Source: an uncultured Gammaproteobacteria bacterium (lineage in GTDB: Bacteria > Pseudomonadota > Gammaproteobacteria > UBA4575). From it: a DNA stretch of 64,000 bases. The DNA lies in contig OX638335.1 in the NCBI GenBank assembly GCA_951812785.1, forward strand, positions 1,975,712-2,039,711, read 5' to 3'. The notes under the pieces were generated by a model. It saw only the letters and a program-made list of their open reading frames with translations, was not told the DNA's origin and ran no database searches. A program made the translations under genes and the position numbers. Below, piece by piece: positions 1 through 64,000 of this stretch. Positions within the stretch are counted from its first letter, which is position 1; every line of letters begins with the position of its first letter.

Positions 1-303
1 AATAGGAACGCCTGTCATGTATTGGAATATGCGCCAAGCTAACACTATCTGTAAGCAGATGAATACACCTAGCATGCCGTACATCACACCATTGTGTAAT
101 GAGGGAATCCCATACAACTCACCGTCTTCGTCAAAGCCTGCACCCGGGGTTTGGGCTTTGGTTAATGTGTCGATAATAATCCCGACACCCAATAGTGCTA
201 CGCCTGTCCATACCCATGGACCGCCCGCTAACACACCAAACATCGCCGCTAATATCAGCAATGGTGCTAAAAAATAACGCACATTAATTAAAATTTTCTT
301 CAT
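1..303 (-). CDS. AlkB/XylM-type membrane hydroxylase, N-terminal part (cut by window edge)
   Basis: The minus strand reads 101 codons from an ATG at 303 to the window edge without a stop. A GGAGG ribosome binding site lies a few bases upstream of that ATG. The protein starts with two likely membrane segments (about residues 8-28 and 31-48) and contains GGPWVWTG and then IIIDTL. This layout recalls the N-terminus of membrane di-iron hydroxylases such as XylM, CymA and AlkB, which oxidise alkanes or the methyl group of aromatics. The histidine boxes that would prove the family lie outside the window. The gene diverges from a MerR-type regulator across a palindrome-rich control region, so joint regulation is likely. 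A fatty-acid desaturase relative remains possible. The family assignment is moderately sure. Confidence 0.6.
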   Translation of the reverse strand, partial: MKKILINVRYFLAPLLILAAMFGVLAGGPWVWTGVALLGVGIIIDTLTKAQTPGAGFDEDGELYGIPSLHNGVMYGMLGVFICLQIVLAWRIFQYMTGVPI

Positions 304-368
304 CCGTACCTCCTTAACAGTCACCACTCAAAGCATGATATAGAATAAGTGCTTAATAGTTGGCGTTA

Positions 369-397
369 ACTATAGCAAAACCATTCCCAATTACCAA
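369..397 (-). promoter_or_regulatory. Sigma70-type promoter of the hydroxylase gene
   Basis: On the minus strand TTGGTA (392-397) is separated by 17 bases from TATAGT (369-374). A TG one base upstream of the -10 gives an extended -10. It points at the hydroxylase start at 303. The -35 hexamer lies inside the 18-bp palindrome 390-407, so a factor bound there would compete with, or contact, RNA polymerase. Confidence 0.6.
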
Positions 398-407
398 TAT
401 TGGTAAT
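390..407. promoter_or_regulatory. 18-bp perfect palindrome over the hydroxylase -35 (putative operator)
   Basis: The arms ATTACCAAT (390-398) and ATTGGTAAT (399-407) are exact reverse complements with no spacer. The site covers the -35 of the leftward promoter. It is probably an operator, either for the adjacent MerR-type regulator or for another factor. Confidence 0.55.
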
Positions 408-417
408 CTTTTGTCTT

Positions 418-439
418 GTACATTCCGATGACAATGTAC
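418..439. promoter_or_regulatory. Inverted repeat GTACATT / AATGTAC (putative regulator site)
   Basis: Arm GTACATT (418-424) and its exact reverse complement AATGTAC (433-439) flank an 8-base spacer. The right arm is shared with the larger nested dyad at 434-476, so the two sites overlap. Confidence 0.5.
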
Positions 440-476
440 TAAAATTGTCCGATATAGTCGGACATAAGAAGTACAT
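434..476. promoter_or_regulatory. Nested 43-bp dyad between the hydroxylase and MerR genes
   Basis: The outer arms ATGTAC (434-439) and GTACAT (471-476) surround the inner arms TGTCCGA (446-452) and TCGGACA (458-464). Both gaps between outer and inner arms are exactly six bases and the central spacer is five, so the whole block is symmetrical. GTACA-like half-sites are, as I recall, typical of the CarH/LitR branch of MerR regulators. The site lies just upstream of the regulator gene at 516, which suggests autoregulation. Confidence 0.55.
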
Positions 477-515
477 AAAGCTGGACAAATACATAACAAA
501 ACGAGCGCAATCAGA

Positions 516-1487
516 ATGGAGACTAATGTCACAAATCCTCAGCACCCTATACAAGTGGTTGCCAGACGCACGGGCTTAACTGCGGATGTCATCCGCGCAT
601 GGGAAAGACGTTATCAAGCAGTCACTCCACAACGCGCAGCCAACAATCGCCGATTGTATTCGGATCTTGATGTCGAAAAGCTCGGTTTATTAAGAAAAGC
701 TACCTCGGCAGGTCGCCGTATAGGTGATATTGCCAATCAAGCCATTGACGAGCTTTACGCATTAGTCGAGAACGACGAATCGGCAGCGGCGCAAGCCCGA
801 AACATTCCTTCAGAGCGTCCAAACACAGGTTCTGTGATGGAACATTTTGAAGAGTGTTTGGATGCCATTAATCATATGCAACCTAGCGCGTTGAAAGCCA
901 GCTTAGTAAAAGCTGCTAATACATTAGGCATTCCATTTTTATTAGAAGACTTACTGCGACCTCTCATTGCTTATGTTAGAGACGAATGTCGACGCGGCAA
1001 CATGCGTCTGTCTCAGGAAAGAATGGCCACTGCTATGGTACGTTCTTATATGTGTACTTTGACCGCTTCCAAAAATGAACACGACTCCAACTATAATTTA
1101 GTTGTGACTACACCGATGGGGCAGTATTACGATTTAATTGCACTACGCATGGCAGTGGCAGCCAATTTATACGGATGGAATTCTATCTACTTAGGCACTG
1201 AGTTACCTGCCGACGAAATAGTCTACGCTTGTGCGCACACTCGAGCCTCTGCTGTCGCATTAGGCATCGCAAGACCTGCTGACGATCCTCATTTACCCAA
1301 TGTGCTGCGTCAAATCAAAGATTCGCTATCAGGAAGAACTACATTGATTGTATGCGGTAACGCTGTATCAGGTTACACTGAGGTTGTAGAAGAAGTTAAC
1401 GCAGTTGTTGTTCAAGCTATGGGTGAATTAAGACTAGAATTAGATCGCCTAAAGCGTCCCATCTCTGCTTTTCTTGAAGACGAATAA
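516..1487 (+). CDS. MerR-family regulator with degenerate B12-binding-like domain
   Basis: 323 residues. Residues about 10-75 form a MerR winged-helix domain, with HPIQVVARRTGLTADVIRAW and then ERRY in the recognition region. From about residue 105 the protein follows the helical cap plus Rossmann layout of CarH/LitR-type cobalamin sensors. The cobalamin contacts look lost. The cap Glu-His pair reads Glu-Arg (SQERMAT), and the GExHExG loop reads GQYYDLI, with Tyr in place of the axial His. If the alignment is right, the protein would not bind adenosylcobalamin as CarH does and may sense something else or act constitutively. It diverges from the hydroxylase gene and is followed 34 bases later by fabA. 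The ATG at 516 has only a weak ribosome binding site. Confidence 0.75.
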   Translation: METNVTNPQHPIQVVARRTGLTADVIRAWERRYQAVTPQRAANNRRLYSDLDVEKLGLLRKATSAGRRIGDIANQAIDELYALVENDESAAAQARNIPSERPNTGSVMEHFEECLDAINHMQPSALKASLVKAANTLGIPFLLEDLLRPLIAYVRDECRRGNMRLSQERMATAMVRSYMCTLTASKNEHDSNYNLVVTTPMGQYYDLIALRMAVAANLYGWNSIYLGTELPADEIVYACAHTRASAVALGIARPADDPHLPNVLRQIKDSLSGRTTLIVCGNAVSGYTEVVEEVNAVVVQAMGELRLELDRLKRPISAFLEDE

Positions 1488-1521
1488 TTAATAATAAATT
1501 TATCAACAAAATAATATCGCT

Positions 1522-2037
1522 ATGACTCGACCCTCTAGTTTCAGTTACGAAGAACTTATCGCTTGTGGCAACGGAGAAATGTTTGGCCCAGGCAATGCTC
1601 AACTTCCAATACCTAACATGTTAATGGTAGACCGTGTAATGACTATTAATGAAGACGGCGGCAACTACAAAAAAGGTAAAATTATTGCCGAACTAGACAT
1701 CAAACCAGAGCTATGGTTCTTTGATTGTCATTTCCCAGGTGACCCAGTGATGCCAGGTTGCTTAGGCCTTGACGCTATGTGGCAGCTAGTTGGATTTTAT
1801 CTAGCCTGGCGCGATAACCCTGGACGAGGACGTGCACTAGGTGTGGGTGAAGTGAAATTCAGCGGGCAAGTATTACCTACTGCTAAAAAAGTTACCTACG
1901 AAATAAATATAAAGAGAATGATCACACGTGGCGTGGCATTGGGTATTGCTGACGGTATTATGTCTGTTGATGAGCGCGAGATTTACCATGCTAAGGATTT
2001 ACGTGTTGGTTTGTTTACTTCTACAGAAGATTTTTAA
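1522..2037 (+). CDS. fabA: 3-hydroxydecanoyl-[ACP] dehydratase/isomerase FabA
   Basis: 171 residues, the usual FabA length. FabA dehydrates 3-hydroxyacyl-ACP and isomerises trans-2-decenoyl-ACP to the cis-3 isomer, which starts unsaturated fatty acid synthesis in the cytosol. The catalytic His sits in [20 protein letters not shown] (about residues 70-90), with the active-site Asp in GLDAMWQ. The gene lies close behind the MerR-type regulator. fabB, often adjacent in other genomes, is not in this window. A fatty-acid desaturase at 43-44 kb is dead, so this anaerobic route may be the main source of unsaturated acyl chains. The identification is secure. Confidence 0.95.
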
Positions 2038-2219
2038 ATAATTATTCACCGCTCTTGTCATTCTGCATAGGCACGAATCCAACTAATATAATTAATAGCT
2101 CACGAGCTATACTTGAAAATCCACAGAAAATAGCGTTACTTTCAGCGCTTCGATAGCATCAGTTAAACAGGCAAGAATCGAGTAATAAGCTTCGTGTAAC
2201 AGCTATGCTCATACCAGTA

Positions 2220-3715
2220 TTAGTAGACGAAACCTGGACCCAGCGGAATCTTTAACCATACCCAGGCAATCAGCAACACCATCCAAGCAATCAAAAAGCC
2301 AATGCTGTACGGCAAGGTCAAACTGATTAACGTTCCTATCCCTGCTTGACGATGATATTTTTGTAACAATGCCAAAACAATAATTATGTATGGATTTAAC
2401 GGTGTAATCACATTCGTTACTGAGTCACCTATACGATAAGCTACCTAGGTTAATTCAGGCACAACACCTGCTTGCATTAACATAGGCACAAATACCGGTG
2501 CCATGAATGCATATTTTGCAGACATAGAACCGATTAAGAGATTGCCCAAACAGGCCAGCAACACGAAGGCAAATAACAAAAAGCCAACATCCAACTGCAA
2601 CGAAGCCAGCCAGCGCTAGCATTTCACCTAAATGCGAATATTTAAACACTGCAATAAACTGTGCTGCAAAAAATGCCAACACAATATACGGCCCAAGATC
2701 AGCAACTGTGTCGCCCATATATTTAGCAAACTGTTTACTGTTTTGAATGGTTTTTGCTTTATAAGCCATAGACAACACCTGGAACAATAAACAACAGAAA
2801 TAACAAAGGAACAGTCACTTCTATCCAACGGGGAAATCGTTTGCCGTCTCCGTGTAAAGGGGCTCCTGGAATATTAACCGCTAACAAAACAACCATGATC
2901 AATAATAAAAAAGTAACGCCTGCCAAAATCACTGCAGCTCTATTCGCATCACATACCTTTACATCCTCAGACATAGCAGAGGGATTTTCATAACTAATAT
3001 TAGCTACACGTGGTGCCACCCACTTTATTGGGACTAACCAACCAGTAAATGTAAGCACAAAAGTCGAAGCAATCATGAACCGCCAATTGCTGGTTACTGC
3101 AACCTGATAATTAGCATCTAAAAACTGTGCGGATGTTTCGGTGAAACCTGCCAACAATGGGTCAATACTAGTAATAAACAAGTTGGCGCCAAATCCGGCT
3201 GAAACGCCTGCGAAACTCGCTACTATTCCCAGTATCGGAGAACGTCCCGTGGCCATAAACAAAATTGCAGCAATGGGTGGCAACACAACATAACCCGCAT
3301 CCAGTGCCATGGAAGACATAATGCCGATAAAGATTATCGCCGGAACTAAATATCGTTGTTTAATTGAGTTTCCCGCTATCACAATTAAAGCAGGCAATAA
3401 TCCACAACGTTCAGCTAAACCGATCCCAAGCATCCCCACAAGAACAATACCCAGGGGCGGAAACTCAATAAAATTTTTAACCAGTGAACTTAGCCACCAC
3501 CAAACTCCCTCATTACTAAATACCGATCGCGCTTGAAGTAATTGCACGGATCCATCTGCACTCGGCTTTTCAATCTGCCAACTGAACCAGACCGCCAACT
3601 CGGCACAAGCAATAATAACCGCTGTATCAATAACAAATAAATACGCAGGGTCTGGCAAGCGATTACCCAGGCGTTCAATACTCGTTAGCCAGCTGTTATC
3701 TAATTTTTCTGCCAT
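2220..3715 (-). pseudogene. abgT: AbgT-family transporter, inactivated
   Basis: The three frames of the minus strand together spell an AbgT-type p-aminobenzoyl-glutamate transporter of about 498 codons, close to the roughly 510 of E. coli AbgT. The first 318 codons (3715-2759) are intact and rich in membrane segments. After IVPGVVYG an extra T in a T-rich stretch shifts the frame (about 2765). A second shift follows EMLALAG (about 2605). In the third segment an in-frame TAG (about 2442) stands where AYRIGD is normally preceded by Gln, consistent with CAG having become TAG. The C-terminus TPLNPYIIIVLALLQKYHRQ ends at 2220. Three independent lesions mean it is not functional. Some members of the family export sulfonamides. 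Confidence 0.85.
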
Positions 3716-3823
3716 TTAAATCTGTAGCTATGTAAAGAATTATGTATAAATTTGATTTAGAAGCTGACAATTAAACGCGAAAAAAGCATTGCTTAAATCG
3801 ACTTAAATTTTATATGAAAACTT

Positions 3824-6472
3824 TTAGTCATCACCAAGACCGCGATCGACTATCTCAAATACATCCCTTGATAAATTAGGCACGGCTTTAATACGCTGAA
3901 GTGATTGCTTCATTAGTTGTTGGCGCCCTGCATCGTACTTCTTCCAATTGATTAAAGGTTTTACTAAACGAGATGCTACTTGAGGATTAATAGCATTCAA
4001 TTCGATAATCTTATCGACCAAGAATGCATATCCCGCCCCATCTTTGGCGTGAAACGCAGTTGGGTTCGCCATTGCAAATACACCAATTAATGCGCGCACT
4101 TTATTTGGGTTCTTAATTGAAAAACTTGGATGATGAAGCAATTCTTTTATTGTTTCTAAAACGCCTGACTTGCGCGAACGAGCCTGCAAAGAAAACCATT
4201 TATCCATCACCAAGGCATCACCTTTCCACCTATCTGCAAATATTGCTAATGCCTCGCTTCTAAATGCTACATCTACATCATTAACTGATTCCAAAGCTGC
4301 CATCGAGTCCGTCATATTATTAGCGCTTTCGAATTGCGCTTTAGCTAATGCTATATATTGATCTTTCCCCAACAGGTTTAAGTACAACAAGCAGATGGAC
4401 GCTAATCGGCGCTTACCTATATCAGTCGCGTTATATTGATAATCACCAACAACGCTGTTTTTCTGATAGATCTCTAGCAGCAAAGGTTCTAATGATGTTG
4501 CAATATTTGTCTGCAACAACTTGCGAGCTTGGTATATTGCATCAACATCTATTGGCTGAATAAAGTCTGCTAAATAAGACTCTTGTGGCAACACCATCAT
4601 TTCTGCTTTAAACGCCGAATCAATTTGATCATCGCTCAACACTACTTCAAGCGCTTTCACATAACGCGACGCGTCGGAAATTTTTGTTTTAGTCTTGACT
4701 GCAATCATCGCATCCAACAACCACTCAGTGGCAAAACGTTGGCCTGCATCCCAACGATTAAATGTGTCGGTATCATTTGCCATCAAAAATACAAAATCAT
4801 CTGCGCTGTATTGGTAATTCAATTTTATTGGTGCAGAAAAATTCTGCAGAAAAGAAGGTGTTGGGTTTTCCTTAATCCCAGTAAATACAAACTGCTGCCG
4901 TATTTGTGTGACGTGTAAAGTCATTTCTTCACCCGAGTCATAACCATCATCTGCCACAGTTAATATCATTGGTTTTCCATTTGAATCAAATAAAGCTGTT
5001 TTTACTGGGATCAAATAGGGCTGAGGTTCTGGCTGCATTTTATTTGTCGGCAACTCTTGTTCAAAGCTAATTGTGTATTCTTGTTTATCTGCATTCCATG
5101 TACTTGAAACATTCAGCGTTGGAGTGCCGCTTTGTGAATACCAGTTTAGAAAATTTCCTAATTCAAAGTTATTAGCTTCTGCCATTGCCGCTGCAAAATC
5201 ATCGGTAGTGACAGCTTGGCCATCATGCTTTTCAAGGTATCGTTTCATGCCTTTCTTGAAACCTTCTTCACCCAATAGGGTTTTGTACATACGCACAACT
5301 TCTGAGCCTTTTTCATAGACGGTAAGCGTGTAGAAATTATTTATCTCCATATAAAACGATGGGCGAATTGGATGTGCCATCGGGCTACCATCTTCGGCAA
5401 ATTGATAGGTACGCAAATAGCATACATCTTGAATTCTTTTAACCGCTCTAGAAGTTACGTCTGAAGTAAATTCTTGGTCACGAAAAACAGTTAACCCCTC
5501 TTTTAAGCTCAATTGAAACCAGTCTCGGCAAGTGACTCGATTTCCTGTCCAGTTATGGAAATACTCATGCGCGATGACACCCTCAATACTCATGTAGTCC
5601 GCGTCGGTTGAAGTTTTAGAACTAGCCAACACACACTTGGAATTAAATACATTCAAGCCTTTGTTTTCCATCGCGCCCATATTAAAGTCATCAACTGCAA
5701 CGATCATGTATGTATCAAGGTCGTACTCAAGATCGAACGTGTCTTCATCCCATTGCATAGCTTTTTTCAGCGATGCAATTGCGTGGTCACATTTATCCGC
5801 ATTGTGCGCTTCTGTATAGATTTCTAGACTAACTTCACGACCACTAGCAGTTTTATATTCATCACGACAGCAAGATAAATCTCCTGCGACCAATGCAAAT
5901 AAATATGATGGCTTAGGATATGGATCATGCCATTGCGCAAAGTGTCGCCCTTCTGCCAACTGACCTTCTGCCATTCGATTACCATTTGAAAGCAGCACCG
6001 GAATTTTCTTTTGATCAGCTTCAATACGTATTGAAAAAATCGCCATCACATCAGGACGATCCAGGTAATAAGTAATTTTTCTAAAACCTTCTGCCTCACA
6101 TTGGGTACAGTAGTTCCCCGAGGAAAGATAAAGGCCTTCCAAGGCGGTATTCTGGGCAGGATCTATCTCCACCAATGTGGACAATACAAATTGGCTAGGC
6201 ACGTTTTGTATAAGCAATGATTCTGTGCTAACCATGTACTCTTGATCAGATAGTTGCTTATCATCAATCTTTACCTCAACTAGCTTAAGCTGCTCACCAT
6301 GCAACTCTAAGCTACTACTTGACGAAACATTCTCATTGGCCTGCACATGCAGCTCAGCATGCACCAAAGTTTTTCCATCAAACAACTCAAAGCGTAAATT
6401 AACCTTATTAATCAAATAATCAGGTTGCTGATAATCTTTTAGGTATATTGCTTTTGGATTGCCTTCTTTCAT
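3824..6472 (-). CDS. pepN: Aminopeptidase N (M1 family)
   Basis: 882 residues, matching gammaproteobacterial PepN. It is a cytosolic zinc exopeptidase that removes N-terminal residues from peptides during general peptide turnover. The substrate-recognition motif GAMENKG lies near residue 265. The zinc site HEYFHNW lies near residue 300, with the third zinc ligand Glu in LKEGLTVFRDQEF downstream. The frame is uninterrupted. Convergent to it is the dead abgT; upstream, trhO starts divergently about 70 bases away, leaving a short shared promoter region. The identification is secure. Confidence 0.95.
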   Translation of the reverse strand: MKEGNPKAIYLKDYQQPDYLINKVNLRFELFDGKTLVHAELHVQANENVSSSSSLELHGEQLKLVEVKIDDKQLSDQEYMVSTESLLIQNVPSQFVLSTLVEIDPAQNTALEGLYLSSGNYCTQCEAEGFRKITYYLDRPDVMAIFSIRIEADQKKIPVLLSNGNRMAEGQLAEGRHFAQWHDPYPKPSYLFALVAGDLSCCRDEYKTASGREVSLEIYTEAHNADKCDHAIASLKKAMQWDEDTFDLEYDLDTYMIVAVDDFNMGAMENKGLNVFNSKCVLASSKTSTDADYMSIEGVIAHEYFHNWTGNRVTCRDWFQLSLKEGLTVFRDQEFTSDVTSRAVKRIQDVCYLRTYQFAEDGSPMAHPIRPSFYMEINNFYTLTVYEKGSEVVRMYKTLLGEEGFKKGMKRYLEKHDGQAVTTDDFAAAMAEANNFELGNFLNWYSQSGTPTLNVSSTWNADKQEYTISFEQELPTNKMQPEPQPYLIPVKTALFDSNGKPMILTVADDGYDSGEEMTLHVTQIRQQFVFTGIKENPTPSFLQNFSAPIKLNYQYSADDFVFLMANDTDTFNRWDAGQRFATEWLLDAMIAVKTKTKISDASRYVKALEVVLSDDQIDSAFKAEMMVLPQESYLADFIQPIDVDAIYQARKLLQTNIATSLEPLLLEIYQKNSVVGDYQYNATDIGKRRLASICLLYLNLLGKDQYIALAKAQFESANNMTDSMAALESVNDVDVAFRSEALAIFADRWKGDALVMDKWFSLQARSRKSGVLETIKELLHHPSFSIKNPNKVRALIGVFAMANPTAFHAKDGAGYAFLVDKIIELNAINPQVASRLVKPLINWKKYDAGRQQLMKQSLQRIKAVPNLSRDVFEIVDRGLGDD

Positions 6473-6543
6473 ATTAATAACTATTTTGATCGTTGAGAAT
6501 TTGAGTTAATATCCGCACAGAAAATATCTATCCGCATAGTGTA

Positions 6544-7374
6544 ATGATAAATTTAAAACCAATATACATAAATATTGCTGGCTATCGCTTCACGCCAATT
6601 GACGATCTTGAAGACACTTTAAGCCAACTCAAAAGCTTGTGTGCTAATTTAGACATCAAAGGCTCTATCTACCTAGCGAGTGAAGGCATCAATATTGGCT
6701 TGTCTGGCAATATTTTAGAGATTCAAACATTTCGCTCCAAACTTAATCAAGATGCGCGCTTTGCTGATATGCGTTTTCACGAACTGTATAGCCAAGAAAG
6801 GCCCTACAGTAAAATGACCGTGAAAACCAAAACTGAGTTGGTCCCCATTGAGGACAACACATTAAAAGTAGGTGATTTTGATCATCAGTACTTACCACCT
6901 TTAGAACTTAAACAGTGGTTAGATAATGGCAAAGATTTTATTTTATTGGATATGCGCAACGCGTTTGAATTTGAACTTGGCACTTTTGACAAGGCGCAAC
7001 AATTAAATTTGAGACGCTTTAGAAAATTGCAAACTAAAGCTAATGAATTAAATAATCTACCAAAAGATAAGCCAATTGTTACTTTTTGCACTGGCGGTAT
7101 TCGTTGTGAAAAAGCAGCCCCCTATCTAGAAAAATTTGGCTTCGATCAAGTCTATCAACTTGAAGGGGGTATCATAGAATATCTGCGCCAAACCAAAGGT
7201 ACACATTGGCACGGCAATTGTTTTGTATTTGATGACCGCGTGTCCATTACCGAAAAACTCGCTCCACAACATTTTGATTTATGCACAGATTGTCAACTAA
7301 TTCTCAAACAGTCTGAAGTAGAGTTTTGCGCATTATGCTTAAGCAACCATACTTCACAAGATGCCACTATTTGA
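6544..7374 (+). CDS. trhO: tRNA uridine(34) 5-hydroxylase TrhO (rhodanese family, YceA type)
   Basis: 276 residues. The N-terminal alpha/beta domain includes GSIYLASEGINIGLSG. The central rhodanese domain carries the active-site Cys in FCTGGIRCEKA (about residues 180-190). The C-terminal tail has paired cysteines (CTDC, CALC) that could bind zinc. E. coli YceA/TrhO hydroxylates uridine 34 of some tRNAs using oxygen, giving ho5U. The gene overlaps tatD by 14 bases, so the two are probably co-translated. Divergent from pepN. Confidence 0.9.
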   Translation: MINLKPIYINIAGYRFTPIDDLEDTLSQLKSLCANLDIKGSIYLASEGINIGLSGNILEIQTFRSKLNQDARFADMRFHELYSQERPYSKMTVKTKTELVPIEDNTLKVGDFDHQYLPPLELKQWLDNGKDFILLDMRNAFEFELGTFDKAQQLNLRRFRKLQTKANELNNLPKDKPIVTFCTGGIRCEKAAPYLEKFGFDQVYQLEGGIIEYLRQTKGTHWHGNCFVFDDRVSITEKLAPQHFDLCTDCQLILKQSEVEFCALCLSNHTSQDATI

Positions 7375-8158
7375 TTTTTGCTTTAACTTCACCAGCGCCA
7401 AGTTTAGAGATGACGAACAGGGATTCTTACACCGCGCATTCGATGCTGGGGTCAGCCACTTTCTGGTGCCTGGCTCCGACCAAGAAGATAGTCAATTTGC
7501 AGTAGAGCTTGCCGAACTATACCAACCAGGCATATATGCTGCCGTAGGGGTACACCCCCATCTGGCAAGAAATTGGCAAGACAACACATTAGCGACTTTA
7601 CGTAGTTTGGCAGAAAGTGAACGTGTTAAGGCTATTGGTGAAGCTGGTTTAGATTTCAATCGAAATTTTTCCAGCCACGAACAACAAGAGTTGGCATTCC
7701 GCCAACAAATAGAATTGGCAATAGAGCTTCAAAAACCTTTGTTTTTACACGAGCGTGATGCCCACGATAAATTTTTCTCCATATTGAGTAATTATAAAAA
7801 CCATATAGGCCCGACAGTAGTACATTGTTTTACTGGTGACGCTCAAGCATTAGAAAATTACTTAAACATGGATTTATACATTGGCATTACTGGATGGATC
7901 TGTGATGAACGACGCGGTGGTCATTTGCATGACCTGGTGAAAGTAATCCCTGAGCATCGTTTGCTGATTGAGACTGATGCCCCCTATCTATTTCCGCGCA
8001 CATTCCAGCCCAGACCTAAGAAAATGACCAATGAGCCGGCATATCTTCCCCATATTGCTGAACATATTGCTTACCATCGTGGGGATAGTATGGAGAGACT
8101 TTGCGATTATACTATGAGCAACTCATTACGCTTCTTAGGCGTTACCGATTTGCAATAA
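7361..8158 (+). CDS. tatD: TatD family metal-dependent hydrolase/nuclease
   Basis: 265 residues, a TIM-barrel metal-dependent DNase. It has the features of true E. coli TatD rather than of its YcfH or YjjV paralogues: the start MPLFDFCFNFTS, VGVHPHLA, GEAGLDFNRNFS, FLHERDAHDKF, VHCFTG, GITGWICDERRG and LLIETDAPYL. E. coli TatD is a 3'-5' exonuclease linked to oxidative DNA damage repair. The start ATG lies inside the end of trhO, and bolA follows 26 bases after the stop. The identification is secure; the physiological role is less so. Confidence 0.9.
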   Translation: MPLFDFCFNFTSAKFRDDEQGFLHRAFDAGVSHFLVPGSDQEDSQFAVELAELYQPGIYAAVGVHPHLARNWQDNTLATLRSLAESERVKAIGEAGLDFNRNFSSHEQQELAFRQQIELAIELQKPLFLHERDAHDKFFSILSNYKNHIGPTVVHCFTGDAQALENYLNMDLYIGITGWICDERRGGHLHDLVKVIPEHRLLIETDAPYLFPRTFQPRPKKMTNEPAYLPHIAEHIAYHRGDSMERLCDYTMSNSLRFLGVTDLQ

Positions 8159-8184
8159 TAATTTCACCGAGACAGTATATTTGT

Positions 8185-8511
8185 ATGAAAATCCAAACCG
8201 CTATTGAAGAGAAAATCAAAGCTTCTTTAACACCTACATATCTGGAAGTACTCAATGAAAGTGGCAAACACAATGTTCCCCCAGGATCAGAGTCACATTT
8301 TAAGGTAACCGTAGTTAGCAATGAGTTTGATGGCAAGGTGTTAATTGCGCGACATCGCATTATCAATAAATTGCTTGCGGAAGAATTAGCAGGCGCTATC
8401 CATGCACTTTCAATACATTCTTTCACGCCATCAGAATGGTCTGACAAGAATGAGCAATCACGCCAATCCCCACCTTGCCTGGGTGGAGCTAAACGCGAAC
8501 TATCAAATTAG
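8185..8511 (+). CDS. bolA: BolA family protein
   Basis: 108 residues from the ATG at 8185. The reading frame extends further upstream into tatD, but the BolA homology begins at MKIQTAIEEKI. Conserved parts are ESGKHNVPPGSESHFKV, the invariant His in ARHRIIN, and HALSIHSFTPSEW. BolA proteins pair with monothiol glutaredoxins in iron-sulfur trafficking and affect morphology and stress responses. The end carries SPPCLGG, as in E. coli BolA. It is probably co-transcribed with trhO and tatD. Confidence 0.92.
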   Translation: MKIQTAIEEKIKASLTPTYLEVLNESGKHNVPPGSESHFKVTVVSNEFDGKVLIARHRIINKLLAEELAGAIHALSIHSFTPSEWSDKNEQSRQSPPCLGGAKRELSN

Positions 8512-8530
8512 TCATTAGCATTTAGTCAAC

Positions 8531-8740
8531 ATGTACACAAATGATGTTCAAGAAGAAGTTGTACGCAGAATTCTAGAGCTGCGCATTGAACACAGAGACT
8601 TAGACGATGCCATTCATGCTTTGTCGCAAGCAGATTATGTAGATCAATTGCAGTTAAAACGTCTCAAAAAACGCAAATTGAATATCAAAGACACCCTACA
8701 AAAACTGGAAAGCGGATTAATACCTGATGTAGACGCTTAA
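8531..8740 (+). CDS. Small DUF465/YdcH-like protein
   Basis: 69 residues, charged and almost wholly helical: RILELRIEHRDLDDAIHAL, then LQLKRLKKRKLNIKDTLQKL. The pattern of a hydrophilic two-helix hairpin with LKKRKL near the C-terminus matches the DUF465 family, whose function is not established. It follows bolA by 19 bases in the same orientation and converges on the gene at 8745. Confidence 0.75.
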   Translation: MYTNDVQEEVVRRILELRIEHRDLDDAIHALSQADYVDQLQLKRLKKRKLNIKDTLQKLESGLIPDVDA

Positions 8741-8744
8741 ACTA

Positions 8745-9122
8745 TTACCCTGCTATTTTCTCTAACGCGGCAGTCATTTTTACGTCATTAACAGGAAATG
8801 CAATTTCCACACTAAACTGAAATTGTTGTCGCAATTTTTCAAGATGATTTTCAAATTCGGCTTCATACAACACCACAAACTCAATTTGTTGGTTTGTTTG
8901 CGCAACAGCAATAATAGATTCAAGACTACTAAGGCGATCTCTAAAAGTATGCTGGTAGTTAAACTCAGCGACAATCACATCAACATTTTTCTTTTTAAGA
9001 AAAGACAAAGCTTTACGCATTGAAGACTTGATGACGACTTCATAGCCATACTGCTGATATAAGTTTCTAAAATCAGGATAACCTCCAAGCTCAATAACAG
9101 CCAATAATAATTTCTTAGTCAA
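8745..9122 (-). CDS. Hypothetical protein, possible receiver-like fold
   Basis: 125 residues with no family I recognise with confidence. The start KKLLLAVIELGG, followed by a helix, VVIK, another helix and DVIVAEFNY, looks like the beta-alpha alternation of a response-regulator receiver. However, no clear phospho-acceptor pocket is visible. It overlaps the upstream Nudix gene by four bases (ATGA type), which indicates translational coupling and a shared role or expression. Confidence 0.55.
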   Translation of the reverse strand: MTKKLLLAVIELGGYPDFRNLYQQYGYEVVIKSSMRKALSFLKKKNVDVIVAEFNYQHTFRDRLSSLESIIAVAQTNQQIEFVVLYEAEFENHLEKLRQQFQFSVEIAFPVNDVKMTAALEKIAG

Positions 9123-9685
9123 TATCGGACTATCTGAATTGCTCTTTCATGATCATGCATCATCTCACCGGTATGCATAGAAAAATTACCGCGCTTTCTA
9201 TCTTCAAAATATAGATCTAGCGTTTCATTGATAATAGGAAAGGAGAGATCCGACCACGGGATGTCTTGTTCATCAAAAAATTCTGTTTCTAAACTTTCTA
9301 TCCCTGATGAAGCCTTCCCATCTTCGATGTCAGCTTTAAAAATAATGTACACTTGGCTGATATGAGGAAGATTATAAACTGCGAATAGTTCTAAATTTGA
9401 TGAGCGCGCAGTGGCTTCTTCAAAAGTTTCTCGAGCCGCAGCTTCTTGAATAGTTTCATGATTCTCCATGAAACCTGCTGGTAATGTCCATGTGCCACAG
9501 CGAGGCTGAATAGCTCGTTTGCACATCAAAATCTTACCTTGCCATTGCGCAATGCAACCTGCAATAATTTTTGGATTCTCATAAAAAATTGCGTCACACC
9601 GAGGGCAACAGTGTCTCAAACGATTATCTCCCTCAGGAATTTTATATTCGATGTCACTCGACCCACAACAGCTACAGAATTTCAC
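9119..9685 (-). CDS. Nudix hydrolase with N-terminal zinc ribbon
   Basis: 188 residues. Four N-terminal cysteines (CSCCGSS and CCPRC, residues about 4-30) form a zinc ribbon. The Nudix box starts at GFMENHETIQEAAARETFEE (about residues 70-90); its final G position is Thr, so the box is slightly divergent. Nudix enzymes hydrolyse nucleoside diphosphate derivatives. The layout resembles NudC-like or ADP-ribose-type proteins common in gammaproteobacteria, and the substrate cannot be told. It is coupled to the small gene at 8745. Confidence 0.8.
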   Translation of the reverse strand: MKFCSCCGSSDIEYKIPEGDNRLRHCCPRCDAIFYENPKIIAGCIAQWQGKILMCKRAIQPRCGTWTLPAGFMENHETIQEAAARETFEEATARSSNLELFAVYNLPHISQVYIIFKADIEDGKASSGIESLETEFFDEQDIPWSDLSFPIINETLDLYFEDRKRGNFSMHTGEMMHDHERAIQIVRY

Positions 9686-9779
9686 GCTAATCGCTCCAAT
9701 TAAACTACAGATTAGTGAATAACGAATACTCGAAGCTAGAAAGGTAGCATGTCACACACAATTTATGAACCTATGCACA

Positions 9780-9925
9780 ATAGTTTATCGCTTGTGGGTT
9801 CTCTTATAGGTAACGGTTTTCCAAATGTGTAGCCTTGTCCATAATCATATGCTTAGACTTTCAGTGCTTTGATTATTTCTAGCTTTTCAAAAAGCTCAGC
9901 ATGATTACAAAGATGCTTGCTACTA
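9780..9925 (-). pseudogene. Remnant of an EAL-domain (c-di-GMP phosphodiesterase) C-terminus
   Basis: The minus strand encodes AELFEKLEIIKALKV, a TAA, and then AYDYGQGYTFGKPLPIREP in the same frame. The string DYGQGY-FGKPLP is the usual end of EAL domains. There is no start or catalytic part nearby, because the upstream side abuts the sulfurtransferase stop at 9926. It is a short relic of a lost c-di-GMP gene. I rate it moderately sure because it rests on about 35 residues. Confidence 0.5.
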
Positions 9926-10774
9926 TTAATCGATACAACTAACAGGTCTAGACGGATCTCTAATCCACTGGCTCCAAGAGCCAATAAATATCTTAGTTGG
10001 GGGTATCCCAGCAATCGCTTGTGCCAGCAGGTTATGGCATGCAGTTACGCCTGAACCACACATGTTAACTACGTTAGTTAGCGGCTGATCCTGAATAATA
10101 TTAGCGAAGCGTTGGTTAATTACATCAGCAGTCTCAAACAATCCACTACTGGCTAAATTTCCACTAAACGGGAGGTTGTGAGCAGCTGGTATATGCCCTG
10201 GCACTGGATCAGTATTCTTATCTCTCCCGGTAAAGCGATCCGCAGCACGTGCATCAATTAAAGTAATTCTATTCGCTTCTAGCTCAGTCTGTACTGTTCC
10301 TATATCTACCAACCACTCCATATTGGCAGTTCCAGAAAAATTACCTGCGGCGTATTCAACATTCTCCTGATCAAGAGGAAAACCTTGCAGATCCCACTGT
10401 TTCATCCCACCATTTAACACGGCGACTTTACTATGCCCCATCCAACGCATCATCCACCAGAGTCGCGCCGCAAATGCCCCAGAGATGTCATCATAAGCAA
10501 TCACCTGAGTATCGTTATTAATTCCCCACGATTGTAGTTGAGCTAAAAACACATCTGCATCGGGAAGGGGGTGACGCCCTGAAGTTTCTGTCATCGCTGA
10601 GGACAGCTGTGTGTCCATGTCTGCAAACTGCGCCATCGGCAAATGCCCGGATTGATAACTCTTCAAACCGCCCTGAGGGTCTTTAAGGTTGAAACGACAA
10701 TCGAACACACGCACATTATCTTGATCAATAATTGGTTTAAGTTCTTGTGCAGAAATAATTGTGTTGTAGTCCAT
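9926..10774 (-). CDS. sseA: Sulfurtransferase, 3-mercaptopyruvate type (two rhodanese domains)
   Basis: About 282 residues with two rhodanese domains. The second carries the active-site loop MCGSGVTACH (about residue 235). A CGSGVTA loop is typical of 3-mercaptopyruvate sulfurtransferases, whereas thiosulfate enzymes usually have CRKGVTA. It would move sulfur from mercaptopyruvate to thiol or cyanide acceptors in the cytosol. I prefer the ATG at 10774 because AAGGGA sits eight bases upstream. An ATG nine bases earlier (10783) would touch its own Shine-Dalgarno sequence. Confidence 0.85.
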   Translation of the reverse strand: MDYNTIISAQELKPIIDQDNVRVFDCRFNLKDPQGGLKSYQSGHLPMAQFADMDTQLSSAMTETSGRHPLPDADVFLAQLQSWGINNDTQVIAYDDISGAFAARLWWMMRWMGHSKVAVLNGGMKQWDLQGFPLDQENVEYAAGNFSGTANMEWLVDIGTVQTELEANRITLIDARAADRFTGRDKNTDPVPGHIPAAHNLPFSGNLASSGLFETADVINQRFANIIQDQPLTNVVNMCGSGVTACHNLLAQAIAGIPPTKIFIGSWSQWIRDPSRPVSCID

Positions 10775-10928
10775 ATTTCCCATCCCTTATAATTTATATT
10801 TCTTTAGACGCCTTCTCTTTCTCTTATTATAATATATCAAGCTTCAGTGAAAATTATTTTCTTCTCCTGCGCATACGATAGTCCCGCACACCTTACACGA
10901 TACTCACAATAAAAAATCATTTGAAATT

Positions 10929-10951
10929 TGCGTTAATGCAAAAACGCAGGC
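10929..10951 (-). terminator. Hairpin downstream of the ferredoxin reductase gene
   Basis: On the minus strand TGCGTT and AACGCA form a short stem about 35-55 bases beyond the stop of the oxidoreductase gene at 10985. The trailing sequence is AT-rich but has only a weak T run, so intrinsic termination is plausible rather than certain. Confidence 0.35.
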
Positions 10952-10984
10952 ATCACCTATCACTTTATTTCTCTCGTGATTCAC

Positions 10985-12040
10985 TCATTTCATTGAGACC
11001 ATACAACTCATGTCTTCATTACCTCTCACAGGCTCGGAAAAAAATCTTCTCATCAGTACATTTTTTTTGCGGCATACATCTTCAAATATCTTTGTTGCCG
11101 GCGCTGGCGCACTAACATAAATATCATGGCACGATAAATCTTCATGGTCTTGCATGGCTTGAATAATATGAGCTTCTACTATCGCGCACCCATTGAGGGG
11201 GTTTTCAGTTAATTGTTTTATTGATTCATTCAATGTAACACCCGTATAACTAAAGTTATCAAATGCATCAGTCCACGAGCGGCACAGGTTATGCATATAC
11301 AAGCCATCTCGACCACACGACATCCAAATCAAATGGATGTTTAATTCTTGCTCTTGCGCAGTAATATGTTCTAACAAACTTTTAATTGCAGCAAAGCCGG
11401 TATCAAATGCAAATAAAATCACTGGCCGATTAGCATTCTCATCGTAGACAAATTCACCAAAAGGGCCTTGCAATTCTATGTTATCGCCCAGCCTCATTTT
11501 ATCCGCAACCAAGTGTGATACTGGATCATCTTTACTAACTCGCAAATGCAGCTCAATGAGTCGATCTTCACATGGGCAACTAGCAATAGAAAATCGGCTA
11601 GTACCAACACCTTCTAGGCCGATTTCTACATACTGACCCGCCAAAAAGCGTAACCGATTAGTCCGTGGTGTTTGCACTACTAGACGGAAAACCTCCTCAA
11701 CGAGTTGCTGAACTTTTCGTACTTTCACATTCAACTTCTGCACAGGGATATCTGAAACATTATTCGTAACCACTGCATCAATGATGACATCATCATTTAT
11801 CGCACATACGCAAGTAAGAATTTGTCCCTGAAGCTTCTCGGCTTCAGGAATTACATATTCTCTTGTTCTAATATCCCTGGCATTTCCGCTTACTAAGCGA
11901 GCTTTGCACAACCCACATGTACCACTACTGCAGCCGTAATTAACTGACACTCCCGCACGAATAGCTGCTTCGAGAATTGTTTCATTCTCTTGCGCCATAA
12001 ACGTTTGCTTATTGTTATAAAGGGTAACCTTGTGTTCCAT
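10985..12040 (-). CDS. 2Fe-2S ferredoxin / FAD-NAD(P)H oxidoreductase
   Basis: 351 residues. An N-terminal plant-type ferredoxin domain has the cluster motif CSSGTCGLC (about residues 37-45) and a fourth Cys near residue 77 (LTCVC). It is followed by an FAD-binding domain (TSRFSIAS, matching the RxYS motif) and an NAD(P)-binding domain. In the last, the usual GGTG reads FDTGFAAIKSL, so the nucleotide loop is altered. The layout matches electron-transfer reductases such as phenol hydroxylase reductase, CDP-6-deoxyglucoseen reductase and the XylA partner of XylM. A partnership with the hydroxylase at the left edge is possible, but they are 11 kb apart. Confidence 0.8.
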   Translation of the reverse strand: MEHKVTLYNNKQTFMAQENETILEAAIRAGVSVNYGCSSGTCGLCKARLVSGNARDIRTREYVIPEAEKLQGQILTCVCAINDDVIIDAVVTNNVSDIPVQKLNVKVRKVQQLVEEVFRLVVQTPRTNRLRFLAGQYVEIGLEGVGTSRFSIASCPCEDRLIELHLRVSKDDPVSHLVADKMRLGDNIELQGPFGEFVYDENANRPVILFAFDTGFAAIKSLLEHITAQEQELNIHLIWMSCGRDGLYMHNLCRSWTDAFDNFSYTGVTLNESIKQLTENPLNGCAIVEAHIIQAMQDHEDLSCHDIYVSAPAPATKIFEDVCRKKNVLMRRFFSEPVRGNEDMSCMVSMK

Positions 12041-12138
12041 AATGACAGTTCACGCAATTTCATCACCTTGGGGCTAGATATACTTTCTGGCCTCAATCAA
12101 ATGACACATTAATAATTAAACGCTAGGGTGCCGCCGCT

Positions 12139-12522
12139 ATGCGCATCTTCTCATTTTAAAATTTTCGAATCTTAACCCTGCTAAGTATACTCGCGGCAAC
12201 AACAATTTACGTCAAAGACCAAAAATTGGTCACTCAGGTCAATAGCCCAGTAGCGCAAAGATACATAGATTCGCTATCTCCAGAAAGTTTTTCTACAACT
12301 GATAAATTCATCAAGTGTAAAAGTGAGAAGTACAACGAATTCGGTGACCTTATATTCCCAGATGGATTTGACAATCCAAACCCATCACCGCTTTACCCTC
12401 AAAACAAAGTCGAGATCATGGCAGGAAGACGCGCGCTTAGTAGGTCTTATTCTGAAATGCCAAATAGTCTCAAGAAAGTTGTTATTAGGAGAAAAAACGG
12501 CCCGAGAAATTGGCTGGATTGA
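12139..12522 (+). pseudogene. Small membrane-anchored hypothetical protein with a stop at codon 7
   Basis: An ATG at 12139 begins MRIFSF and is followed at once by TAA (12157). The same frame then continues for about 121 codons with NFRILTLLSILAATTIYV, a natural-looking signal anchor, and a soluble part ending KKNGPRNWLD-like at 12522. Without the TAA it would be a normal anchored protein of about 127 residues. The frame has no other stop, which suggests the mutation is recent. Alternatively, translation starts at TTG 12226 and the anchor is not used. I do not recognise the family. A cupin gene follows 18 bases later. Confidence 0.5.
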
Positions 12523-12540
12523 TAATGTATAATTCTCAAC

Positions 12541-12897
12541 ATGCGCACTCACTACCCCCAGATTAAAAGCTACACTACGAAAGATGGCTCGACTATTCGC
12601 GAGCTCATGCATCCAGATACACACTCCAATAACAATCAAAGCTTTGCACAAGCTATAGTTCCTGTAGGTATTCAGACCGAATTACATGTACACAAAAAAT
12701 CTGAAGAAATTTACCATGTCACTCAGGGTGAAGGTCTAATGTCTTTAGGTGAAACGCAATTCCAAGTAACAGTAGGCGACACAATTAGCATACCCTCCAA
12801 TACTCCCCACCAAATCTCCAATACTGGTAAAAATGATTTAGTGTTTTTCTGCACCTGTAGCCCAGCCTATTCTCATGAAGACACTGTTATAATTTAA
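12541..12897 (+). CDS. Single-domain cupin protein
   Basis: 118 residues with the two cupin motifs. The first is PVGIQTELHVHKKSEEIYHV (His, His and Glu metal ligands) and the second is IPSNTPHQISNTG (second-motif His). It is probably a small metal-binding beta-barrel, enzyme or sugar/acid isomerase. The substrate cannot be told from the sequence. It follows the small anchored ORF closely and precedes the phosphodiesterase gene. Confidence 0.8.
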   Translation: MRTHYPQIKSYTTKDGSTIRELMHPDTHSNNNQSFAQAIVPVGIQTELHVHKKSEEIYHVTQGEGLMSLGETQFQVTVGDTISIPSNTPHQISNTGKNDLVFFCTCSPAYSHEDTVII

Positions 12898-12925
12898 TCT
12901 CAAACACAACACCTAAAAAAATTCA

Positions 12926-13477
12926 GTGGACACCAAAATCAACCTTAATGATTTAATAAAAAAATCAGCTATAACCGTTGGCGTACTTTCAGATACACAT
13001 AACCAGTTGAATGATATTGCAATTAAGTCATTACACAGTTGTGATGTGATTATCCATGCAGGAGATATTGGTAATGCGGATGTACTTAATGCCTTAAGCA
13101 CACATGCTGATTATGTTTTCCCCGTAAGAGGCAATAACGATACCGAAGAAAAATGGGCCCCACAAGATTTAGCTGCTCTGGCTGACATACCTGACAACCT
13201 TGAATTACATTTTGACGATAATGTAGTTGCCGTTACTCATGGACACCAGTTCCTTAAATCAGAAACACGACACGACAAATTAAGAAACCAGTTTCCTCAT
13301 GCAGATATTATTATTTATGGCCATAGTCATCGCCTAGTGTGCGACCAACAACAGACTCCCTGGGTAATCAATCCAGGAGCAGCTGGTTACACACGTACGT
13401 TTGGTGGCGCATCTTGCATAATATTAAACTACCAAGCTAAAAAGTGGTCAGTTGAGCAGTTTCGTATCCCCGAATAA
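12926..13477 (+). CDS. YfcE/MJ0936-type metallophosphodiesterase
   Basis: 183 residues from a GTG start. The calcineurin-like motifs are in order: LSDTHN (about residue 23), HAGDIGN, VRGNND, THGH and YGHSH. These are the two-metal ligands of the MJ0936/YfcE family of phosphodiesterases, cytosolic enzymes active on model phosphodiesters with unclear natural substrates. The spacing behind the cupin gene (28 bases) suggests a shared transcript. No good Shine-Dalgarno sequence is visible, so the exact start is uncertain. Confidence 0.85.
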   Translation: MDTKINLNDLIKKSAITVGVLSDTHNQLNDIAIKSLHSCDVIIHAGDIGNADVLNALSTHADYVFPVRGNNDTEEKWAPQDLAALADIPDNLELHFDDNVVAVTHGHQFLKSETRHDKLRNQFPHADIIIYGHSHRLVCDQQQTPWVINPGAAGYTRTFGGASCIILNYQAKKWSVEQFRIPE

Positions 13478-13486
13478 GGAAGATAA

Positions 13487-13813
13487 CTAGTGCAATACAC
13501 CTTGAATGATTTCACCATCTGGATGCAATAATGATAAATACTCAATTTTATTGCTAAATTCTACCACTACGCCGTTATATCTATCTGCCCCATTAATACT
13601 AAATTCAAACGCATAAAAACGACGCAGCCTTAGCCTGCCATTCTTTCTTGCCGGAAATACTTTATTCAAATGAATTGATTGATCCAGCATCTGCACATGA
13701 TTTTGCATACAAAACGAATGACAGCGCTTCATTGCAAATTCACGTGAGCGCAATCCATCAACCCAAAACCATACACCTGCTGCAATAACAGCAAGTACTA
13801 TGAAAACATCCAA
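13487..13813 (-). CDS. DUF3301 family membrane-anchored protein
   Basis: 108 residues. One N-terminal membrane segment (about 2-18, VFIVLAVIAAGVWFWVD) is followed by LRSREFAMKRC, LLDQ-like MLDQSIHL, and RKNGRLRLRRFYAFEFS. This pattern is characteristic of DUF3301, a gammaproteobacterial family of unknown function. It follows adk by ten bases on the same strand and is probably transcribed with it. Confidence 0.75.
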   Translation of the reverse strand: MDVFIVLAVIAAGVWFWVDGLRSREFAMKRCHSFCMQNHVQMLDQSIHLNKVFPARKNGRLRLRRFYAFEFSINGADRYNGVVVEFSNKIEYLSLLHPDGEIIQGVLH

Positions 13814-13823
13814 TTTATTTGCT

Positions 13824-14498
<675 letters not shown>

Positions 14499-14719
14499 TT
14501 ATTTTTATAAAGCAGCATTTTGACACACACCGTTCCAGTAACCCACCGTATTAAACAGATTTACGGTGCTAACAATGTCTTCAATCCCTGAAGTTATAGT
14601 GATACTAAGATTTGGCGTGTGCTTACTGATAAATTTAAAAAACTAAGCAAGTGTCACAATCTCAATATATTATTTACCTCTAACCGGTAGCAACCACATT
14701 TCTATAAGGCAAAAGTAAC

Positions 14720-15982
14720 ATGAGTAAAAAGAATGCTTTCTATGCCCAGTCGGGCGGCGTAACTTCAGTAATCAATGCAACTGCATGCGGCCTGATTGAA
14801 ACCGCACGCAAACATAAAGATAAAATCGGTAAAGTCTATGCCGGTCGCAATGGCGTTATTGGCGCACTCGCCGAAGAGTTAATTGACACATCTAAAGAAT
14901 CGGCTCGTTCAATTGCAGCCTTACGCCATACACCATCAGGTGCTTTTGGCTCATGTCGATATAAACTAAAAAACCCAGAACAGGATCGTGCGCAATACGA
15001 GCGACTTATCGAAGTCTTCAGAGCTCATAATATCGGCTACTTCTTTTATAATGGCGGCGGCGATTCTCAAGATACTTCGCATAAAGTGTCACAAATCAGT
15101 AAATCCATGGGCTACCCTATTCAATGCATTGGCATTCCTAAAACGGTAGATAATGATCTTCCTATCACAGACAACTGCCCAGGCTTTGGTTCGGTTGCAA
15201 AATATGTCGCCGTTTCTATTCGTGAAGCCGGATTTGATGTCGCCTCTATGGCAAAAACATCAACCAAGGTATTCGTCATGGAAGTGATGGGGCGCCACGC
15301 CGGTTGGATTGCTGCGGCAGGTGGTTTAGCGGCTGAAAAAGAAGGTGATGCACCACATATTATTTTATTCCCAGAAGTTCCATTCCGAAAAACTGCGTTC
15401 ATGAGGCGCGTAAAAGAATGCGTTAAAAAATATGGTTACTGTGCCATTGTTGTTTCTGAAGGGGCTGCTTATAAAGATGGCACCTTCCTCGCTGACGTGG
15501 GAAGCGTCGATGCCTTTGGGCATAAGCAATTAGGCGGAGTCGCGCCTGTGGTTGCACAAATGATCAAAGATGAAGCCGGTTACAAATATCATTGGGCCGT
15601 AGCTGATTACTTACAACGCGCCGCACGACATATTGCTTCTAAGACAGATGTCGATCAAGCCTATGCAGTTGGTAAAGCAGCGATAGAATTTGCACTGCAA
15701 GGCAAGACTGCCATCATGCCTACCATTGTTCGTGTCTCTAATAATCCATACAAATGGAAGATTGGCCAAGCATCTCTGGCTCGTGTCGCCAACGTAGAAA
15801 AAATGATGCCTGCCAGTTACATTACTAAAGATGGCTTCGGCATTACTAAACGCTGCAGAACATATTTAGCACCGCTGATCAAAGGTGAAGACTATCCTCC
15901 TTACAAGAATGGCCTGCCTCAATATGTAGAACTCAAAAACGTTCCTGTTCGCAAAAAACTAAATACAGATTTTAAAATTTAA
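14720..15982 (+). CDS. pfp: Pyrophosphate-dependent 6-phosphofructokinase
   Basis: 420 residues, longer than the roughly 320 of ATP-type PfkA. The loop that selects the phosphoryl donor reads GGGDSQD, and the next motif is PKTVDNDL. An Asp in the first loop and a Lys in the second are the recognised marks of pyrophosphate-using enzymes. Catalytic TVDND and the hexose-binding MEVMGRHAGW are present. The enzyme makes fructose-1,6-bisphosphate reversibly, which lets one enzyme serve glycolysis and gluconeogenesis, as in many methanotrophs and autotrophs. DUF2288 follows 12 bases downstream. Confidence 0.9.
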   Translation: MSKKNAFYAQSGGVTSVINATACGLIETARKHKDKIGKVYAGRNGVIGALAEELIDTSKESARSIAALRHTPSGAFGSCRYKLKNPEQDRAQYERLIEVFRAHNIGYFFYNGGGDSQDTSHKVSQISKSMGYPIQCIGIPKTVDNDLPITDNCPGFGSVAKYVAVSIREAGFDVASMAKTSTKVFVMEVMGRHAGWIAAAGGLAAEKEGDAPHIILFPEVPFRKTAFMRRVKECVKKYGYCAIVVSEGAAYKDGTFLADVGSVDAFGHKQLGGVAPVVAQMIKDEAGYKYHWAVADYLQRAARHIASKTDVDQAYAVGKAAIEFALQGKTAIMPTIVRVSNNPYKWKIGQASLARVANVEKMMPASYITKDGFGITKRCRTYLAPLIKGEDYPPYKNGLPQYVELKNVPVRKKLNTDFKI

Positions 15983-15994
15983 GCATCCACAAAG

Positions 15995-16318
15995 ATGAGA
16001 GAAGTCGAAAGATTAATTCAAGAAGAGAAAGCTAAGATAGTCGCTGAAACGGCCGTCATCCCTTGGAGAGAACTAGAAAAATTTTATGCTCAAGGAAAAA
16101 TAATTCTAGTCAGCGAAACATTAAACTTAGTTGATGTGGGTTACTCAATTTCACTTGATGATGCCACCAAGATCATTGAGTGGATGGAAGCTGGATTGCT
16201 AGTTAAAGAATTTAACAATCAAGCTAAGGCCTGGCATAAAGAAGATGCTGAAGTGTGGAGCGTGGTGATTAATCCCTGGGTGCTTGTTCAGGCCATTAAA
16301 CCCTCTATTGCCGAATAG
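15995..16318 (+). CDS. DUF2288 family protein
   Basis: 107 residues. The features ETAVIPWRELEKFYAQGK, DLVDV-like NLVDVGYSISLDDA, and WSVVINPWVLVQ match DUF2288, a small proteobacterial family of unknown function. It lies directly behind pfp. Its 3' end overlaps the 3' end of the convergent aspartic protease gene by 14 bases. Confidence 0.75.
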   Translation: MREVERLIQEEKAKIVAETAVIPWRELEKFYAQGKIILVSETLNLVDVGYSISLDDATKIIEWMEAGLLVKEFNNQAKAWHKEDAEVWSVVINPWVLVQAIKPSIAE

Positions 16319-16826
16319 ATAACTTACCATCTTTATGAGTCACGGAAAGATTTCTTAAGAACGACATGCCCAGCAAAATTTCTTCGCTATCCATGTGTGG
16401 ATTTATATCAGCCTTCACATTGTATAATGCGATATCACCAAGACTAATACGCTCTAACACTGTTGAATAAACAGTCACATTACCGTTAGCCGTACTTGCG
16501 GTGAGAGGGTTCCCCTTCTTCAGCCCAACTTTATCTGCAACTCGTTCAGGCACTGACACAAAACTTGCGCCGGTATCCACTAAAAACACAACGGGCTTAC
16601 CGTTAATTTTTCCACTAGCAACATAGTGGCCATGAGTACTGCTTTGCAGTACCACTTCTTTACCACCGTTGTCTAACAGTTGTGTGCTTAAATTTTGGTT
16701 AGGGTTGCGCTTATTGTCCAGCATATTGGTAAACAAAAGTGTCAACAATCCTATTGCCACCACCCATGACAGGACTATCATCCATTTGCCTGCTGTCGTA
16801 CTGAAATTGTTTTCTTGTTCGCTCAC
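16305..16826 (-). CDS. Membrane-anchored retropepsin-like aspartic protease (clan AA)
   Basis: 173 residues. An N-terminal membrane anchor (about 14-33) is followed by a retropepsin-like domain with the catalytic triplet in FLVDTGASFVSVP (about residue 85) and the later ILLGMSFLRN motif. This matches the TIGR02281-type family of single-domain aspartic proteases, which would have to dimerise and probably face the periplasm. Substrates are unknown. The 3' end overlaps DUF2288. Confidence 0.8.
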   Translation of the reverse strand: MSEQENNFSTTAGKWMIVLSWVVAIGLLTLLFTNMLDNKRNPNQNLSTQLLDNGGKEVVLQSSTHGHYVASGKINGKPVVFLVDTGASFVSVPERVADKVGLKKGNPLTASTANGNVTVYSTVLERISLGDIALYNVKADINPHMDSEEILLGMSFLRNLSVTHKDGKLSIRQ

Positions 16827-16850
16827 TAAATAAATGTTCTCAATGCTTTG

Positions 16851-16923
16851 TCATTCCCGCGAACCACTGCATGGACGCAGGAGATAGAGTAATGCAGGGG
16901 CAATTACCGAGACGGGAATCCAG
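16851..16923. repeat. Degenerate CATTCCCG / CGGGAATC dispersed-type inverted repeat
   Basis: The 3' flank of the galT-like gene contains CATTCCCGCG (16852-16861) and, about 50 bases on, ACGGGAATCCAGCA. These halves are often seen in extragenic palindromes of proteobacteria. Only one copy is visible here, so it is recorded as a probable relic. Confidence 0.35.
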
Positions 16924-16930
16924 CAAGGGT

Positions 16931-18010
16931 TTACAAGCTAACAGAACGCAATTGCTCTGCTGCATCTTCTGGGCTAACGGTACTGACAAATAAGCCAGAC
17001 CCCAATTCAAACCCGGTTGGGATACTTGTACGAGGACAAATTTCTAAGTGCCATACGTAGCTTTCCACACAATCTTGCCACTCTGGCGAATGCGGCAAAG
17101 AATGCAAAAAGAAATTATACTGAACACCACCTAGCACATGATTGAGCCTTTGCATGGTATGTTTAAGCACTGTCGCAAAGTCATTTAAGTGTTCGTCTTT
17201 AATTTCAATGAAATCAGCCTGATCAAATAATGGAAGTATTTGCACCTCCCACTCAAAGCGACTCGCGAATGGTTTCACTGCTATAAAATATTCACCACGC
17301 TGAATAATATATTGCCCAACATTTATTTTCCGCCACACCTCACCTGATTGGCGATCATAGATAGTTGCTTCAAAGGTTAATGCTTCATCAATCAGCGTGT
17401 GAAAAATATTTTGATTGTATTTTTGATAATACTGACGCGTTGAGTTTAATTCATTCACTACGTTTTCAGGCACTACCGGCATTGCGACAATTTGACTATG
17501 CGAATGAGCAATGCTGGCACCTGCCGCAGCCCCAAAATTCTTAAACACTAAGACATATTTGATTCGATCATCACTCGCATAAATTTCTTGCATGCGATCA
17601 CGAAACATCGAAAACATTCCCGCAATATGTTCAACATCCATCTCGCTCACACGTATGCCGTGATTTCTATGATCAATAACGACCTCATGCCTACCATAAC
17701 CATCAATGACTTTTTGCAAACCAAAATTAAGAGCATTACCACTTTGCTGAGGACTTAGTACAGGAAATAGATTTTCTACTACACGCACCTTCCAATCTGT
17801 CGGTGTTGGCCAGGCAGCAATGGTTGCTGGTGTCATTCCCTCGTTACCTGTACAGAACGGGCATTTTTCTACATGCTCTCGTATATCACGCTCAACGGGA
17901 GCCTCCTCCTTCCTTGGACGCAATCCACGTGCAGTGGACACTAAAACAGATTCAGATGGGACGATTGGATTAATTCTAATTTCACGAATACCTTGATTCT
18001 CATCACTCAT
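16931..18010 (-). CDS. galT: Galactose-1-phosphate uridylyltransferase-like protein (HIT superfamily)
   Basis: 359 residues with a zinc-type CPFC near residue 50 and the nucleotidyl-transfer histidine in AHSHSQIVAMP (about residue 170). Textbook GalT enzymes have HPHGQ, whereas HSHSQ is found in a branch that includes thermophile GalT and related sugar-1-phosphate nucleotidyltransferases. The usual reaction exchanges UMP between UDP-glucose and galactose-1-phosphate. No other gal genes are nearby, so a role in glycogen or nucleotide-sugar salvage is equally possible. Confidence 0.75.
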   Translation of the reverse strand: MSDENQGIREIRINPIVPSESVLVSTARGLRPRKEEAPVERDIREHVEKCPFCTGNEGMTPATIAAWPTPTDWKVRVVENLFPVLSPQQSGNALNFGLQKVIDGYGRHEVVIDHRNHGIRVSEMDVEHIAGMFSMFRDRMQEIYASDDRIKYVLVFKNFGAAAGASIAHSHSQIVAMPVVPENVVNELNSTRQYYQKYNQNIFHTLIDEALTFEATIYDRQSGEVWRKINVGQYIIQRGEYFIAVKPFASRFEWEVQILPLFDQADFIEIKDEHLNDFATVLKHTMQRLNHVLGGVQYNFFLHSLPHSPEWQDCVESYVWHLEICPRTSIPTGFELGSGLFVSTVSPEDAAEQLRSVSL

Positions 18011-18365
18011 CTATCTCTCCAGTCTTAATTTAGTAGATAACCAATTAATTTCAAACATCATCGTATAACTTGCTGTACAGAATGACATTTGAATTCATAA
18101 CATCTAAGACCATAATTATCACCTCTAACGAACCACACCCAAAATAAGGTGAGCTTATACAACACAAAGTTAAATCTATCTGATGTCATATTAAGAACCA
18201 TTTACTCAGCATAACTATTCTTTAGACTATCTATATTTTGAACACAGAAAATTATTCTTCGATCAAACTATTCAACCGCTAGAAGATTTCCTGATGCAGA
18301 TCAATGATACATATGTAACGTTTATATAAACTGAATTTACAAATTTTAATTCAGGTTACTTTTAA
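18011..18365. other. Intergenic region between galT-like and ompW
   Basis: 355 bases that hold the promoter region of the ompW relic at its right end (see the FNR-like site at 18291). The rest is AT-rich, and I see no gene or RNA in it. Confidence 0.5.
18291..18330 (+). promoter_or_regulatory. FNR/ANR-type box and -10 upstream of ompW
   Basis: CTGATGCAGATCAA (18291-18304) differs from the FNR consensus TTGAT-N4-ATCAA at one base. TATAAA at 18325-18330 would be the -10, which places the box centre about 40 bases upstream of the transcription start, the usual class II activator position. ompW genes are oxygen-regulated through FNR in several bacteria. Here the gene it serves is truncated. Confidence 0.5.
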
Positions 18366-18689
18366 ATGGTTGCTCAGACTTTTTCAAAAGCTGTTACCAG
18401 CTTTCTATGTTTATTGATTTTATCTTCTGCCGTTAATGCCACTGATCATGATCGTTGGATTGTTCGATTACGCGCGATCAGTGTTTCCCCTGATGATAGT
18501 AGTGGCGACATTGCTATCAATGGAACATCAGTCCCGAATAGCGGAGTGGGTGTTGACGCAGACATTGTGCCCGAACTGGATATCACCTACATGTTTACCA
18601 AGCATATAGGCTTAGAATTAATCTTGGCTACATCCAATCATAATGTGACCGCACGCGGGTCACGAAGCTCACTGGGTAAGGTAATTACC
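18366..18689 (+). pseudogene. ompW: ompW outer membrane protein, 5' fragment cut by an IS
   Basis: About 108 codons: a signal peptide (MVAQTFSKAVTSFLCLL to VNA), then WIVRLRAISVSPDDSSGDIA and VVPELDITYMFTKHIGLEL-like text typical of OmpW, an eight-stranded outer-membrane barrel. At 18690 the frame runs into an IS terminal repeat and stops at 18749. The remaining half of ompW does not appear on the far side of the IS, where groEL begins, so a deletion accompanied or followed the insertion. Confidence 0.85.
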
Positions 18690-19851
18690 TGTAGTAGCTC
18701 AGACCTGATCGTACCGTTACCGGTTATTGATAGGAGTCTGTCAGTTTAGATGTGAGCTAAATTCTTTTCAGCCCAAATCAATTTACCATCCATTAACCTG
18801 TCCATAGGTGTGCTACCACCGCCCATGTTGCCTTGATGAGTGCGTTCATTGTGATCAGTTTCTATCCAGTTGTCTTGATCTTTTGGTCAATCCTCCCTGG
18901 TTGAGTACCGTTTTTTCCTGAAGGTAATTTGATAAAACTCATTCAGAGATGCCATGGGTTTGCGGTGATCAATGTCGTTAATGGCCAGGTATCACCGATC
19001 GTCATGATGCTCCACGCGCCCACAATATTCTGTGCCTCTGTCGGTTAAACTACGTAGCATCGGCAAGGCATGCTTTTCAAAAAACGGTAGCACCTCATCA
19101 AAGAGTAGGTCTGCGGCGGTAATCGGCGTCTTAGTCGTGTAGAGTGCCGCAAAGGCGATCTTGCTGTAGGTGTCTACGAACGTTTGCGGGTATAGCCGAC
19201 CAACACCTTTGAGGTGGCCTAGGTAAAACGTATCCTGGCTGCCTAAATAACCAGGATGTGCCGTGTTAATCTCACCACAGGCCTCGTCATCCTGTTTCTG
19301 TTTCTCAAGGGCGGCGATCTGTGCATCGCTTAAGATAATGCCCTCCTTGGCAATTTCTTCTTCGAGTGCTTTGAGTCGTTTCTTGAAGTGCTCTTGATGA
19401 TGGCGCAGCCAAACGCAACGCACACCGCTACCAGCGATCAACACACCAGTTCATTGCTGCTTCGATGTTGCCCAACCGCGGGCTGTTCAATCGCTGACGT
19501 AACCACTGCATGTGCTGTGGGTTCATCCACACGGTTTTTAACATCGGCTGTTCTACGACTCTTGTCAATCCGTGAGTCAATGCCACCTTCTTCAACCCGC
19601 TCTTGATAACGATAGAATGTGTCTCGCGACACCCCCATGACTTGACAGGCGCTAGATACGTTGCCCAGTTCTTCTGCTAAGTTAAGCAAGCCCGCCTTGT
19701 GTTTAAGGATTGGATTGTTAGTATGAAGCATGAGAGTTACCTGCCTTTTTGGTTTGATTTAAAGATTTCAACACCTTTATCAAAACGGGTAACTCTCGCT
19801 TTTGCAACCCTTGTGGATTGCTAATTGTCAGATCGGGTCTGAACTATTACA
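18690..19851 (-). mobile_element. Degenerate IS481-type insertion sequence
   Basis: The element is bounded by imperfect terminal repeats: TGTAGTAGCTCAGACC at 18690 and, on the opposite strand, TGTAATAGTTCAGACC ending at 19851. It has one transposase gene on the minus strand, length 1162 bases. The IS interrupts ompW on the left and ends two bases before the groEL stop codon on the right. I see no target duplication, which fits a deletion next to the element. Confidence 0.8.
18746..19731 (-). pseudogene. IS481-family transposase, inactivated
   Basis: The start MLHTNNPILKHKAGLLNLAE and the helix-turn-helix GVSRDTFYRYQ are intact. After SSNEL a small deletion (about 19440) breaks the frame. The catalytic core continues in another frame with HPGYLGSQDTFYLGHLKG, DTYSKIAFAALYTTKTP and LTDRGTEYCG. 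After CGRVEHHD the frame breaks again. The expected third catalytic region is largely deleted, although the tail NERTHQGNM and IWAEKNLAHI can be read. It is not functional. Confidence 0.85.
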
Positions 19852-19853
19852 AT

Positions 19854-21503
<1,650 letters not shown>

Positions 21504-21557
21504 TTAAATTTTATTTAATTCAAAAAATCCTGATTAGCAATCTAACTAGATCAGCAA

Positions 21558-21848
21558 CTAGCCTTCTATGACAGCCATGATGTCGTCTTCACGCATCACT
21601 AATAAGTCGTCGCCGTCTACCTTCACTTCAGTTCCAGAATATTTTCCGAACAGAACGGTATCGCCTACTTTGACGTCTAGTGCTTGCACTTTTCCGCTGT
21701 CGTTTGCTTTGCCGTTACCCACAGCAAGAATTTCACCTTTAATAGGCTTCTCTGTAGCAGAATCAGGGATAACAATTCCACCCGGACTGGTGCGTTCTTC
21801 TTCCATTCGCTTAATCACTACACGATCGTGTAAAGGTCTTAAATTCAT
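21558..21848 (-). CDS. groES: Co-chaperonin GroES (10 kDa)
   Basis: 96 residues beginning [20 protein letters not shown], with the mobile loop [16 protein letters not shown] and the roof region. It caps the GroEL ring. A strong TAGGAGA ribosome binding site precedes the ATG. The operon has a promoter and CIRCE operator upstream (see 21915-21968). Confidence 0.98.
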
Positions 21849-21914
21849 ATCGTATTTCTCCTAACAATTAAAAAACTTAAAATTCTTTATAGACTCAAAG
21901 AGTTACTATTTTTG

Positions 21915-21968
21915 TTAGCACTCTAGCCGAATGAGTGCCAATGATACGGTTCAGCCCAGCATTGTCAA
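21915..21968 (-). promoter_or_regulatory. groESL promoter with CIRCE operator (HrcA site)
   Basis: On the minus strand TTGACA (21963-21968) and TATCAT (21941-21946) are 16 bases apart and form a sigma70 promoter. Immediately downstream is the CIRCE dyad: TTAGCACTC (21915-21923), nine bases, then GAGTGCCAA (21933-21941), with one mismatch to the consensus. HrcA bound here would block initiation, giving heat-inducible control. The -35 lies a few bases from the end of fxsA. Confidence 0.85.
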
Positions 21969-21979
21969 GACAAAAATGA

Positions 21980-22438
21980 TTACTTCCAAGGGTCTTCATC
22001 GCTTTTTCTAAACTCTCCCTTGATAACATTGGGGTCATGAGATTTAGAAGAATCAGCACGATGAAATCCGCTCGACGTGACCTTCATATTCTTGATTGCC
22101 CAAGCAATAATAGTCTGACGCGTGAAGGGAATTAGACATAGAAAACCGATAGTATCGGTGAGAAACCCTGGCGTTAGCAATAATGCTCCACCAAAAATCA
22201 GCGCCACTCCTTCCAGCATCGTCGTGGCCGGCAACTGTCCGGTGGCCACTTCTTGCTGGAATCTTGCCATGGTGCTAAACCCTTGAGCACGCAGCAGAGA
22301 TACGCCAATCAGTACTGTCACTATTACCAATACAACCGTTGGCAACGCCCCTATCAGCCCACCTAGTTTTATAAATAGGTAGATTTCGATCAGTGGGACA
22401 CCAATAAATAACGCGGCAACGATCGGAAAACCGCGCAT
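21980..22438 (-). CDS. fxsA: FxsA family membrane protein
   Basis: 152 residues. It has several hydrophobic segments, with FIGVPLIEIYLFIKLGGLIG near the start, LRAQGFSTMARFQQE, and LLTPGFLTDTIGFLCLIP. These are the FxsA signatures. E. coli FxsA is an inner-membrane protein whose overexpression relieves F-plasmid exclusion of phage T7; its normal role is unknown. The C-terminal tail is polar. It lies just upstream of groES on the same strand, a conserved neighbourhood. Confidence 0.88.
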   Translation of the reverse strand: MRGFPIVAALFIGVPLIEIYLFIKLGGLIGALPTVVLVIVTVLIGVSLLRAQGFSTMARFQQEVATGQLPATTMLEGVALIFGGALLLTPGFLTDTIGFLCLIPFTRQTIIAWAIKNMKVTSSGFHRADSSKSHDPNVIKGEFRKSDEDPWK

Positions 22439-22528
22439 TAGAGTTTGCTAGTTTTTATACCCATTACCCCTATATAGTGACACCTAAGCAACTTTACAAT
22501 GGCGAATAAAATATTTATCTAAAAATGT

Positions 22529-22861
22529 ATGCCTATAATAAGTAATCAAAAAATGCTGCTAGTCATGACCACAATGACCGACATCGATAAGGGAAAATTG
22601 CTCGCTCGCCAGGTAGTCGAGGAACGGCTAGTTGCCTGCTGCAACATAGTGCCCAGAATCACATCAATTTATCGTTGGAATGATGAAATGTGTGAAGATC
22701 AGGAATGTCTATTAGTAATGAAAACTGTAGAAACCCGGCATAAACAGTTAAGTAAATTTGTTTTACAGCAGCATCCTTACGAAACCCCGGAATTAATCGC
22801 TTTACCCGTCACCGAAAGCACACAAGAGTATTTATCATGGGTCATCAAAGAAACCGTTTAA
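22529..22861 (+). CDS. cutA: Divalent-cation tolerance protein CutA
   Basis: 110 residues: LLVMTTMTDIDKGKLLARQV, VEERLVACCNIVP, SIYRWN, and HPYETPELIALPV, all standard CutA1 motifs. It is a small trimeric protein linked to copper tolerance. An alternative ATG lies eight codons in. The dsbD start lies inside the last 25 bases of this gene, and the two are often found together. Confidence 0.93.
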   Translation: MPIISNQKMLLVMTTMTDIDKGKLLARQVVEERLVACCNIVPRITSIYRWNDEMCEDQECLLVMKTVETRHKQLSKFVLQQHPYETPELIALPVTESTQEYLSWVIKETV

Positions 22862-24717
22862 TTAACCAAGCCGTTTGGGCACACTTACTATTAGCGCTAT
22901 TACTTATTAGTGCATCAAGTCTGTCATTTGCTGTAGATGCCCCATTTGGCAATAGCAGCGAAGATGAAGAATTTCTTACTGTTGATGAAGCATTTCAACT
23001 AACCGCGACTCGCAAATCGGCGAATGAAGTAAAATTATTTTGGAATATTGCTGACGGCTATTATTTATACAAAAAACGCATTAGCGTCAGCAGTGAAGAT
23101 ACTGACACCACCATCGGTGAACTAGATTTACCAATGGGTAAAAACCAGCATGATGAATTTTTTGGTGACGTTGAAATATACGAACACAGCTTAGATGTCG
23201 TTGCCCCTGTTTCTGCAAATACCGATACAGTTCAACTAATTGTCGGCTACCAAGGATGCGCACATGCTGGCTTATGTTATCCACCAGTCAAAAAAACATT
23301 GGCTGTTTCACTGCTCAGCAATGCCAGTAACTCCACTATGAGTATGGCAAAGTCAGTTGGTACCGCCAGTGTTGCCAGAGCCAGCCCATCCATATCTGCC
23401 AATGAGCAAGATAGTATCTTAGAAAATCTTAAAAACGCTAACCCTCTGGTAGCTATTTTACTCAGTTTAGGCTTTGGCATTTTGGTGGCATTCACCGCTT
23501 GCATGTATCCGATGATTCCTATCTTGACCTCATTAATCATGGGTCAAGGTGAAAAAATAACTGCGTTTAGAGCGTTTAGTTTGTCGCTTAGCTACACCCA
23601 AGGCATTGCCATTACCTTCGGCATTCTTGGAGCAATCATGGCCTTGGTTGGTGAAGCATTAGGCATTCAAAGCAATCTACAAACTCCTTGGATCTTAATT
23701 CCATCAGCATTGCTCTTTATTGGTTTAGCAATGTCTATGTTTGGCTTCTATGAAATCCAAGTACCGAGCACACTTCAAAGCAAGCTAAACGAAAAAAGTA
23801 ACCAACAAAAAGGGGGCTCTTTATTAGGCGTTGGCTTAATGGGCGTGCTGTCTGCATTAATTGTCGGTCCTTGTGGCGGCCCGGTGTTATTGGCCGTCCT
23901 CGCGTTTGCCGCTCAATCACAAAACCCCCTGGCTGGATTCTTATATTTATGGATATTCGGGACAGGCATGGGGTTACCGCTGCTCATTATGGGTTCAGGC
24001 GGCGGTGCATTGTTACCCAAAGCAGGCACCTGGATGGATAAGATTAAAGCAACCGGTGGCGTGGTTATGATTGGCTTGGCCATTAGCTTTTTAGAACGCC
24101 TTAGTCCGACTTATATACCAACTTCCATCATCATGCTGATGTGGGCTGCACTACTTATCATTGTGGCTGTTTATTTAGGCGCATTCAAATCACTATCTGA
24201 CGACTGCAACGGCTGGAGTAAACTGTGGAAAGGACTAGGCGTAATTCTGTTGATTTATGGCGCACTGTTCTTAGTCGGCCTTGCCACAGGTGGGAAAGAC
24301 ACTTTGAAGCCACTCACAGGCATCATCTCAAGCGGACATCAAGCGACAAACCAGCAATATGTTGCTCAACGTATCAAGACAGTAGATGATTTAAATCGAG
24401 AATTAGCAGCAGCCAAAGCCGCTGGCAAGCCAGTGATGCTAGATCTTTACGCCGATTGGTGTGCTTACTGCAAGGTCATGGAGAAGAAGGTATTCCCCGA
24501 TCCAGCAGTCGTTGCAGCCACAGAAAATGTTGTGTTTTTACAGGCTGATATTACTGTTCAGGACGATGCTGATAAGCAATTAGCACGACATTTAAATATG
24601 CCTGCACCACCAATATTGTACTTTTGGGATGCTCAAGGCACTGATCTAAGAAGTAGCCGATTAGTCGGCAATGTGACCGCTGAGCAGCTAGTCGAGCATC
24701 TAAATAGCATCTTTTAA
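22837..24717 (+). CDS. dsbD: Thiol:disulfide interchange protein DsbD
   Basis: 626 residues. A signal-like segment (about 15-32) is followed by the periplasmic alpha domain with its pair of cysteines in GCAHAGLCYPP. A membrane core of about eight segments carries the redox cysteines in FTACMYPMIP and GPCGGPVL. The C-terminal thioredoxin-like gamma domain has the active site WCAYC (about 540-544), where E. coli has WCVAC. DsbD passes electrons from cytosolic thioredoxin to periplasmic DsbC/DsbG and cytochrome maturation factors. It overlaps cutA by 25 bases, which implies translational coupling. Confidence 0.94.
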   Translation: MGHQRNRLINQAVWAHLLLALLLISASSLSFAVDAPFGNSSEDEEFLTVDEAFQLTATRKSANEVKLFWNIADGYYLYKKRISVSSEDTDTTIGELDLPMGKNQHDEFFGDVEIYEHSLDVVAPVSANTDTVQLIVGYQGCAHAGLCYPPVKKTLAVSLLSNASNSTMSMAKSVGTASVARASPSISANEQDSILENLKNANPLVAILLSLGFGILVAFTACMYPMIPILTSLIMGQGEKITAFRAFSLSLSYTQGIAITFGILGAIMALVGEALGIQSNLQTPWILIPSALLFIGLAMSMFGFYEIQVPSTLQSKLNEKSNQQKGGSLLGVGLMGVLSALIVGPCGGPVLLAVLAFAAQSQNPLAGFLYLWIFGTGMGLPLLIMGSGGGALLPKAGTWMDKIKATGGVVMIGLAISFLERLSPTYIPTSIIMLMWAALLIIVAVYLGAFKSLSDDCNGWSKLWKGLGVILLIYGALFLVGLATGGKDTLKPLTGIISSGHQATNQQYVAQRIKTVDDLNRELAAAKAAGKPVMLDLYADWCAYCKVMEKKVFPDPAVVAATENVVFLQADITVQDDADKQLARHLNMPAPPILYFWDAQGTDLRSSRLVGNVTAEQLVEHLNSIF

Positions 24718-24922
24718 ATCATATTTTGTTTAACTCTGGCTGACCGCATTAATACTGCACTTAGCCAACATCACTGTCTCGCAAATCACTATATTGCGGC
24801 AAACCTCTGAAAATTTGCAGCTAAATTTGCCTATCTTGCCTCATATTAGACGGCTCGTTATTTTTACGGCACAATACTTCCAAGTTAAAAATAACAATCT
24901 AAATAAAGAATTCACCCAGCTA

Positions 24923-25363
24923 ATGAGCAAAATCCTTCTTTTAAATGGTCCAAATTTAAATTTGTTGGGCTCCAGAGAGCCTGACGTCTATGGATATGAC
25001 ACATTAGATCAGGTTGTAGATAGCACATTGGCCCATGCAAAATCGTTAGGCCACGAGTTAGTGCATTTGCAATCCAATGCCGAACACGAACTTATTAATA
25101 GATTACATAGTGCTAAGCAAGAAAATATTGAATTCATTGTCATTAACCCCGGTGCATTTACTCATACAAGCATAGCTTTGAGAGATGCATGTTTAGGTGT
25201 CGACATTCCATTCATTGAAATACATATTTCAAATGTATTTGCGCGTGAAGAATTTCGACAAGTGTCTTACTTATCAGATGTTGCGGTAGGAATTATTTCC
25301 GGCATGGGTATTTACGGATACCAACTTGCCATCAGTGCTGCACACAACCAGTTAATTAAATAA
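24923..25363 (+). CDS. aroQ: Type II 3-dehydroquinate dehydratase
   Basis: 146 residues from the ATG at 24923; an in-frame upstream extension lacks homology. It makes 3-dehydroshikimate in the shikimate pathway. Type II motifs are [19 protein letters not shown] (flexible loop with active Tyr), [15 protein letters not shown], and [14 protein letters not shown], which carries the catalytic His. accB follows after 14 bases. The order aroQ-accB-accC is conserved in gammaproteobacteria. Confidence 0.95.
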
Positions 25364-25377
25364 AAAGAACTAAGCAC

Positions 25378-25815
25378 ATGGATATACGAAAAGTAAAAAA
25401 ACTTATTGAGTTGCTAGAAGCATCTGGCATTGCAGAAATAGAAATTAAAGAAGGTGAAGAATCAGTACGCATTAGTCGCGACAATCCTAACGCAGCTGTT
25501 ATGCCTATGCAGTATGCAGCCGCGCCTGCGCCAATGCCTGCCGCAACAGAAAGCGCTAGCACCGAACCTTCAGTTGTCAGCGGTCATCAAGTCACTTCTC
25601 CTATGGTTGGCACTTTTTACGAAGCCTCATCACCGGGAGCAACACCTTTCACTGAAGTTGGCAAACAAGTTAAAGAGGGCGATGTGCTTTGTATTATTGA
25701 AGCGATGAAAATGCTTAACCAAATTGAAAGTGATAAGTCTGGCACCGTTAAAGCGGTACTTGCCGAGAATGGCCAACCTGTAGAATTTGGTCAGCCGCTT
25801 TTTGTCATTGAATAA
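25378..25815 (+). CDS. accB: Biotin carboxyl carrier protein of acetyl-CoA carboxylase
   Basis: 145 residues. The helical N-terminus ([18 protein letters not shown]) is followed by an Ala/Pro-rich linker (about 42-65). The biotinyl domain carries the acceptor Lys in [10 protein letters not shown] (about residue 110). It carries carboxybiotin between AccC and the carboxyltransferase for malonyl-CoA synthesis. It is part of the aroQ-accB-accC operon. Confidence 0.96.
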
Positions 25816-25899
25816 TAAGATTAATGGCTTAACTCAATCACTGAATAACTCGATGTCTTGCCATTTGCAACGCATCATAATAAGAAGAATCACTGAATC

Positions 25900-27246
25900 A
25901 TGTTAGAAAAAGTTGTTATAGCCAACCGCGGTGAAATTGCTCTACGCATATTGCGTGCATGTCGCGAACTTGGAATCAAAACCGTTGCCGTACATTCCAC
26001 TGTTGACCGTGAATTAAAGCACGTAAAGCTAGCCGATGAATCTGTATGTATCGGGCCTCCCCCATCGACTGATAGTTATTTAAATATCCCTGCCATTATT
26101 AGTGCGGCGGAATTAACTGATGCTTCAGCGATACACCCAGGCTATGGATTTTTATCTGAAAACGATGACTTTGCTGAACGTGTTGAATCCAGTGGCTTTG
26201 TGTTTATTGGCCCAACGGCAGACACTATTCGCCGCATGGGCGATAAAATTTCTGCCAAGATTGCTATGCAAGAAACCGGGGTGCCCTGTGTCCCAGGATC
26301 AGCCGAACCACTCACTGATGACTTTGCTAGCAACTCTAAGCTAGCGAATGAAATTGGTTACCCCGTGATTGTTAAAGCGGCTGGCGGTGGCGGTGGTCGC
26401 GGCATGAGAGTCGTTCACAGTGATGATGAGCTCGCGGATTCAATCTCATTAACCAGAGCTGAAGCAATGGCCGCCTTTAACAATGGCACGTTGTACATGG
26501 AGAAATTTCTAACCACTCCACGTCATATTGAAATCCAAGTACTTTCAGACACACATGGCAATGCGATTTATTTAGCCGAACGCGATTGTTCTATGCAACG
26601 TCGTCACCAAAAAGTCATTGAGGAAGCACCTGCGCCAGGTTTAACCGAAGAAGAGCGTAAATTTATTGGTACGCGTTGCACAGATGCCTGCAAGATGATT
26701 GGTTATCGTGGCGCAGGTACATTTGAATTTTTATACGAAAATGGTGAATTTTATTTCATTGAAATGAATACGCGCGTACAAGTAGAGCACCCTGTTACCG
26801 AGTACATTACTGGTATCGATATTGTCAAACAGCAGTTGTTAATCGCTGCGGGTGAAGCGTTATCTATCACACAAGACGATGTGAAAATTACAGGTCACGC
26901 CATGGAATGTCGATTAAATGCCGAAGACTCGGACTCGTTTATTACTAGCCCAGGAAAAATTACGCGTTACCATAGCGCAGGTGGCTTTGGTGTTCGGGTT
27001 GATTCACATATTTATTCTGGTTATACCGTCCCACCTAATTACGATTCTATGATCGGCAAGCTAATCACTCATGGTGAAGACCGTGCTACGGCAATCAGAC
27101 GTATGCAGGGAGCATTACAAGAAATGATTATTGACGGAATCAAAACCAATATTCCCTTACAACTTCGTCTCATGGCTGATGCTGAATTTGGCAAAGGACA
27201 AGTTGATATCCATTATTTGGAACGATTGCTCGAAAGCCAAAAGTAG
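25900..27246 (+). CDS. accC: Biotin carboxylase of acetyl-CoA carboxylase
   Basis: 448 residues, full length. ATP-grasp enzyme that carboxylates biotin on AccB. Visible motifs: [26 protein letters not shown], the glycine-rich loop [13 protein letters not shown] (about 160), [32 protein letters not shown], and the biotin-end ECRLNAED. The stop is TAG. The dead prmA follows 12 bases later. Confidence 0.97.
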
Positions 27247-27258
27247 CTTTGATGGCAC

Positions 27259-28131
27259 ATGCACCAGTTACGCGTACAAATTAATGCTCACGCAGCCGAG
27301 CATGTTGAAGAGTTATTGTTTACCTGTGGTGCGGTTAGTGTTTCTTACGAAGACGCCGCAGATGAACCCATTCTAGAACCCAGTATTGGCGACCACCCAC
27401 TATGGTCTAATCTTTTCTTGCAAGGCCATTTTGCTTCCGAACAATCTATTCAACTCGCCTCTAAAGCACTAGAAAACGATTCTTCAGTTAGCCAGCAAAT
27501 TGCTCTAGCACAAATTGAAGACCAGGATTGGCAAGCTAATTTCCAACAACAATTTAGTGCCATGCAATTTGGCCCATTATGGATCTACCCATCCTAGGAA
27601 GATAATCCTGCTCCTAGTGGAATTAGTTTGCAGCTAGACCCTGGCCTCGCATTTGGTACTGGGCATCACGCAACAACGAGCTTATGTCTGAGTTGGTTAG
27701 GTCATGCAGAATTAAAAAATTTAAGCGTGATAGATTTTGGCTGTGGCAGTGGCATTCTAGCCTTAGCTGCTTCACGCTTAGGCGCAGCTCATGTGTATGC
27801 AGTTGATATTGATCCGCAGGCAATCACAGCAACTTATGACAATATTGGCCGCAATCAACTGGAGGTGAGTGATTTTACGGTAGGCACTAGCGAGTGTTTA
27901 GCAAACGTTACTACGGATATTATTATTGCTAATATTCTTGCAGTACCATTAATCAATCTTCGTGAAACATTTCTACACCACCTGAAGATCAATGGCACAC
28001 TGGTGGTATCTGGAATATTACATTCCCAGACAGATTCAATCTGCCAACATTACTCTCAGCACTTCACTTGTATTCAGATAGATCAACAGGAAGACTGGAC
28101 ATGCATTTCGTTTACACGAATCTCAGCATGA
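27259..28131 (+). pseudogene. prmA: Ribosomal protein L11 methyltransferase, split by one amber codon
   Basis: The two halves are in the same frame. The first ends GPLWIYPS at a TAG (27595-27597), and the frame then continues EDNPAPSGISLQLDPGLAFG. PrmA proteins have CPSW at this point, so TGG (Trp) probably became TAG. The methyltransferase half is otherwise intact: VIDFGCGSGILALAASRLGA and IIIANILAVPL. GTGTHPTT reads GTGHHATT. The intact enzyme trimethylates L11 and is dispensable in E. coli. Reinitiation at a TTG near 27628 could make the catalytic domain alone, but the L11-binding domain would be detached. Confidence 0.85.
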
Positions 28132-28148
28132 GCTGGTAAACTGGCCAC

Positions 28149-28886
28149 ATGCTTACTCGTTGCCCTAGTTGTCACGCCGCATTTAGCATCACTGACCAAC
28201 AGTTGGAGATCGCTGCAGGCATGGTGCCCTGCGGCATGTGTGAACATGTATTTGATGCTCGATTATACCTGTTCGACCATACTCACAATGATATGCATGA
28301 GGCAGTCGATGTTGAACTCGGTGAAGAGGAAGCCGCTGCTATCGATTTAGAATTTTTAGATAGAGAGCTTCATAGCACTCATCCACATTTGCCAGAACCC
28401 CCAAAAGTCACGCTGCCATCTGGATTCGATATCACTGACAATACAGATAAACCTAGTGAATTAGAACAAACTCAGGAAACGACTATCCCAAAAGTCATTG
28501 CCGATGATGTTTTCAACCTAGACAGCGAAACAGCTGCTATTAATCCTTATAAAATGGCTGCCATCTATTGCAAGCATATTTTTGCTAGCGACTCTCGCAT
28601 TACAGATTGTTGCCGCAACAAAACTAGAATTTATCCCGCAACGGTATCACACTAAACTATGCCCGTGGATTACTTGCGCAATTGAAACCCCTCGCGCACT
28701 CAGCAAAATAGAAGTACTAAATCGAAGCATTTATACTCACCCCAGCAAAAAACAAGCGTTGATGGTAACTGTCACTATTATAAATAGAGCTGAATTTTCT
28801 CAGCCTTATCCATTGATTCAATTGCGATTTTTAGATATTGCTGGCGATGTCACTGCTGCCAGACAGTTTGCAGCCAATCACTACTT
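28149..28886 (+). pseudogene. Zinc-ribbon/DUF3426 protein, frameshifted and 3'-truncated
   Basis: The start MLTRCPSCHAAFSITDQQLE, with a second pair CGMC, is an MJ0042-type zinc ribbon. An acidic linker follows. Near 28570-28600 the frame shifts in the region expected to be the membrane segment, and the DUF3426 domain continues in another frame (ALSKIEVLNRSIYTHPSKKQ, then [19 protein letters not shown]). At about 28886 it fuses to the middle of dusB, so its end and the start of dusB have been deleted. The family lies between prmA and dusB in many gammaproteobacteria; its function is unknown. Confidence 0.75.
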
Positions 28887-29652
28887 GTTGGCGCAGACCC
28901 ACAACAACTTTCACAAGCCGCCGTATTCAATGTCGAGCATGGCGCCGACATTATTGATATCAACATGGGCTGTCCAGCCAAAAAAGTGTGTAAAGTCCTT
29001 GCCGGCTCGGCATTACTTGCTAACGAAGAGCTAGTGAAGAGAATTCTTACATCAGTTGTTAATGCCGTAGATGTACCCGTAACATTGAAAATTCGCACAG
29101 GTTCAGATGCTGATAACCGTAATGGCGTTCAGATCGCTAAAATTGCCGAAGATTGCGAAATACAAATGTTGACGGTACACGGCCGAACACGTGCCTGTCG
29201 CTTCCTTGGCCAAGCAGAATACAAAACAATTTGCAACATAAAAAAATCTATTAATATCCCTGTGGTTGCAAACGGAAACATAAATTCTCCAGAAAAAGCA
29301 AAAAAGATCTTGGCAATTACCAACGCAGATGCGATTATGATCGGACGTGCGGCACAGGGTCAGCCGTGGCTATTTCGCCAAATTGGCCACTATCTAAAAT
29401 TCAATGAAAAATTAGAACCCCTCCCTTAGCGGAGATGCGTATTATTGTATTGACTCAATTTAAACGAATTGTATTCCCTGTATGGAAAACAACAAGGAGT
29501 GCGCGTAAATATATTGGTTGGTATTTAGATATATGCTTGACTCACATCAATTCAAACGGAAAGTGCTCTCTGTAGCTAATGCAGATGTTCAGTTCAAGAT
29601 GGTACGCAGTTACTTGCAAGACGCAGAATTAATAATGGAGAACGTTGCATGA
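28887..29652 (+). pseudogene. dusB: tRNA-dihydrouridine synthase B, 5'-deleted and frameshifted
   Basis: The sequence enters DusB at [20 protein letters not shown], about 70 codons into the normal protein. It then reads well: [67 protein letters not shown] base insertion at about 29427 gives an early TAG, and further shifts follow in the C-terminal helical domain, whose tail VQFKMVRSYLQDAELIMENV can still be read to a TGA overlapping the fis start codon. The FMN-barrel start and several frames are lost, so it is not an enzyme. Confidence 0.85.
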
Positions 29653-29930
29653 CAAGTTCAGTTACAAACCTTAATGTTTCCGAGTTACACCCAGTAACTC
29701 CTACTCAAACCCTAAGAGAGTCTGTTGCAGATTCATTGCGCAGCTATTTCAGCAAGTTAGACGGGCATGCTCCAGATGACCTTCACCGGATGGTGATAGA
29801 AGAAGTTGAAAAGCCTCTATTAGAGTCAGTTATGAATTACTGTGGCGGCAATCAAACTAAGGCTGCTAAATGCCTAGGTCTAAACCGTGGAACGCTACGC
29901 AAGAAGCTAAAGCACTACGACGTCCGTTAG
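29649..29930 (+). CDS. fis: Nucleoid protein Fis
   Basis: 93 residues. The C-terminal helix-turn-helix [20 protein letters not shown] followed by LRKKLKHY is nearly identical to other Fis proteins. Fis bends DNA and activates rRNA and growth-phase promoters. The ATG overlaps the relic dusB stop codon (ATGA). In E. coli fis is transcribed from the dusB promoter, and sequences at the dusB 3' end aid its translation. Here the coding capacity of dusB is gone but the 3' end is still recognisable, which may explain why this part persists. Confidence 0.95.
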
Positions 29931-29934
29931 TCAT

Positions 29935-31500
29935 ATGTCGTCAGACACTAGCCGACGGCTTCAACGCGCCCTTATAAGCGTCTCTGATAAGTCTGGTCTA
30001 GAACAGTTTGCGTCTGAGTTACATCAAGCAGGCATACACATCCTATCTACTGGTGGTACCGCTGCACAACTAAGTGCAGCCAGTATTCCGGTGACTGATG
30101 TAAGCGAACACACTCAGTTTCCTGAAATCATGGGTGGTCGAGTTAAAACCCTGCATCCAAAGGTGCATGGCGGTATTCTTGGTCGCGAGCATATAGACGA
30201 TGAAGTAATGCAAGAACATGGGATTGATGCAATCGACTTAGTTGTCGTTAATCTTTATCCATTTGCACAGACTATAGCTAAACCAGATTGCACATTAGAT
30301 CTCGCCATAGAGAATATCGATATTGGTGGTCCTACCATGTTACGCGCTGCAGCAAAAAATCATGCACGCGTTGGTGTAGTGGTAAATCCGGCTGATTATA
30401 CTCAGTTATTAGCAGAGATTAAAGCCAATGATGGCTGCCTTACGCATGAAACGCGTTTCAATCTTGCTCGCAAAGCATTTAGCCATACAGCCGAGTACGA
30501 TGGCATGATTGCTAATTACCTCGGTCAGCAAAATGAAACAGCTTTCCCTGAAACACTGCATTTAGCCTTTAATAAAAAACAAAGCATGCGTTATGGTGAG
30601 AACCCCCATCAGAATGCGAGCTTCTATGCCGAACCAAATCCTGTGGAAGGCTCTGTGGCCGCTGCAAAATTCATTCAAGGCAAAGAATTATCGTTTAACA
30701 ACATTGCAGATACAGATGCTGCGCTACAGTGTGTAAAACAATTTACTGCCCCTGCTTGCGTTATAGTTAAGCATGCCAATCCCTGCGGTGTTGCGGTAGC
30801 AGAATCAATCACAGGCGCATACCAGAAAGCTTATACCACTGACCCAACTTCTGCCTTTGGCGGCATTATTGCTTTTAATCGTCCGTTAGATACAAACACG
30901 GCGAAACAGATTCTTGATCAGCAATTTGTTGAAGTAATCATAGCACCCGGCATTGAAGCAGGTGTCACTGATATCCTCAGCACTAAACCCAATACTCGCG
31001 TACTTGATTGCTCAAATACAACCCCACCAAATAATGGCTTTGATCTACGCAAAGTTAGTGGTGGTATCTTAGTACAAGATCAAGACAATGCGATTGTACA
31101 AGAATCGGATTTGAAAATAGTTACTCAGCGTCAACCAAGTGTGCAAGAAACTCGTGATTTATTATTTGCTTGGAAGATTGTTAAGTATGTGAAGTCCAAT
31201 GCAATTGTCTATGTACGTGATGAACAATCAATCGGTATTGGCGCAGGCCAAATGAGCCGTGTCTACTCTGCCAAAATCGCTGGTATTAAAGCCAGCGATG
31301 AAAATTTAGTGGTACAAGGTTCTGTCATGGCTTCAGATGCATTCTTCCCGTTCAGAGACGGCTTAGATGCTGCCAATCAAGCTGGCATCACGGCAGTGAT
31401 TCAGCCAGGTGGTTCACGCAATGATGCAGAAATTATTGCCGCGGCTGATGAGCATGGCATGGCAATGGTATTTACTGGCATTCGCCACTTCCGTCATTAA
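29935..31500 (+). CDS. purH: Bifunctional AICAR transformylase / IMP cyclohydrolase
   Basis: 521 residues. The N-terminal MGS-like cyclohydrolase domain has [20 protein letters not shown] and [16 protein letters not shown]. The C-terminal transformylase has the catalytic KHANPCGVA and [10 protein letters not shown]. It performs the last two steps of IMP synthesis. It starts four bases after fis. The order dusB-fis-purH with purD further on is conserved in gammaproteobacteria. The frame is intact. Confidence 0.97.
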
Positions 31501-31549
31501 AAGGCTTTTCAACTAAGCGCTCTTCCCTGACTATCCTTTAGTAGATCAC

Positions 31550-32440
31550 ATGTCCATAGCAATTCAAATTGGACAGATCATGTTTCCGCTGATCACCATT
31601 GTTAGTGTAGGCATCTTTGTAAGTTTACGTAAGCATCCCCAACTCGACTCCATCAATGATATAAACCTGCATGTATTCATCCCAGCATTAGTATTTTCAT
31701 CATTACTGCAGCAACAATTTCAATTTAAAGAATTTGCAATACTTGGCCTAAGCGGATTGGGCTTAGTACTGTTAACTGCGGTTATTGCCATACCTCTTGC
31801 TCGTCTATTAAGAATTGAATACCGTACTGTGGCACCACCGATGATGTTTCATAATGCAGGCAATATAGGACTACCCTTAATGAGTCTTGCGCTCGGCCCC
31901 AAAGGATTAGCTGCTGGATTGATTCTTTTCTTAGTCGGCAATATTACTCACTTCGGTTTAGGCTCTTATATGCTTGATCAAAATGCTAAATGGCTGCGCA
32001 GTCTCACGTCGCCTGCAATACTCGCCGCCATTCTGGCGTTATTTTTACAAGCGCAGAATATTCAAGTTTCAAGTTTTATGATTCTTCCCATTAATATGCT
32101 GGGCAGTATTGCTGTACCTTTAATGTTGTTCTCTCTTGGCGTGCAGCTGACAAAAGCAAATTTTGATTTCTGGAGACTAGGCGTATTGATTGGCATTCTC
32201 ACCCCAGCTATAGGCGTTGCATTGGCATTAATAATAACGGCAATTATCCCTTTAGAAAAAACTCAAATAGGCGCATTAATTTTGTTTGGTGCACTACCAC
32301 CAGCAGTAATGAACTTCCTATTTGCAAAACGTTATCAGCAAGAACCAACAAAAGTTTCTGCTATAGTATTAGTGGGTAATGTACTGGCAATCGCCACCTT
32401 GCCCTTAGCATTATTATTTGTATTACCTCGATTTAGCTAA
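31550..32440 (+). CDS. AEC-family transporter (auxin efflux carrier type)
   Basis: 296 residues with about ten hydrophobic segments. FHNAGNIGLPLMSLALGP is the typical mid-protein motif of the AEC family, and the C-terminal half repeats the fold, with VPLMLFSLGVQL. Bacterial members export or import organic acids such as malate or malonate; the substrate here cannot be told. It sits between purH and purD, so it may share their transcript, an unusual place for a transporter. Confidence 0.8.
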   Translation: MSIAIQIGQIMFPLITIVSVGIFVSLRKHPQLDSINDINLHVFIPALVFSSLLQQQFQFKEFAILGLSGLGLVLLTAVIAIPLARLLRIEYRTVAPPMMFHNAGNIGLPLMSLALGPKGLAAGLILFLVGNITHFGLGSYMLDQNAKWLRSLTSPAILAAILALFLQAQNIQVSSFMILPINMLGSIAVPLMLFSLGVQLTKANFDFWRLGVLIGILTPAIGVALALIITAIIPLEKTQIGALILFGALPPAVMNFLFAKRYQQEPTKVSAIVLVGNVLAIATLPLALLFVLPRFS

Positions 32441-32453
32441 GTAAAAGAATCTT

Positions 32454-33731
32454 ATGAAGAGTATTTTAGTCATTGGCGGCGGTGGAAGAGAACATGCACT
32501 GGCCTGGAAATTTATCCAATCGCCAAATACAGAAAAAGTATATGTCGCACCAGGCAATGCTGGCACAGCGTTAGAAGAAGATATTGAGAATATCAATATT
32601 TCCAGCGATGATATTGCTGGATTACTAACGTTCGCAAAAGATAAAGAAATAGACTTAACCGTGGTCGGACCTGAAGCACCTCTAGTAGCAGGCATAGTTG
32701 ATCAATTTGTTACTGAAGGCTTAACTATCTTTGGCCCCAAGCGATTCAACGCTCAATTAGAGGGGTCAAAAAGTTTTGCTAAGCAATTTATGCAGCAATG
32801 CAACATCCCTACTGCAAACTACCAAGAATTCACTGATGTTACTCAAGCAACTAACTACTTAGCCCAGCAATCTTTTCCTATTGTTATTAAGGCTGACGGT
32901 CTTGCTGCGGGTAAAGGAGTAGTAATTGCCCAAGATAATCATGAAGCCACCGAAGCTGTCGTATTGATGCTAACAGATGGCGCACATGGTGACGCCGGAA
33001 GAAAAATTGTTATTGAAGAATTCATACAAGGTGAAGAAGTTAGTTTCATTTGCTTGGTTGATCACGACACAGTGATTCCATTAGCAAGCTCTCAGGATCA
33101 TAAAGCACGTGATAATGGTGATCTAGGGCCGAACACCGGTGGCATGGGTGCATATTCGCCCGCACCTTTACTTACTAATGCTCTACACACAAAAGTTATT
33201 TCTGATGTTATTCAACCTACAGTACAAGGCTTTATTGATGCCGGGTATCCATACCAGGGTTTCTTGTACGCTGGCTTAATGATTACTGCTGAAGGTATAC
33301 CAAAGGTACTCGAATTCAATTGCCGATTTGGTGACCCTGAAACGCAACCTATTTTAATGCGCTTACAAAGTAATTTTTCACAATTATGTTGGGATGCCGC
33401 ACGTAATCAGTTAACGGAAACAAGTTTAGACTGGAATCCGCAAACAGCTCTTGGTGTAGTGATGGCCGCAGGAGGTTACCCATTTGATTATGCTAAGGGT
33501 GAAACTATTAGCGGCATAGAAAATATTAGCGCCAGCCACACAAAAGTGTTTCATGCCGGCACAGCATTAAAAGATAATACAATTACGACTTCTGGTGGTC
33601 GCGTATTATGTGTGACTGCTTTAGGTAATGATATAAAAATTGCCCAACAGAATGCTTATCGTAGTGTAAAAGCGATTAACTGGAAAGACGCCTATTACCG
33701 CGACGATATTGGATTTAAAGCGATTAAATAG
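32454..33731 (+). CDS. purD: Phosphoribosylamine-glycine ligase
   Basis: 425 residues, ATP-grasp. It begins KSILVIGGGGREHALAWK. It has VVGPEAPLVAG, KADGLAAGKGVVIA, GPNTGGMGAYSPAP, LEFNCRFGDPETQ, and the C-terminal VMAAGGYP. It makes glycinamide ribonucleotide in purine synthesis. The short spacing behind the AEC gene fits one operon with purH. It converges on rho. Confidence 0.97.
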   Translation: MKSILVIGGGGREHALAWKFIQSPNTEKVYVAPGNAGTALEEDIENINISSDDIAGLLTFAKDKEIDLTVVGPEAPLVAGIVDQFVTEGLTIFGPKRFNAQLEGSKSFAKQFMQQCNIPTANYQEFTDVTQATNYLAQQSFPIVIKADGLAAGKGVVIAQDNHEATEAVVLMLTDGAHGDAGRKIVIEEFIQGEEVSFICLVDHDTVIPLASSQDHKARDNGDLGPNTGGMGAYSPAPLLTNALHTKVISDVIQPTVQGFIDAGYPYQGFLYAGLMITAEGIPKVLEFNCRFGDPETQPILMRLQSNFSQLCWDAARNQLTETSLDWNPQTALGVVMAAGGYPFDYAKGETISGIENISASHTKVFHAGTALKDNTITTSGGRVLCVTALGNDIKIAQQNAYRSVKAINWKDAYYRDDIGFKAIK

Positions 33732-33761
33732 CGTTAATTTTTTATCGCTAACTCTTTGATG

Positions 33762-35018
33762 CTATCTCTTCATTGCATCAAAGAATTCGACGTTATTCTT
33801 ACTAGACTGCATACGTCCCAGCATAAACTCCATCGCTTCTATTTCATCCATCGAATGCAAGAACTTACGTAAGATCCACATTTTTTGAAGCACTTCAGAC
33901 TCTATCAATAATTCTTCGCGGCGCGTACCTGACCGGTTGATATTCATTGATGGGTAAATACGTTTCTCTGCAACACGGCGGTCCAAATGAATCTCCATAT
34001 TACCTGTACCTTTGAACTCTTCATAAATAACTTCGTCCATCTTAGAACCGGTATCAATTAATGCCGTTGCTAAAATAGTTAAACTTCCACCTTCTTCAAT
34101 ATTTCGTGCGGCCCCAAAAAATCGCTTAGGTCGAGTTAATGCATTAGCTTCAACACCACCAGATAAAACTTTTCCTGATGAAGGCGCTACAGTGTTATAG
34201 GCACGTGCTAGTCGCGTAATTGAATCTAATAGAATAACTACATCACGTTTATGTTCAACTAAACGTTTAGCTTTTTCGATGACCATCTCAGCCACTTGCA
34301 CGTGGCGACTTGCTGGCTCATCAAATGTACTGGAAACTACTTCGCCCTGAACCATGCGCTGCATTTCAGTAACTTCTTCCGGGCGTTCATCAATTAGCAA
34401 TACGATCAGATAACAGTCAGGATGATTTGCAGTAATACTCTGAGCAATATTTTGCAGCATAATTGTTTTGCCGGCTTTTGGCGGAGATACAACTAAACCA
34501 CGTTGACCCTTGCCTATAGGCGCACAGACATCAATAATCCGTGCCGTAATATCTTCAGTACTACCATTACCTCGCTCTAGATTAAGAAGTTCATCGGGGT
34601 GTAATGGCGTTAAGTTTTCAAAAAGAACTTTTGTTTTAGCATTTTCCGGGGTGTCGAAATTAATCTTATCGACCTTAAGCATCGCAAAGTATCGCTCGCT
34701 GTCTTTAGGGGGGCGTATCTTACCCGCCACAGTGTCGCCCGTTCGCAAGCCAAAGCGTCTAATTTGGCTAGGTGAAGCATATATATCATCAGGTCCTGCT
34801 AAGTATGAGCAGTCTGCTGAGCGCAAAAACCCAAACCCATCTTGTAATATTTCAAGTACCCCATCACCAAAAATATCTTCGCCACTTTTTGCACGTGCCT
34901 TTAAGATTGTGAAAATAATGTCTTGCTTACGCATGCGAGCCATATTGTCGATGTTCATTTCTCCGGCAAGTTCGACGAGCTCTGCGGCGGATTTAACTTT
35001 TAATTCGGTGAGATTCAT
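33762..35018 (-). CDS. rho: Transcription termination factor Rho
   Basis: 418 residues, the compact form. The N-terminal RNA-binding domain has LELLxxGFGFLRS-like [20 protein letters not shown]. The ATPase has [17 protein letters not shown] (P-loop, about residue 180), [12 protein letters not shown], and the R/Q-loop region. The hexameric RNA helicase ends transcripts at Rho-dependent sites. The 273-base leader before it contains a hairpin (35089-35110). trxA lies upstream on the same strand, the usual trxA-rho order. Confidence 0.97.
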
Positions 35019-35088
35019 AAACTAGATTTTTGGTTTTATGTAGTTTTTAAGAGGTACTTTAAAGAGTTTTATTGACAGCACTTAGACA

Positions 35089-35110
35089 AACGGAACGAGC
35101 GTCCTAAGTG
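35089..35110 (-). promoter_or_regulatory. Stem-loop in the trxA-rho intergenic leader
   Basis: CACTTAG (35089-35095) and CTAAGTG (35104-35110) are exact reverse complements, and a few inner bases (GAC/GTC) can extend the stem. No T-run follows on the rho strand, so it is not an obvious intrinsic terminator. rho leaders are often structured for autoregulation. Confidence 0.35.
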
Positions 35111-35291
35111 TTTAGAAATTGGTTTACTTGCCGAATTGGGCCGGTTCTTTTTTGATAGAAATGATGCTACTGGTTATGTTGTAATTTGGAATCGGTCTAG
35201 AGGCAAGGCGCTACTTGGTAGCGTAACGACCATCAACTTAGCACTAATTTTTAAGGGCGTCTAGTATAAATAGTGTCCTTCAACCCGTGTT

Positions 35292-35618
35292 TTAAATACT
35301 CTGATCTATAAACGCAGTTAACTGTGATTTTGATAGTGCGCCCACCTTAGTAGACTGCACGTCTCCGCCTTTAAATATCATCAATGTTGGTATTCCGCGA
35401 ATACCGAATTTTGGCGGTGTAGCTGGATTATCGTCAATATTCAGCTTAGTAATTTTTAACTTTCCTTGGTAATCAGCTGCAATTTCATCAAGAATAGGTG
35501 CAATCATTTTGCATGGCCCACACCACTCTGCCCAGTAATCTACTAGTACTGGTACGTCACTTTGTAACACTTCTTGGTCAAACGATGAATCTGTAATGTG
35601 CGTGATATTATCACTCAC
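35292..35618 (-). CDS. trxA: Thioredoxin
   Basis: 108 residues with the active site [15 protein letters not shown] (Cys-Gly-Pro-Cys at about 32-35) and the cis-proline loop [11 protein letters not shown]. It is a cytosolic dithiol reductant for ribonucleotide reductase and others, and the electron source for DsbD at 22.8 kb. The loop [14 protein letters not shown] differs a little from the usual NPxTAPKYGIRG. It is followed by rho. Confidence 0.97.
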
Positions 35619-35770
35619 TGATGGACACTCCTAATGAAATTTTCAGGTTTTGATGGAATATAATTGTATATTTAACGCATATTTAAAGTGAAAACAAGCC
35701 TAGTTTTACCGATACACAGCCCACAATTATTCACAGACTAGAAAGCAAATACCACGTTATACTACATGCT

Positions 35771-36673
35771 ATGGCAATTAAAGGATTAATCGGCGTTTTA
35801 GGCGGCAGTGGATTTGTGGGTAGCGAATTATGCGCTCAACTAGTTGATGCAGGATACTCGATTAAACTAATTACGCGCAATATTGATAAGTGTCGACACC
35901 TCAAGGTTTTACCTTCACTGTCAATAATCCAAGTTAATGACTTCCATGCCAACACCCTTACAAGCGCTCTTAAAGACTGTCACGCACTGATTAATTTGAT
36001 CGGCATTCTTAATGAAAAAGGCAGTGACGGCAAAGAGTTTCATCAAATCCATGTAGACATTACTCGCGCAGTACTGAATGCCTGTGAGAATGCAAAAATT
36101 TCTCGATTGCTACAACTGAGTGCATTGAATGCCCATGCTGACGGTCCCAGCCATTACTTACGCAGTAAAGGCAAAGCTGAAAATTACCTTAAAACCTTTT
36201 CAGGGCCTCAAGTTAATTACACAATTTTTAAACCCTCGGTTATATTTGGCAAAGGCGATAGCTTTTTAAACCGATTTGCAAATTTACTAAAAACCATTCC
36301 TGGAGTATTTCCATTAGCGTGTGCAAATGCTCGTTTTGCTCCGGTATACGTAGGTGACGTCGCCAAGAGCATAGTAGTCTCTGTGGACGATAAAACCACT
36401 TACAACAAATCCTACGAGCTGTGCGGGCCCAACATATATAGCCTCAAGGAATTAGTCCAGTACACCGCTAATATTTGTAGATATAAACGCATTGTACTCG
36501 GCTTGCCAATGTTTTTATCGAGACTCCAAGCAACAATATTTGAATATATGCCAGGCAAACCATTCTCGAAAGATAACTTTAATTCATTAAAGCTTGATAG
36601 CATCTGCAGTCAATGCAGCCCTTGTACAACTTCATTGCAAGCAATTGCCCCTACTTATTTAGATAAGAATTGA
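35771..36673 (+). CDS. NAD(P)-binding protein of the NDUFA9/complex I assembly family
   Basis: 300 residues. The Rossmann start IGVLGGSGFVGSELCAQLVD is followed by LINLIGILNE, LQLSALNAH and YLRSKGKAE, the atypical SDR pattern of NDUFA9-like and YcbY-like proteins that often lack the catalytic Tyr-Lys pair in its usual context. Mitochondrial NDUFA9 is a complex I accessory subunit, while the bacterial role is unclear (membrane or quinone related). It is a single gene divergent from trxA. Confidence 0.75.
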   Translation: MAIKGLIGVLGGSGFVGSELCAQLVDAGYSIKLITRNIDKCRHLKVLPSLSIIQVNDFHANTLTSALKDCHALINLIGILNEKGSDGKEFHQIHVDITRAVLNACENAKISRLLQLSALNAHADGPSHYLRSKGKAENYLKTFSGPQVNYTIFKPSVIFGKGDSFLNRFANLLKTIPGVFPLACANARFAPVYVGDVAKSIVVSVDDKTTYNKSYELCGPNIYSLKELVQYTANICRYKRIVLGLPMFLSRLQATIFEYMPGKPFSKDNFNSLKLDSICSQCSPCTTSLQAIAPTYLDKN

Positions 36674-36681
36674 TGCATTTA

Positions 36682-37755
36682 TTATTGGTGGCTAGTTGTA
36701 TGACACTGCCCATCTTGTAAAAATTCAACTCGTTGCTTTTTGTTTAGATATTTAGCGCTCTCTACCACTCGATAAAATTTATCAAAGCTTTTGTTACAGG
36801 CTTTGAACAAAATAACAAAGGCAGGCACTAATGCCTGATAAGTTGAGAATGCATTTAATTTTGCATTATTCATGTCTTCTATCACCCACCGATTATAACT
36901 TTTATATTTTCCCCACTGCTTAGTTTTACTGGTGATTAACTGTTGATATTCCGCAAATGCATCTTGTTTAAGATGAATTTTTTCTCGCTCACTTAAAGCT
37001 GATTCATATATTTCTGTTAGCTGGTCACGCAAACCATCTATGATCTGATAAATCTGTTGTTTTTCCTGTTGCGATTGTAAATAGCGTTTTAATTCAGCAT
37101 TTTTATTTTCTGACTTAAGCCACGCGATCACACCTATCTTACCCACAGCAGAGGCAAAGGCTTCGTTGAAACTGGTATCATTTTTTATATAAAGTTGCTG
37201 ATGTGCCAGTTCGTGAAAAATATATTCCGCAGTTACCAACTCCCCTCTATTCAGCATACTGCTTAGTACTGGATCGCTAAACCATCCCAGGGTTGAGTAG
37301 GCGGGAACAGGTGCAACGTAGACCTCTAGCTGTTGCTGGCGAAGCTGATTTGCAAATTGCTGCGCTTTACTCTCGTCAAAATAACCTCTATATGGCACAC
37401 AACCCACCAGCCAAAAACACCATGACTCAGCTTGTAATGAAAGTGTCGGTGTAGCAAATACTACCCAGGTAACATAATCACGTTTTAGATCGACATAACT
37501 GGTATAACTTTTATTATCAGGCAGAAGTAATTTACTAGAAGCGAATTCACGCATTCTTAAGATATCTTTAAATATATTTATTTGCGTTTGATCCAGGCTT
37601 CCATCATTAATCAAACTTGATATTTCTTGCCTGTCACCCATTAACTTTAGATGACCACTACTGGTATGAGCAATATAACCAAGTGTTGAGCAAGCACTTA
37701 GCTGCAATATACTACTCAAGATCAGAATTCGAGTTAGAATACTTTTATCAAACAC
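36682..37755 (-). CDS. Lipoprotein zinc peptidase (COG4324-type predicted aminopeptidase)
   Basis: 357 residues. The signal peptide ends in a lipobox LQLSAC (Cys about residue 22), so the protein is probably an outer-membrane or periplasmic lipoprotein. The zinc motif HELAHQ (about residue 182) lies in [16 protein letters not shown], with NEAFASAVG as the likely third-ligand helix. The region [19 protein letters not shown] is characteristic of the COG4324 family. Substrates are not known. Divergent from cca. Confidence 0.8.
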
Positions 37756-37773
37756 ACTAGTTGGCTATTAATA

Positions 37774-38907
37774 ATGCAAAAATATCTGGTTGGCGGTGCA
37801 GTTAGAGATCGCTTATTGAGTCTACCAGTACATGAACGAGACTGGGTAGTGGTTGGCTCTACACCACGAGAAATGCTCAGCATGGGTTTTCGCCAGGTTG
37901 GCAAGGACTTCCCTGTTTTCTTGCATCCAGAATCGGCAGAAGAATATGCGTTGGCACGTACAGAACGCAAATCTGGAAAGGGTCACAAGGGTTTTCAAGT
38001 ATTTAGCTCGCCCGACATCTCTTTAGAAGAAGATTTACTACGACGTGATTTAACTATCAACGCCATTGCCGAAGACAAACTTGGTAATTTGACCGATCCC
38101 TATGGCGGGCTGGACGATATTAAAAATCGTATTTTGCGCCACATCTCACCAGCATTTTCAGAGGACCCCTTGCGGGTTCTTAGAGTCGCACGATTTGCTG
38201 CACGATTTTGGCATTTAGGCTTTACTATTAATGCAGCGACATTAGAGCTTATGTCTTCAATTAGTCACAGTGACGAGTTAGAGCAACTGTCACGAGAACG
38301 TATCTGGCAAGAAACTAAACGTGCCTTAGAAACAACTCATCCTGAAATTTATCTGCTTATCCTTTTACAGATCGGCGCTTTAGAAAAAATCGCGCCAACT
38401 CTTAATCAAGCTTTACAAGCCAAACCAGCATTATTGAGATTACCCAAGTTAGGAAATTTCAATAGCTATGAGTTTAGATATACCAGCTTAGTCATGCTTG
38501 CAAGCGAAAACAATGGCGCCTTTAATCCTGAAATCGCTAGCGAGATAAACAAGCACTTTGCCTGTCCAAACTCATTGCAAGAACTTGCAACAATAACTAC
38601 TAGCCATTTTACAGATTGCCGCAATGCGCTTTCTAGTAGCAGCGACGGTATTTATAAAATCCTGCAAAAACTAGATGCCTTTCGCCGTCAATCGCGCTGC
38701 CTACAAATCTTAGACTGTATGCGGACCATGTTAGATTTATTTGATTTCCCGCCTTCGCCTTCTCTGGAGTTTCTATCCAATCTCGTGCCACAATTAAATG
38801 CTGTTAAATTAGATCCCCAGTATCAGCAAACACTAAAAGGAAAAGAAATAGGCGATGCATTGATTGCGCAACGCAAACAGCGTATTGAACAAGGGATGAA
38901 TAATTAA
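37774..38907 (+). CDS. cca: CCA tRNA nucleotidyltransferase lacking an HD motif
   Basis: 377 residues. The nucleotidyltransferase core is clear: [19 protein letters not shown] (the catalytic acidic pair region), [39 protein letters not shown] and [16 protein letters not shown]. It adds or repairs the 3' CCA of tRNAs. The E. coli enzyme continues with an HD phosphohydrolase domain containing HDLGK. Here that region (about 225-280) has no HD motif and is shorter, so only nucleotidyltransferase activity is expected. Confidence 0.92.
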
Positions 38908-38910
38908 GAT

Positions 38911-39702
38911 TTAAATAAACGCAAACAGAAGCACACCCAGAACAAGTCGATATATTACAAAAGGCATCATGCCGACAATATTGACCAGTCGTACAAATAC
39001 CTTAATACATAAATAAGCCACAATGCCTGACAATGCGAACACTGAAAATACCGCAGTTGTGTCCATGTCTAATTGATACGACATAAGCTGCATCGATTTA
39101 TATGAAATCGCTGCCAGAATTGCAGGTATGGACAATAAAAATGAGAGCCTTGCTGCGGCTACTTTTGTCAAACCCATCATCAAACCTGCAGTCATGGTGA
39201 CACCCGAACGCGATGCTCCTGGAATTAAGGCAAATATTTGTGCAACACCAATAAATAAAATCCCTTTCCAACAAAGCTTATACTCATCATTTAATTCTTT
39301 ACCTGTTCTATCTGCATAGGCCAAAAATAATGCAAACACGATTGTTGTTGTTGCAATGACATTTGCACTACGTAGATGCAGTTCAATAAAATCCGCCAAC
39401 AACAACCCCGTAAAAACGATAGGAACAGTCGCCATTATAATTCCTGATATTAAATGTAATGTTTCCTGATTCTCTTGTGCTCCTGGATTAAGCATTGCCC
39501 GAATCATTTCTTGTAATTCTTTTCTAAAGTAAACCACCACCGCAACCAAACTACCCGCATGTGCTGCCACATCCATTAACAGACCTTGGTCTTTCCACCC
39601 CAACACAATTGAAATCAACACCAAATGCGCAGAACTTGAGACCGGCAAAAATTCTGTTAGTCCTTGGATAATGCCTAATGCAACTATTTGTATTAAATCC
39701 AT
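38911..39702 (-). CDS. uppP: Undecaprenyl-diphosphatase
   Basis: 263 residues, about eight membrane segments. The two conserved blocks are GLTEFLPVSSSAHLVL (about 14-29) and PGASRSGVTMTAGLMMGL (about 160-177), which carry the catalytic Glu, Arg and Ser-rich motifs. It recycles the lipid carrier for peptidoglycan synthesis by dephosphorylating undecaprenyl pyrophosphate at the inner membrane. Convergent with cca, four bases apart. The MidA-like gene lies upstream on the same strand. Confidence 0.95.
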   Translation of the reverse strand: MDLIQIVALGIIQGLTEFLPVSSSAHLVLISIVLGWKDQGLLMDVAAHAGSLVAVVVYFRKELQEMIRAMLNPGAQENQETLHLISGIIMATVPIVFTGLLLADFIELHLRSANVIATTTIVFALFLAYADRTGKELNDEYKLCWKGILFIGVAQIFALIPGASRSGVTMTAGLMMGLTKVAAARLSFLLSIPAILAAISYKSMQLMSYQLDMDTTAVFSVFALSGIVAYLCIKVFVRLVNIVGMMPFVIYRLVLGVLLFAFI

Positions 39703-39716
39703 TTGTTTAAAGTTCT

Positions 39717-40889
39717 CTATAAACGGTGAAGCATATCTCTGCTAGTAAATTGGTTGGATGCAAATTCAATGTTTTTTGTTAACACCACCACTTGGAATCG
39801 TTCGCCCATTTCCGCAGGCATCATTAAACGTTTAATTTCTGACTGCTGCTCGAGCGTCATGGCATCTTGATTATGAGTAATCACTTTTTCAAGCGCATTA
39901 CTCGCCAGCAGAAAATGTGCTTGGGTGCTATAAGAATTAATGTTCAAACCGCAGCGCGCACTAGCTTCAGCCAACGCAGTGAAATCAATATTACACGAAA
40001 TGTCTTGTAGGCCGGGCCATAACAATGGTTGCTCATTTGCCACATGACGATAATGACAAATCAGTGTGCCCATTGAACGCTGCTCATGATAGTACTCACT
40101 ACGAGCATAACCATAGTCGATATAAAAAAATATCCCCTGATTCACAAATGAAGCAATTTTCTCGATGAAATTATCTAATAGCATATTGACGTCGCATTCA
40201 TAACGTTCGCCTGTTGCCCCCAGCACTGATTTCGGCAAACGTTCAAGCATGGCCTTTGAAAGGCTATCGTCAGCTGGGATATTAACAAATTGCAAATCAC
40301 CGCTATCATCAAGCGTCACACATCGCTCTAATAAGTTATTATCCTCAATCGAGATTAGCTTGACAGGCAGTGCATCCAACACTTCATTAGCGATGACTAC
40401 AGCACAATCAATAGGCGTGGTTAAATCTTCTAACCATTCAATATCACATTCAGATTGAAGCCCTGATAAACATAATTTTTGTCGCTGCCTTAACGCAGCA
40501 CTTTTTTCTACAATGTAATAGCGTTCCGGCATACAGCCATTACGGTTCATCGCTTGAATTAAATCTGCGGCAAACTTGCCACTGCCTGCACCAATCTCAA
40601 CAATAGAAAACGTACCAAGTTGATGTTTAATTTTGTTAATATGCTCAGCAAATGCAATAGCGAAGAAATTGCTTCGCTCCGGACTGGTGGTGAAATCACC
40701 TTTTGACCCAAAGATTTCACTGGCGCTTTCGTAATAACCAATTTTTTCAGCATACAAACATAACTGCATATAACGTTCGAAACTGATAGGCCGATTGTTG
40801 CGATGAATCTCATCTGCAATCATTTGCTTGCAAAGTTGGCTACGCTGCTGTTCTTCCTCCGAGGGAATTGGCATTTCAGTATTCACCAT
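39717..40889 (-). CDS. MidA/NDUFAF7-type SAM-dependent arginine methyltransferase
   Basis: About 390 residues from the ATG at 40889, preceded by GAG six bases upstream; an in-frame ATG 60 bases earlier gives an extension unlike the family. Motifs: ISFERYMQLCLYAEKIGYY, GDFTTSPERS, IVEIGAGSGKFAADLI (SAM site), IANEVLDALPV and FFYIDYGY. Mitochondrial NDUFAF7 methylates a complex I subunit. Bacterial relatives are conserved but little studied. Together with the NDUFA9-like gene this is the second complex-I-related name in the window. Confidence 0.85.
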   Translation of the reverse strand: MVNTEMPIPSEEEQQRSQLCKQMIADEIHRNNRPISFERYMQLCLYAEKIGYYESASEIFGSKGDFTTSPERSNFFAIAFAEHINKIKHQLGTFSIVEIGAGSGKFAADLIQAMNRNGCMPERYYIVEKSAALRQRQKLCLSGLQSECDIEWLEDLTTPIDCAVVIANEVLDALPVKLISIEDNNLLERCVTLDDSGDLQFVNIPADDSLSKAMLERLPKSVLGATGERYECDVNMLLDNFIEKIASFVNQGIFFYIDYGYARSEYYHEQRSMGTLICHYRHVANEQPLLWPGLQDISCNIDFTALAEASARCGLNINSYSTQAHFLLASNALEKVITHNQDAMTLEQQSEIKRLMMPAEMGERFQVVVLTKNIEFASNQFTSRDMLHRL

Positions 40890-40972
40890 GTACAACTCGT
40901 AACAATGCCAGCAAAAACATATCTCATGCCGATATGGTACATTAAACAAAATTTAAATCGTTGGAATTATTT

Positions 40973-41716
40973 ATGGAGCATTCATCTAACCGAGTTGCAT
41001 TAGTCACAGGTTCAGCAAGACGAATTGGGGCGCAGCTAGTTCGCAGACTTCACTCTGAAGGCTTACATGTAATACTGCATTACAATGGCTCTAGGGATGC
41101 CGCTCAGGTTATTGCCGATGAACTCAACTCAACTCGTAAAGATAGCATCACTATAATTCAGTTCGATTTACTCGATATTGATCAGCTTGATACTTTCGCC
41201 AAAAAAGTATTATCCATATGGGGGAGGCTGGATGTCTTAGTCAACAATGCCTCAACATTTTATCCGACTCCTATGCAAGATATCAGCATGGAGCAATGGC
41301 ATGATTTAGTTGGAGTCAACCTACAAGCACCGTTGTTTTTAACTAAAGCACTTGCGCCTTCACTAGCCAAGACCAAGGGCTGTATTGTTAACATCGTTGA
41401 CATTCATTCAGATCGACCATTGAAAGGCTATACCATCTACTGCATTGCCAAAGCAGGCTTGGCAATGTTAACCAAATCTCTTGCCAGAGAATTAGCGCCA
41501 GGGGTGAGGGTTAACGGCGTCTCTCCAGGAGCCATTATGTGGCCTGAAATAGAAGACTATGAACCGATGCATCAAGAAATCATAGAACGCACAGCCTTGA
41601 AAAGAGAAGGCAATCCAACAGATATTGCTGACACAGTCTGGTTCTTAGTGAATTCTGCCGATTATATTACTGGACAGATCATCGCAGTTGATGGTGGACG
41701 CACTTTAAGCAATTAA
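40973..41716 (+). CDS. Pteridine reductase-like SDR (FolM type)
   Basis: 247 residues from the ATG at 40973. SDR features are ALVTGSARRIGAQLV (TGxxxRIG with Arg, as in pteridine reductases), LVNNAST, and the active YTIYCIAKAG with Tyr-x3-Lys motif. The NADPH-preferring RR near the Rossmann loop and the placement beside folK and folB support dihydrobiopterin/dihydromonapterin reduction. It diverges from the MidA-like gene. A general SDR function cannot be excluded. Confidence 0.8.
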   Translation: MEHSSNRVALVTGSARRIGAQLVRRLHSEGLHVILHYNGSRDAAQVIADELNSTRKDSITIIQFDLLDIDQLDTFAKKVLSIWGRLDVLVNNASTFYPTPMQDISMEQWHDLVGVNLQAPLFLTKALAPSLAKTKGCIVNIVDIHSDRPLKGYTIYCIAKAGLAMLTKSLARELAPGVRVNGVSPGAIMWPEIEDYEPMHQEIIERTALKREGNPTDIADTVWFLVNSADYITGQIIAVDGGRTLSN

Positions 41717-41837
41717 CACAGATTTTATGACTAATTTATTTTTTAACGGGCTTAAAATATATTTTATCTGATTGATAGCATTATTCTTAACAAAGACCAA
41801 ACCTATTAAGATAGTTATTACTTTTAATACGCTAGAT

Positions 41838-42320
41838 TTACTCAACCAGCTTCAAATCTACATTCTGCTTATCAAAATCCTCCCATAGCTGAGCAAACGA
41901 TGTGTTTAATATTGGGTGGCGCATATCACCAGCAATATCTACCAATGGCTTCAAAACAAAAGCATATTTAGTAATATCTGAACTAGGCACATGGACGCCG
42001 TCTCTATTGATTTTTGACTTGCCATAAAGCAATTGATCCAGGTCGATTGTTCGAGAAATATATTGATTCTTACTATCTCTTACTCGCCCATGATGAGCCT
42101 CTAACTCACGTAAATACTGACGCATTTCTGGTGGAGAGATATCGGTATCCAGGCCCACCACTAAATTATGAAAATCGTCGCCACTAAATCCTTCGGCAGC
42201 AGTTTCATAAATGGGAGAGACTTGCAGTTCTCCAAACTTTTCTGCCAACTCTTTGAGCACTTGGGGAATATGTATGTGCTTATCGATATTGCTACCGATC
42301 CCGATATATACCTTTTCCAT
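41838..42320 (-). CDS. folK: 6-hydroxymethyl-7,8-dihydropterin pyrophosphokinase
   Basis: 160 residues. YIGIGSNI at the start, and SRTIDLDQLLYG and HVPSSDITKYAFVLKPLVDI at the usual places. It transfers pyrophosphate from ATP to the pterin in folate synthesis. It follows folB after four bases, as commonly found. Confidence 0.92.
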   Translation of the reverse strand: MEKVYIGIGSNIDKHIHIPQVLKELAEKFGELQVSPIYETAAEGFSGDDFHNLVVGLDTDISPPEMRQYLRELEAHHGRVRDSKNQYISRTIDLDQLLYGKSKINRDGVHVPSSDITKYAFVLKPLVDIAGDMRHPILNTSFAQLWEDFDKQNVDLKLVE

Positions 42321-42324
42321 TTAG

Positions 42325-42681
42325 CTAGGTTCTTGCTCCGCGTTCTATCGTCACGCCTACTGCCGCCGACCCTCTCACGGCACCTAGTTTAGCGATCGAA
42401 ATACGTAACCAGGGAATGTTGAATTCTTCCATCACTGTAGTGGCAATCAACTCAATCAGCGTCTCCACTAACTTTGGTTGATTTTCCTCCACCAGTGCGC
42501 GGATTTTCTGAGAAATCTCTTTATAATCAAGGGTATATTCTAGATCATCGGTGTCAGCCGCCTTCGAAATATCCGTCGCCATTTCTAGATTGATAGTGAT
42601 TTTCTGATGAACTTGGCGCTCCCATCCAAATACACCGATGACGGCATCCATGCTTAAATCACGTATAAATACTGTGTCCAT
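42325..42681 (-). CDS. folB: Dihydroneopterin aldolase
   Basis: 118 residues: DAVIGVFGWERQVHQKI, then TLDYKEISQKI, VETLIELIA and RISIAKLGAVRGSAAVGV. It cleaves dihydroneopterin to 6-hydroxymethyl-dihydropterin and glycolaldehyde. It is the partner of folK in the same operon. rpmB is transcribed divergently. Confidence 0.92.
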   Translation of the reverse strand: MDTVFIRDLSMDAVIGVFGWERQVHQKITINLEMATDISKAADTDDLEYTLDYKEISQKIRALVEENQPKLVETLIELIATTVMEEFNIPWLRISIAKLGAVRGSAAVGVTIERGART

Positions 42682-42815
42682 AATTGAGCTGAGTTTCCTC
42701 TTTAATTACCTGACTAGCGAATCGACGTCCGATCGCCTCTATATATTGTCTACCATATACCTTTCTGTTAAGGTACGCCGCCCATACGTAATATACAAAC
42801 ACAAGAAATTTTACA

Positions 42816-43052
42816 ATGTCTAGAGTATGCCAAGTTACCGGTAAGCGGCCTGTTGCAGGAAACAACGTTTCGCACGCGCATAATAAAACGCGCCGACGAT
42901 TTCTTCCAAATTTACACACCCATCGATTCTGGGTAGAAAGCGAAGGTCGTTGGGTCAAATTGCGCCTATCTACTAAAGGAATGCGAATTATTGATAAAAA
43001 AGGGATTGATGCTGTTCTTGCAGACATGCGTTCTCGCGGCGAAACTGCCTAA
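42816..43052 (+). CDS. rpmB: 50S ribosomal protein L28
   Basis: 78 residues, the common L28 length: [50 protein letters not shown]. It is a component of the large ribosomal subunit. It has its own promoter region upstream and is followed by rpmG. Confidence 0.97.
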
Positions 43053-43089
43053 GCAGCAGACAAACCCGCAAAACCATTGAGATAAAGCC

Positions 43090-43245
43090 ATGCGAGATAA
43101 AATTAAATTAGTTTCTACTGCCGATACGGGTCATTACTATACGACCACTAAGAACAAACGCACCATGCCAGACAAGATGGAGATCAAGAAGTACGATCCC
43201 GTTGTTCGCAAGCACGTACTCTATAAAGAAGCTAAAATTAAGTAA
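43090..43245 (+). CDS. rpmG: 50S ribosomal protein L33
   Basis: 51 residues from ATG 43090 to TAA 43243-43245, with [37 protein letters not shown] and [14 protein letters not shown]. It lacks the zinc-binding cysteines, as in the C-minus L33 type. It lies 37 bases behind rpmB. In many gammaproteobacteria mutM follows directly; here about 5.9 kb of mostly broken genes separates them. Confidence 0.96.
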
Positions 43246-43258
43246 GCCTGTTTAATCG

Positions 43259-43284
43259 ACCACGCTTAACTTCTTAGGCGTGGT
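43259..43284. terminator. Hairpin between rpmG and the dead desaturase gene
   Basis: ACCACGC (43259-43265) and GCGTGGT (43278-43284) are exact complements, and TTAA and TTAG inside can partly extend the stem. It is positioned 13 bases after the rpmG stop and overlaps the 3' end of the convergent pseudogene, so it may have served both. The T-run is poor. Confidence 0.5.
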
Positions 43285-44443
43285 TGTAAATCGGTTGCAG
43301 CGAATAATTTCGCAGTGATTGAGCAAACTCCTCTAATACCCGAATTCCTGTCGCTTCCGCTTCCTGACACCATTCAGCAACGGCTTTCAGCATACCTTCA
43401 TATTCTTATATTTACGCGTCCACACGTCTGTCAGGCGTTGCTGATAATCATAGACCGTTTTAAGCTGAAGATTGTCATGCAAAATCTGATTGAGATGATC
43501 TATCTGTGGTGCAGTCATACGGCTACGTTCACGTATGAGCGCTTTTTGTACTCGTTTTAACGTCTCTCTGTAAGCGCCATCGGCTCGCCCTATCTCCACC
43601 TTTAAAACTGGCAAAGTCACCTGCCTTGCATAGTCTGCCATGACATGAAGCTTACTCGTCAGCATTGCGCGCACTGACTCAAGGGCGAGCCGTTCCTTTT
43701 CTAATAGGAGACCTTGTTGTTTTGGTCTAGGCGCCACTTTCTTCACTTCCGCCAAACCCAAGGCACTGAGCAAACGAATATACATCCAGCCAATATCAAA
43801 CTCCCACCAATACACTGAAATGCGGGCAGAGCTGGGATAAGCATGGTGGTTATTATGTAATTCTTCACCCCCAATAATAATGCCTATATTGGTCAAATTT
43901 AGTAGAGCCGTCTTGCGGTTCAAAATTGCGATAACCCCAGTAATGTCCAGCACCATTGACTAAATCTGCAGCAAAAAATGGAATCCAAGCCAATTGGACC
44001 AAATAATGTGAGATAAACAATTAAGCAAATACCCATGCCGGTAAAGCTATATCGTGTATAGATCTTCTCTACCCAATCCTCTGGCGTGCCATGCCCGTAT
44101 TCTTTGCTAACTTGAGGATCAGACGCAGATAGACGATACAACTCGGCGCCCTCCAGCAGCACTTTCTTAATTCCGTACACATAGGGACTATGTGGGTCAT
44201 TCTCACTTTCTGTGCACGCGTGATGGTTGCGATGCACCGCTACCCATTCTTTAGTATTTTGGCCGGTAGTAAACCATAACTAGAAGCGGAAGATATGACT
44301 CATAAAGGGGTGTAGTGTAATGGCATGGTGCGCCCTGGCAACGATGCAAATATAATGTCACTGTACACAATCGTAAGATGAGTAGCGAGCAATACGCAGA
44401 GTAAATCACTCCACCAGGGTAACTGTAAAATTCCTTCTAGCAT
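43274..44443 (-). pseudogene. Fatty-acid (acyl-CoA type) desaturase, inactivated
   Basis: Several frames of the minus strand together spell a delta-9-type desaturase of about 390 codons. The start MLEGILQLPWWSDLL (44443) has an AAGGA site. After HLTIV the frame is lost around the first histidine box (YLHRC). The next frame reads SHIFRF, a TAG in place of the expected Trp, then LWFTTGQNTKEWVAVHRNHH, where the second box HRKHHA reads HRNHHA. Further shifts fall near 43950 and 43890, before EELHNNHHAYPSSARIS. A last shift near 43390 precedes the tail FAQSLRNYSLQPIYNHA. With at least four frameshifts and one amber, it is dead. Confidence 0.85.
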
Positions 44444-45171
44444 CTAAATAATTCCTTCAAAATCTATCAAAACTTTTATCGACAAATAATACGTGGACAT
44501 AGGGATAGCCGGCAAGTTGTGTGCGAAATTAAGGGTGATCAACATACAACTACAGATGAATATATACATGTTCAGTCATATTTTCTTGTCGAGATTCCCC
44601 CACAAAAAAGTGCTTAAATCATCTGCCATGACACAAACACTACTTAGAGCTTAGCCACTGAATGACTTGTGACGCAAATGCACCGGAAAATGCGTCTCCA
44701 TACCAGCTATTAGTTAGTGTGAAGAAATTAGTTGGACGGAGCAGGCGTCCTCCCTTGCTTAATTGGAATCGACCCTGACCCAAGTGTGTCATGATAAGCC
44801 CAGACCTTTGCCGTGACTAGCTCAATATTATCAATTGCTAGACTAAACCCCAAACATTGTTGATAAGCCTGTTAAAACTGCATATCAATATCTTCGTCAG
44901 ACCGCTTGTCCACGCTTGCGGCTGGTAAGCGCCCCAAGAACTACATTCGCGTTGGGGCTACCGTAGTATCACGGACAAAGTGCACCAGCTCTGGTTCTAT
45001 GCTCAGGTGCTTTAAACCTGCAAGAATGGCTTGCTCAAGGGCATCTGGGATAAAGAGAATTTTCCAAGTAAAAAATGCTCCATTTTTATATAAAACCTGT
45101 AAATATCCCTTCTATGTCAATACCAACTACCTTGATCATTGTCCCCACACTATTAAATTAGGCTGACCCGC
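44444..45171 (-). other. Gene-poor region with a decayed, unidentified minus-strand gene
   Basis: No intact gene is visible in these 728 bases. Codon-like text survives on the minus strand. From about 45060 it reads LFIPDALEQAILAGLKHLSI, then EPELVHFVRDTTVAPTR and a TAG. Further on is LGFSLAIDNIELVTAKVWAY and, in a shifted frame, LLRPTNFFTLTNSWYGD to a TAG at 44640. The pieces look like one degraded protein of perhaps 150-180 residues. I do not recognise the family. The rest appears non-coding. Confidence 0.45.
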
Positions 45172-46083
45172 ATGGAACCGATTATTCAAGCCACTAATGT
45201 AAGCCACCATTACAGGCACCAGCCCTCTGTGAAAGAACTTAGCTTAACGTTAGCGCATGGTGAAGTCATGGCCTTACTGGGCACCAACGGCGCAGGCAAA
45301 ACCACCACCTTGCGCCTTCTGACTGGCGAACTTGCACCCGATGCGGGGAAAGTAACGATAAATAACATCGACTTAAATTTACATCCTCTGCAAGCTAAAA
45401 AAAGTTTAGGCTATCTTCCCGATACTGCCCCGCTATATGATGACCTCAGTGTCGATGAATATTTAAGTTTCTGCGCACGCATTAGATGCATGAGCCGAGC
45501 ACACACACGTCAACGCGTACAAACATTTTGTGAGTTAGAGTCTGTCGGTAACCGATTAATTAAAAAATTATCTAAAGGTTATCAGCAAAGAATTGGTATT
45601 GCGCAAGCCATTATCCATGATACCGACAGCGATTATTCTCAATGAACCTACCAATGGACTCGACCCCACTCAAATTCATGAAATGCGTGATTTGATCCTT
45701 CACTTGCGCAATGATGCGGCGGTTTTATTATCCACGCACCACCTTAATGATGTAGAACAGATTTGCGATCGTGTGCATATGCTTAAACAAGGCAACACTG
45801 TGTTTTGCAAAAACATTGATGACCTTCAACAGGCTACGCGAGTACGTGCACGTTTTAGTGACGCGCCCCCATGGATGCACTCAATAATATTCAGACCATT
45901 GACAAGGTTCACCGACTGAATGACAACACGGTAGAGTTAATTATTAATGATGATTTAGATAAAACAAAAGCTGACCTCTTAGCCATGTCACAAACGAATC
46001 AATGGGGTTTGGTAGAAATTTACGACATTCGTGAAACATTAGAAAATGTCTTCGTCTCTGAAGTATTGAGAGGCGCTCACTAG
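45172..46083 (+). pseudogene. GldA-like ABC transporter ATPase, frameshifted twice
   Basis: The Walker A (LLGTNGAGKTTTLRL) and the signature LSKGYQQRIGIAQA are in the first frame. Near 45620 the frame changes. The Walker B then reads IILNEPTNGLDP with Asn where Asp is expected, followed by STHHLNDVEQICDRV. Near 45870 it returns to the first frame for the C-terminal part ending RETLENVFVSEVLRGAH. Two opposite shifts leave about 80 wrong-frame codons unless both are sequencing errors, and the Asn in Walker B would impair ATP hydrolysis anyway. The intact family powers GldF/GldG-type exporters or lipoprotein complexes. Confidence 0.75.
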
Positions 46084-46084
46084 T

Positions 46085-46832
46085 ATGGTGGCAATCAACA
46101 TTTTATTAAACGAGTTGCGCCGCATCTGGATGCAGCCATTAGTCTGGGTAGTGCTTGGCTTAACTTTCATTGTGATTGCTTTATTATTTTTAGTCTTACT
46201 GAATAATTTTCACCTAGACATTCAAGTGAAATTTTCCAGCAATGACAATGCGCCGGGTGTGACGGATTCGGTATTTTACCCCATGTTATTTTGGAGCGCC
46301 ATCATCGGCGCATTAATGATGCCTATTTTTACACTGCGCGTGGTCACCGAAGAGAAGATACGCCAACAGCATACATTACTGAGCAGTGCGCCAATTAAAT
46401 GCACCACGATTATTCTCACCAAGTTATTAGCCATTACCTCTGTCGCTGTCGGTTTTGCACTGCTAACTTTAATCTTTCCACTCACCATGTCTGGCATGGT
46501 TAATTTAGACTGGGGCAAGATTGCAGCGGGCATTGTTGGCATGCTGCTATTTCAAATTAGTTATGCGTCCATATGCGTATGGATCGCCACACTGACTCAA
46601 AACATTATGTTTACCCTGCTAAGTTGCTTGGGCATGTTTTTACTCTCGTTTATTTTATTCAGCGACATCAGAACAAAGCGCCAGCAATTTATTTTTGCAT
46701 ACGTCCAGCTTTACTCATCTGCTCTCGCCATTGTCGGGATTAATCACTAGCGTTGATATGTTTTACTTCACTATCGTCACCACGCTGTTTAGCGCCTTAT
46801 CGATTATTCACTTACGCTTTAAAAGAGACTAG
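46085..46832 (+). pseudogene. GldF-like ABC-2 permease, 3' frameshifted
   Basis: The first 220 codons are intact and encode an ABC-2 membrane protein with about six membrane segments (LVWVVLGLTFIVIALLFLVL first). Typical text includes FTLRVVTEEKIRQQHTLLSS. It then ends early at SSALAIVGINH. The proper ending GLITSVDMFYFTIVTTLFSA followed by LSIIHLRFKRD continues in another frame to TAG 46830-46832. It starts one base after the ATPase pseudogene, in the standard A-F-G order. Confidence 0.7.
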
Positions 46833-46837
46833 CTATT

Positions 46838-48073
46838 TTGCCCAGCATTAATTACAAACGACGCGCCAGGCTCAAGTTATACGCATACTCTTTTTTATGC
46901 GTCATCATGGCGGGTGGTTTATTGTGGCTCAATAGCTTAGCCAACTGGCAAATGGATTGGACAGCAGGTGCGCGTAATACTATTAATGAGTCTAGCATTG
47001 AATTACTACAAAGCATGGAGGGCCTTATTTCACTGCACGCCTATTTTGATAGTGACAGCAAAACACGGCAACAACTCAGCCGTTTCATTGATAAATATAA
47101 ACGCTTCAAACAAGACATTTCTTTAGCGTTTGTCGACAATCAATTATCCAGTGACCAACTGATTAAGATGGGCTTCAGCCAAGTGGGCGAGCTCAAAATT
47201 TCATATGCAGATAACACTACCTTCATTAATCGCGTTAACGAACAAGACATGACGAGCGCGTTATTTAACGTTGCGAGAAAAGAAGATACTTGGTTGGCGG
47301 TGATTCAGGGCCACGGAGAACGCGATCCACTGGATGTCGGCGCACGCAATGCGTACTTAGGCGGCGAACTCAAATTAATCGAAGAGTTTCTAAGTAAGGG
47401 CGGTAATTTACTTTGGTTACGTGACCCAGCCAAACAAAACTATTTTTCCAGCCTGGATGAGACTTTAGGCATATCGCTGACTCCAGGCGTTATCATTGAT
47501 GCAAATACTAAGCTGCGCATACTGCTAGGAATTAAACATGCGGCCGTGATTCCGGTCACGGAATTCCATAAACACAGCATCACTGAGGCATTAAAAACAC
47601 ATTTATTATTTCCTTTTAGTAGCGCTATTAATCATCAAGACACTTCTAACTGGCAAGCACACACACTATTCAAATCATTAGAACGATCCTGGGCTGAAGT
47701 TGGTGAGATAAACACAGATAAGTTAAAATACGAGCAAGACTTTGGTGACACACAAGGCCCACTCACCATCGGACTAGCGTTATCGCGTCACATTGAACAA
47801 AAGCAGCAACGTGTCATTGTCATAGGAGACTCTGACTTTATGGCCAATGGTTATATTGGCTATCGTGCCAATTTTGCACTCAGTTTGAATATATTAAATT
47901 GGCTAACTGAAGACGATAAGTTACTCTCTATTGCACACCGCGCGGCGCCAGACCAAAGTTTAGAGCTATCAGACAAGGATGTAACATTCATTGCACTAAT
48001 ATTATTACTCGTTGTGCCTGTGGTATTAATTGGCACAGGGTTTGGAATACGTTGGCGACGCCACAAACACTAA
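46838..48073 (+). CDS. GldG-like ABC transporter auxiliary protein, probably with an internal deletion
   Basis: 411 residues from a TTG start, with an N-terminal membrane segment (about 12-31), a large extracytoplasmic domain and a C-terminal membrane segment (about 385-405). The family is the ABC_transp_aux/GldG type: AVIQGHGERDP, ELKLIEEFLSKGGNLLWLRD and VIVIGDSDFMANG. Between GHGERDP and GELKLIEEFL only about a dozen residues remain, where relatives usually have about 50, so an in-frame deletion is likely. With the ATPase and permease broken, it is probably no longer useful even if expressed. Confidence 0.6.
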   Translation: MPSINYKRRARLKLYAYSFLCVIMAGGLLWLNSLANWQMDWTAGARNTINESSIELLQSMEGLISLHAYFDSDSKTRQQLSRFIDKYKRFKQDISLAFVDNQLSSDQLIKMGFSQVGELKISYADNTTFINRVNEQDMTSALFNVARKEDTWLAVIQGHGERDPLDVGARNAYLGGELKLIEEFLSKGGNLLWLRDPAKQNYFSSLDETLGISLTPGVIIDANTKLRILLGIKHAAVIPVTEFHKHSITEALKTHLLFPFSSAINHQDTSNWQAHTLFKSLERSWAEVGEINTDKLKYEQDFGDTQGPLTIGLALSRHIEQKQQRVIVIGDSDFMANGYIGYRANFALSLNILNWLTEDDKLLSIAHRAAPDQSLELSDKDVTFIALILLLVVPVVLIGTGFGIRWRRHKH

Positions 48074-48087
48074 TATCTATCATTACT

Positions 48088-49092
48088 ATGACTACCTCGG
48101 CAATAACACACGGATCTGTGAACGAAGCACTCAACATTAATGTCAGCACTGATATTGTCAGTGGCCTGCATAAATTTTTTACGGTGAGGTACAGCGATGA
48201 ACCCGCCGATAATATTATTCACTCACTGGCCAATGTCACGGCACCTTCATTACAATCCGAACAACTATTTGAATCCTGGCAGGGGGCAGTTAATCACGCC
48301 AACCATCCTGATGGGTGGCAATTATTTCAAAATGATCAATACCTATTAGCCTGTGTGCCAGCATCATTATTTGCACACTTGCCGATGGATCAAGCCACAG
48401 AAGCGGCATACTCGGCTATTTTTGAACAGATGCATGCTGGTGGTTATCCTTATCTGGTACGCACTTGGAATTTTTTCCCAGGTATCACCAGTGATGGTTA
48501 TGCCGGGTCTGATCACTATCAGCTTTTTTGTTCAGGCCGGTCACGTGCATACGAGCAGCAATTATTAGAGGAACAAGTGTATCCCGCAGCGACAGTCATC
48601 GGCACTCAAGGTGGGAGCATGCAAATTTTCTTTATTGCTGCCAAACAAGCAGGCATCGGCATAGAAAATGTCTTACAGGTCAGTGCGTATGACTACCCTT
48701 CAATATACAGTCAAGACCCCCCTTTGTTCTCGCGTGCACTGTTGCATCGCAACCAGTCACAAGAAATATTGTTTGTCTCAGGCACTGCTAGCATCACTGG
48801 GCACGATACTCAGTATGCCGGCGACATTAATCGACAAACCGAAATATGTTTAACCAACATTGAGCAACTTATCTCAACCGCCGTGAACGAGCAAAATATG
48901 ACAGCGATTACGCTACGCGATTTTTCTCAATTTAAGATCTACATTAAGAACCCACACAATATCGACACTGTTCGCACGCATATTCAACAAATCTTAGGCG
49001 CAAATGCGCCGGTGCATTATTTACAGGGTGATATGTGTCGTTCTGATTTATCGGTAGAAATAGAAGCCCTCGCCATTATTCCAGTGATATAA
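48088..49092 (+). CDS. Chorismatase-like protein (FkbO/XanB2 family)
   Basis: 334 residues from the ATG at 48088, 14 bases after the GldG-like gene. The segment YPYLVRTWNFFPGITSD is followed by DHYQLFCSGRSRAY, VIGTQGGSMQIFFIAAKQAG and a C-terminal half related to the RidA-like fold. This matches chorismate-hydrolysing enzymes such as FkbO, Hyg5 and Xanthomonas XanB2. XanB2 makes 3- and 4-hydroxybenzoate from chorismate, feeding pigment and ubiquinone synthesis. ubiC and pigment genes are not visible here. The frame is intact in a decaying neighbourhood, which suggests it is kept for a reason. Confidence 0.7.
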   Translation: MTTSAITHGSVNEALNINVSTDIVSGLHKFFTVRYSDEPADNIIHSLANVTAPSLQSEQLFESWQGAVNHANHPDGWQLFQNDQYLLACVPASLFAHLPMDQATEAAYSAIFEQMHAGGYPYLVRTWNFFPGITSDGYAGSDHYQLFCSGRSRAYEQQLLEEQVYPAATVIGTQGGSMQIFFIAAKQAGIGIENVLQVSAYDYPSIYSQDPPLFSRALLHRNQSQEILFVSGTASITGHDTQYAGDINRQTEICLTNIEQLISTAVNEQNMTAITLRDFSQFKIYIKNPHNIDTVRTHIQQILGANAPVHYLQGDMCRSDLSVEIEALAIIPVI

Positions 49093-49102
49093 CACCCCGT
49101 CG

Positions 49103-49915
49103 ATGCCAGAGCTTCCTGAAGTAGAAACCACGCGGCGCGGCATTGAACCCCATGTAAATGGGCAAAAAGTGTTATCGGTGGTGACACGCACTAAAAAATT
49201 ACGCTGGCCCATTCCCAGCCAACTCAACAAAAAACTCAGCCAGCAGGTGATTACCTCAGTTAACCGGCGTGGAAAATATTTATTACTCAACACGGACTCT
49301 GGCACACTCATTATTCATTTAGGCATGTCAGGCAGCTTGCGCATCACTGATGCTAGTGCGGCTGCGCAAAAACATGACCACGTGGATGTGGTTTTCAAAA
49401 AAAATATATTGCGCCTACGTGACCCACGCCGATTTAGTTGTGTACTGTGGACGAGCAAAGACCCACTCTCGCACAAACTATTAGCCTCATTAGGGCCAGA
49501 ACCGTTAGAAGAAGAATTTACTGCACAACATTTATATCACGCGTCGCGTAACAGACGCATTTCAGTCAAAGACTTTATTATGAATTCTCACATGGTTGTT
49601 GGTGTAGGGAACATCTACGCTACCGAAGCGTTGTTCACCAGCAAAATTCACCCACTACGCGCCGCAGGAAAGATCTCTTTACCTCAATACGAATTATTAG
49701 TCAGCGCGATTAAAGAAATATTAGTGGATGCCATCCAGCGCGGTGGCACAACCTTAAGAGACTTCACACGAGAAGATGGAAAACCGGGGTATTTTCAGCA
49801 AGAGTTACAAGTGTATGGAAGAACTAAACAGCCTTGTGTGGTGTGTGCACATCCATTACGTTCAACTAAACAAGGACAGCGGACGACGACTTATTGCACG
49901 AAGTGTCAGCGTTAG
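49103..49915 (+). CDS. mutM: Formamidopyrimidine-DNA glycosylase
   Basis: 270 residues. The N-terminus MPELPEVETTRRG supplies the catalytic Pro2 and Glu3. LGMSGSLRI and the helix-two-turn-helix region GVGNIYATEALF follow. The C-terminal zinc finger has Cys pairs CVVC and CTKC, 16 residues apart. It removes 8-oxoguanine and Fapy lesions. An intact mutM does not exclude a higher GC-to-AT rate from other causes. It lies at the edge of the cassette block. Confidence 0.96.
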   Translation: MPELPEVETTRRGIEPHVNGQKVLSVVTRTKKLRWPIPSQLNKKLSQQVITSVNRRGKYLLLNTDSGTLIIHLGMSGSLRITDASAAAQKHDHVDVVFKKNILRLRDPRRFSCVLWTSKDPLSHKLLASLGPEPLEEEFTAQHLYHASRNRRISVKDFIMNSHMVVGVGNIYATEALFTSKIHPLRAAGKISLPQYELLVSAIKEILVDAIQRGGTTLRDFTREDGKPGYFQQELQVYGRTKQPCVVCAHPLRSTKQGQRTTTYCTKCQR

Positions 49916-49941
49916 AGTCAGAATAAAAGATAAAAACAAAT

Positions 49942-49971
49942 AGAAGGTGTACTGACCTCTTTTATTTATTG
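49942..49971 (+). terminator. Probable terminator after mutM
   Basis: AGAAGGT, GTACTG loop and ACCTCT form a bulged stem followed by TTTTATTTATT, about 27 bases after the mutM stop. The same core (GTACTGA between GG-rich and CC-rich arms) recurs at 55832-55851, so it could instead be a small repeat. Confidence 0.4.
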
Positions 49972-49986
49972 TTAACTGTAAACATT

Positions 49987-50328
49987 TCACTGGTTCTCCA
50001 GGCTTTTAAAACACTCAAGATTTAATGCCTTGAGAAAAGCGCAACCCATTATGGTGATAGTTCCATTTTTATCATCTTTTATTGATATGGCATAAGAATT
50101 ATCATTGCCACAATCTACATTCCAGTATGCAATACCTCTTTTCGTGTCCACGCCTTGGAAATATACCCTATTAACATTTGCGCATTTTTCACCGTTTTGA
50201 ATTAAATACTCATTAAAAAATTCTGCTCTCTCTTTTTCTGATTTTCTTTTAACTTGATCATGGAAGCTATTAGCCAGCACTGAGGTTGGAATTAAAATTA
50301 CTATGAGTATTGTATTTATTAATTTCAT
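49987..50328 (-). CDS. Secreted hypothetical protein (cassette gene)
   Basis: 113 residues. It begins with a clear signal peptide (MKLINTILIVILIPTSVLAN). The mature part is polar, with three cysteines and GKxN-like text (NGEKCANVNRVYF, YWNVDCGNDNSYAISIKDD). I do not recognise the family. Its ATG lies about 20 bases after the R'-like end of an attC-like site, which is typical of an integron cassette gene. It has no promoter that I can see. Confidence 0.6.
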   Translation of the reverse strand: MKLINTILIVILIPTSVLANSFHDQVKRKSEKERAEFFNEYLIQNGEKCANVNRVYFQGVDTKRGIAYWNVDCGNDNSYAISIKDDKNGTITIMGCAFLKALNLECFKSLENQ

Positions 50329-50348
50329 TAATTTTATCTCTTGTTTAC

Positions 50349-50460
50349 TGACAACGCCTCAATTTGCAACGAGCATTAGCGAGTCCGACAACATTGGCTT
50401 ATTAGCCGTAACCAGCTCAATATCTGGCAAATTATTGGCAACATCTTGAACGGTTTTATA
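50349..50460 (-). other. attC-like recombination site, long type
   Basis: Read on the minus strand, TATAAAAC overlaps the stop codon of the transglutaminase gene, followed by CGTTCAAG (L''-like). After a partly self-complementary middle it ends TTGAGGCGTTGTCA, where GTTGTCA is R'-like. Length is about 112 bases, similar to the long Vibrio-type sites. Folding was not computed, so this is a moderate call. Confidence 0.45.
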
Positions 50461-50980
50461 CTCTATTAAGCACCCGAATTACTACAGGTAGTGGTTCCGC
50501 CCATATTTCAGGTAAATCAGCTTCTCCTTGCATAGTTACAGGAAATGCCAACTTCTCAACTGGAGGACAGAACTCTGCGGACACTCCTTGTTTGTTACCC
50601 CTTGCATCAATGCGATACCAACCAAAAGCCTCAAGGTAAACAGCATTTAGACCATGCAGACAAAATGGGGGAGTGTCAGTAATGGTTAAGCGTTGGTAAC
50701 ACAAACCCGCTGGAATATTATTTGCTCGAAGAAGTGCTGTTAGCAGATGGCTTTTTGCATAGCAATAATCTGTTCCATGATTGAGCACGTCTGACGTTTT
50801 GTACGTTACAGGGCTTAGTTTGTAATCCCAGCTATGCTTAATTTCATCTCGGACAAATTCAAAGCACTTCCGAGCAATTTCTTCGGGTGCAGATGAGCCT
50901 TCAGCTAGTATTTTTGCTTGAGTTAATACAGCTGGTTTTTTCCAATCTATATATTCAGTAGCTTCTAGATATTTATTCAT
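50456..50980 (-). CDS. Transglutaminase-like cysteine protein (cassette gene)
   Basis: 174 residues. The catalytic triad of the transglutaminase/arylamine-like fold is visible: Cys in DYCYAKSHLLTALLRA (about residue 72), His in LHGLNAVYLEA (about 109) and Asp in WYRIDARGNK (about 124). Members act as proteases or peptide-modifying enzymes; the substrate is unknown. The start lies 20-25 bases after an attC-like R' site and the stop overlaps the next one, so this is a complete cassette. Confidence 0.75.
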   Translation of the reverse strand: MNKYLEATEYIDWKKPAVLTQAKILAEGSSAPEEIARKCFEFVRDEIKHSWDYKLSPVTYKTSDVLNHGTDYCYAKSHLLTALLRANNIPAGLCYQRLTITDTPPFCLHGLNAVYLEAFGWYRIDARGNKQGVSAEFCPPVEKLAFPVTMQGEADLPEIWAEPLPVVIRVLNRV

Positions 50981-50999
50981 ATGTATAAATATTTAAGAC

Positions 51000-51054
51000 G
51001 GCTAACGCCGAAAGAAACCGCGCTTACAGCATCGGCTTGCTTGATTTGTTATGT
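51000..51054 (-). other. attC-like recombination site, short type
   Basis: On the minus strand ACATAAC (51048-51054) is followed by AAATCAAG, then arms GCCGA and TCGGC, and ends in GTTAGCC (51000-51006). These correspond to R'', L'', the inner stem and R' of an attC site. The TAA stop of the preceding cassette gene lies inside ACATAAC, as is common in cassettes. Confidence 0.65.
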
Positions 51055-51314
51055 GCTGAATACCCTAATTATAGAGTAAATAATAGAACCAAAAAAACCA
51101 TGTGGAGCCCTATAAAACCAGTTAACTTTGTTTCCTGAACGGTCGTTATCAGATGAAACCAACAGCCATCTCCCTTTTTCTGTAACTCGCCCCTTTGCTA
51201 TATCAAGATGCCCCCATATCCCCGTAAGATTATTTTCTTTATTGATGACTAAAGACCCTTCTCCAAATTCTGCTTGGTCATTTTCATCGAAATCAATGAA
51301 TTCGACATAAATAA
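51049..51314 (-). pseudogene. Cassette gene, 3' part only (5' cut by IS copy A)
   Basis: The minus strand reads about 86 codons from the IS edge to TAA 51049-51051. It begins YVEFIDFDENDQAEFGEG, then LTGIWGHLDIAKGRVTEKGR, WLLVSSDNDRSG and NWFYRAPHGFFGSII. There is no start codon in this frame because the IS at 51315 replaces it. The family is not recognised. The stop inside the attC-like site shows it was a cassette gene. Confidence 0.65.
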
Positions 51315-52473
51315 AAAGGGTATTGACCCACTGCTGTCCCAGTAACGCGGCGCCAAAGATAAACTAAGTTGAGGTGAACCATGTTTATCTGGTTTTACTT
51401 TATTAAATAAACTGAACAAATCGCGCCTAATAAATAAATTGGTATGTAGCAGACGAATGATCTGTTGCATGCTTTGCGTTATTTTTGATTGACACTTCAT
51501 AAATGCAATGAGCAAATAAACACACAATGCTGCTAGCACTTGAGTCAAGACCGCATTTTTACTGATCCCTAGAAAATTCTTAATCTTTAAGTTTTGTTTA
51601 ATCCACTTAAAGCATAATTCCACCTGCCAACGTTGTTTATAGATGTCGGTAATGGTTTGAGCAGACCAATCAAAATGATTGGTGATGAATGCATAATGTT
51701 TACCTGTCTGTGGGGCTTGATATCCAACACAACGAATGGGGTACAACTGATTGCCGGCACGTTGTTTTGAGGTGTATTCAATGATTTGATCGCGTGTAAT
51801 GTTGCTGTTTTCAGCGATGGGTTTGCGCTCCACCACACGATATAGCGCATTACCTCGAATACGTGTCACCCAATAAATTCCCTTATCTGTTAAGGCTTTA
51901 TGCCATCGGTAGTGATTGTAGCCCTTGTCAAAGACCACTACGGAACCACCAGGAAGGTTTACCACTTCATTTTCAGAAATACGGCTTTCCGTGACCCGCG
52001 CGAAGCTTGGAATCAACCCATCGTGATCTAAGCCCAGATGCAGTTTGAAGGCGGCTTTCTTGCGATTGTAATCTGCCCAGGGAAACAGTTTCATCGAAGC
52101 ATCTAGCAAACTACCATCTCACGAAAACAACTTCCCTTTGCATCGAAACCCATGTCGGGGTGAGTGATGTAAACAACGTTGATAGAGTTGTTCGAACAAA
52201 GAAGCATAAAATTGATAATCGCGTTGTTCATTGGCGCGTGCCAGGGCTGATTTACTGACCGACTGACAACCTAAATGGTAGTGTGTATATTGTTGGTTGA
52301 TCAGACAACTTTCAATATCACGTAAACTTTGGCGGCCATTGAGTTGCCCCACGGCTAATGCCACGAATTGGCTCCAACGCGATAGTGCTATCGACCTGAT
52401 TCGCGAGGCGTTCAAATTCATGTCTCGGGACCATTTTAAGCATCTGAGATAGGACAGTGTTACAATGCGGCAT
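51249..52473 (-). pseudogene. IS4-family transposase (copy A), frameshift plus TGA
   Basis: The start MPHCNTVLSQMLKMVPRHEF at 52473 has a strong AAGGAG site. About 30 codons on, the frame shifts to LSRWSQFVALAVGQLNG. That frame ends at a TGA (52119) in KGKLFS-stop-DGSLLDAS, where Leu is expected. The DDE core then continues: PFxAD-like FPWADYNRKKAAFKLH, VVFDKGYNHYRW and the IS4 signature YKQRWQVELCFKWIK (Y-2-R-3-E-6-K). The last frame has no stop inside the IS and runs through the terminal repeat. Copy B has the same two lesions. Confidence 0.85.
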
Positions 52474-52589
52474 GGCTTAAATCTCCTTATGTATACAGTG
52501 TTTTCTAGACAACTACATTGTATCAATTAGTTGAGATTTAAGTCTGTTTATCTTCTCCTTACTGGGACAGCAGTGGGTCAACGCCCTTT
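51315..52589 (-). mobile_element. IS4-family insertion sequence, copy A
   Basis: 1275 bases with terminal repeats of about 31 bases that begin AAAGGG and share TTGACCCACTGCTGTCCCAG. The two ends differ at two positions (CG versus TA after AAAGGG). It carries one transposase frame set on the minus strand. It appears identical to copy B at 55897-57171, which lies in the opposite orientation. No target-site duplication is evident. Its left end truncates one cassette gene and its right end lies inside an attC-like site. Confidence 0.9.
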
Positions 52590-52638
52590 ATTGTGCCGGC
52601 GCAGCACTGCTGCATCCGTGTGCTTTGACTTGTTATGT
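52590..52638 (-). other. attC-like site interrupted by IS copy A
   Basis: The minus strand after the restriction gene stop reads GCACATAAC (R'' ACATAAC at 52632-52638), AAGTCAAAGCAC and a GC-rich segment with GCAGCAGTGCTGC self-complementarity. It then meets the IS at 52589 before any R' element. It is the left part of an attC-like site whose end has been displaced. Confidence 0.5.
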
Positions 52639-52646
52639 GCTTTTTA

Positions 52647-55600
52647 TTAGAACTCAAGCGCATCAATCTCTTTCATCAATCTGTCAGTTTCTGAAAGCGC
52701 TACAGTGATTTTTTGATAGTGCAAAATATCATCAAACTCCAATACCCTATCTTTTCTGTCTTTGAGCCATTTTTGGGCAGGTTGATAACCGCCAATGTAA
52801 AACTCCCAAGCGACTTGTGGCACGTTGTCAAAATACTGCGTGCCGTTGATGAAAACCTTACCATCTTTGTATTTTGGTTTCCCCACTACATTATCGCCAT
52901 CCATTGGATATTGAGTAATGTATTGCTCAACGATAGGGCTTTCTAGCAAATGAACTTGGCGTATTTCCCCGCCTAGCTTTACCAACTGCCAAAAGGTTTC
53001 TTTGTTTTTTGGATAAGGTACTCTCGGGAAATCTATTTTTAAAAACTCTTTGAATTTACTGCGATAGTTCGGCGAATGCAAAATGGCATAAATGTAATCT
53101 AAAATATCAATTGGGGAAAAAGTATTTTCTGTAGTTTCTTTTTCATTGGTAAAAGCCAAGCCTAATTTATCTGCTAGTTTTTTTACTATTTCAGTTTTTA
53201 GATTTGGCTTTCTTTCTTCTGTTTTCTCAATTGTTTGTTGACCGTTTTTTTCTGGGTAGATATAGAGAGGAAAGGCGTATCCTGTTTCTTTTGTCTGTAA
53301 ACTAACAGTACATACTTCGCTCAGATATTTTGATATGAGTATATGCTGAAAATCAAATGTACTCTGTTGTCTACAACTAACCAAAGCCAAACTACCCTTC
53401 AAGATATGATGAGTAACTTTCTCAGCTGGTCGACTTACAATTTTAGGATCGTAATAAATGCTTCTAACGTCAAAGGGGCGGTATAAAATTGGTTTAATGT
53501 TAGTCTCATTGTATTCCACTCCTGTGATTTTGTGAGTTATCTTATAGCTTCCAGAATCTACAACTCGATAGTCTTTTATAAAATCTGGCGGTATGTCATT
53601 ACCCAATAAAGTTTTAAACTTGTCTTTGGTTTCATTTTTAGAAATGCCAATAAAGAGTTTATCTCGGTCTGTTTTTATACCGCTATTTACTTGTGTAAAT
53701 AATTCGTTGATAGATAAAAAACTGTTATATTCTTCTTCTAATTCAAAGTCTTTAGGTACGAAAAAGTGGTAAGGTTGATTTTTCTGAATTGAATTCCAAT
53801 TAAGACTTGAAATACTGTGTTCATTAAGAAATTCATATTTCGCGTTTCTTTTACCAAAAAGGTCATAATGAAACACTTTACCGGCTTTGCTTTTATCCCC
53901 ATTTTTTATAAAAATGTTAATTGAAACACCTTGCTGTATATCAAAAACATTTTCATCTTTCCCACCATCAGGGGCAGTTTCATTCTTCTTGGCACTTCCA
54001 TGTAAATCGATAATATAAATCTTATCAAAATTCTCTAGCAAATGTTTTCGCATTTGGCGGTGTGTAATTCCGTCAATAAAGCTATTGTTTGATATGTAAG
54101 CCAAAACACCACTTCCATTTTTGTCGATATAATGTTGTCCGTAGCGAATGAATTTGATGTAATCATCATCTAAATTTGTCTTTCTTTCATTAAGATCTTT
54201 TTTATAATCATTCAAAAGTCGTTGTATCCATACCCCTTTATTTGTACTACTCACAGCATAAGGCGGATTACCGATTACACACATTACTGGTGTGTCTCTT
54301 TTGATATGATTGGCTTCATTAGCTTCGGTGCTTAACCAATTGGCAAATAATGTTCCTGTGTCTTGGTGATGTTCTTCTAGGCTATTAGTCAAATACACTT
54401 TAAAGCGCTGGTTAGATGTAGGTTTAAACCCTGTCTCGGATAAGAGCAAATCCAATTTCAAGTGTGCCATTGCATAGCTTGCCATGAGCAATTCAAAACC
54501 ATTCAAGCGCGGCAATAAGTGGCTTTCTATATAGTTACTCCAAATGCCTTGCTGCCCTTGAAACTTTTGGTGAATGTGCTTTACCACCTCTGCCAAAAAA
54601 GTACCTGTTCCTGTTGCTGGGTCAAGAATTTGTACTTTGTGTACTTCTTGCTCCATTTGTTTGTAGCCTGTTGAAGAACGCTTGTCAGGTGTTTGGCTAT
54701 TAACTTTTATAGTTGTTTTACTGGTGTCGGCTAGACCTTGCGGCAAGTCAAATTCTGTTTTTAGGATATCGTCAACTGCTCGAACAATAAAGTTGACTAC
54801 AGGTTTCGGCGTGTACCAAACCCCGCGCGCCTTTCTTAATTTCGGGTCATATTCACTTAGAAAGGTTTCGTAAAAATGGATTATAGGGTCTTCCATTTTT
54901 GTGGATTTCCCGTAGTTCTTTAAAATTTCTTCTACGTTGCATGCCAAAAATATTTCTGAAAGATTTTCAACAACCCATTTTATTCTGTCGTCAATATCTG
55001 GCCCAGCAATGTAGCCAAACAGTTTTCGTAGAAATGGATTCGATTTTGGAATAAGTTCAGCTGCTTCCTGCCGACTAAAAGTATCTAAGGTTGGATCATG
55101 TAAGCGCGCTGCAAACATTCCGTAGGCAATTGTTTGAGCATAAACATCTGCAAACCCTTGCGGCGTGATGTCATGTATTAAAACCTCCTTGAAAGCCAAC
55201 ATTTGATCTTTCAGCGTACTGTCTTCTTGGTTAGCTTCATCGCTAGATAAAGCTTTTCCGATGATGTCAGAAAGCAAGCGGGCCTTGCCCGCCATCATTT
55301 CTGCTAATTTTTTGGGGCTTTTTATTGTTTGCCCAACTTGAGTGCAAAAATCTTTGATTAGATTTTCAAAGTCACCAAAATTTTCTGGCAAAGGTTTTAT
55401 GTCTTTGTCTGTTATTTCTGCAATGGCAATCTTGGTAACGAGTTCGCCTTCTAGGTAAAGGTGAAAGTTGATGTAGTCTGTAAAAATCAGGTTGTTTAGA
55501 GAGGCTTTGTAACGGTCAAATTGTTCTTTGTTTCCAGTCTTCTTGCTACCTTCAAGGTCTTTATCGCCAATGTCTTTCGCCTCAATAAAACCAACAGGAA

Positions 55601-55784
55601 TATCCTTCTTCGTTAAAATGTAGTCCGGCGCGCCACAACTCTGTCTTTTTGGCTCGTTAGTAACAAGAACATCTGAAACAATAGCCTTGATTAGTTCTGC
55701 TAAATCACCTCGATAGGTATGCTCAGTTGCATGACCTGATTTGTAGTGTTGATTAACCTTGTTTAGATAATTAGTAATACTCAT
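52647..55784 (-). CDS. Single-chain type IIG/ISP-like restriction-modification enzyme
   Basis: 1045 residues. Near the N-terminus APDYILTKKDIPVGFIEAKD is a PD-ExK nuclease motif (about residues 52-72). The central N6-adenine methyltransferase has motif I DPATGTGTFLAEV (about 395) and motif IV NPPYAVSS (about 510). Motif VIII-like and target-recognition regions follow, along with RPFDVRSIYYD, common in the Eco57I-type C-terminal part. One protein would therefore modify and cut DNA, recognition unknown, and protect against phage. No helicase is present. Its codons look more AT-rich than the neighbours. It is a cassette-like gene: an R'-like site lies 33-39 bases upstream of the start and an attC-like site follows the stop. 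Confidence 0.85.
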   Translation of the reverse strand: MSITNYLNKVNQHYKSGHATEHTYRGDLAELIKAIVSDVLVTNEPKRQSCGAPDYILTKKDIPVGFIEAKDIGDKDLEGSKKTGNKEQFDRYKASLNNLIFTDYINFHLYLEGELVTKIAIAEITDKDIKPLPENFGDFENLIKDFCTQVGQTIKSPKKLAEMMAGKARLLSDIIGKALSSDEANQEDSTLKDQMLAFKEVLIHDITPQGFADVYAQTIAYGMFAARLHDPTLDTFSRQEAAELIPKSNPFLRKLFGYIAGPDIDDRIKWVVENLSEIFLACNVEEILKNYGKSTKMEDPIIHFYETFLSEYDPKLRKARGVWYTPKPVVNFIVRAVDDILKTEFDLPQGLADTSKTTIKVNSQTPDKRSSTGYKQMEQEVHKVQILDPATGTGTFLAEVVKHIHQKFQGQQGIWSNYIESHLLPRLNGFELLMASYAMAHLKLDLLLSETGFKPTSNQRFKVYLTNSLEEHHQDTGTLFANWLSTEANEANHIKRDTPVMCVIGNPPYAVSSTNKGVWIQRLLNDYKKDLNERKTNLDDDYIKFIRYGQHYIDKNGSGVLAYISNNSFIDGITHRQMRKHLLENFDKIYIIDLHGSAKKNETAPDGGKDENVFDIQQGVSINIFIKNGDKSKAGKVFHYDLFGKRNAKYEFLNEHSISSLNWNSIQKNQPYHFFVPKDFELEEEYNSFLSINELFTQVNSGIKTDRDKLFIGISKNETKDKFKTLLGNDIPPDFIKDYRVVDSGSYKITHKITGVEYNETNIKPILYRPFDVRSIYYDPKIVSRPAEKVTHHILKGSLALVSCRQQSTFDFQHILISKYLSEVCTVSLQTKETGYAFPLYIYPEKNGQQTIEKTEERKPNLKTEIVKKLADKLGLAFTNEKETTENTFSPIDILDYIYAILHSPNYRSKFKEFLKIDFPRVPYPKNKETFWQLVKLGGEIRQVHLLESPIVEQYITQYPMDGDNVVGKPKYKDGKVFINGTQYFDNVPQVAWEFYIGGYQPAQKWLKDRKDRVLEFDDILHYQKITVALSETDRLMKEIDALEF

Positions 55785-55816
55785 CGGTTTCCTTACTTAG
55801 GCTCGTCAGGAGAGGC

Positions 55817-55823
55817 ACATAAC
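55817..55823 (-). other. attC R'-like element upstream of the restriction gene
   Basis: GTTATGT on the minus strand within CAACCGTTATGTGCC marks the probable left boundary of the restriction-modification cassette. It matches the R'' type ACATAAC used at 51048 and 52632 (reverse complement). The rest of the attC beyond it is unclear because IS copy B begins about 75 bases further on. Confidence 0.45.
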
Positions 55824-55831
55824 GGTTGTGT

Positions 55832-55851
55832 AAAGGGTACTGATCCCTTTT
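55832..55851. repeat. Short palindrome resembling the IS4 end
   Basis: AAAGGGTACTGATCCCTTTT is self-complementary (AAAGGG/CCCTTT). Its first 15 bases match the IS terminal repeat, AAAGGGTATTGACCC, at all but two positions. It may be an excision scar, a solo end or coincidence. Confidence 0.35.
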
Positions 55852-55896
55852 ATAACTAAGGTAGGCTACGTTCAACATGGAAGTCCAAAGAAGATA

Positions 55897-57171
55897 AAAG
55901 GGCGTTGACCCACTGCTGTCCCAGTAAGGAGAAGATAAACAGACTTAAATCTCAACTAATTGATACAATGTAGTTGTCTAGAAAACACTGTATACATAAG
56001 GAGATTTAAGCCATGCCGCATTGTAACACTGTCCTATCTCAGATGCTTAAAATGGTCCCGAGACATGAATTTGAACGCCTCGCGAATCAGGTCGATAGCA
56101 CTATCGCGTTGGAGCCAATTCGTGGCATTAGCCGTGGGGCAACTCAATGGCCGCCAAAGTTTACGTGATATTGAAAGTTGTCTGATCAACCAACAATATA
56201 CACACTACCATTTAGGTTGTCAGTCGGTCAGTAAATCAGCCCTGGCACGCGCCAATGAACAACGCGATTATCAATTTTATGCTTCTTTGTTCGAACAACT
56301 CTATCAACGTTGTTTACATCACTCACCCCGACATGGGTTTCGATGCAAAGGGAAGTTGTTTTCGTGAGATGGTAGTTTGCTAGATGCTTCGATGAAACTG
56401 TTTCCCTGGGCAGATTACAATCGCAAGAAAGCCGCCTTCAAACTGCATCTGGGCTTAGATCACGATGGGTTGATTCCAAGCTTCGCGCGGGTCACGGAAA
56501 GCCGTATTTCTGAAAATGAAGTGGTAAACCTTCCTGGTGGTTCCGTAGTGGTCTTTGACAAGGGCTACAATCACTACCGATGGCATAAAGCCTTAACAGA
56601 TAAGGGAATTTATTGGGTGACACGTATTCGAGGTAATGCGCTATATCGTGTGGTGGAGCGCAAACCCATCGCTGAAAACAGCAACATTACACGCGATCAA
56701 ATCATTGAATACACCTCAAAACAACGTGCCGGCAATCAGTTGTACCCCATTCGTTGTGTTGGATATCAAGCCCCACAGACAGGTAAACATTATGCATTCA
56801 TCACCAATCATTTTGATTGGTCTGCTCAAACCATTACCGACATCTATAAACAACGTTGGCAGGTGGAATTATGCTTTAAGTGGATTAAACAAAACTTAAA
56901 GATTAAGAATTTTCTAGGGATCAGTAAAAATGCGGTCTTGACTCAAGTGCTAGCAGCATTGTGTGTTTATTTGCTCATTGCATTTATGAAGTGTCAATCA
57001 AAAATAACGCAAAGCATGCAACAGATCATTCGTCTGCTACATACCAATTTATTTATTAGGCGCGATTTGTTCAGTTTATTTAATAAAGTAAAACCAGATA
57101 AACATGGTTCACCTCAACTTAGTTTATCTTTGGCGCCGCGTTACTGGGACAGCAGTGGGTCAATACCCTTT
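55897..57171 (+). mobile_element. IS4-family insertion sequence, copy B (inverted relative to copy A)
   Basis: 1275 bases, the same length and ends as copy A, with the transposase on the plus strand. The two copies bracket the 3.3-kb restriction-modification segment as inverted repeats. Flanks are AGATA on the left and ATTGTACAG on the right, with no obvious duplication. The right end lies next to an attC-like site of the cassette at 57193. Confidence 0.9.
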
Positions 57172-57219
57172 ATTGTACAGTTATGTGATTTGTTAGAAGC
57201 CAATTCTAGTTGGCTTTGA
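56013..57219 (+). pseudogene. IS4-family transposase (copy B), same lesions as copy A
   Basis: ATG 56013 has the AAGGAG site. The frame shift after about 30 codons (about 56100) and the TGA at 56365-56367 are the same as in copy A, and the translated pieces are residue-for-residue identical within the IS. The last frame runs out of the element to a stop at 57217-57219. Either the copies were made after inactivation, with transposase supplied elsewhere, or they are kept identical by gene conversion. Confidence 0.85.
57172..57198 (-). other. attC-like site start, interrupted by IS copy B
   Basis: The minus strand reads TTCTAAC (57192-57198), AAATC, ACATAAC (57180-57186), then the IS. The TAA of the extended cassette gene lies in TTCTAAC. 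This repeats the TAACAAATCA text of the site at 51000-51054, but the remainder is missing. Confidence 0.45.
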
Positions 57220-58071
57220 CGGCTTAATGATTTCGTCAATTCTTTCAACTTCATAATGACGATGAACTATTTCAGCTTCGTAACCATAGGATATTTTTTC
57301 ATACAGCAATACCTGCAATGAATCTCCGGGCTTAACATTCTTGTTTCGACTTTGAAACTAGGTGAGCCATTCAACATCTGTGATTTTGGCTTCTATACCT
57401 CTTCCGTCATAGTAAAAGGCCCACATTGACTGACCCAAATAATCAGGCTTCTTAACTTTTATAATGCACTTTCTTGAAGATTCTATAACTTCTTTTGTTA
57501 AAACCTCGCGAACAACCTCATTAGAGATGCTTAGCTCATTATTAAATATAACTTCATTATCTTTATAACGATAAATAGCTTCGTCTTCATCAGACAGGTT
57601 TTCAAGACTTTCTTGAACGGAACGTATATCAGAAAGCAAAGTTTCAGCTTTCGGGGAAGAGTAAGCTGGTAATTGTTTAAGGTCTGTTTCTTCAGCAAGG
57701 CCTAATAACTTACCTTCCAATAATTTTACCCCATTTATATCTACTATTTCATCTTTGTCTTTAAGCCAATCTAACACAAGGTATTTTCCTCTAACTAAGA
57801 AATAACCTAAAATTCTATTCCATTCAACATCTTTAAGAGCCTCATCCGGCAAACCTTCTATGAGATCTCTAAATCTTGCCTTAATTGAGCCTGACTCTAT
57901 TTCGTCAAGAACTAATGTGCATCTTAATGAAACATCAAAAGAGGCTTCCAACAAATGCGAATCCATAGCTTGGAGTGAATCAATTAACCCAGACATTGCC
58001 TTAAATACACGAGCAGGATCTCCTTCACCAGGCTTGAAATCTATCGTTATTTCAAATTCGTTATCTTCCAT
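57193..58071 (-). pseudogene. Cassette gene of unknown function with an in-frame amber codon
   Basis: 237 codons from ATG 58071 to TAG 57358-57360. The same frame then continues 54 more sense codons (FQSRNKNVKPGDSLQVLLYE through EVERIDEIIKPSKP) to a TAA inside the attC-like site. The downstream part looks like the natural C-terminal domain, so the full protein was probably about 291 residues and TAG is a point mutation. The N-terminus EFEITIDFKPGEGDPARVFK and LKDVEWNRILGYFLVRGK are not a family I recognise. Whether the 237-residue form works is unknown. Confidence 0.6.
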
Positions 58072-58095
58072 TTAATTATTGTCTTATAACGGTTT

Positions 58096-58147
58096 AGCTA
58101 ACAGGTACACAAATAGCATGCATCCTAGTTGGATGACCTGTTTTAGC
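58096..58147 (-). other. attC-like site with clear nested hairpin
   Basis: Arms AGCTAACAGGT (58096-58106) and ACCTGTTTTAGC (58136-58147) pair with one bulged position. Inside lies a second hairpin, CATCC (58121-58125) and GGATG (58131-58135). On the minus strand this gives R'' GCTAAAAC overlapping the stop codon of the upstream gene and R' GTTAGCT. It is the best structured recombination site of the block. Confidence 0.65.
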
Positions 58148-58415
58148 GATTCCACGGAAATAATGGCCTCAATATTCGCTCATAGTCTCTAGCTAAAGCA
58201 GTAATTAAACAAAATAAAGAAATTTGTATTAGATATTGCTCAATAACGCTTTCAGGAACTAAAAAGATTACAAATAAATAAGCTAGTAAGCTTAATACTG
58301 AGCACCAACCAAAGATAGCCGTAACATATTCCCAACGAAGCGAAGAATGCTTCCCACTAAGCAAATTAGCAACGAGTATTATTACTGCGGGAACTAATTG
58401 TGAAGATAATTCCAT
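58143..58415 (-). CDS. Small membrane protein (cassette gene)
   Basis: 90 residues with three hydrophobic stretches (LVPAVIILVANLLSG, YVTAIFGWCSVLSLLAYLFV, YLIQISLFCLITALA) and a basic C-terminus (RILRPLFPWNR). Small integral membrane proteins of unknown function are common cassette products. The stop lies in the attC-like R''. It is the first gene of the block after ggt, in the same direction. Confidence 0.55.
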   Translation of the reverse strand: MELSSQLVPAVIILVANLLSGKHSSLRWEYVTAIFGWCSVLSLLAYLFVIFLVPESVIEQYLIQISLFCLITALARDYERILRPLFPWNR

Positions 58416-58475
58416 GAATTACTATAAAATCAATTAATAACAGTTGCAATTAATTGGATGAGATAAAGGGTGATC

Positions 58476-60137
58476 TTATTGAATGACAGCCAACCCTTCA
58501 CCACGCAAATCAGAGGCCGCTTCAACTTTATTATTTTTTGGATGCCAGATAATGGCGTGCATGTTGCCATAGGTGCGTGACATTTCTTTTAGCGGGTGAC
58601 CTTTGTTGGCAAGCGTTGTTTTTTCTTTTTCTGTTAACGCGTTTATTTCGAATTGAATTTCATCAGGGAGGTATTGGTGATGAAATCTTCGTTGGCTGAC
58701 GATTTCATTTACGTTGGCGCCTTGTTGATAATTGATTAATGCTAGTGCCAGCATACTGATTATTCTGCTCCCTCCGGGCGTGCCCACAATTAGCGTGCGC
58801 TGTTCATCTCGTGCAAACAGTGGCGTCATACTAGATAGCATGCGTTTACCAGGTTCAATGGCATTGGCGTCTGACCCCACTAAGCCCCAAATGTTGGCCA
58901 CACCGCCCGACATGGAGAAATCATCCATTTCATCATTGAGTAATATGCCGGTGCCGGGGGCAACAAAGCCACTGCCGAAAGGGTAGTTGATTGATAATGT
59001 AGCGGCGACATAATTGCCTTCACTATCTAAGACTGAAAAATGTGTGGTGTCTTCTCCTTTGGATGTTAGTGACTTTGCGAGTGATTCACTTGTGCTGGCT
59101 TTTGCTTGGTTGAAGCTAGCAAATTTATCTTGTGCATATTGCTTATTCAGCAATTTGCTTAATGGCATGTCAGTGTAAGCCGGGTCACCTAAATATATTG
59201 CACGGTCTTGGTAAGCACGGCGCATGGCTTCAACGACCTTGTGTATTGATTCGGCATCATTAAGGTCTAATACTGGGCTTTGTTCTAGCATGGCCAGAAT
59301 TTGTGAGATCACCACGCCGCCCGAGGTGGGCGGTGGCGGCATGATTATTTCTATGCCGTGGTAGTCGGTTTTAATCGGTGTTCTTTTCTCAATACTATAG
59401 CTTGCCAAATCTTCTAGGCGCCAAATGCCTCCTGCGGCTTGTACGCCTTGCACCATTTTTTCTGCCACGTCACCATAGTAAAAACCCTTGGCACCTTGTT
59501 GTGCAATTTTTTCTAGTGTGTTGGCTAAATCAGTTTGTCGAACAACAAACTCATGTGGGGGGACTTCGCCCTTATCTAAGAAAATATCGCTCGCTGCGGG
59601 TGACGCTAATAACGCTTGTTGGCGCAAGCTGGCAAGTTTTATGTAATGGTCGCCTGGGGTGAAGCCCTCTTTGGCATATTTGATGGCAGGTTGCAGGTTG
59701 TCTGCTAAGGTCAAACGCCCATAGTGTTTAGTTATATGTTCCAACGCAGCAACTACGCCAGGAATGCCGGCGGCTAATGGACCATTGATTGATTGACCGG
59801 TTAACCTGCCTTCTTCATCTAGATACATATCATGCGTTGCATCCAATGGGGCAACTTCTCTGCCGTCGATGACTACATCGGCATTAGTGGATGAGTCATG
59901 TAACAACCAAAACCCGCCGCCGCCTAAGCCGCTACCATAAGGCTCAACCACCGCTAAAGCAGCACTCATGGCGACAGCTGCATCAAATGCATTGCCGCCT
60001 GTTTGTAATATTTGTTCGCCGGCTTGTGTGGCTAGCTTATGCGCGCTGGCGATGGCGTATGGGTTTTTATTGTCGTCCGCATACGCTAAGCAGGTGAATG
60101 ACACAATTAATATTAAAAGAATTCTGCAAATAATCAT
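58476..60137 (-). CDS. ggt: Gamma-glutamyltransferase
   Basis: 553 residues with a signal peptide (about 1-20). The Thr nucleophile created by self-cleavage is in GEDTTHFSVLD (about residue 365). The substrate and oxyanion regions appear in GGNAFDAAVAMSAALAVVEP, SGLGGGGFW, PPPTSGGVVISQILAM and GTPGGSRIISM. It is a periplasmic heterodimer that cleaves glutathione and gamma-glutamyl peptides. It is followed by the cassette block; the ferredoxin gene lies directly upstream with no gap. Confidence 0.94.
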   Translation of the reverse strand: MIICRILLILIVSFTCLAYADDNKNPYAIASAHKLATQAGEQILQTGGNAFDAAVAMSAALAVVEPYGSGLGGGGFWLLHDSSTNADVVIDGREVAPLDATHDMYLDEEGRLTGQSINGPLAAGIPGVVAALEHITKHYGRLTLADNLQPAIKYAKEGFTPGDHYIKLASLRQQALLASPAASDIFLDKGEVPPHEFVVRQTDLANTLEKIAQQGAKGFYYGDVAEKMVQGVQAAGGIWRLEDLASYSIEKRTPIKTDYHGIEIIMPPPPTSGGVVISQILAMLEQSPVLDLNDAESIHKVVEAMRRAYQDRAIYLGDPAYTDMPLSKLLNKQYAQDKFASFNQAKASTSESLAKSLTSKGEDTTHFSVLDSEGNYVAATLSINYPFGSGFVAPGTGILLNDEMDDFSMSGGVANIWGLVGSDANAIEPGKRMLSSMTPLFARDEQRTLIVGTPGGSRIISMLALALINYQQGANVNEIVSQRRFHHQYLPDEIQFEINALTEKEKTTLANKGHPLKEMSRTYGNMHAIIWHPKNNKVEAASDLRGEGLAVIQ

Positions 60138-60880
<743 letters not shown>

Positions 60881-60913
60881 GGGTAATTTTACTCGGGTTA
60901 TCACTCTGCAACG

Positions 60914-61504
60914 TTATTTCGCTGCCATTAACCCGCATTCTACTTGACCTGCTTTTAACTGTCTCTGCCATTGCCAACTGTCTGGCAATGTTTGGGGGAA
61001 TTTTTCTGGGGAAGCTTCTAAGTAGATCAAACCACCTTTTTTCACGCACTCACTGGCCATTAACATTCGCAGTATTTTGTCAGGATTGTATTTAGCGAAC
61101 GGTGGGTCGAGAAAGATGATGTTGAACTGAGCAGAACAATGTTGCATATATGCTAAGGCATCGGCACAGGTTAAGCTGATTTCTTGCGCATCTAATTTTT
61201 CTACTTGCTGCGAGAGTAATGACACGACTTTTTGATCATTATCGACCAACGTTGCATGGGCTGCGCCACGCGAGACGGCTTCAAAACCTAAAGCACCGCT
61301 ACCGGTAAAAAGATCTAAGCAGTGACTACCTTCGATGCGTGTTTGCAACCAGTTAAATAATGTCTCTCTAACACGGCTTGGTGTGGGACGAACACCCTCT
61401 TGCAGAACAACGGGCAGCTTAGTGCCACGCCAACGCCCAGCAATAACCCTAACTTGCAGAGGCGCTCGCGCTAATTTATGCGTCTTCTTTTGGCTTTTGC
61501 TCAC
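60914..61504 (-). CDS. rsmD: 16S rRNA (guanine-966-N2) methyltransferase
   Basis: 196 residues. RVIAGRWRGTKLPV at the start, then RPTPSRVRETLFNWL, DLFTGSGALGFEAVSRGA (SAM site), and the catalytic FLDPPF. It methylates G966 in 16S rRNA. The start codon overlaps the end of the M16 gene by 29 bases, so it is translated with it. Confidence 0.94.
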   Translation of the reverse strand: MSKSQKKTHKLARAPLQVRVIAGRWRGTKLPVVLQEGVRPTPSRVRETLFNWLQTRIEGSHCLDLFTGSGALGFEAVSRGAAHATLVDNDQKVVSLLSQQVEKLDAQEISLTCADALAYMQHCSAQFNIIFLDPPFAKYNPDKILRMLMASECVKKGGLIYLEASPEKFPQTLPDSWQWQRQLKAGQVECGLMAAK

Positions 61505-62807
61505 TACCGACCACGACAGTCACAAAGGTATCTAAGTCTAGATGCTTACGGAATGCTTGTTTCACATCTTCCAGGCTAACCTTTTCAATATTTTTATTGA
61601 AGTCATTCAAATAGGTTAACGGTAAACCGTAATAACCAATTAACGATAAATAACCTAAAATATCTTTGTTGCTATCGACGCGTAGCGGAAACCCGTTCAT
61701 GATGTTTTGCTTACTTAAGGTGAGCTCTTCTTGTGTTGGGCCATTTTCAATAAAATCGGTGAGTACTTCGTTACATACTTGAATGGCTTCTGTTACCTGG
61801 TCTGAACGTGTTTGCAGGCCAAGCATAAACGGACCAGATTGTTCATAAGGTAAAAAATAACTATACACACTATAAGACAACCCGCGCTCACTGCGCACTT
61901 CTTTCACTAAGCGCGAGGTAAACCCGCCACCACCTAGAATATGGTTGCCCACATATAAATTGAAATAATCTGGGTTGCCACGCTCGATCCCTATTTGCCC
62001 CATCCGCACATGCGATTGTTGAGAGGGGAAATCTACATGTTCTTTTGTTTCTACCGAAGGCTTCACTGCTGTAATTTTTTCTTTTGCACTTCCTTTCGCT
62101 AACGAAGCACTTATTTTATTCGCAATGTCTTTAGCTTGTTTTTGCGAGACATCACCCACAATCGCCAAAATAGAATTTGTCGCGACAAAATAATTTTTGT
62201 GAAATTGTTTTATATCTTTGAGTGCAATCTTGTTTGCACTTTCTTTAGTGCCGCTTCGTGGCTGCGCATAGGGGTGTTGCTGGTAGAGAAGTTCGGAAAA
62301 TTTTCGCCCAACAATATCACTTGGGCGTTGATCACTATCTTCCAAGGCAATTAACAATCTCTTCTTCTCTCTATCAAAATCCCGCTCAGGGAAAGAAGGT
62401 TTTGATACCACATTAATAAACATGGTTAAGGCATCGTTAAAAAACTCATCATCAGTAAGGCTACGCAATATCACACTGGACCGATCTAGATCTACGTTCG
62501 CGCCAAACTGTGCACCGACATCTTCAAACCTTGAGGCAACATCATCAGCATTAAGTTTTCCTGTGCCCTTGTCAAGCAAGCCATGTGTCATCGCTGACAG
62601 GCCTGCTAGCTCATTATCACGCGCGCTACCGGCGTCAAAGGTTAGTGCCAAATCTACCATGGGGAGTTCTGGTGAATTGACATATAACACCTTAATACCA
62701 TTGTCAGTTGTCCATGTATTTATTTCTGATAGGGCATAAACAATGGAAGACATGCTGACACACAAAAATACAATTACAGCTCGAATTGACATAGTGGTTT
62801 TAATCAT
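61476..62807 (-). CDS. M16 metallopeptidase-like subunit lacking the zinc motif
   Basis: 443 residues with a signal peptide (about 1-25). It has the M16 fold, with SELPMVDLALTFDAGSARD and GGGGFTSRLVKEVRSERGLS in the C-terminal half. The zinc motif HxxEH is missing: the equivalent text is LSAMTHGLLDKGT. It is therefore the non-catalytic partner of the zinc-containing gene beside it. The two together form a periplasmic M16B protease. It overlaps rsmD at the end and the catalytic gene by four bases at the start. Confidence 0.85.
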   Translation of the reverse strand: MIKTTMSIRAVIVFLCVSMSSIVYALSEINTWTTDNGIKVLYVNSPELPMVDLALTFDAGSARDNELAGLSAMTHGLLDKGTGKLNADDVASRFEDVGAQFGANVDLDRSSVILRSLTDDEFFNDALTMFINVVSKPSFPERDFDREKKRLLIALEDSDQRPSDIVGRKFSELLYQQHPYAQPRSGTKESANKIALKDIKQFHKNYFVATNSILAIVGDVSQKQAKDIANKISASLAKGSAKEKITAVKPSVETKEHVDFPSQQSHVRMGQIGIERGNPDYFNLYVGNHILGGGGFTSRLVKEVRSERGLSYSVYSYFLPYEQSGPFMLGLQTRSDQVTEAIQVCNEVLTDFIENGPTQEELTLSKQNIMNGFPLRVDSNKDILGYLSLIGYYGLPLTYLNDFNKNIEKVSLEDVKQAFRKHLDLDTFVTVVVGSEQKPKEDA

Positions 62808-64000
62808 TTTTTAACCCCTAAGCCTTGACGCGCTTGCGGCGTTAAATATGCAACTGTTTTAAAGTCATCGACCAAATATTTCTTAGCGACTTCGCGTACA
62901 TCTTCAGCGGTAATTTTTTGTATGTTGTCCGCATAGTCATTCATTGCTTTCCACCCTAGACCAACGGTCTCTAAAGAACCTATCACATAAGCTTGTCTTT
63001 GCACAGAATCTTGTTGATACACTTCGCCTGCCACCACTTGTGCTTTCACACGCTTTAGCTCTCTCTCGCTCACCAGTTCGGTTTGTAATTTTTCTATTTC
63101 CTGACTTATCGCTTGTTCTAATTCTTCTAAGGTATTTTCCGCATTTGGTGTGCCATCGAATAAGAACATACTGTTTCTTGCAGAATATAGATCGTATCCC
63201 GCCCCCGCACTGGCAGCGACTTCTTGCTCACGCACTAGGTGTTTACTTAAGCGAGAACTTCTTCCACCATCGAGTATTCCAGAGAGAATATTTAATGCAT
63301 ACGCTTCGCGGCTATCTTTAACTGTTTTCAATGTTGGCACTTTATAGCCAATGATCATATACGGAAGTTTTGCCACCGCTTTGACTTCAACGCGGCGTGT
63401 CCCTACTTGTCTAGGCTCGAGTCTGGCCTTGAGCGTTGCCACCTCTCTTGATGGCACTGGCCCGTAGTACTTCTCTGCTAACGCGAACACTACCTGGGGG
63501 TCAACATCGCCAGCCACAACCAAGGTGGCATTGTTGGGTGAATACCATTGCTGATACCAATCACGCAGATCTGACACTTGCATATTATCAAGGTCGTTCA
63601 TCCAACCGATCACTGGGTTGTGGTAAGGACTACTATTAAATGCCGTGGCATTGAATTGCTCATAGGTAAGCGCATTTGGGTTGTCTTCTGTGCGCAGTCG
63701 TCTTTCTTCTTTCACCACCTCTAGTTCTTTTGTGAACTCTGATTCGTCTAAATTTAACTGCGCCATACGGTCTGATTCAAGGTCAAAGCTGGTTTCTAAC
63801 TTTGATACATCAAACAATTGGTAATAGGCTGTAAAGTCTCTGCTGGTAAACGCATTATCACGTGCACCGATACTGGCCAATATCTCTGAGAACTTTCCCA
63901 CTGGATACTTAGGCGTCCCCTTAAACATCATGTGTTCTAACACATGAGATACACCGGTAATGCCACCATATTCACTGGCCGATCCGACTTTGTACCAAAC
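62804..64000 (-). CDS. M16 zinc metallopeptidase, catalytic subunit (N-terminus beyond window)
   Basis: 399 codons reach the window edge, starting in the middle of the protein as VWYKVGSASEYGGITG, followed by SHVLEHMMF. HVLEH is the inverted zinc motif HxxEH, and the later EVVKEERR supplies the third zinc ligand Glu. The rest follows the M16 pattern (GWMNDLDNMQVSDLRDWYQ, GGRSSRLSKHLV). It is predicted to be secreted to the periplasm and to digest small peptides. The first 30-60 residues, including the signal peptide, are cut off. It pairs with the non-catalytic gene downstream. Confidence 0.92.
   Translation of the reverse strand, partial: VWYKVGSASEYGGITGVSHVLEHMMFKGTPKYPVGKFSEILASIGARDNAFTSRDFTAYYQLFDVSKLETSFDLESDRMAQLNLDESEFTKELEVVKEERRLRTEDNPNALTYEQFNATAFNSSPYHNPVIGWMNDLDNMQVSDLRDWYQQWYSPNNATLVVAGDVDPQVVFALAEKYYGPVPSREVATLKARLEPRQVGTRRVEVKAVAKLPYMIIGYKVPTLKTVKDSREAYALNILSGILDGGRSSRLSKHLVREQEVAASAGAGYDLYSARNSMFLFDGTPNAENTLEELEQAISQEIEKLQTELVSERELKRVKAQVVAGEVYQQDSVQRQAYVIGSLETVGLGWKAMNDYADNIQKITAEDVREVAKKYLVDDFKTVAYLTPQARQGLGVKK

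Follow-up and report, generated by a model that had tools for sequence, protein, structure and literature searches.

The genes between ggt and mutM in a small gammaproteobacterial genome are probably relict cassettes of a decayed chromosomal integron, resembling a CALIN, which lie outside the integron platform and have been broken further by insertion sequences (IS). In this genome, attC sites occur at several loci and a remnant of intI lies beside the largest array. The intI of a sister species has decayed as well, and the block itself is absent from relatives. The analysed window is the whole stretch of 64 kb that corresponds to bases 1975712–2039711 of the closed 2.158-Mb genome G000. The block is flanked by mutM (49103–49915, plus strand) and ggt (58476–60137, minus strand). 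Starting at ggt and following the minus strand, it comprises the 90-aa gene, a 237-aa ORF, an IS copy on the plus strand and the 1045-aa ISP gene, followed by an IS copy on the minus strand, a gene remnant, the transglutaminase-like gene and the 113-aa gene (Table 1). The first-pass annotation of the window had described six genes on the minus strand, mostly small and unrelated and all in one direction. The ORFs confirm that the genes are mostly on the minus strand; the single direction does not hold, since IS copy 2 carries its transposase on the plus strand. It had overlooked both IS copies, which are identical and inverted, as well as two pseudogenes. The statement that an integrase is missing from view was correct, as no integron integrase is present anywhere in the 64-kb window.

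Table 1. Genes, IS copies and attC-type sites of the ggt–mutM block (window coordinates).
Feature	Position	Strand	Basis and remarks
113-aa gene	49987–50328	−	ORF, signal-peptide-like start; last before mutM
Transglutaminase-like gene	50360–50980	−	Transglut_core, 49 bits; frameshift near 50470
attC, R'' ACATAAC ... R' GTTAGCC	51000–51054	−	R1, R2, arm matrices, similarity
3' remnant of a cassette gene	51053–51313	−	Open frame ending YSIIRVFST-stop; end at TAACAA
IS copy 1	51315–52589	−	DDE_Tnp_1 and DUF4372 (Pfam); 1275 bp; ends AAAGGG/CCCTTT
attC 5' part, R'' ACATAAC, L'' and loop	52590–52638	−	Cut by IS at 52589
Type ISP/IIG single-chain restriction-modification enzyme, 1045 aa	52647–55784	−	Pfam, PADLOC
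Possible degenerate attC, GCCTACC ... GTTATGT	55816–55866	−	Manual reading; in front of the ISP gene
IS copy 2	55897–57171	+	Inverted relative to copy 1, 100% identical
Possible attC start, TTCTAACAAATCA	57172–57198	−	True end of the 57.2–58.1 kb gene; cut by IS copy 2
Cassette-like gene, pseudogene	57193–58071	−	In-frame TAG at 57358
Degenerate attC candidate	58084–58151	−	L arms, R' GTTATAA, R'' box lost; behind the 90-aa gene
90-aa gene	58143–58415	−	ORF; first after ggt

The attC sites were searched for with two covariance models. The model R1 is based on 36 attC sites, which a pairing-based finder picked out of arrays next to intI in other gammaproteobacteria. In its alignment 89.5% of the cells pair, and the covariation is far above that of shuffled and slid controls. 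The window was searched with the filters off; R1 is self-built and its E-values are rough. As a negative control, R1 was run with default filters on 80 mutM regions of other genomes (1.59 Mb), where nothing was found at E ≤ 1. The model R2 was built from 18 matches in genomes of the same genus, with the site of the window left out. Rfam gave no attC-type match in the whole window at the gathering threshold, nor at E ≤ 1 across 49.9–58.5 kb, and a simple pattern finder requiring strict R pairing failed to pick up the sites of the window.

The site at 51000–51054 reaches 32.4 bits with R1 (E 3.1e-5), while the next four matches in the window score 13.2 bits or less. The same site reaches 29.1 bits with R2 (E 3.2e-5) and ranks first in the window with the left-arm and with the right-arm weight matrix. 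Its similarity score of 18 to other attC sites of G000 was reached by none of 5670 background stretches. The bottom strand of the site folds at z −0.6, no better than most shuffles, and the stem between R'' and R' is absent; the attC sites at 559.7 kb and 556.8 kb of the genome fold at z −5.9 and −4.6, respectively, and the three comparison sites span z −4.6 to −6.3. This weak fold points to a degraded or inactive site and suggests that it would recombine poorly. By its sequence, 51000–51054 stands out as the clear attC of the window, but as a weakly folding one. The first-pass annotation had ranked this site and 58096–58147 as the best R'/R'' pairs. Its choice of 51000–51054 is supported by the R1 score, whereas 58096–58147 does not reach E 5 with R1. 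In the bottom-strand fold, which had been proposed as a check, the hairpin at 58096–58147 is better than its shuffles (z −2.9).

A second attC is cut by an IS. It begins 9 nt past the stop codon of the ISP gene, where ACATAACAAGTCAAAGCACACGGATGCAGCAGTGCTGCGCCGGCACAAT follows the stop and the IS then starts. The left part of this half resembles the attC at 85844–85902 of G000 (TAACAAGTCAAAGCACTCGGA) with a local score of 21, which none of 5671 background stretches reaches (best 16). R2 gave no truncated match at this half when applied to stretches that stop where the IS starts, and the missing half could not be located beyond either IS copy. The second-ranking R2 match of the window is located at 58091–58151 (16.8 bits, E 0.081; next 11.4 bits). 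Its alignment covers the L arms and the spacer, with both R boxes falling outside, and the candidate overlaps the stop codon of the 90-aa gene. The assignment of 58096–58147 as a degenerate attC is marginal. The two other candidates are speculative. The possible attC start at 57172–57198 has a left-arm matrix score of 2.7, which is met by 24 of 127952 positions, and its similarity to other attC sites of G000 is not above background. The possible degenerate attC at 55816–55866 has a right-arm matrix score of 4.2 and a fold z of −0.9; it gave no covariance match and no excess similarity to other attC sites of G000.

Four stop codons of the block had been reported to overlap a TAAC element. Those at 51049 and 57193 do read TAAC, but those at 50456 and 58143 read TAAAAC. 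The stop at 50456 was created by a frameshift, and the homologues extend about 25–30 residues in the other frame. The 237-aa ORF stops at the in-frame TAG, and the true end of the gene is the TAA at 57193; a 301-aa homologue with 63% identity reads through the position of this TAG. The stops at 50456 and 57358 are therefore mutational, and the former is no cassette boundary.

The product of the 90-aa gene gave no match in Pfam or PADLOC, the 113-aa gene likewise gave no family match there, and a plasmid search with the 237-aa protein was without a match. The ISP gene matches Type_ISP_C (276.6 bits), Eco57I and the PADLOC model REase_MTase_IIG (1162 bits). Its reading frame is open along the full length, and the enzyme may still be capable of restricting and modifying DNA. 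The gene remnant was severed by IS copy 1, and its TAA falls inside the R'' box of the attC at 51000–51054. Homologues of the transglutaminase-like gene, about 200 aa in length and with 42–68% identity, are present in 16 other genomes among the 273 sampled; G002 has no homologue in this sample. No attC was found behind the transglutaminase-like gene or the 113-aa gene. The IS is present in six copies across the genome. Each of the two copies in the block truncates one candidate attC, at least one gene has lost its 5' part, and no target duplications are readable at the flanks. Restriction-modification, GmrSD-type, HigB and ParE genes were identified as cargo (Pfam, PADLOC). Such cargo is typical of cassettes and was counted in favour of relict cassettes.

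The gap between ggt and mutM measures about 15–35 bp in four relatives (G001, G005, G008 and G010). In G002 it is occupied by one arsC-like and one Acr3-like gene and in G003 by three small genes, none of them common to the window, and no attC was found in either of these two gaps. The block was thus acquired, since four relatives have nothing in this gap and two others have unrelated DNA there. Covariance scores below threshold at all sites, or vertical inheritance in relatives, had been named as outcomes that would speak against cassettes. Neither was observed, as one site scores far over the threshold and the genes show no vertical inheritance at this locus. For the transglutaminase, 237-aa and ISP genes, no attC was found within about 1.5 kb of the homologues elsewhere. 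Because the transglutaminase-like and 113-aa genes are without attC and these homologues are not linked to one, not every gene of the block need be a cassette.

Small genes with an imperfect inverted repeat of 29–31 bp (consensus AATGACCGCTwTTGCGCCGAAAGCnGACAT) behind each of them also form arrays in the sister genomes, and the repeat occurs both in the G003 gap and elsewhere in the genus. Thirty of the 39 repeat copies follow the end of an ORF on the same strand, compared with 13% of random positions and with 7 of the 39 on the opposite strand. In 11 copies, the TGA inside the repeat serves as the stop codon. Two arrays of G002 terminate at a gene for a 208-aa tyrosine recombinase, and the last repeat there has an extra inverted half-site. 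The repeat fills the G003 gap between ggt and mutM, where it would end three single-gene cassettes. The repeat was not found in the 64-kb window. Relatives of the 208-aa recombinase are common on proteobacterial plasmids. One Paraburkholderia plasmid carries a 47-nt repeat six times around such a relative, and three other plasmid regions around relatives showed no clear array. No description of this repeat and recombinase was found in the open-access literature. It is conceivable, though doubtful, that in this genus two unrelated gene-capture systems share the ggt–mutM gap as a landing place, with IntI/attC cassettes in the present genome and the 29–31 bp repeat in G003. If this is true, the repeat and the 208-aa recombinase would form an integron-like platform independent of IntI, and they could matter more than the relict cassettes.

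The genome-wide search for intI and attC recommended by the first-pass annotation led to a scrap of intI at 560.3 kb and to attC sites at several loci. The closed genome contains no IntI match above the curated cut-off, and the best matches to the intI model are XerC/XerD-like genes and this remnant. The remnant (560304–560378) consists of the last 25 codons of intI (IYVKTTMIYTHVMKKGANAVRSPID) and is the sole trace of an integron integrase in the genome. It lies 1.47 Mb in coordinates from the block and is divergent from the array at 556–560 kb, which is the arrangement of a canonical integron. R1 gives five attC matches in this array with scores between 17 and 50 bits, those at 559.7 and 556.8 kb and three weaker ones within 556.0–558.0 kb. 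Further R1 matches are located at 434.0, 1240.6 and 1489.9 kb, at 85–86 kb (three, 19 to 30 bits) and at 579.7 kb (one, weak). An ORF of at least 45 aa on the same strand ends at most 60 nt from R'' in 10 of the 11 attC sites outside the window. The intI remnant adjoins an aminotransferase gene. In G004, another member of the genus, the orthologous aminotransferase gene has next to it an intI broken by three stops, and the same place in G002 has a weak attC (20.1 bits). The genus thus once had an integron beside the aminotransferase gene, since the remnant and the broken intI share this neighbour and a weak attC persists there in G002, and the integron is broken in at least two species.

We propose that the ancestral chromosomal integron, with intI beside the aminotransferase gene, captured cassettes whose folded attC ends would have allowed them to move while the integrase was made. 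Some cassettes may have gone to secondary chromosomal sites, ggt–mutM included; the scatter of loci points to integrase-mediated insertion at non-classical sites. The intI gene would then have decayed to its last 25 codons. With the integrase decayed, the cassettes would be immobile, and any function left would be that of the genes alone. The two IS copies presumably broke the cassettes with a loss of flanking DNA, namely the 3' half of one attC and the 5' part of one gene, and the nonsense mutation and the frameshift would have damaged the genes of the block further. The order of events, the insertion route and the present inactivity are what we infer from these remains. The earlier view of a cassette array without its integrase is supported by the attC, the IS-cut half, the intI scrap and the acquisition of the block, but only one full-length attC passes. 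The site text is not uniform, as had been noted; repeated exchange with other arrays does not follow, since decay explains the non-uniformity at least as well.

Alternatively, the convergent ggt–mutM pair may act as a hot spot where accessory genes of any kind settle through illegitimate, transposon or other recombination, and a single stray attC cassette would be just one among several unrelated arrivals. The ArsC/Acr3-like pair of G002 and the three genes of G003 with their different repeat, all without attC, fit this explanation, as do the two mutM-side genes without attC and the homologues elsewhere that are not attC-linked. We regard it as unlikely, because attC-type ends recur in the block: the ISP gene is followed by one that an IS has cut, and the 90-aa gene by a degenerate one. 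The ISP gene could also have arrived independently of the cassettes as a composite transposon, since the perfectly identical inverted IS pair brackets it and belongs to a multicopy element. However, the attC half that follows the ISP gene is enclosed by the IS pair, which argues that the IS cut pre-existing cassette DNA, and its left arm is nearly identical to an attC elsewhere in the genome. The flanks are also without the target duplication of a composite insertion, so that this arrival is very improbable. An active array, with cassettes still exchanged by an integrase acting from elsewhere, might be suspected from the difference between the block and those of the sister genomes. This is scarcely credible, as the closed genome has only XerC/XerD-like recombinases and the scrap, and the pseudogenes, the IS cuts and the weakly folding attC point to decay.

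Taken as relict cassettes, the block contributes to a record of how an integron dies, documented in a single small, closed genome and in its sister species. The integrase shrinks to 25 codons at the original locus, the cassettes persist there and at several other loci, and the survivors are subsequently broken by IS and point mutations. Integrase-less cassette groups of this kind can be missed, since decayed R boxes or IS cuts bring their scores below standard thresholds. This type of integron remnant has been described before. Loot et al. 2024 reportedly observed cassette insertion at non-classical attG sites. Such insertion would account for the spread of cassettes across several loci; in this block, no attG junction was identified.

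A complete integron has a functional intI with an attI next to it, and the closed genome has no intact intI. As in a CALIN, attC sites lie behind short genes on the same strand (at 51000–51054, 52638 and 58084–58151), no integron integrase is located near them, and 51000–51054 is recognised by a covariance model, the self-built R1 of 36 sites. In IntegronFinder 2, a CALIN by default has at least two attC sites, and cases with a single attC can be real (PMC9024848). The block differs from this default, as one full-length attC passes and the others are an IS-cut half and a degenerate site (E 0.08). In Xanthomonas, the ancestral integron occupies one conserved locus (ilvD), intI has been inactivated in lineages, and CALINs are found at several other chromosomal loci (PMC12444791). 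The present genome resembles these decayed integrons in its inactivated intI at a conserved locus and its cassette groups at other loci. It differs from them in that the platform sits next to an aminotransferase gene instead of ilvD, in its small genome size of 2.16 Mb, and in that 25 codons are all that is left of intI.

The array of toxin-antitoxin, GrpB-like and DNA-repair genes at 555–560 kb of the source genome G000 is accompanied by a remnant of the integron integrase gene intI (Table), and the corresponding locus of the sister genome G004 carries a broken intI. One attC-like site in the G000 array (L021, 2976–3042) is a near-perfect 67-nt palindrome that lacks extra-helical bases, the feature that gives attC sites their strand polarity. 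A lone cassette is located at 434 kb (L145, 5950–7699), where a predicted defence gene of the GmrSD type (HEC-05-like) is followed by a strong attC site (47.3 bits). At 1240.6 kb (L146, 5533–8844, site and array together), another attC site (40.7 bits) is followed at a short distance by an apparent CRISPR array, accompanied by cas2- and cas1-like genes; the repeats of this array are visible only as recurring peptides in ORFs.

All six G000 copies of the IS contain an in-frame TGA that splits the transposase between its DUF4372 and DDE parts (52110–52121 in the window). Either the copies descend from a master element that was broken long ago, or the stop codon is a signal for recoding.

Coordinates of the integrase remnant, recombinases, arrays and repeats
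Feature	Locus	Position	Genome	Remark
intI remnant, 25 codons	L021	5305–5379	G000, 555–560 kb	divergent from attC array
Array with five attC matches	L021	1034–4744	G000, 555–560 kb	
Second-system array	L291	4328–14009	G002	
Second-system array	L292	3802–10790	G002	
Second-system array	L293	3311–8526	G002	
208-aa tyrosine recombinase	L291	13383–14009	G002	end of second-system array
208-aa tyrosine recombinase	L292	10164–10790	G002	end of second-system array
Second-system repeats	L080	11479–12097	G003	ggt–mutM gap
Second-system repeats	L295	4322, 5828, 6082	G000	
Second-system repeat	L297	3504	G000	

The arrays in which small genes are mostly followed by a repeat constitute a second, cassette-like system, of which no description was found in open-access papers. 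The repeat, AATGACCGCTwTTGCGCCGAAAGCnGACAT, is located immediately 3′ of most of the small genes, and its TGA often serves as their stop codon. In two G002 arrays an attC site abuts or overlaps the repeat (L291, 4328–4414; L293, 3875–3962), as if attC cassettes had been incorporated into second-system arrays. The repeat nearest the 208-aa recombinase in the L291 and L292 arrays has an additional inverted half-site. On a Paraburkholderia megapolitana plasmid (L301, 5888–11524), six copies of a 47-nt repeat surround a relative of this recombinase, a hint that systems of the second kind may occur widely and that their repeats have diverged.
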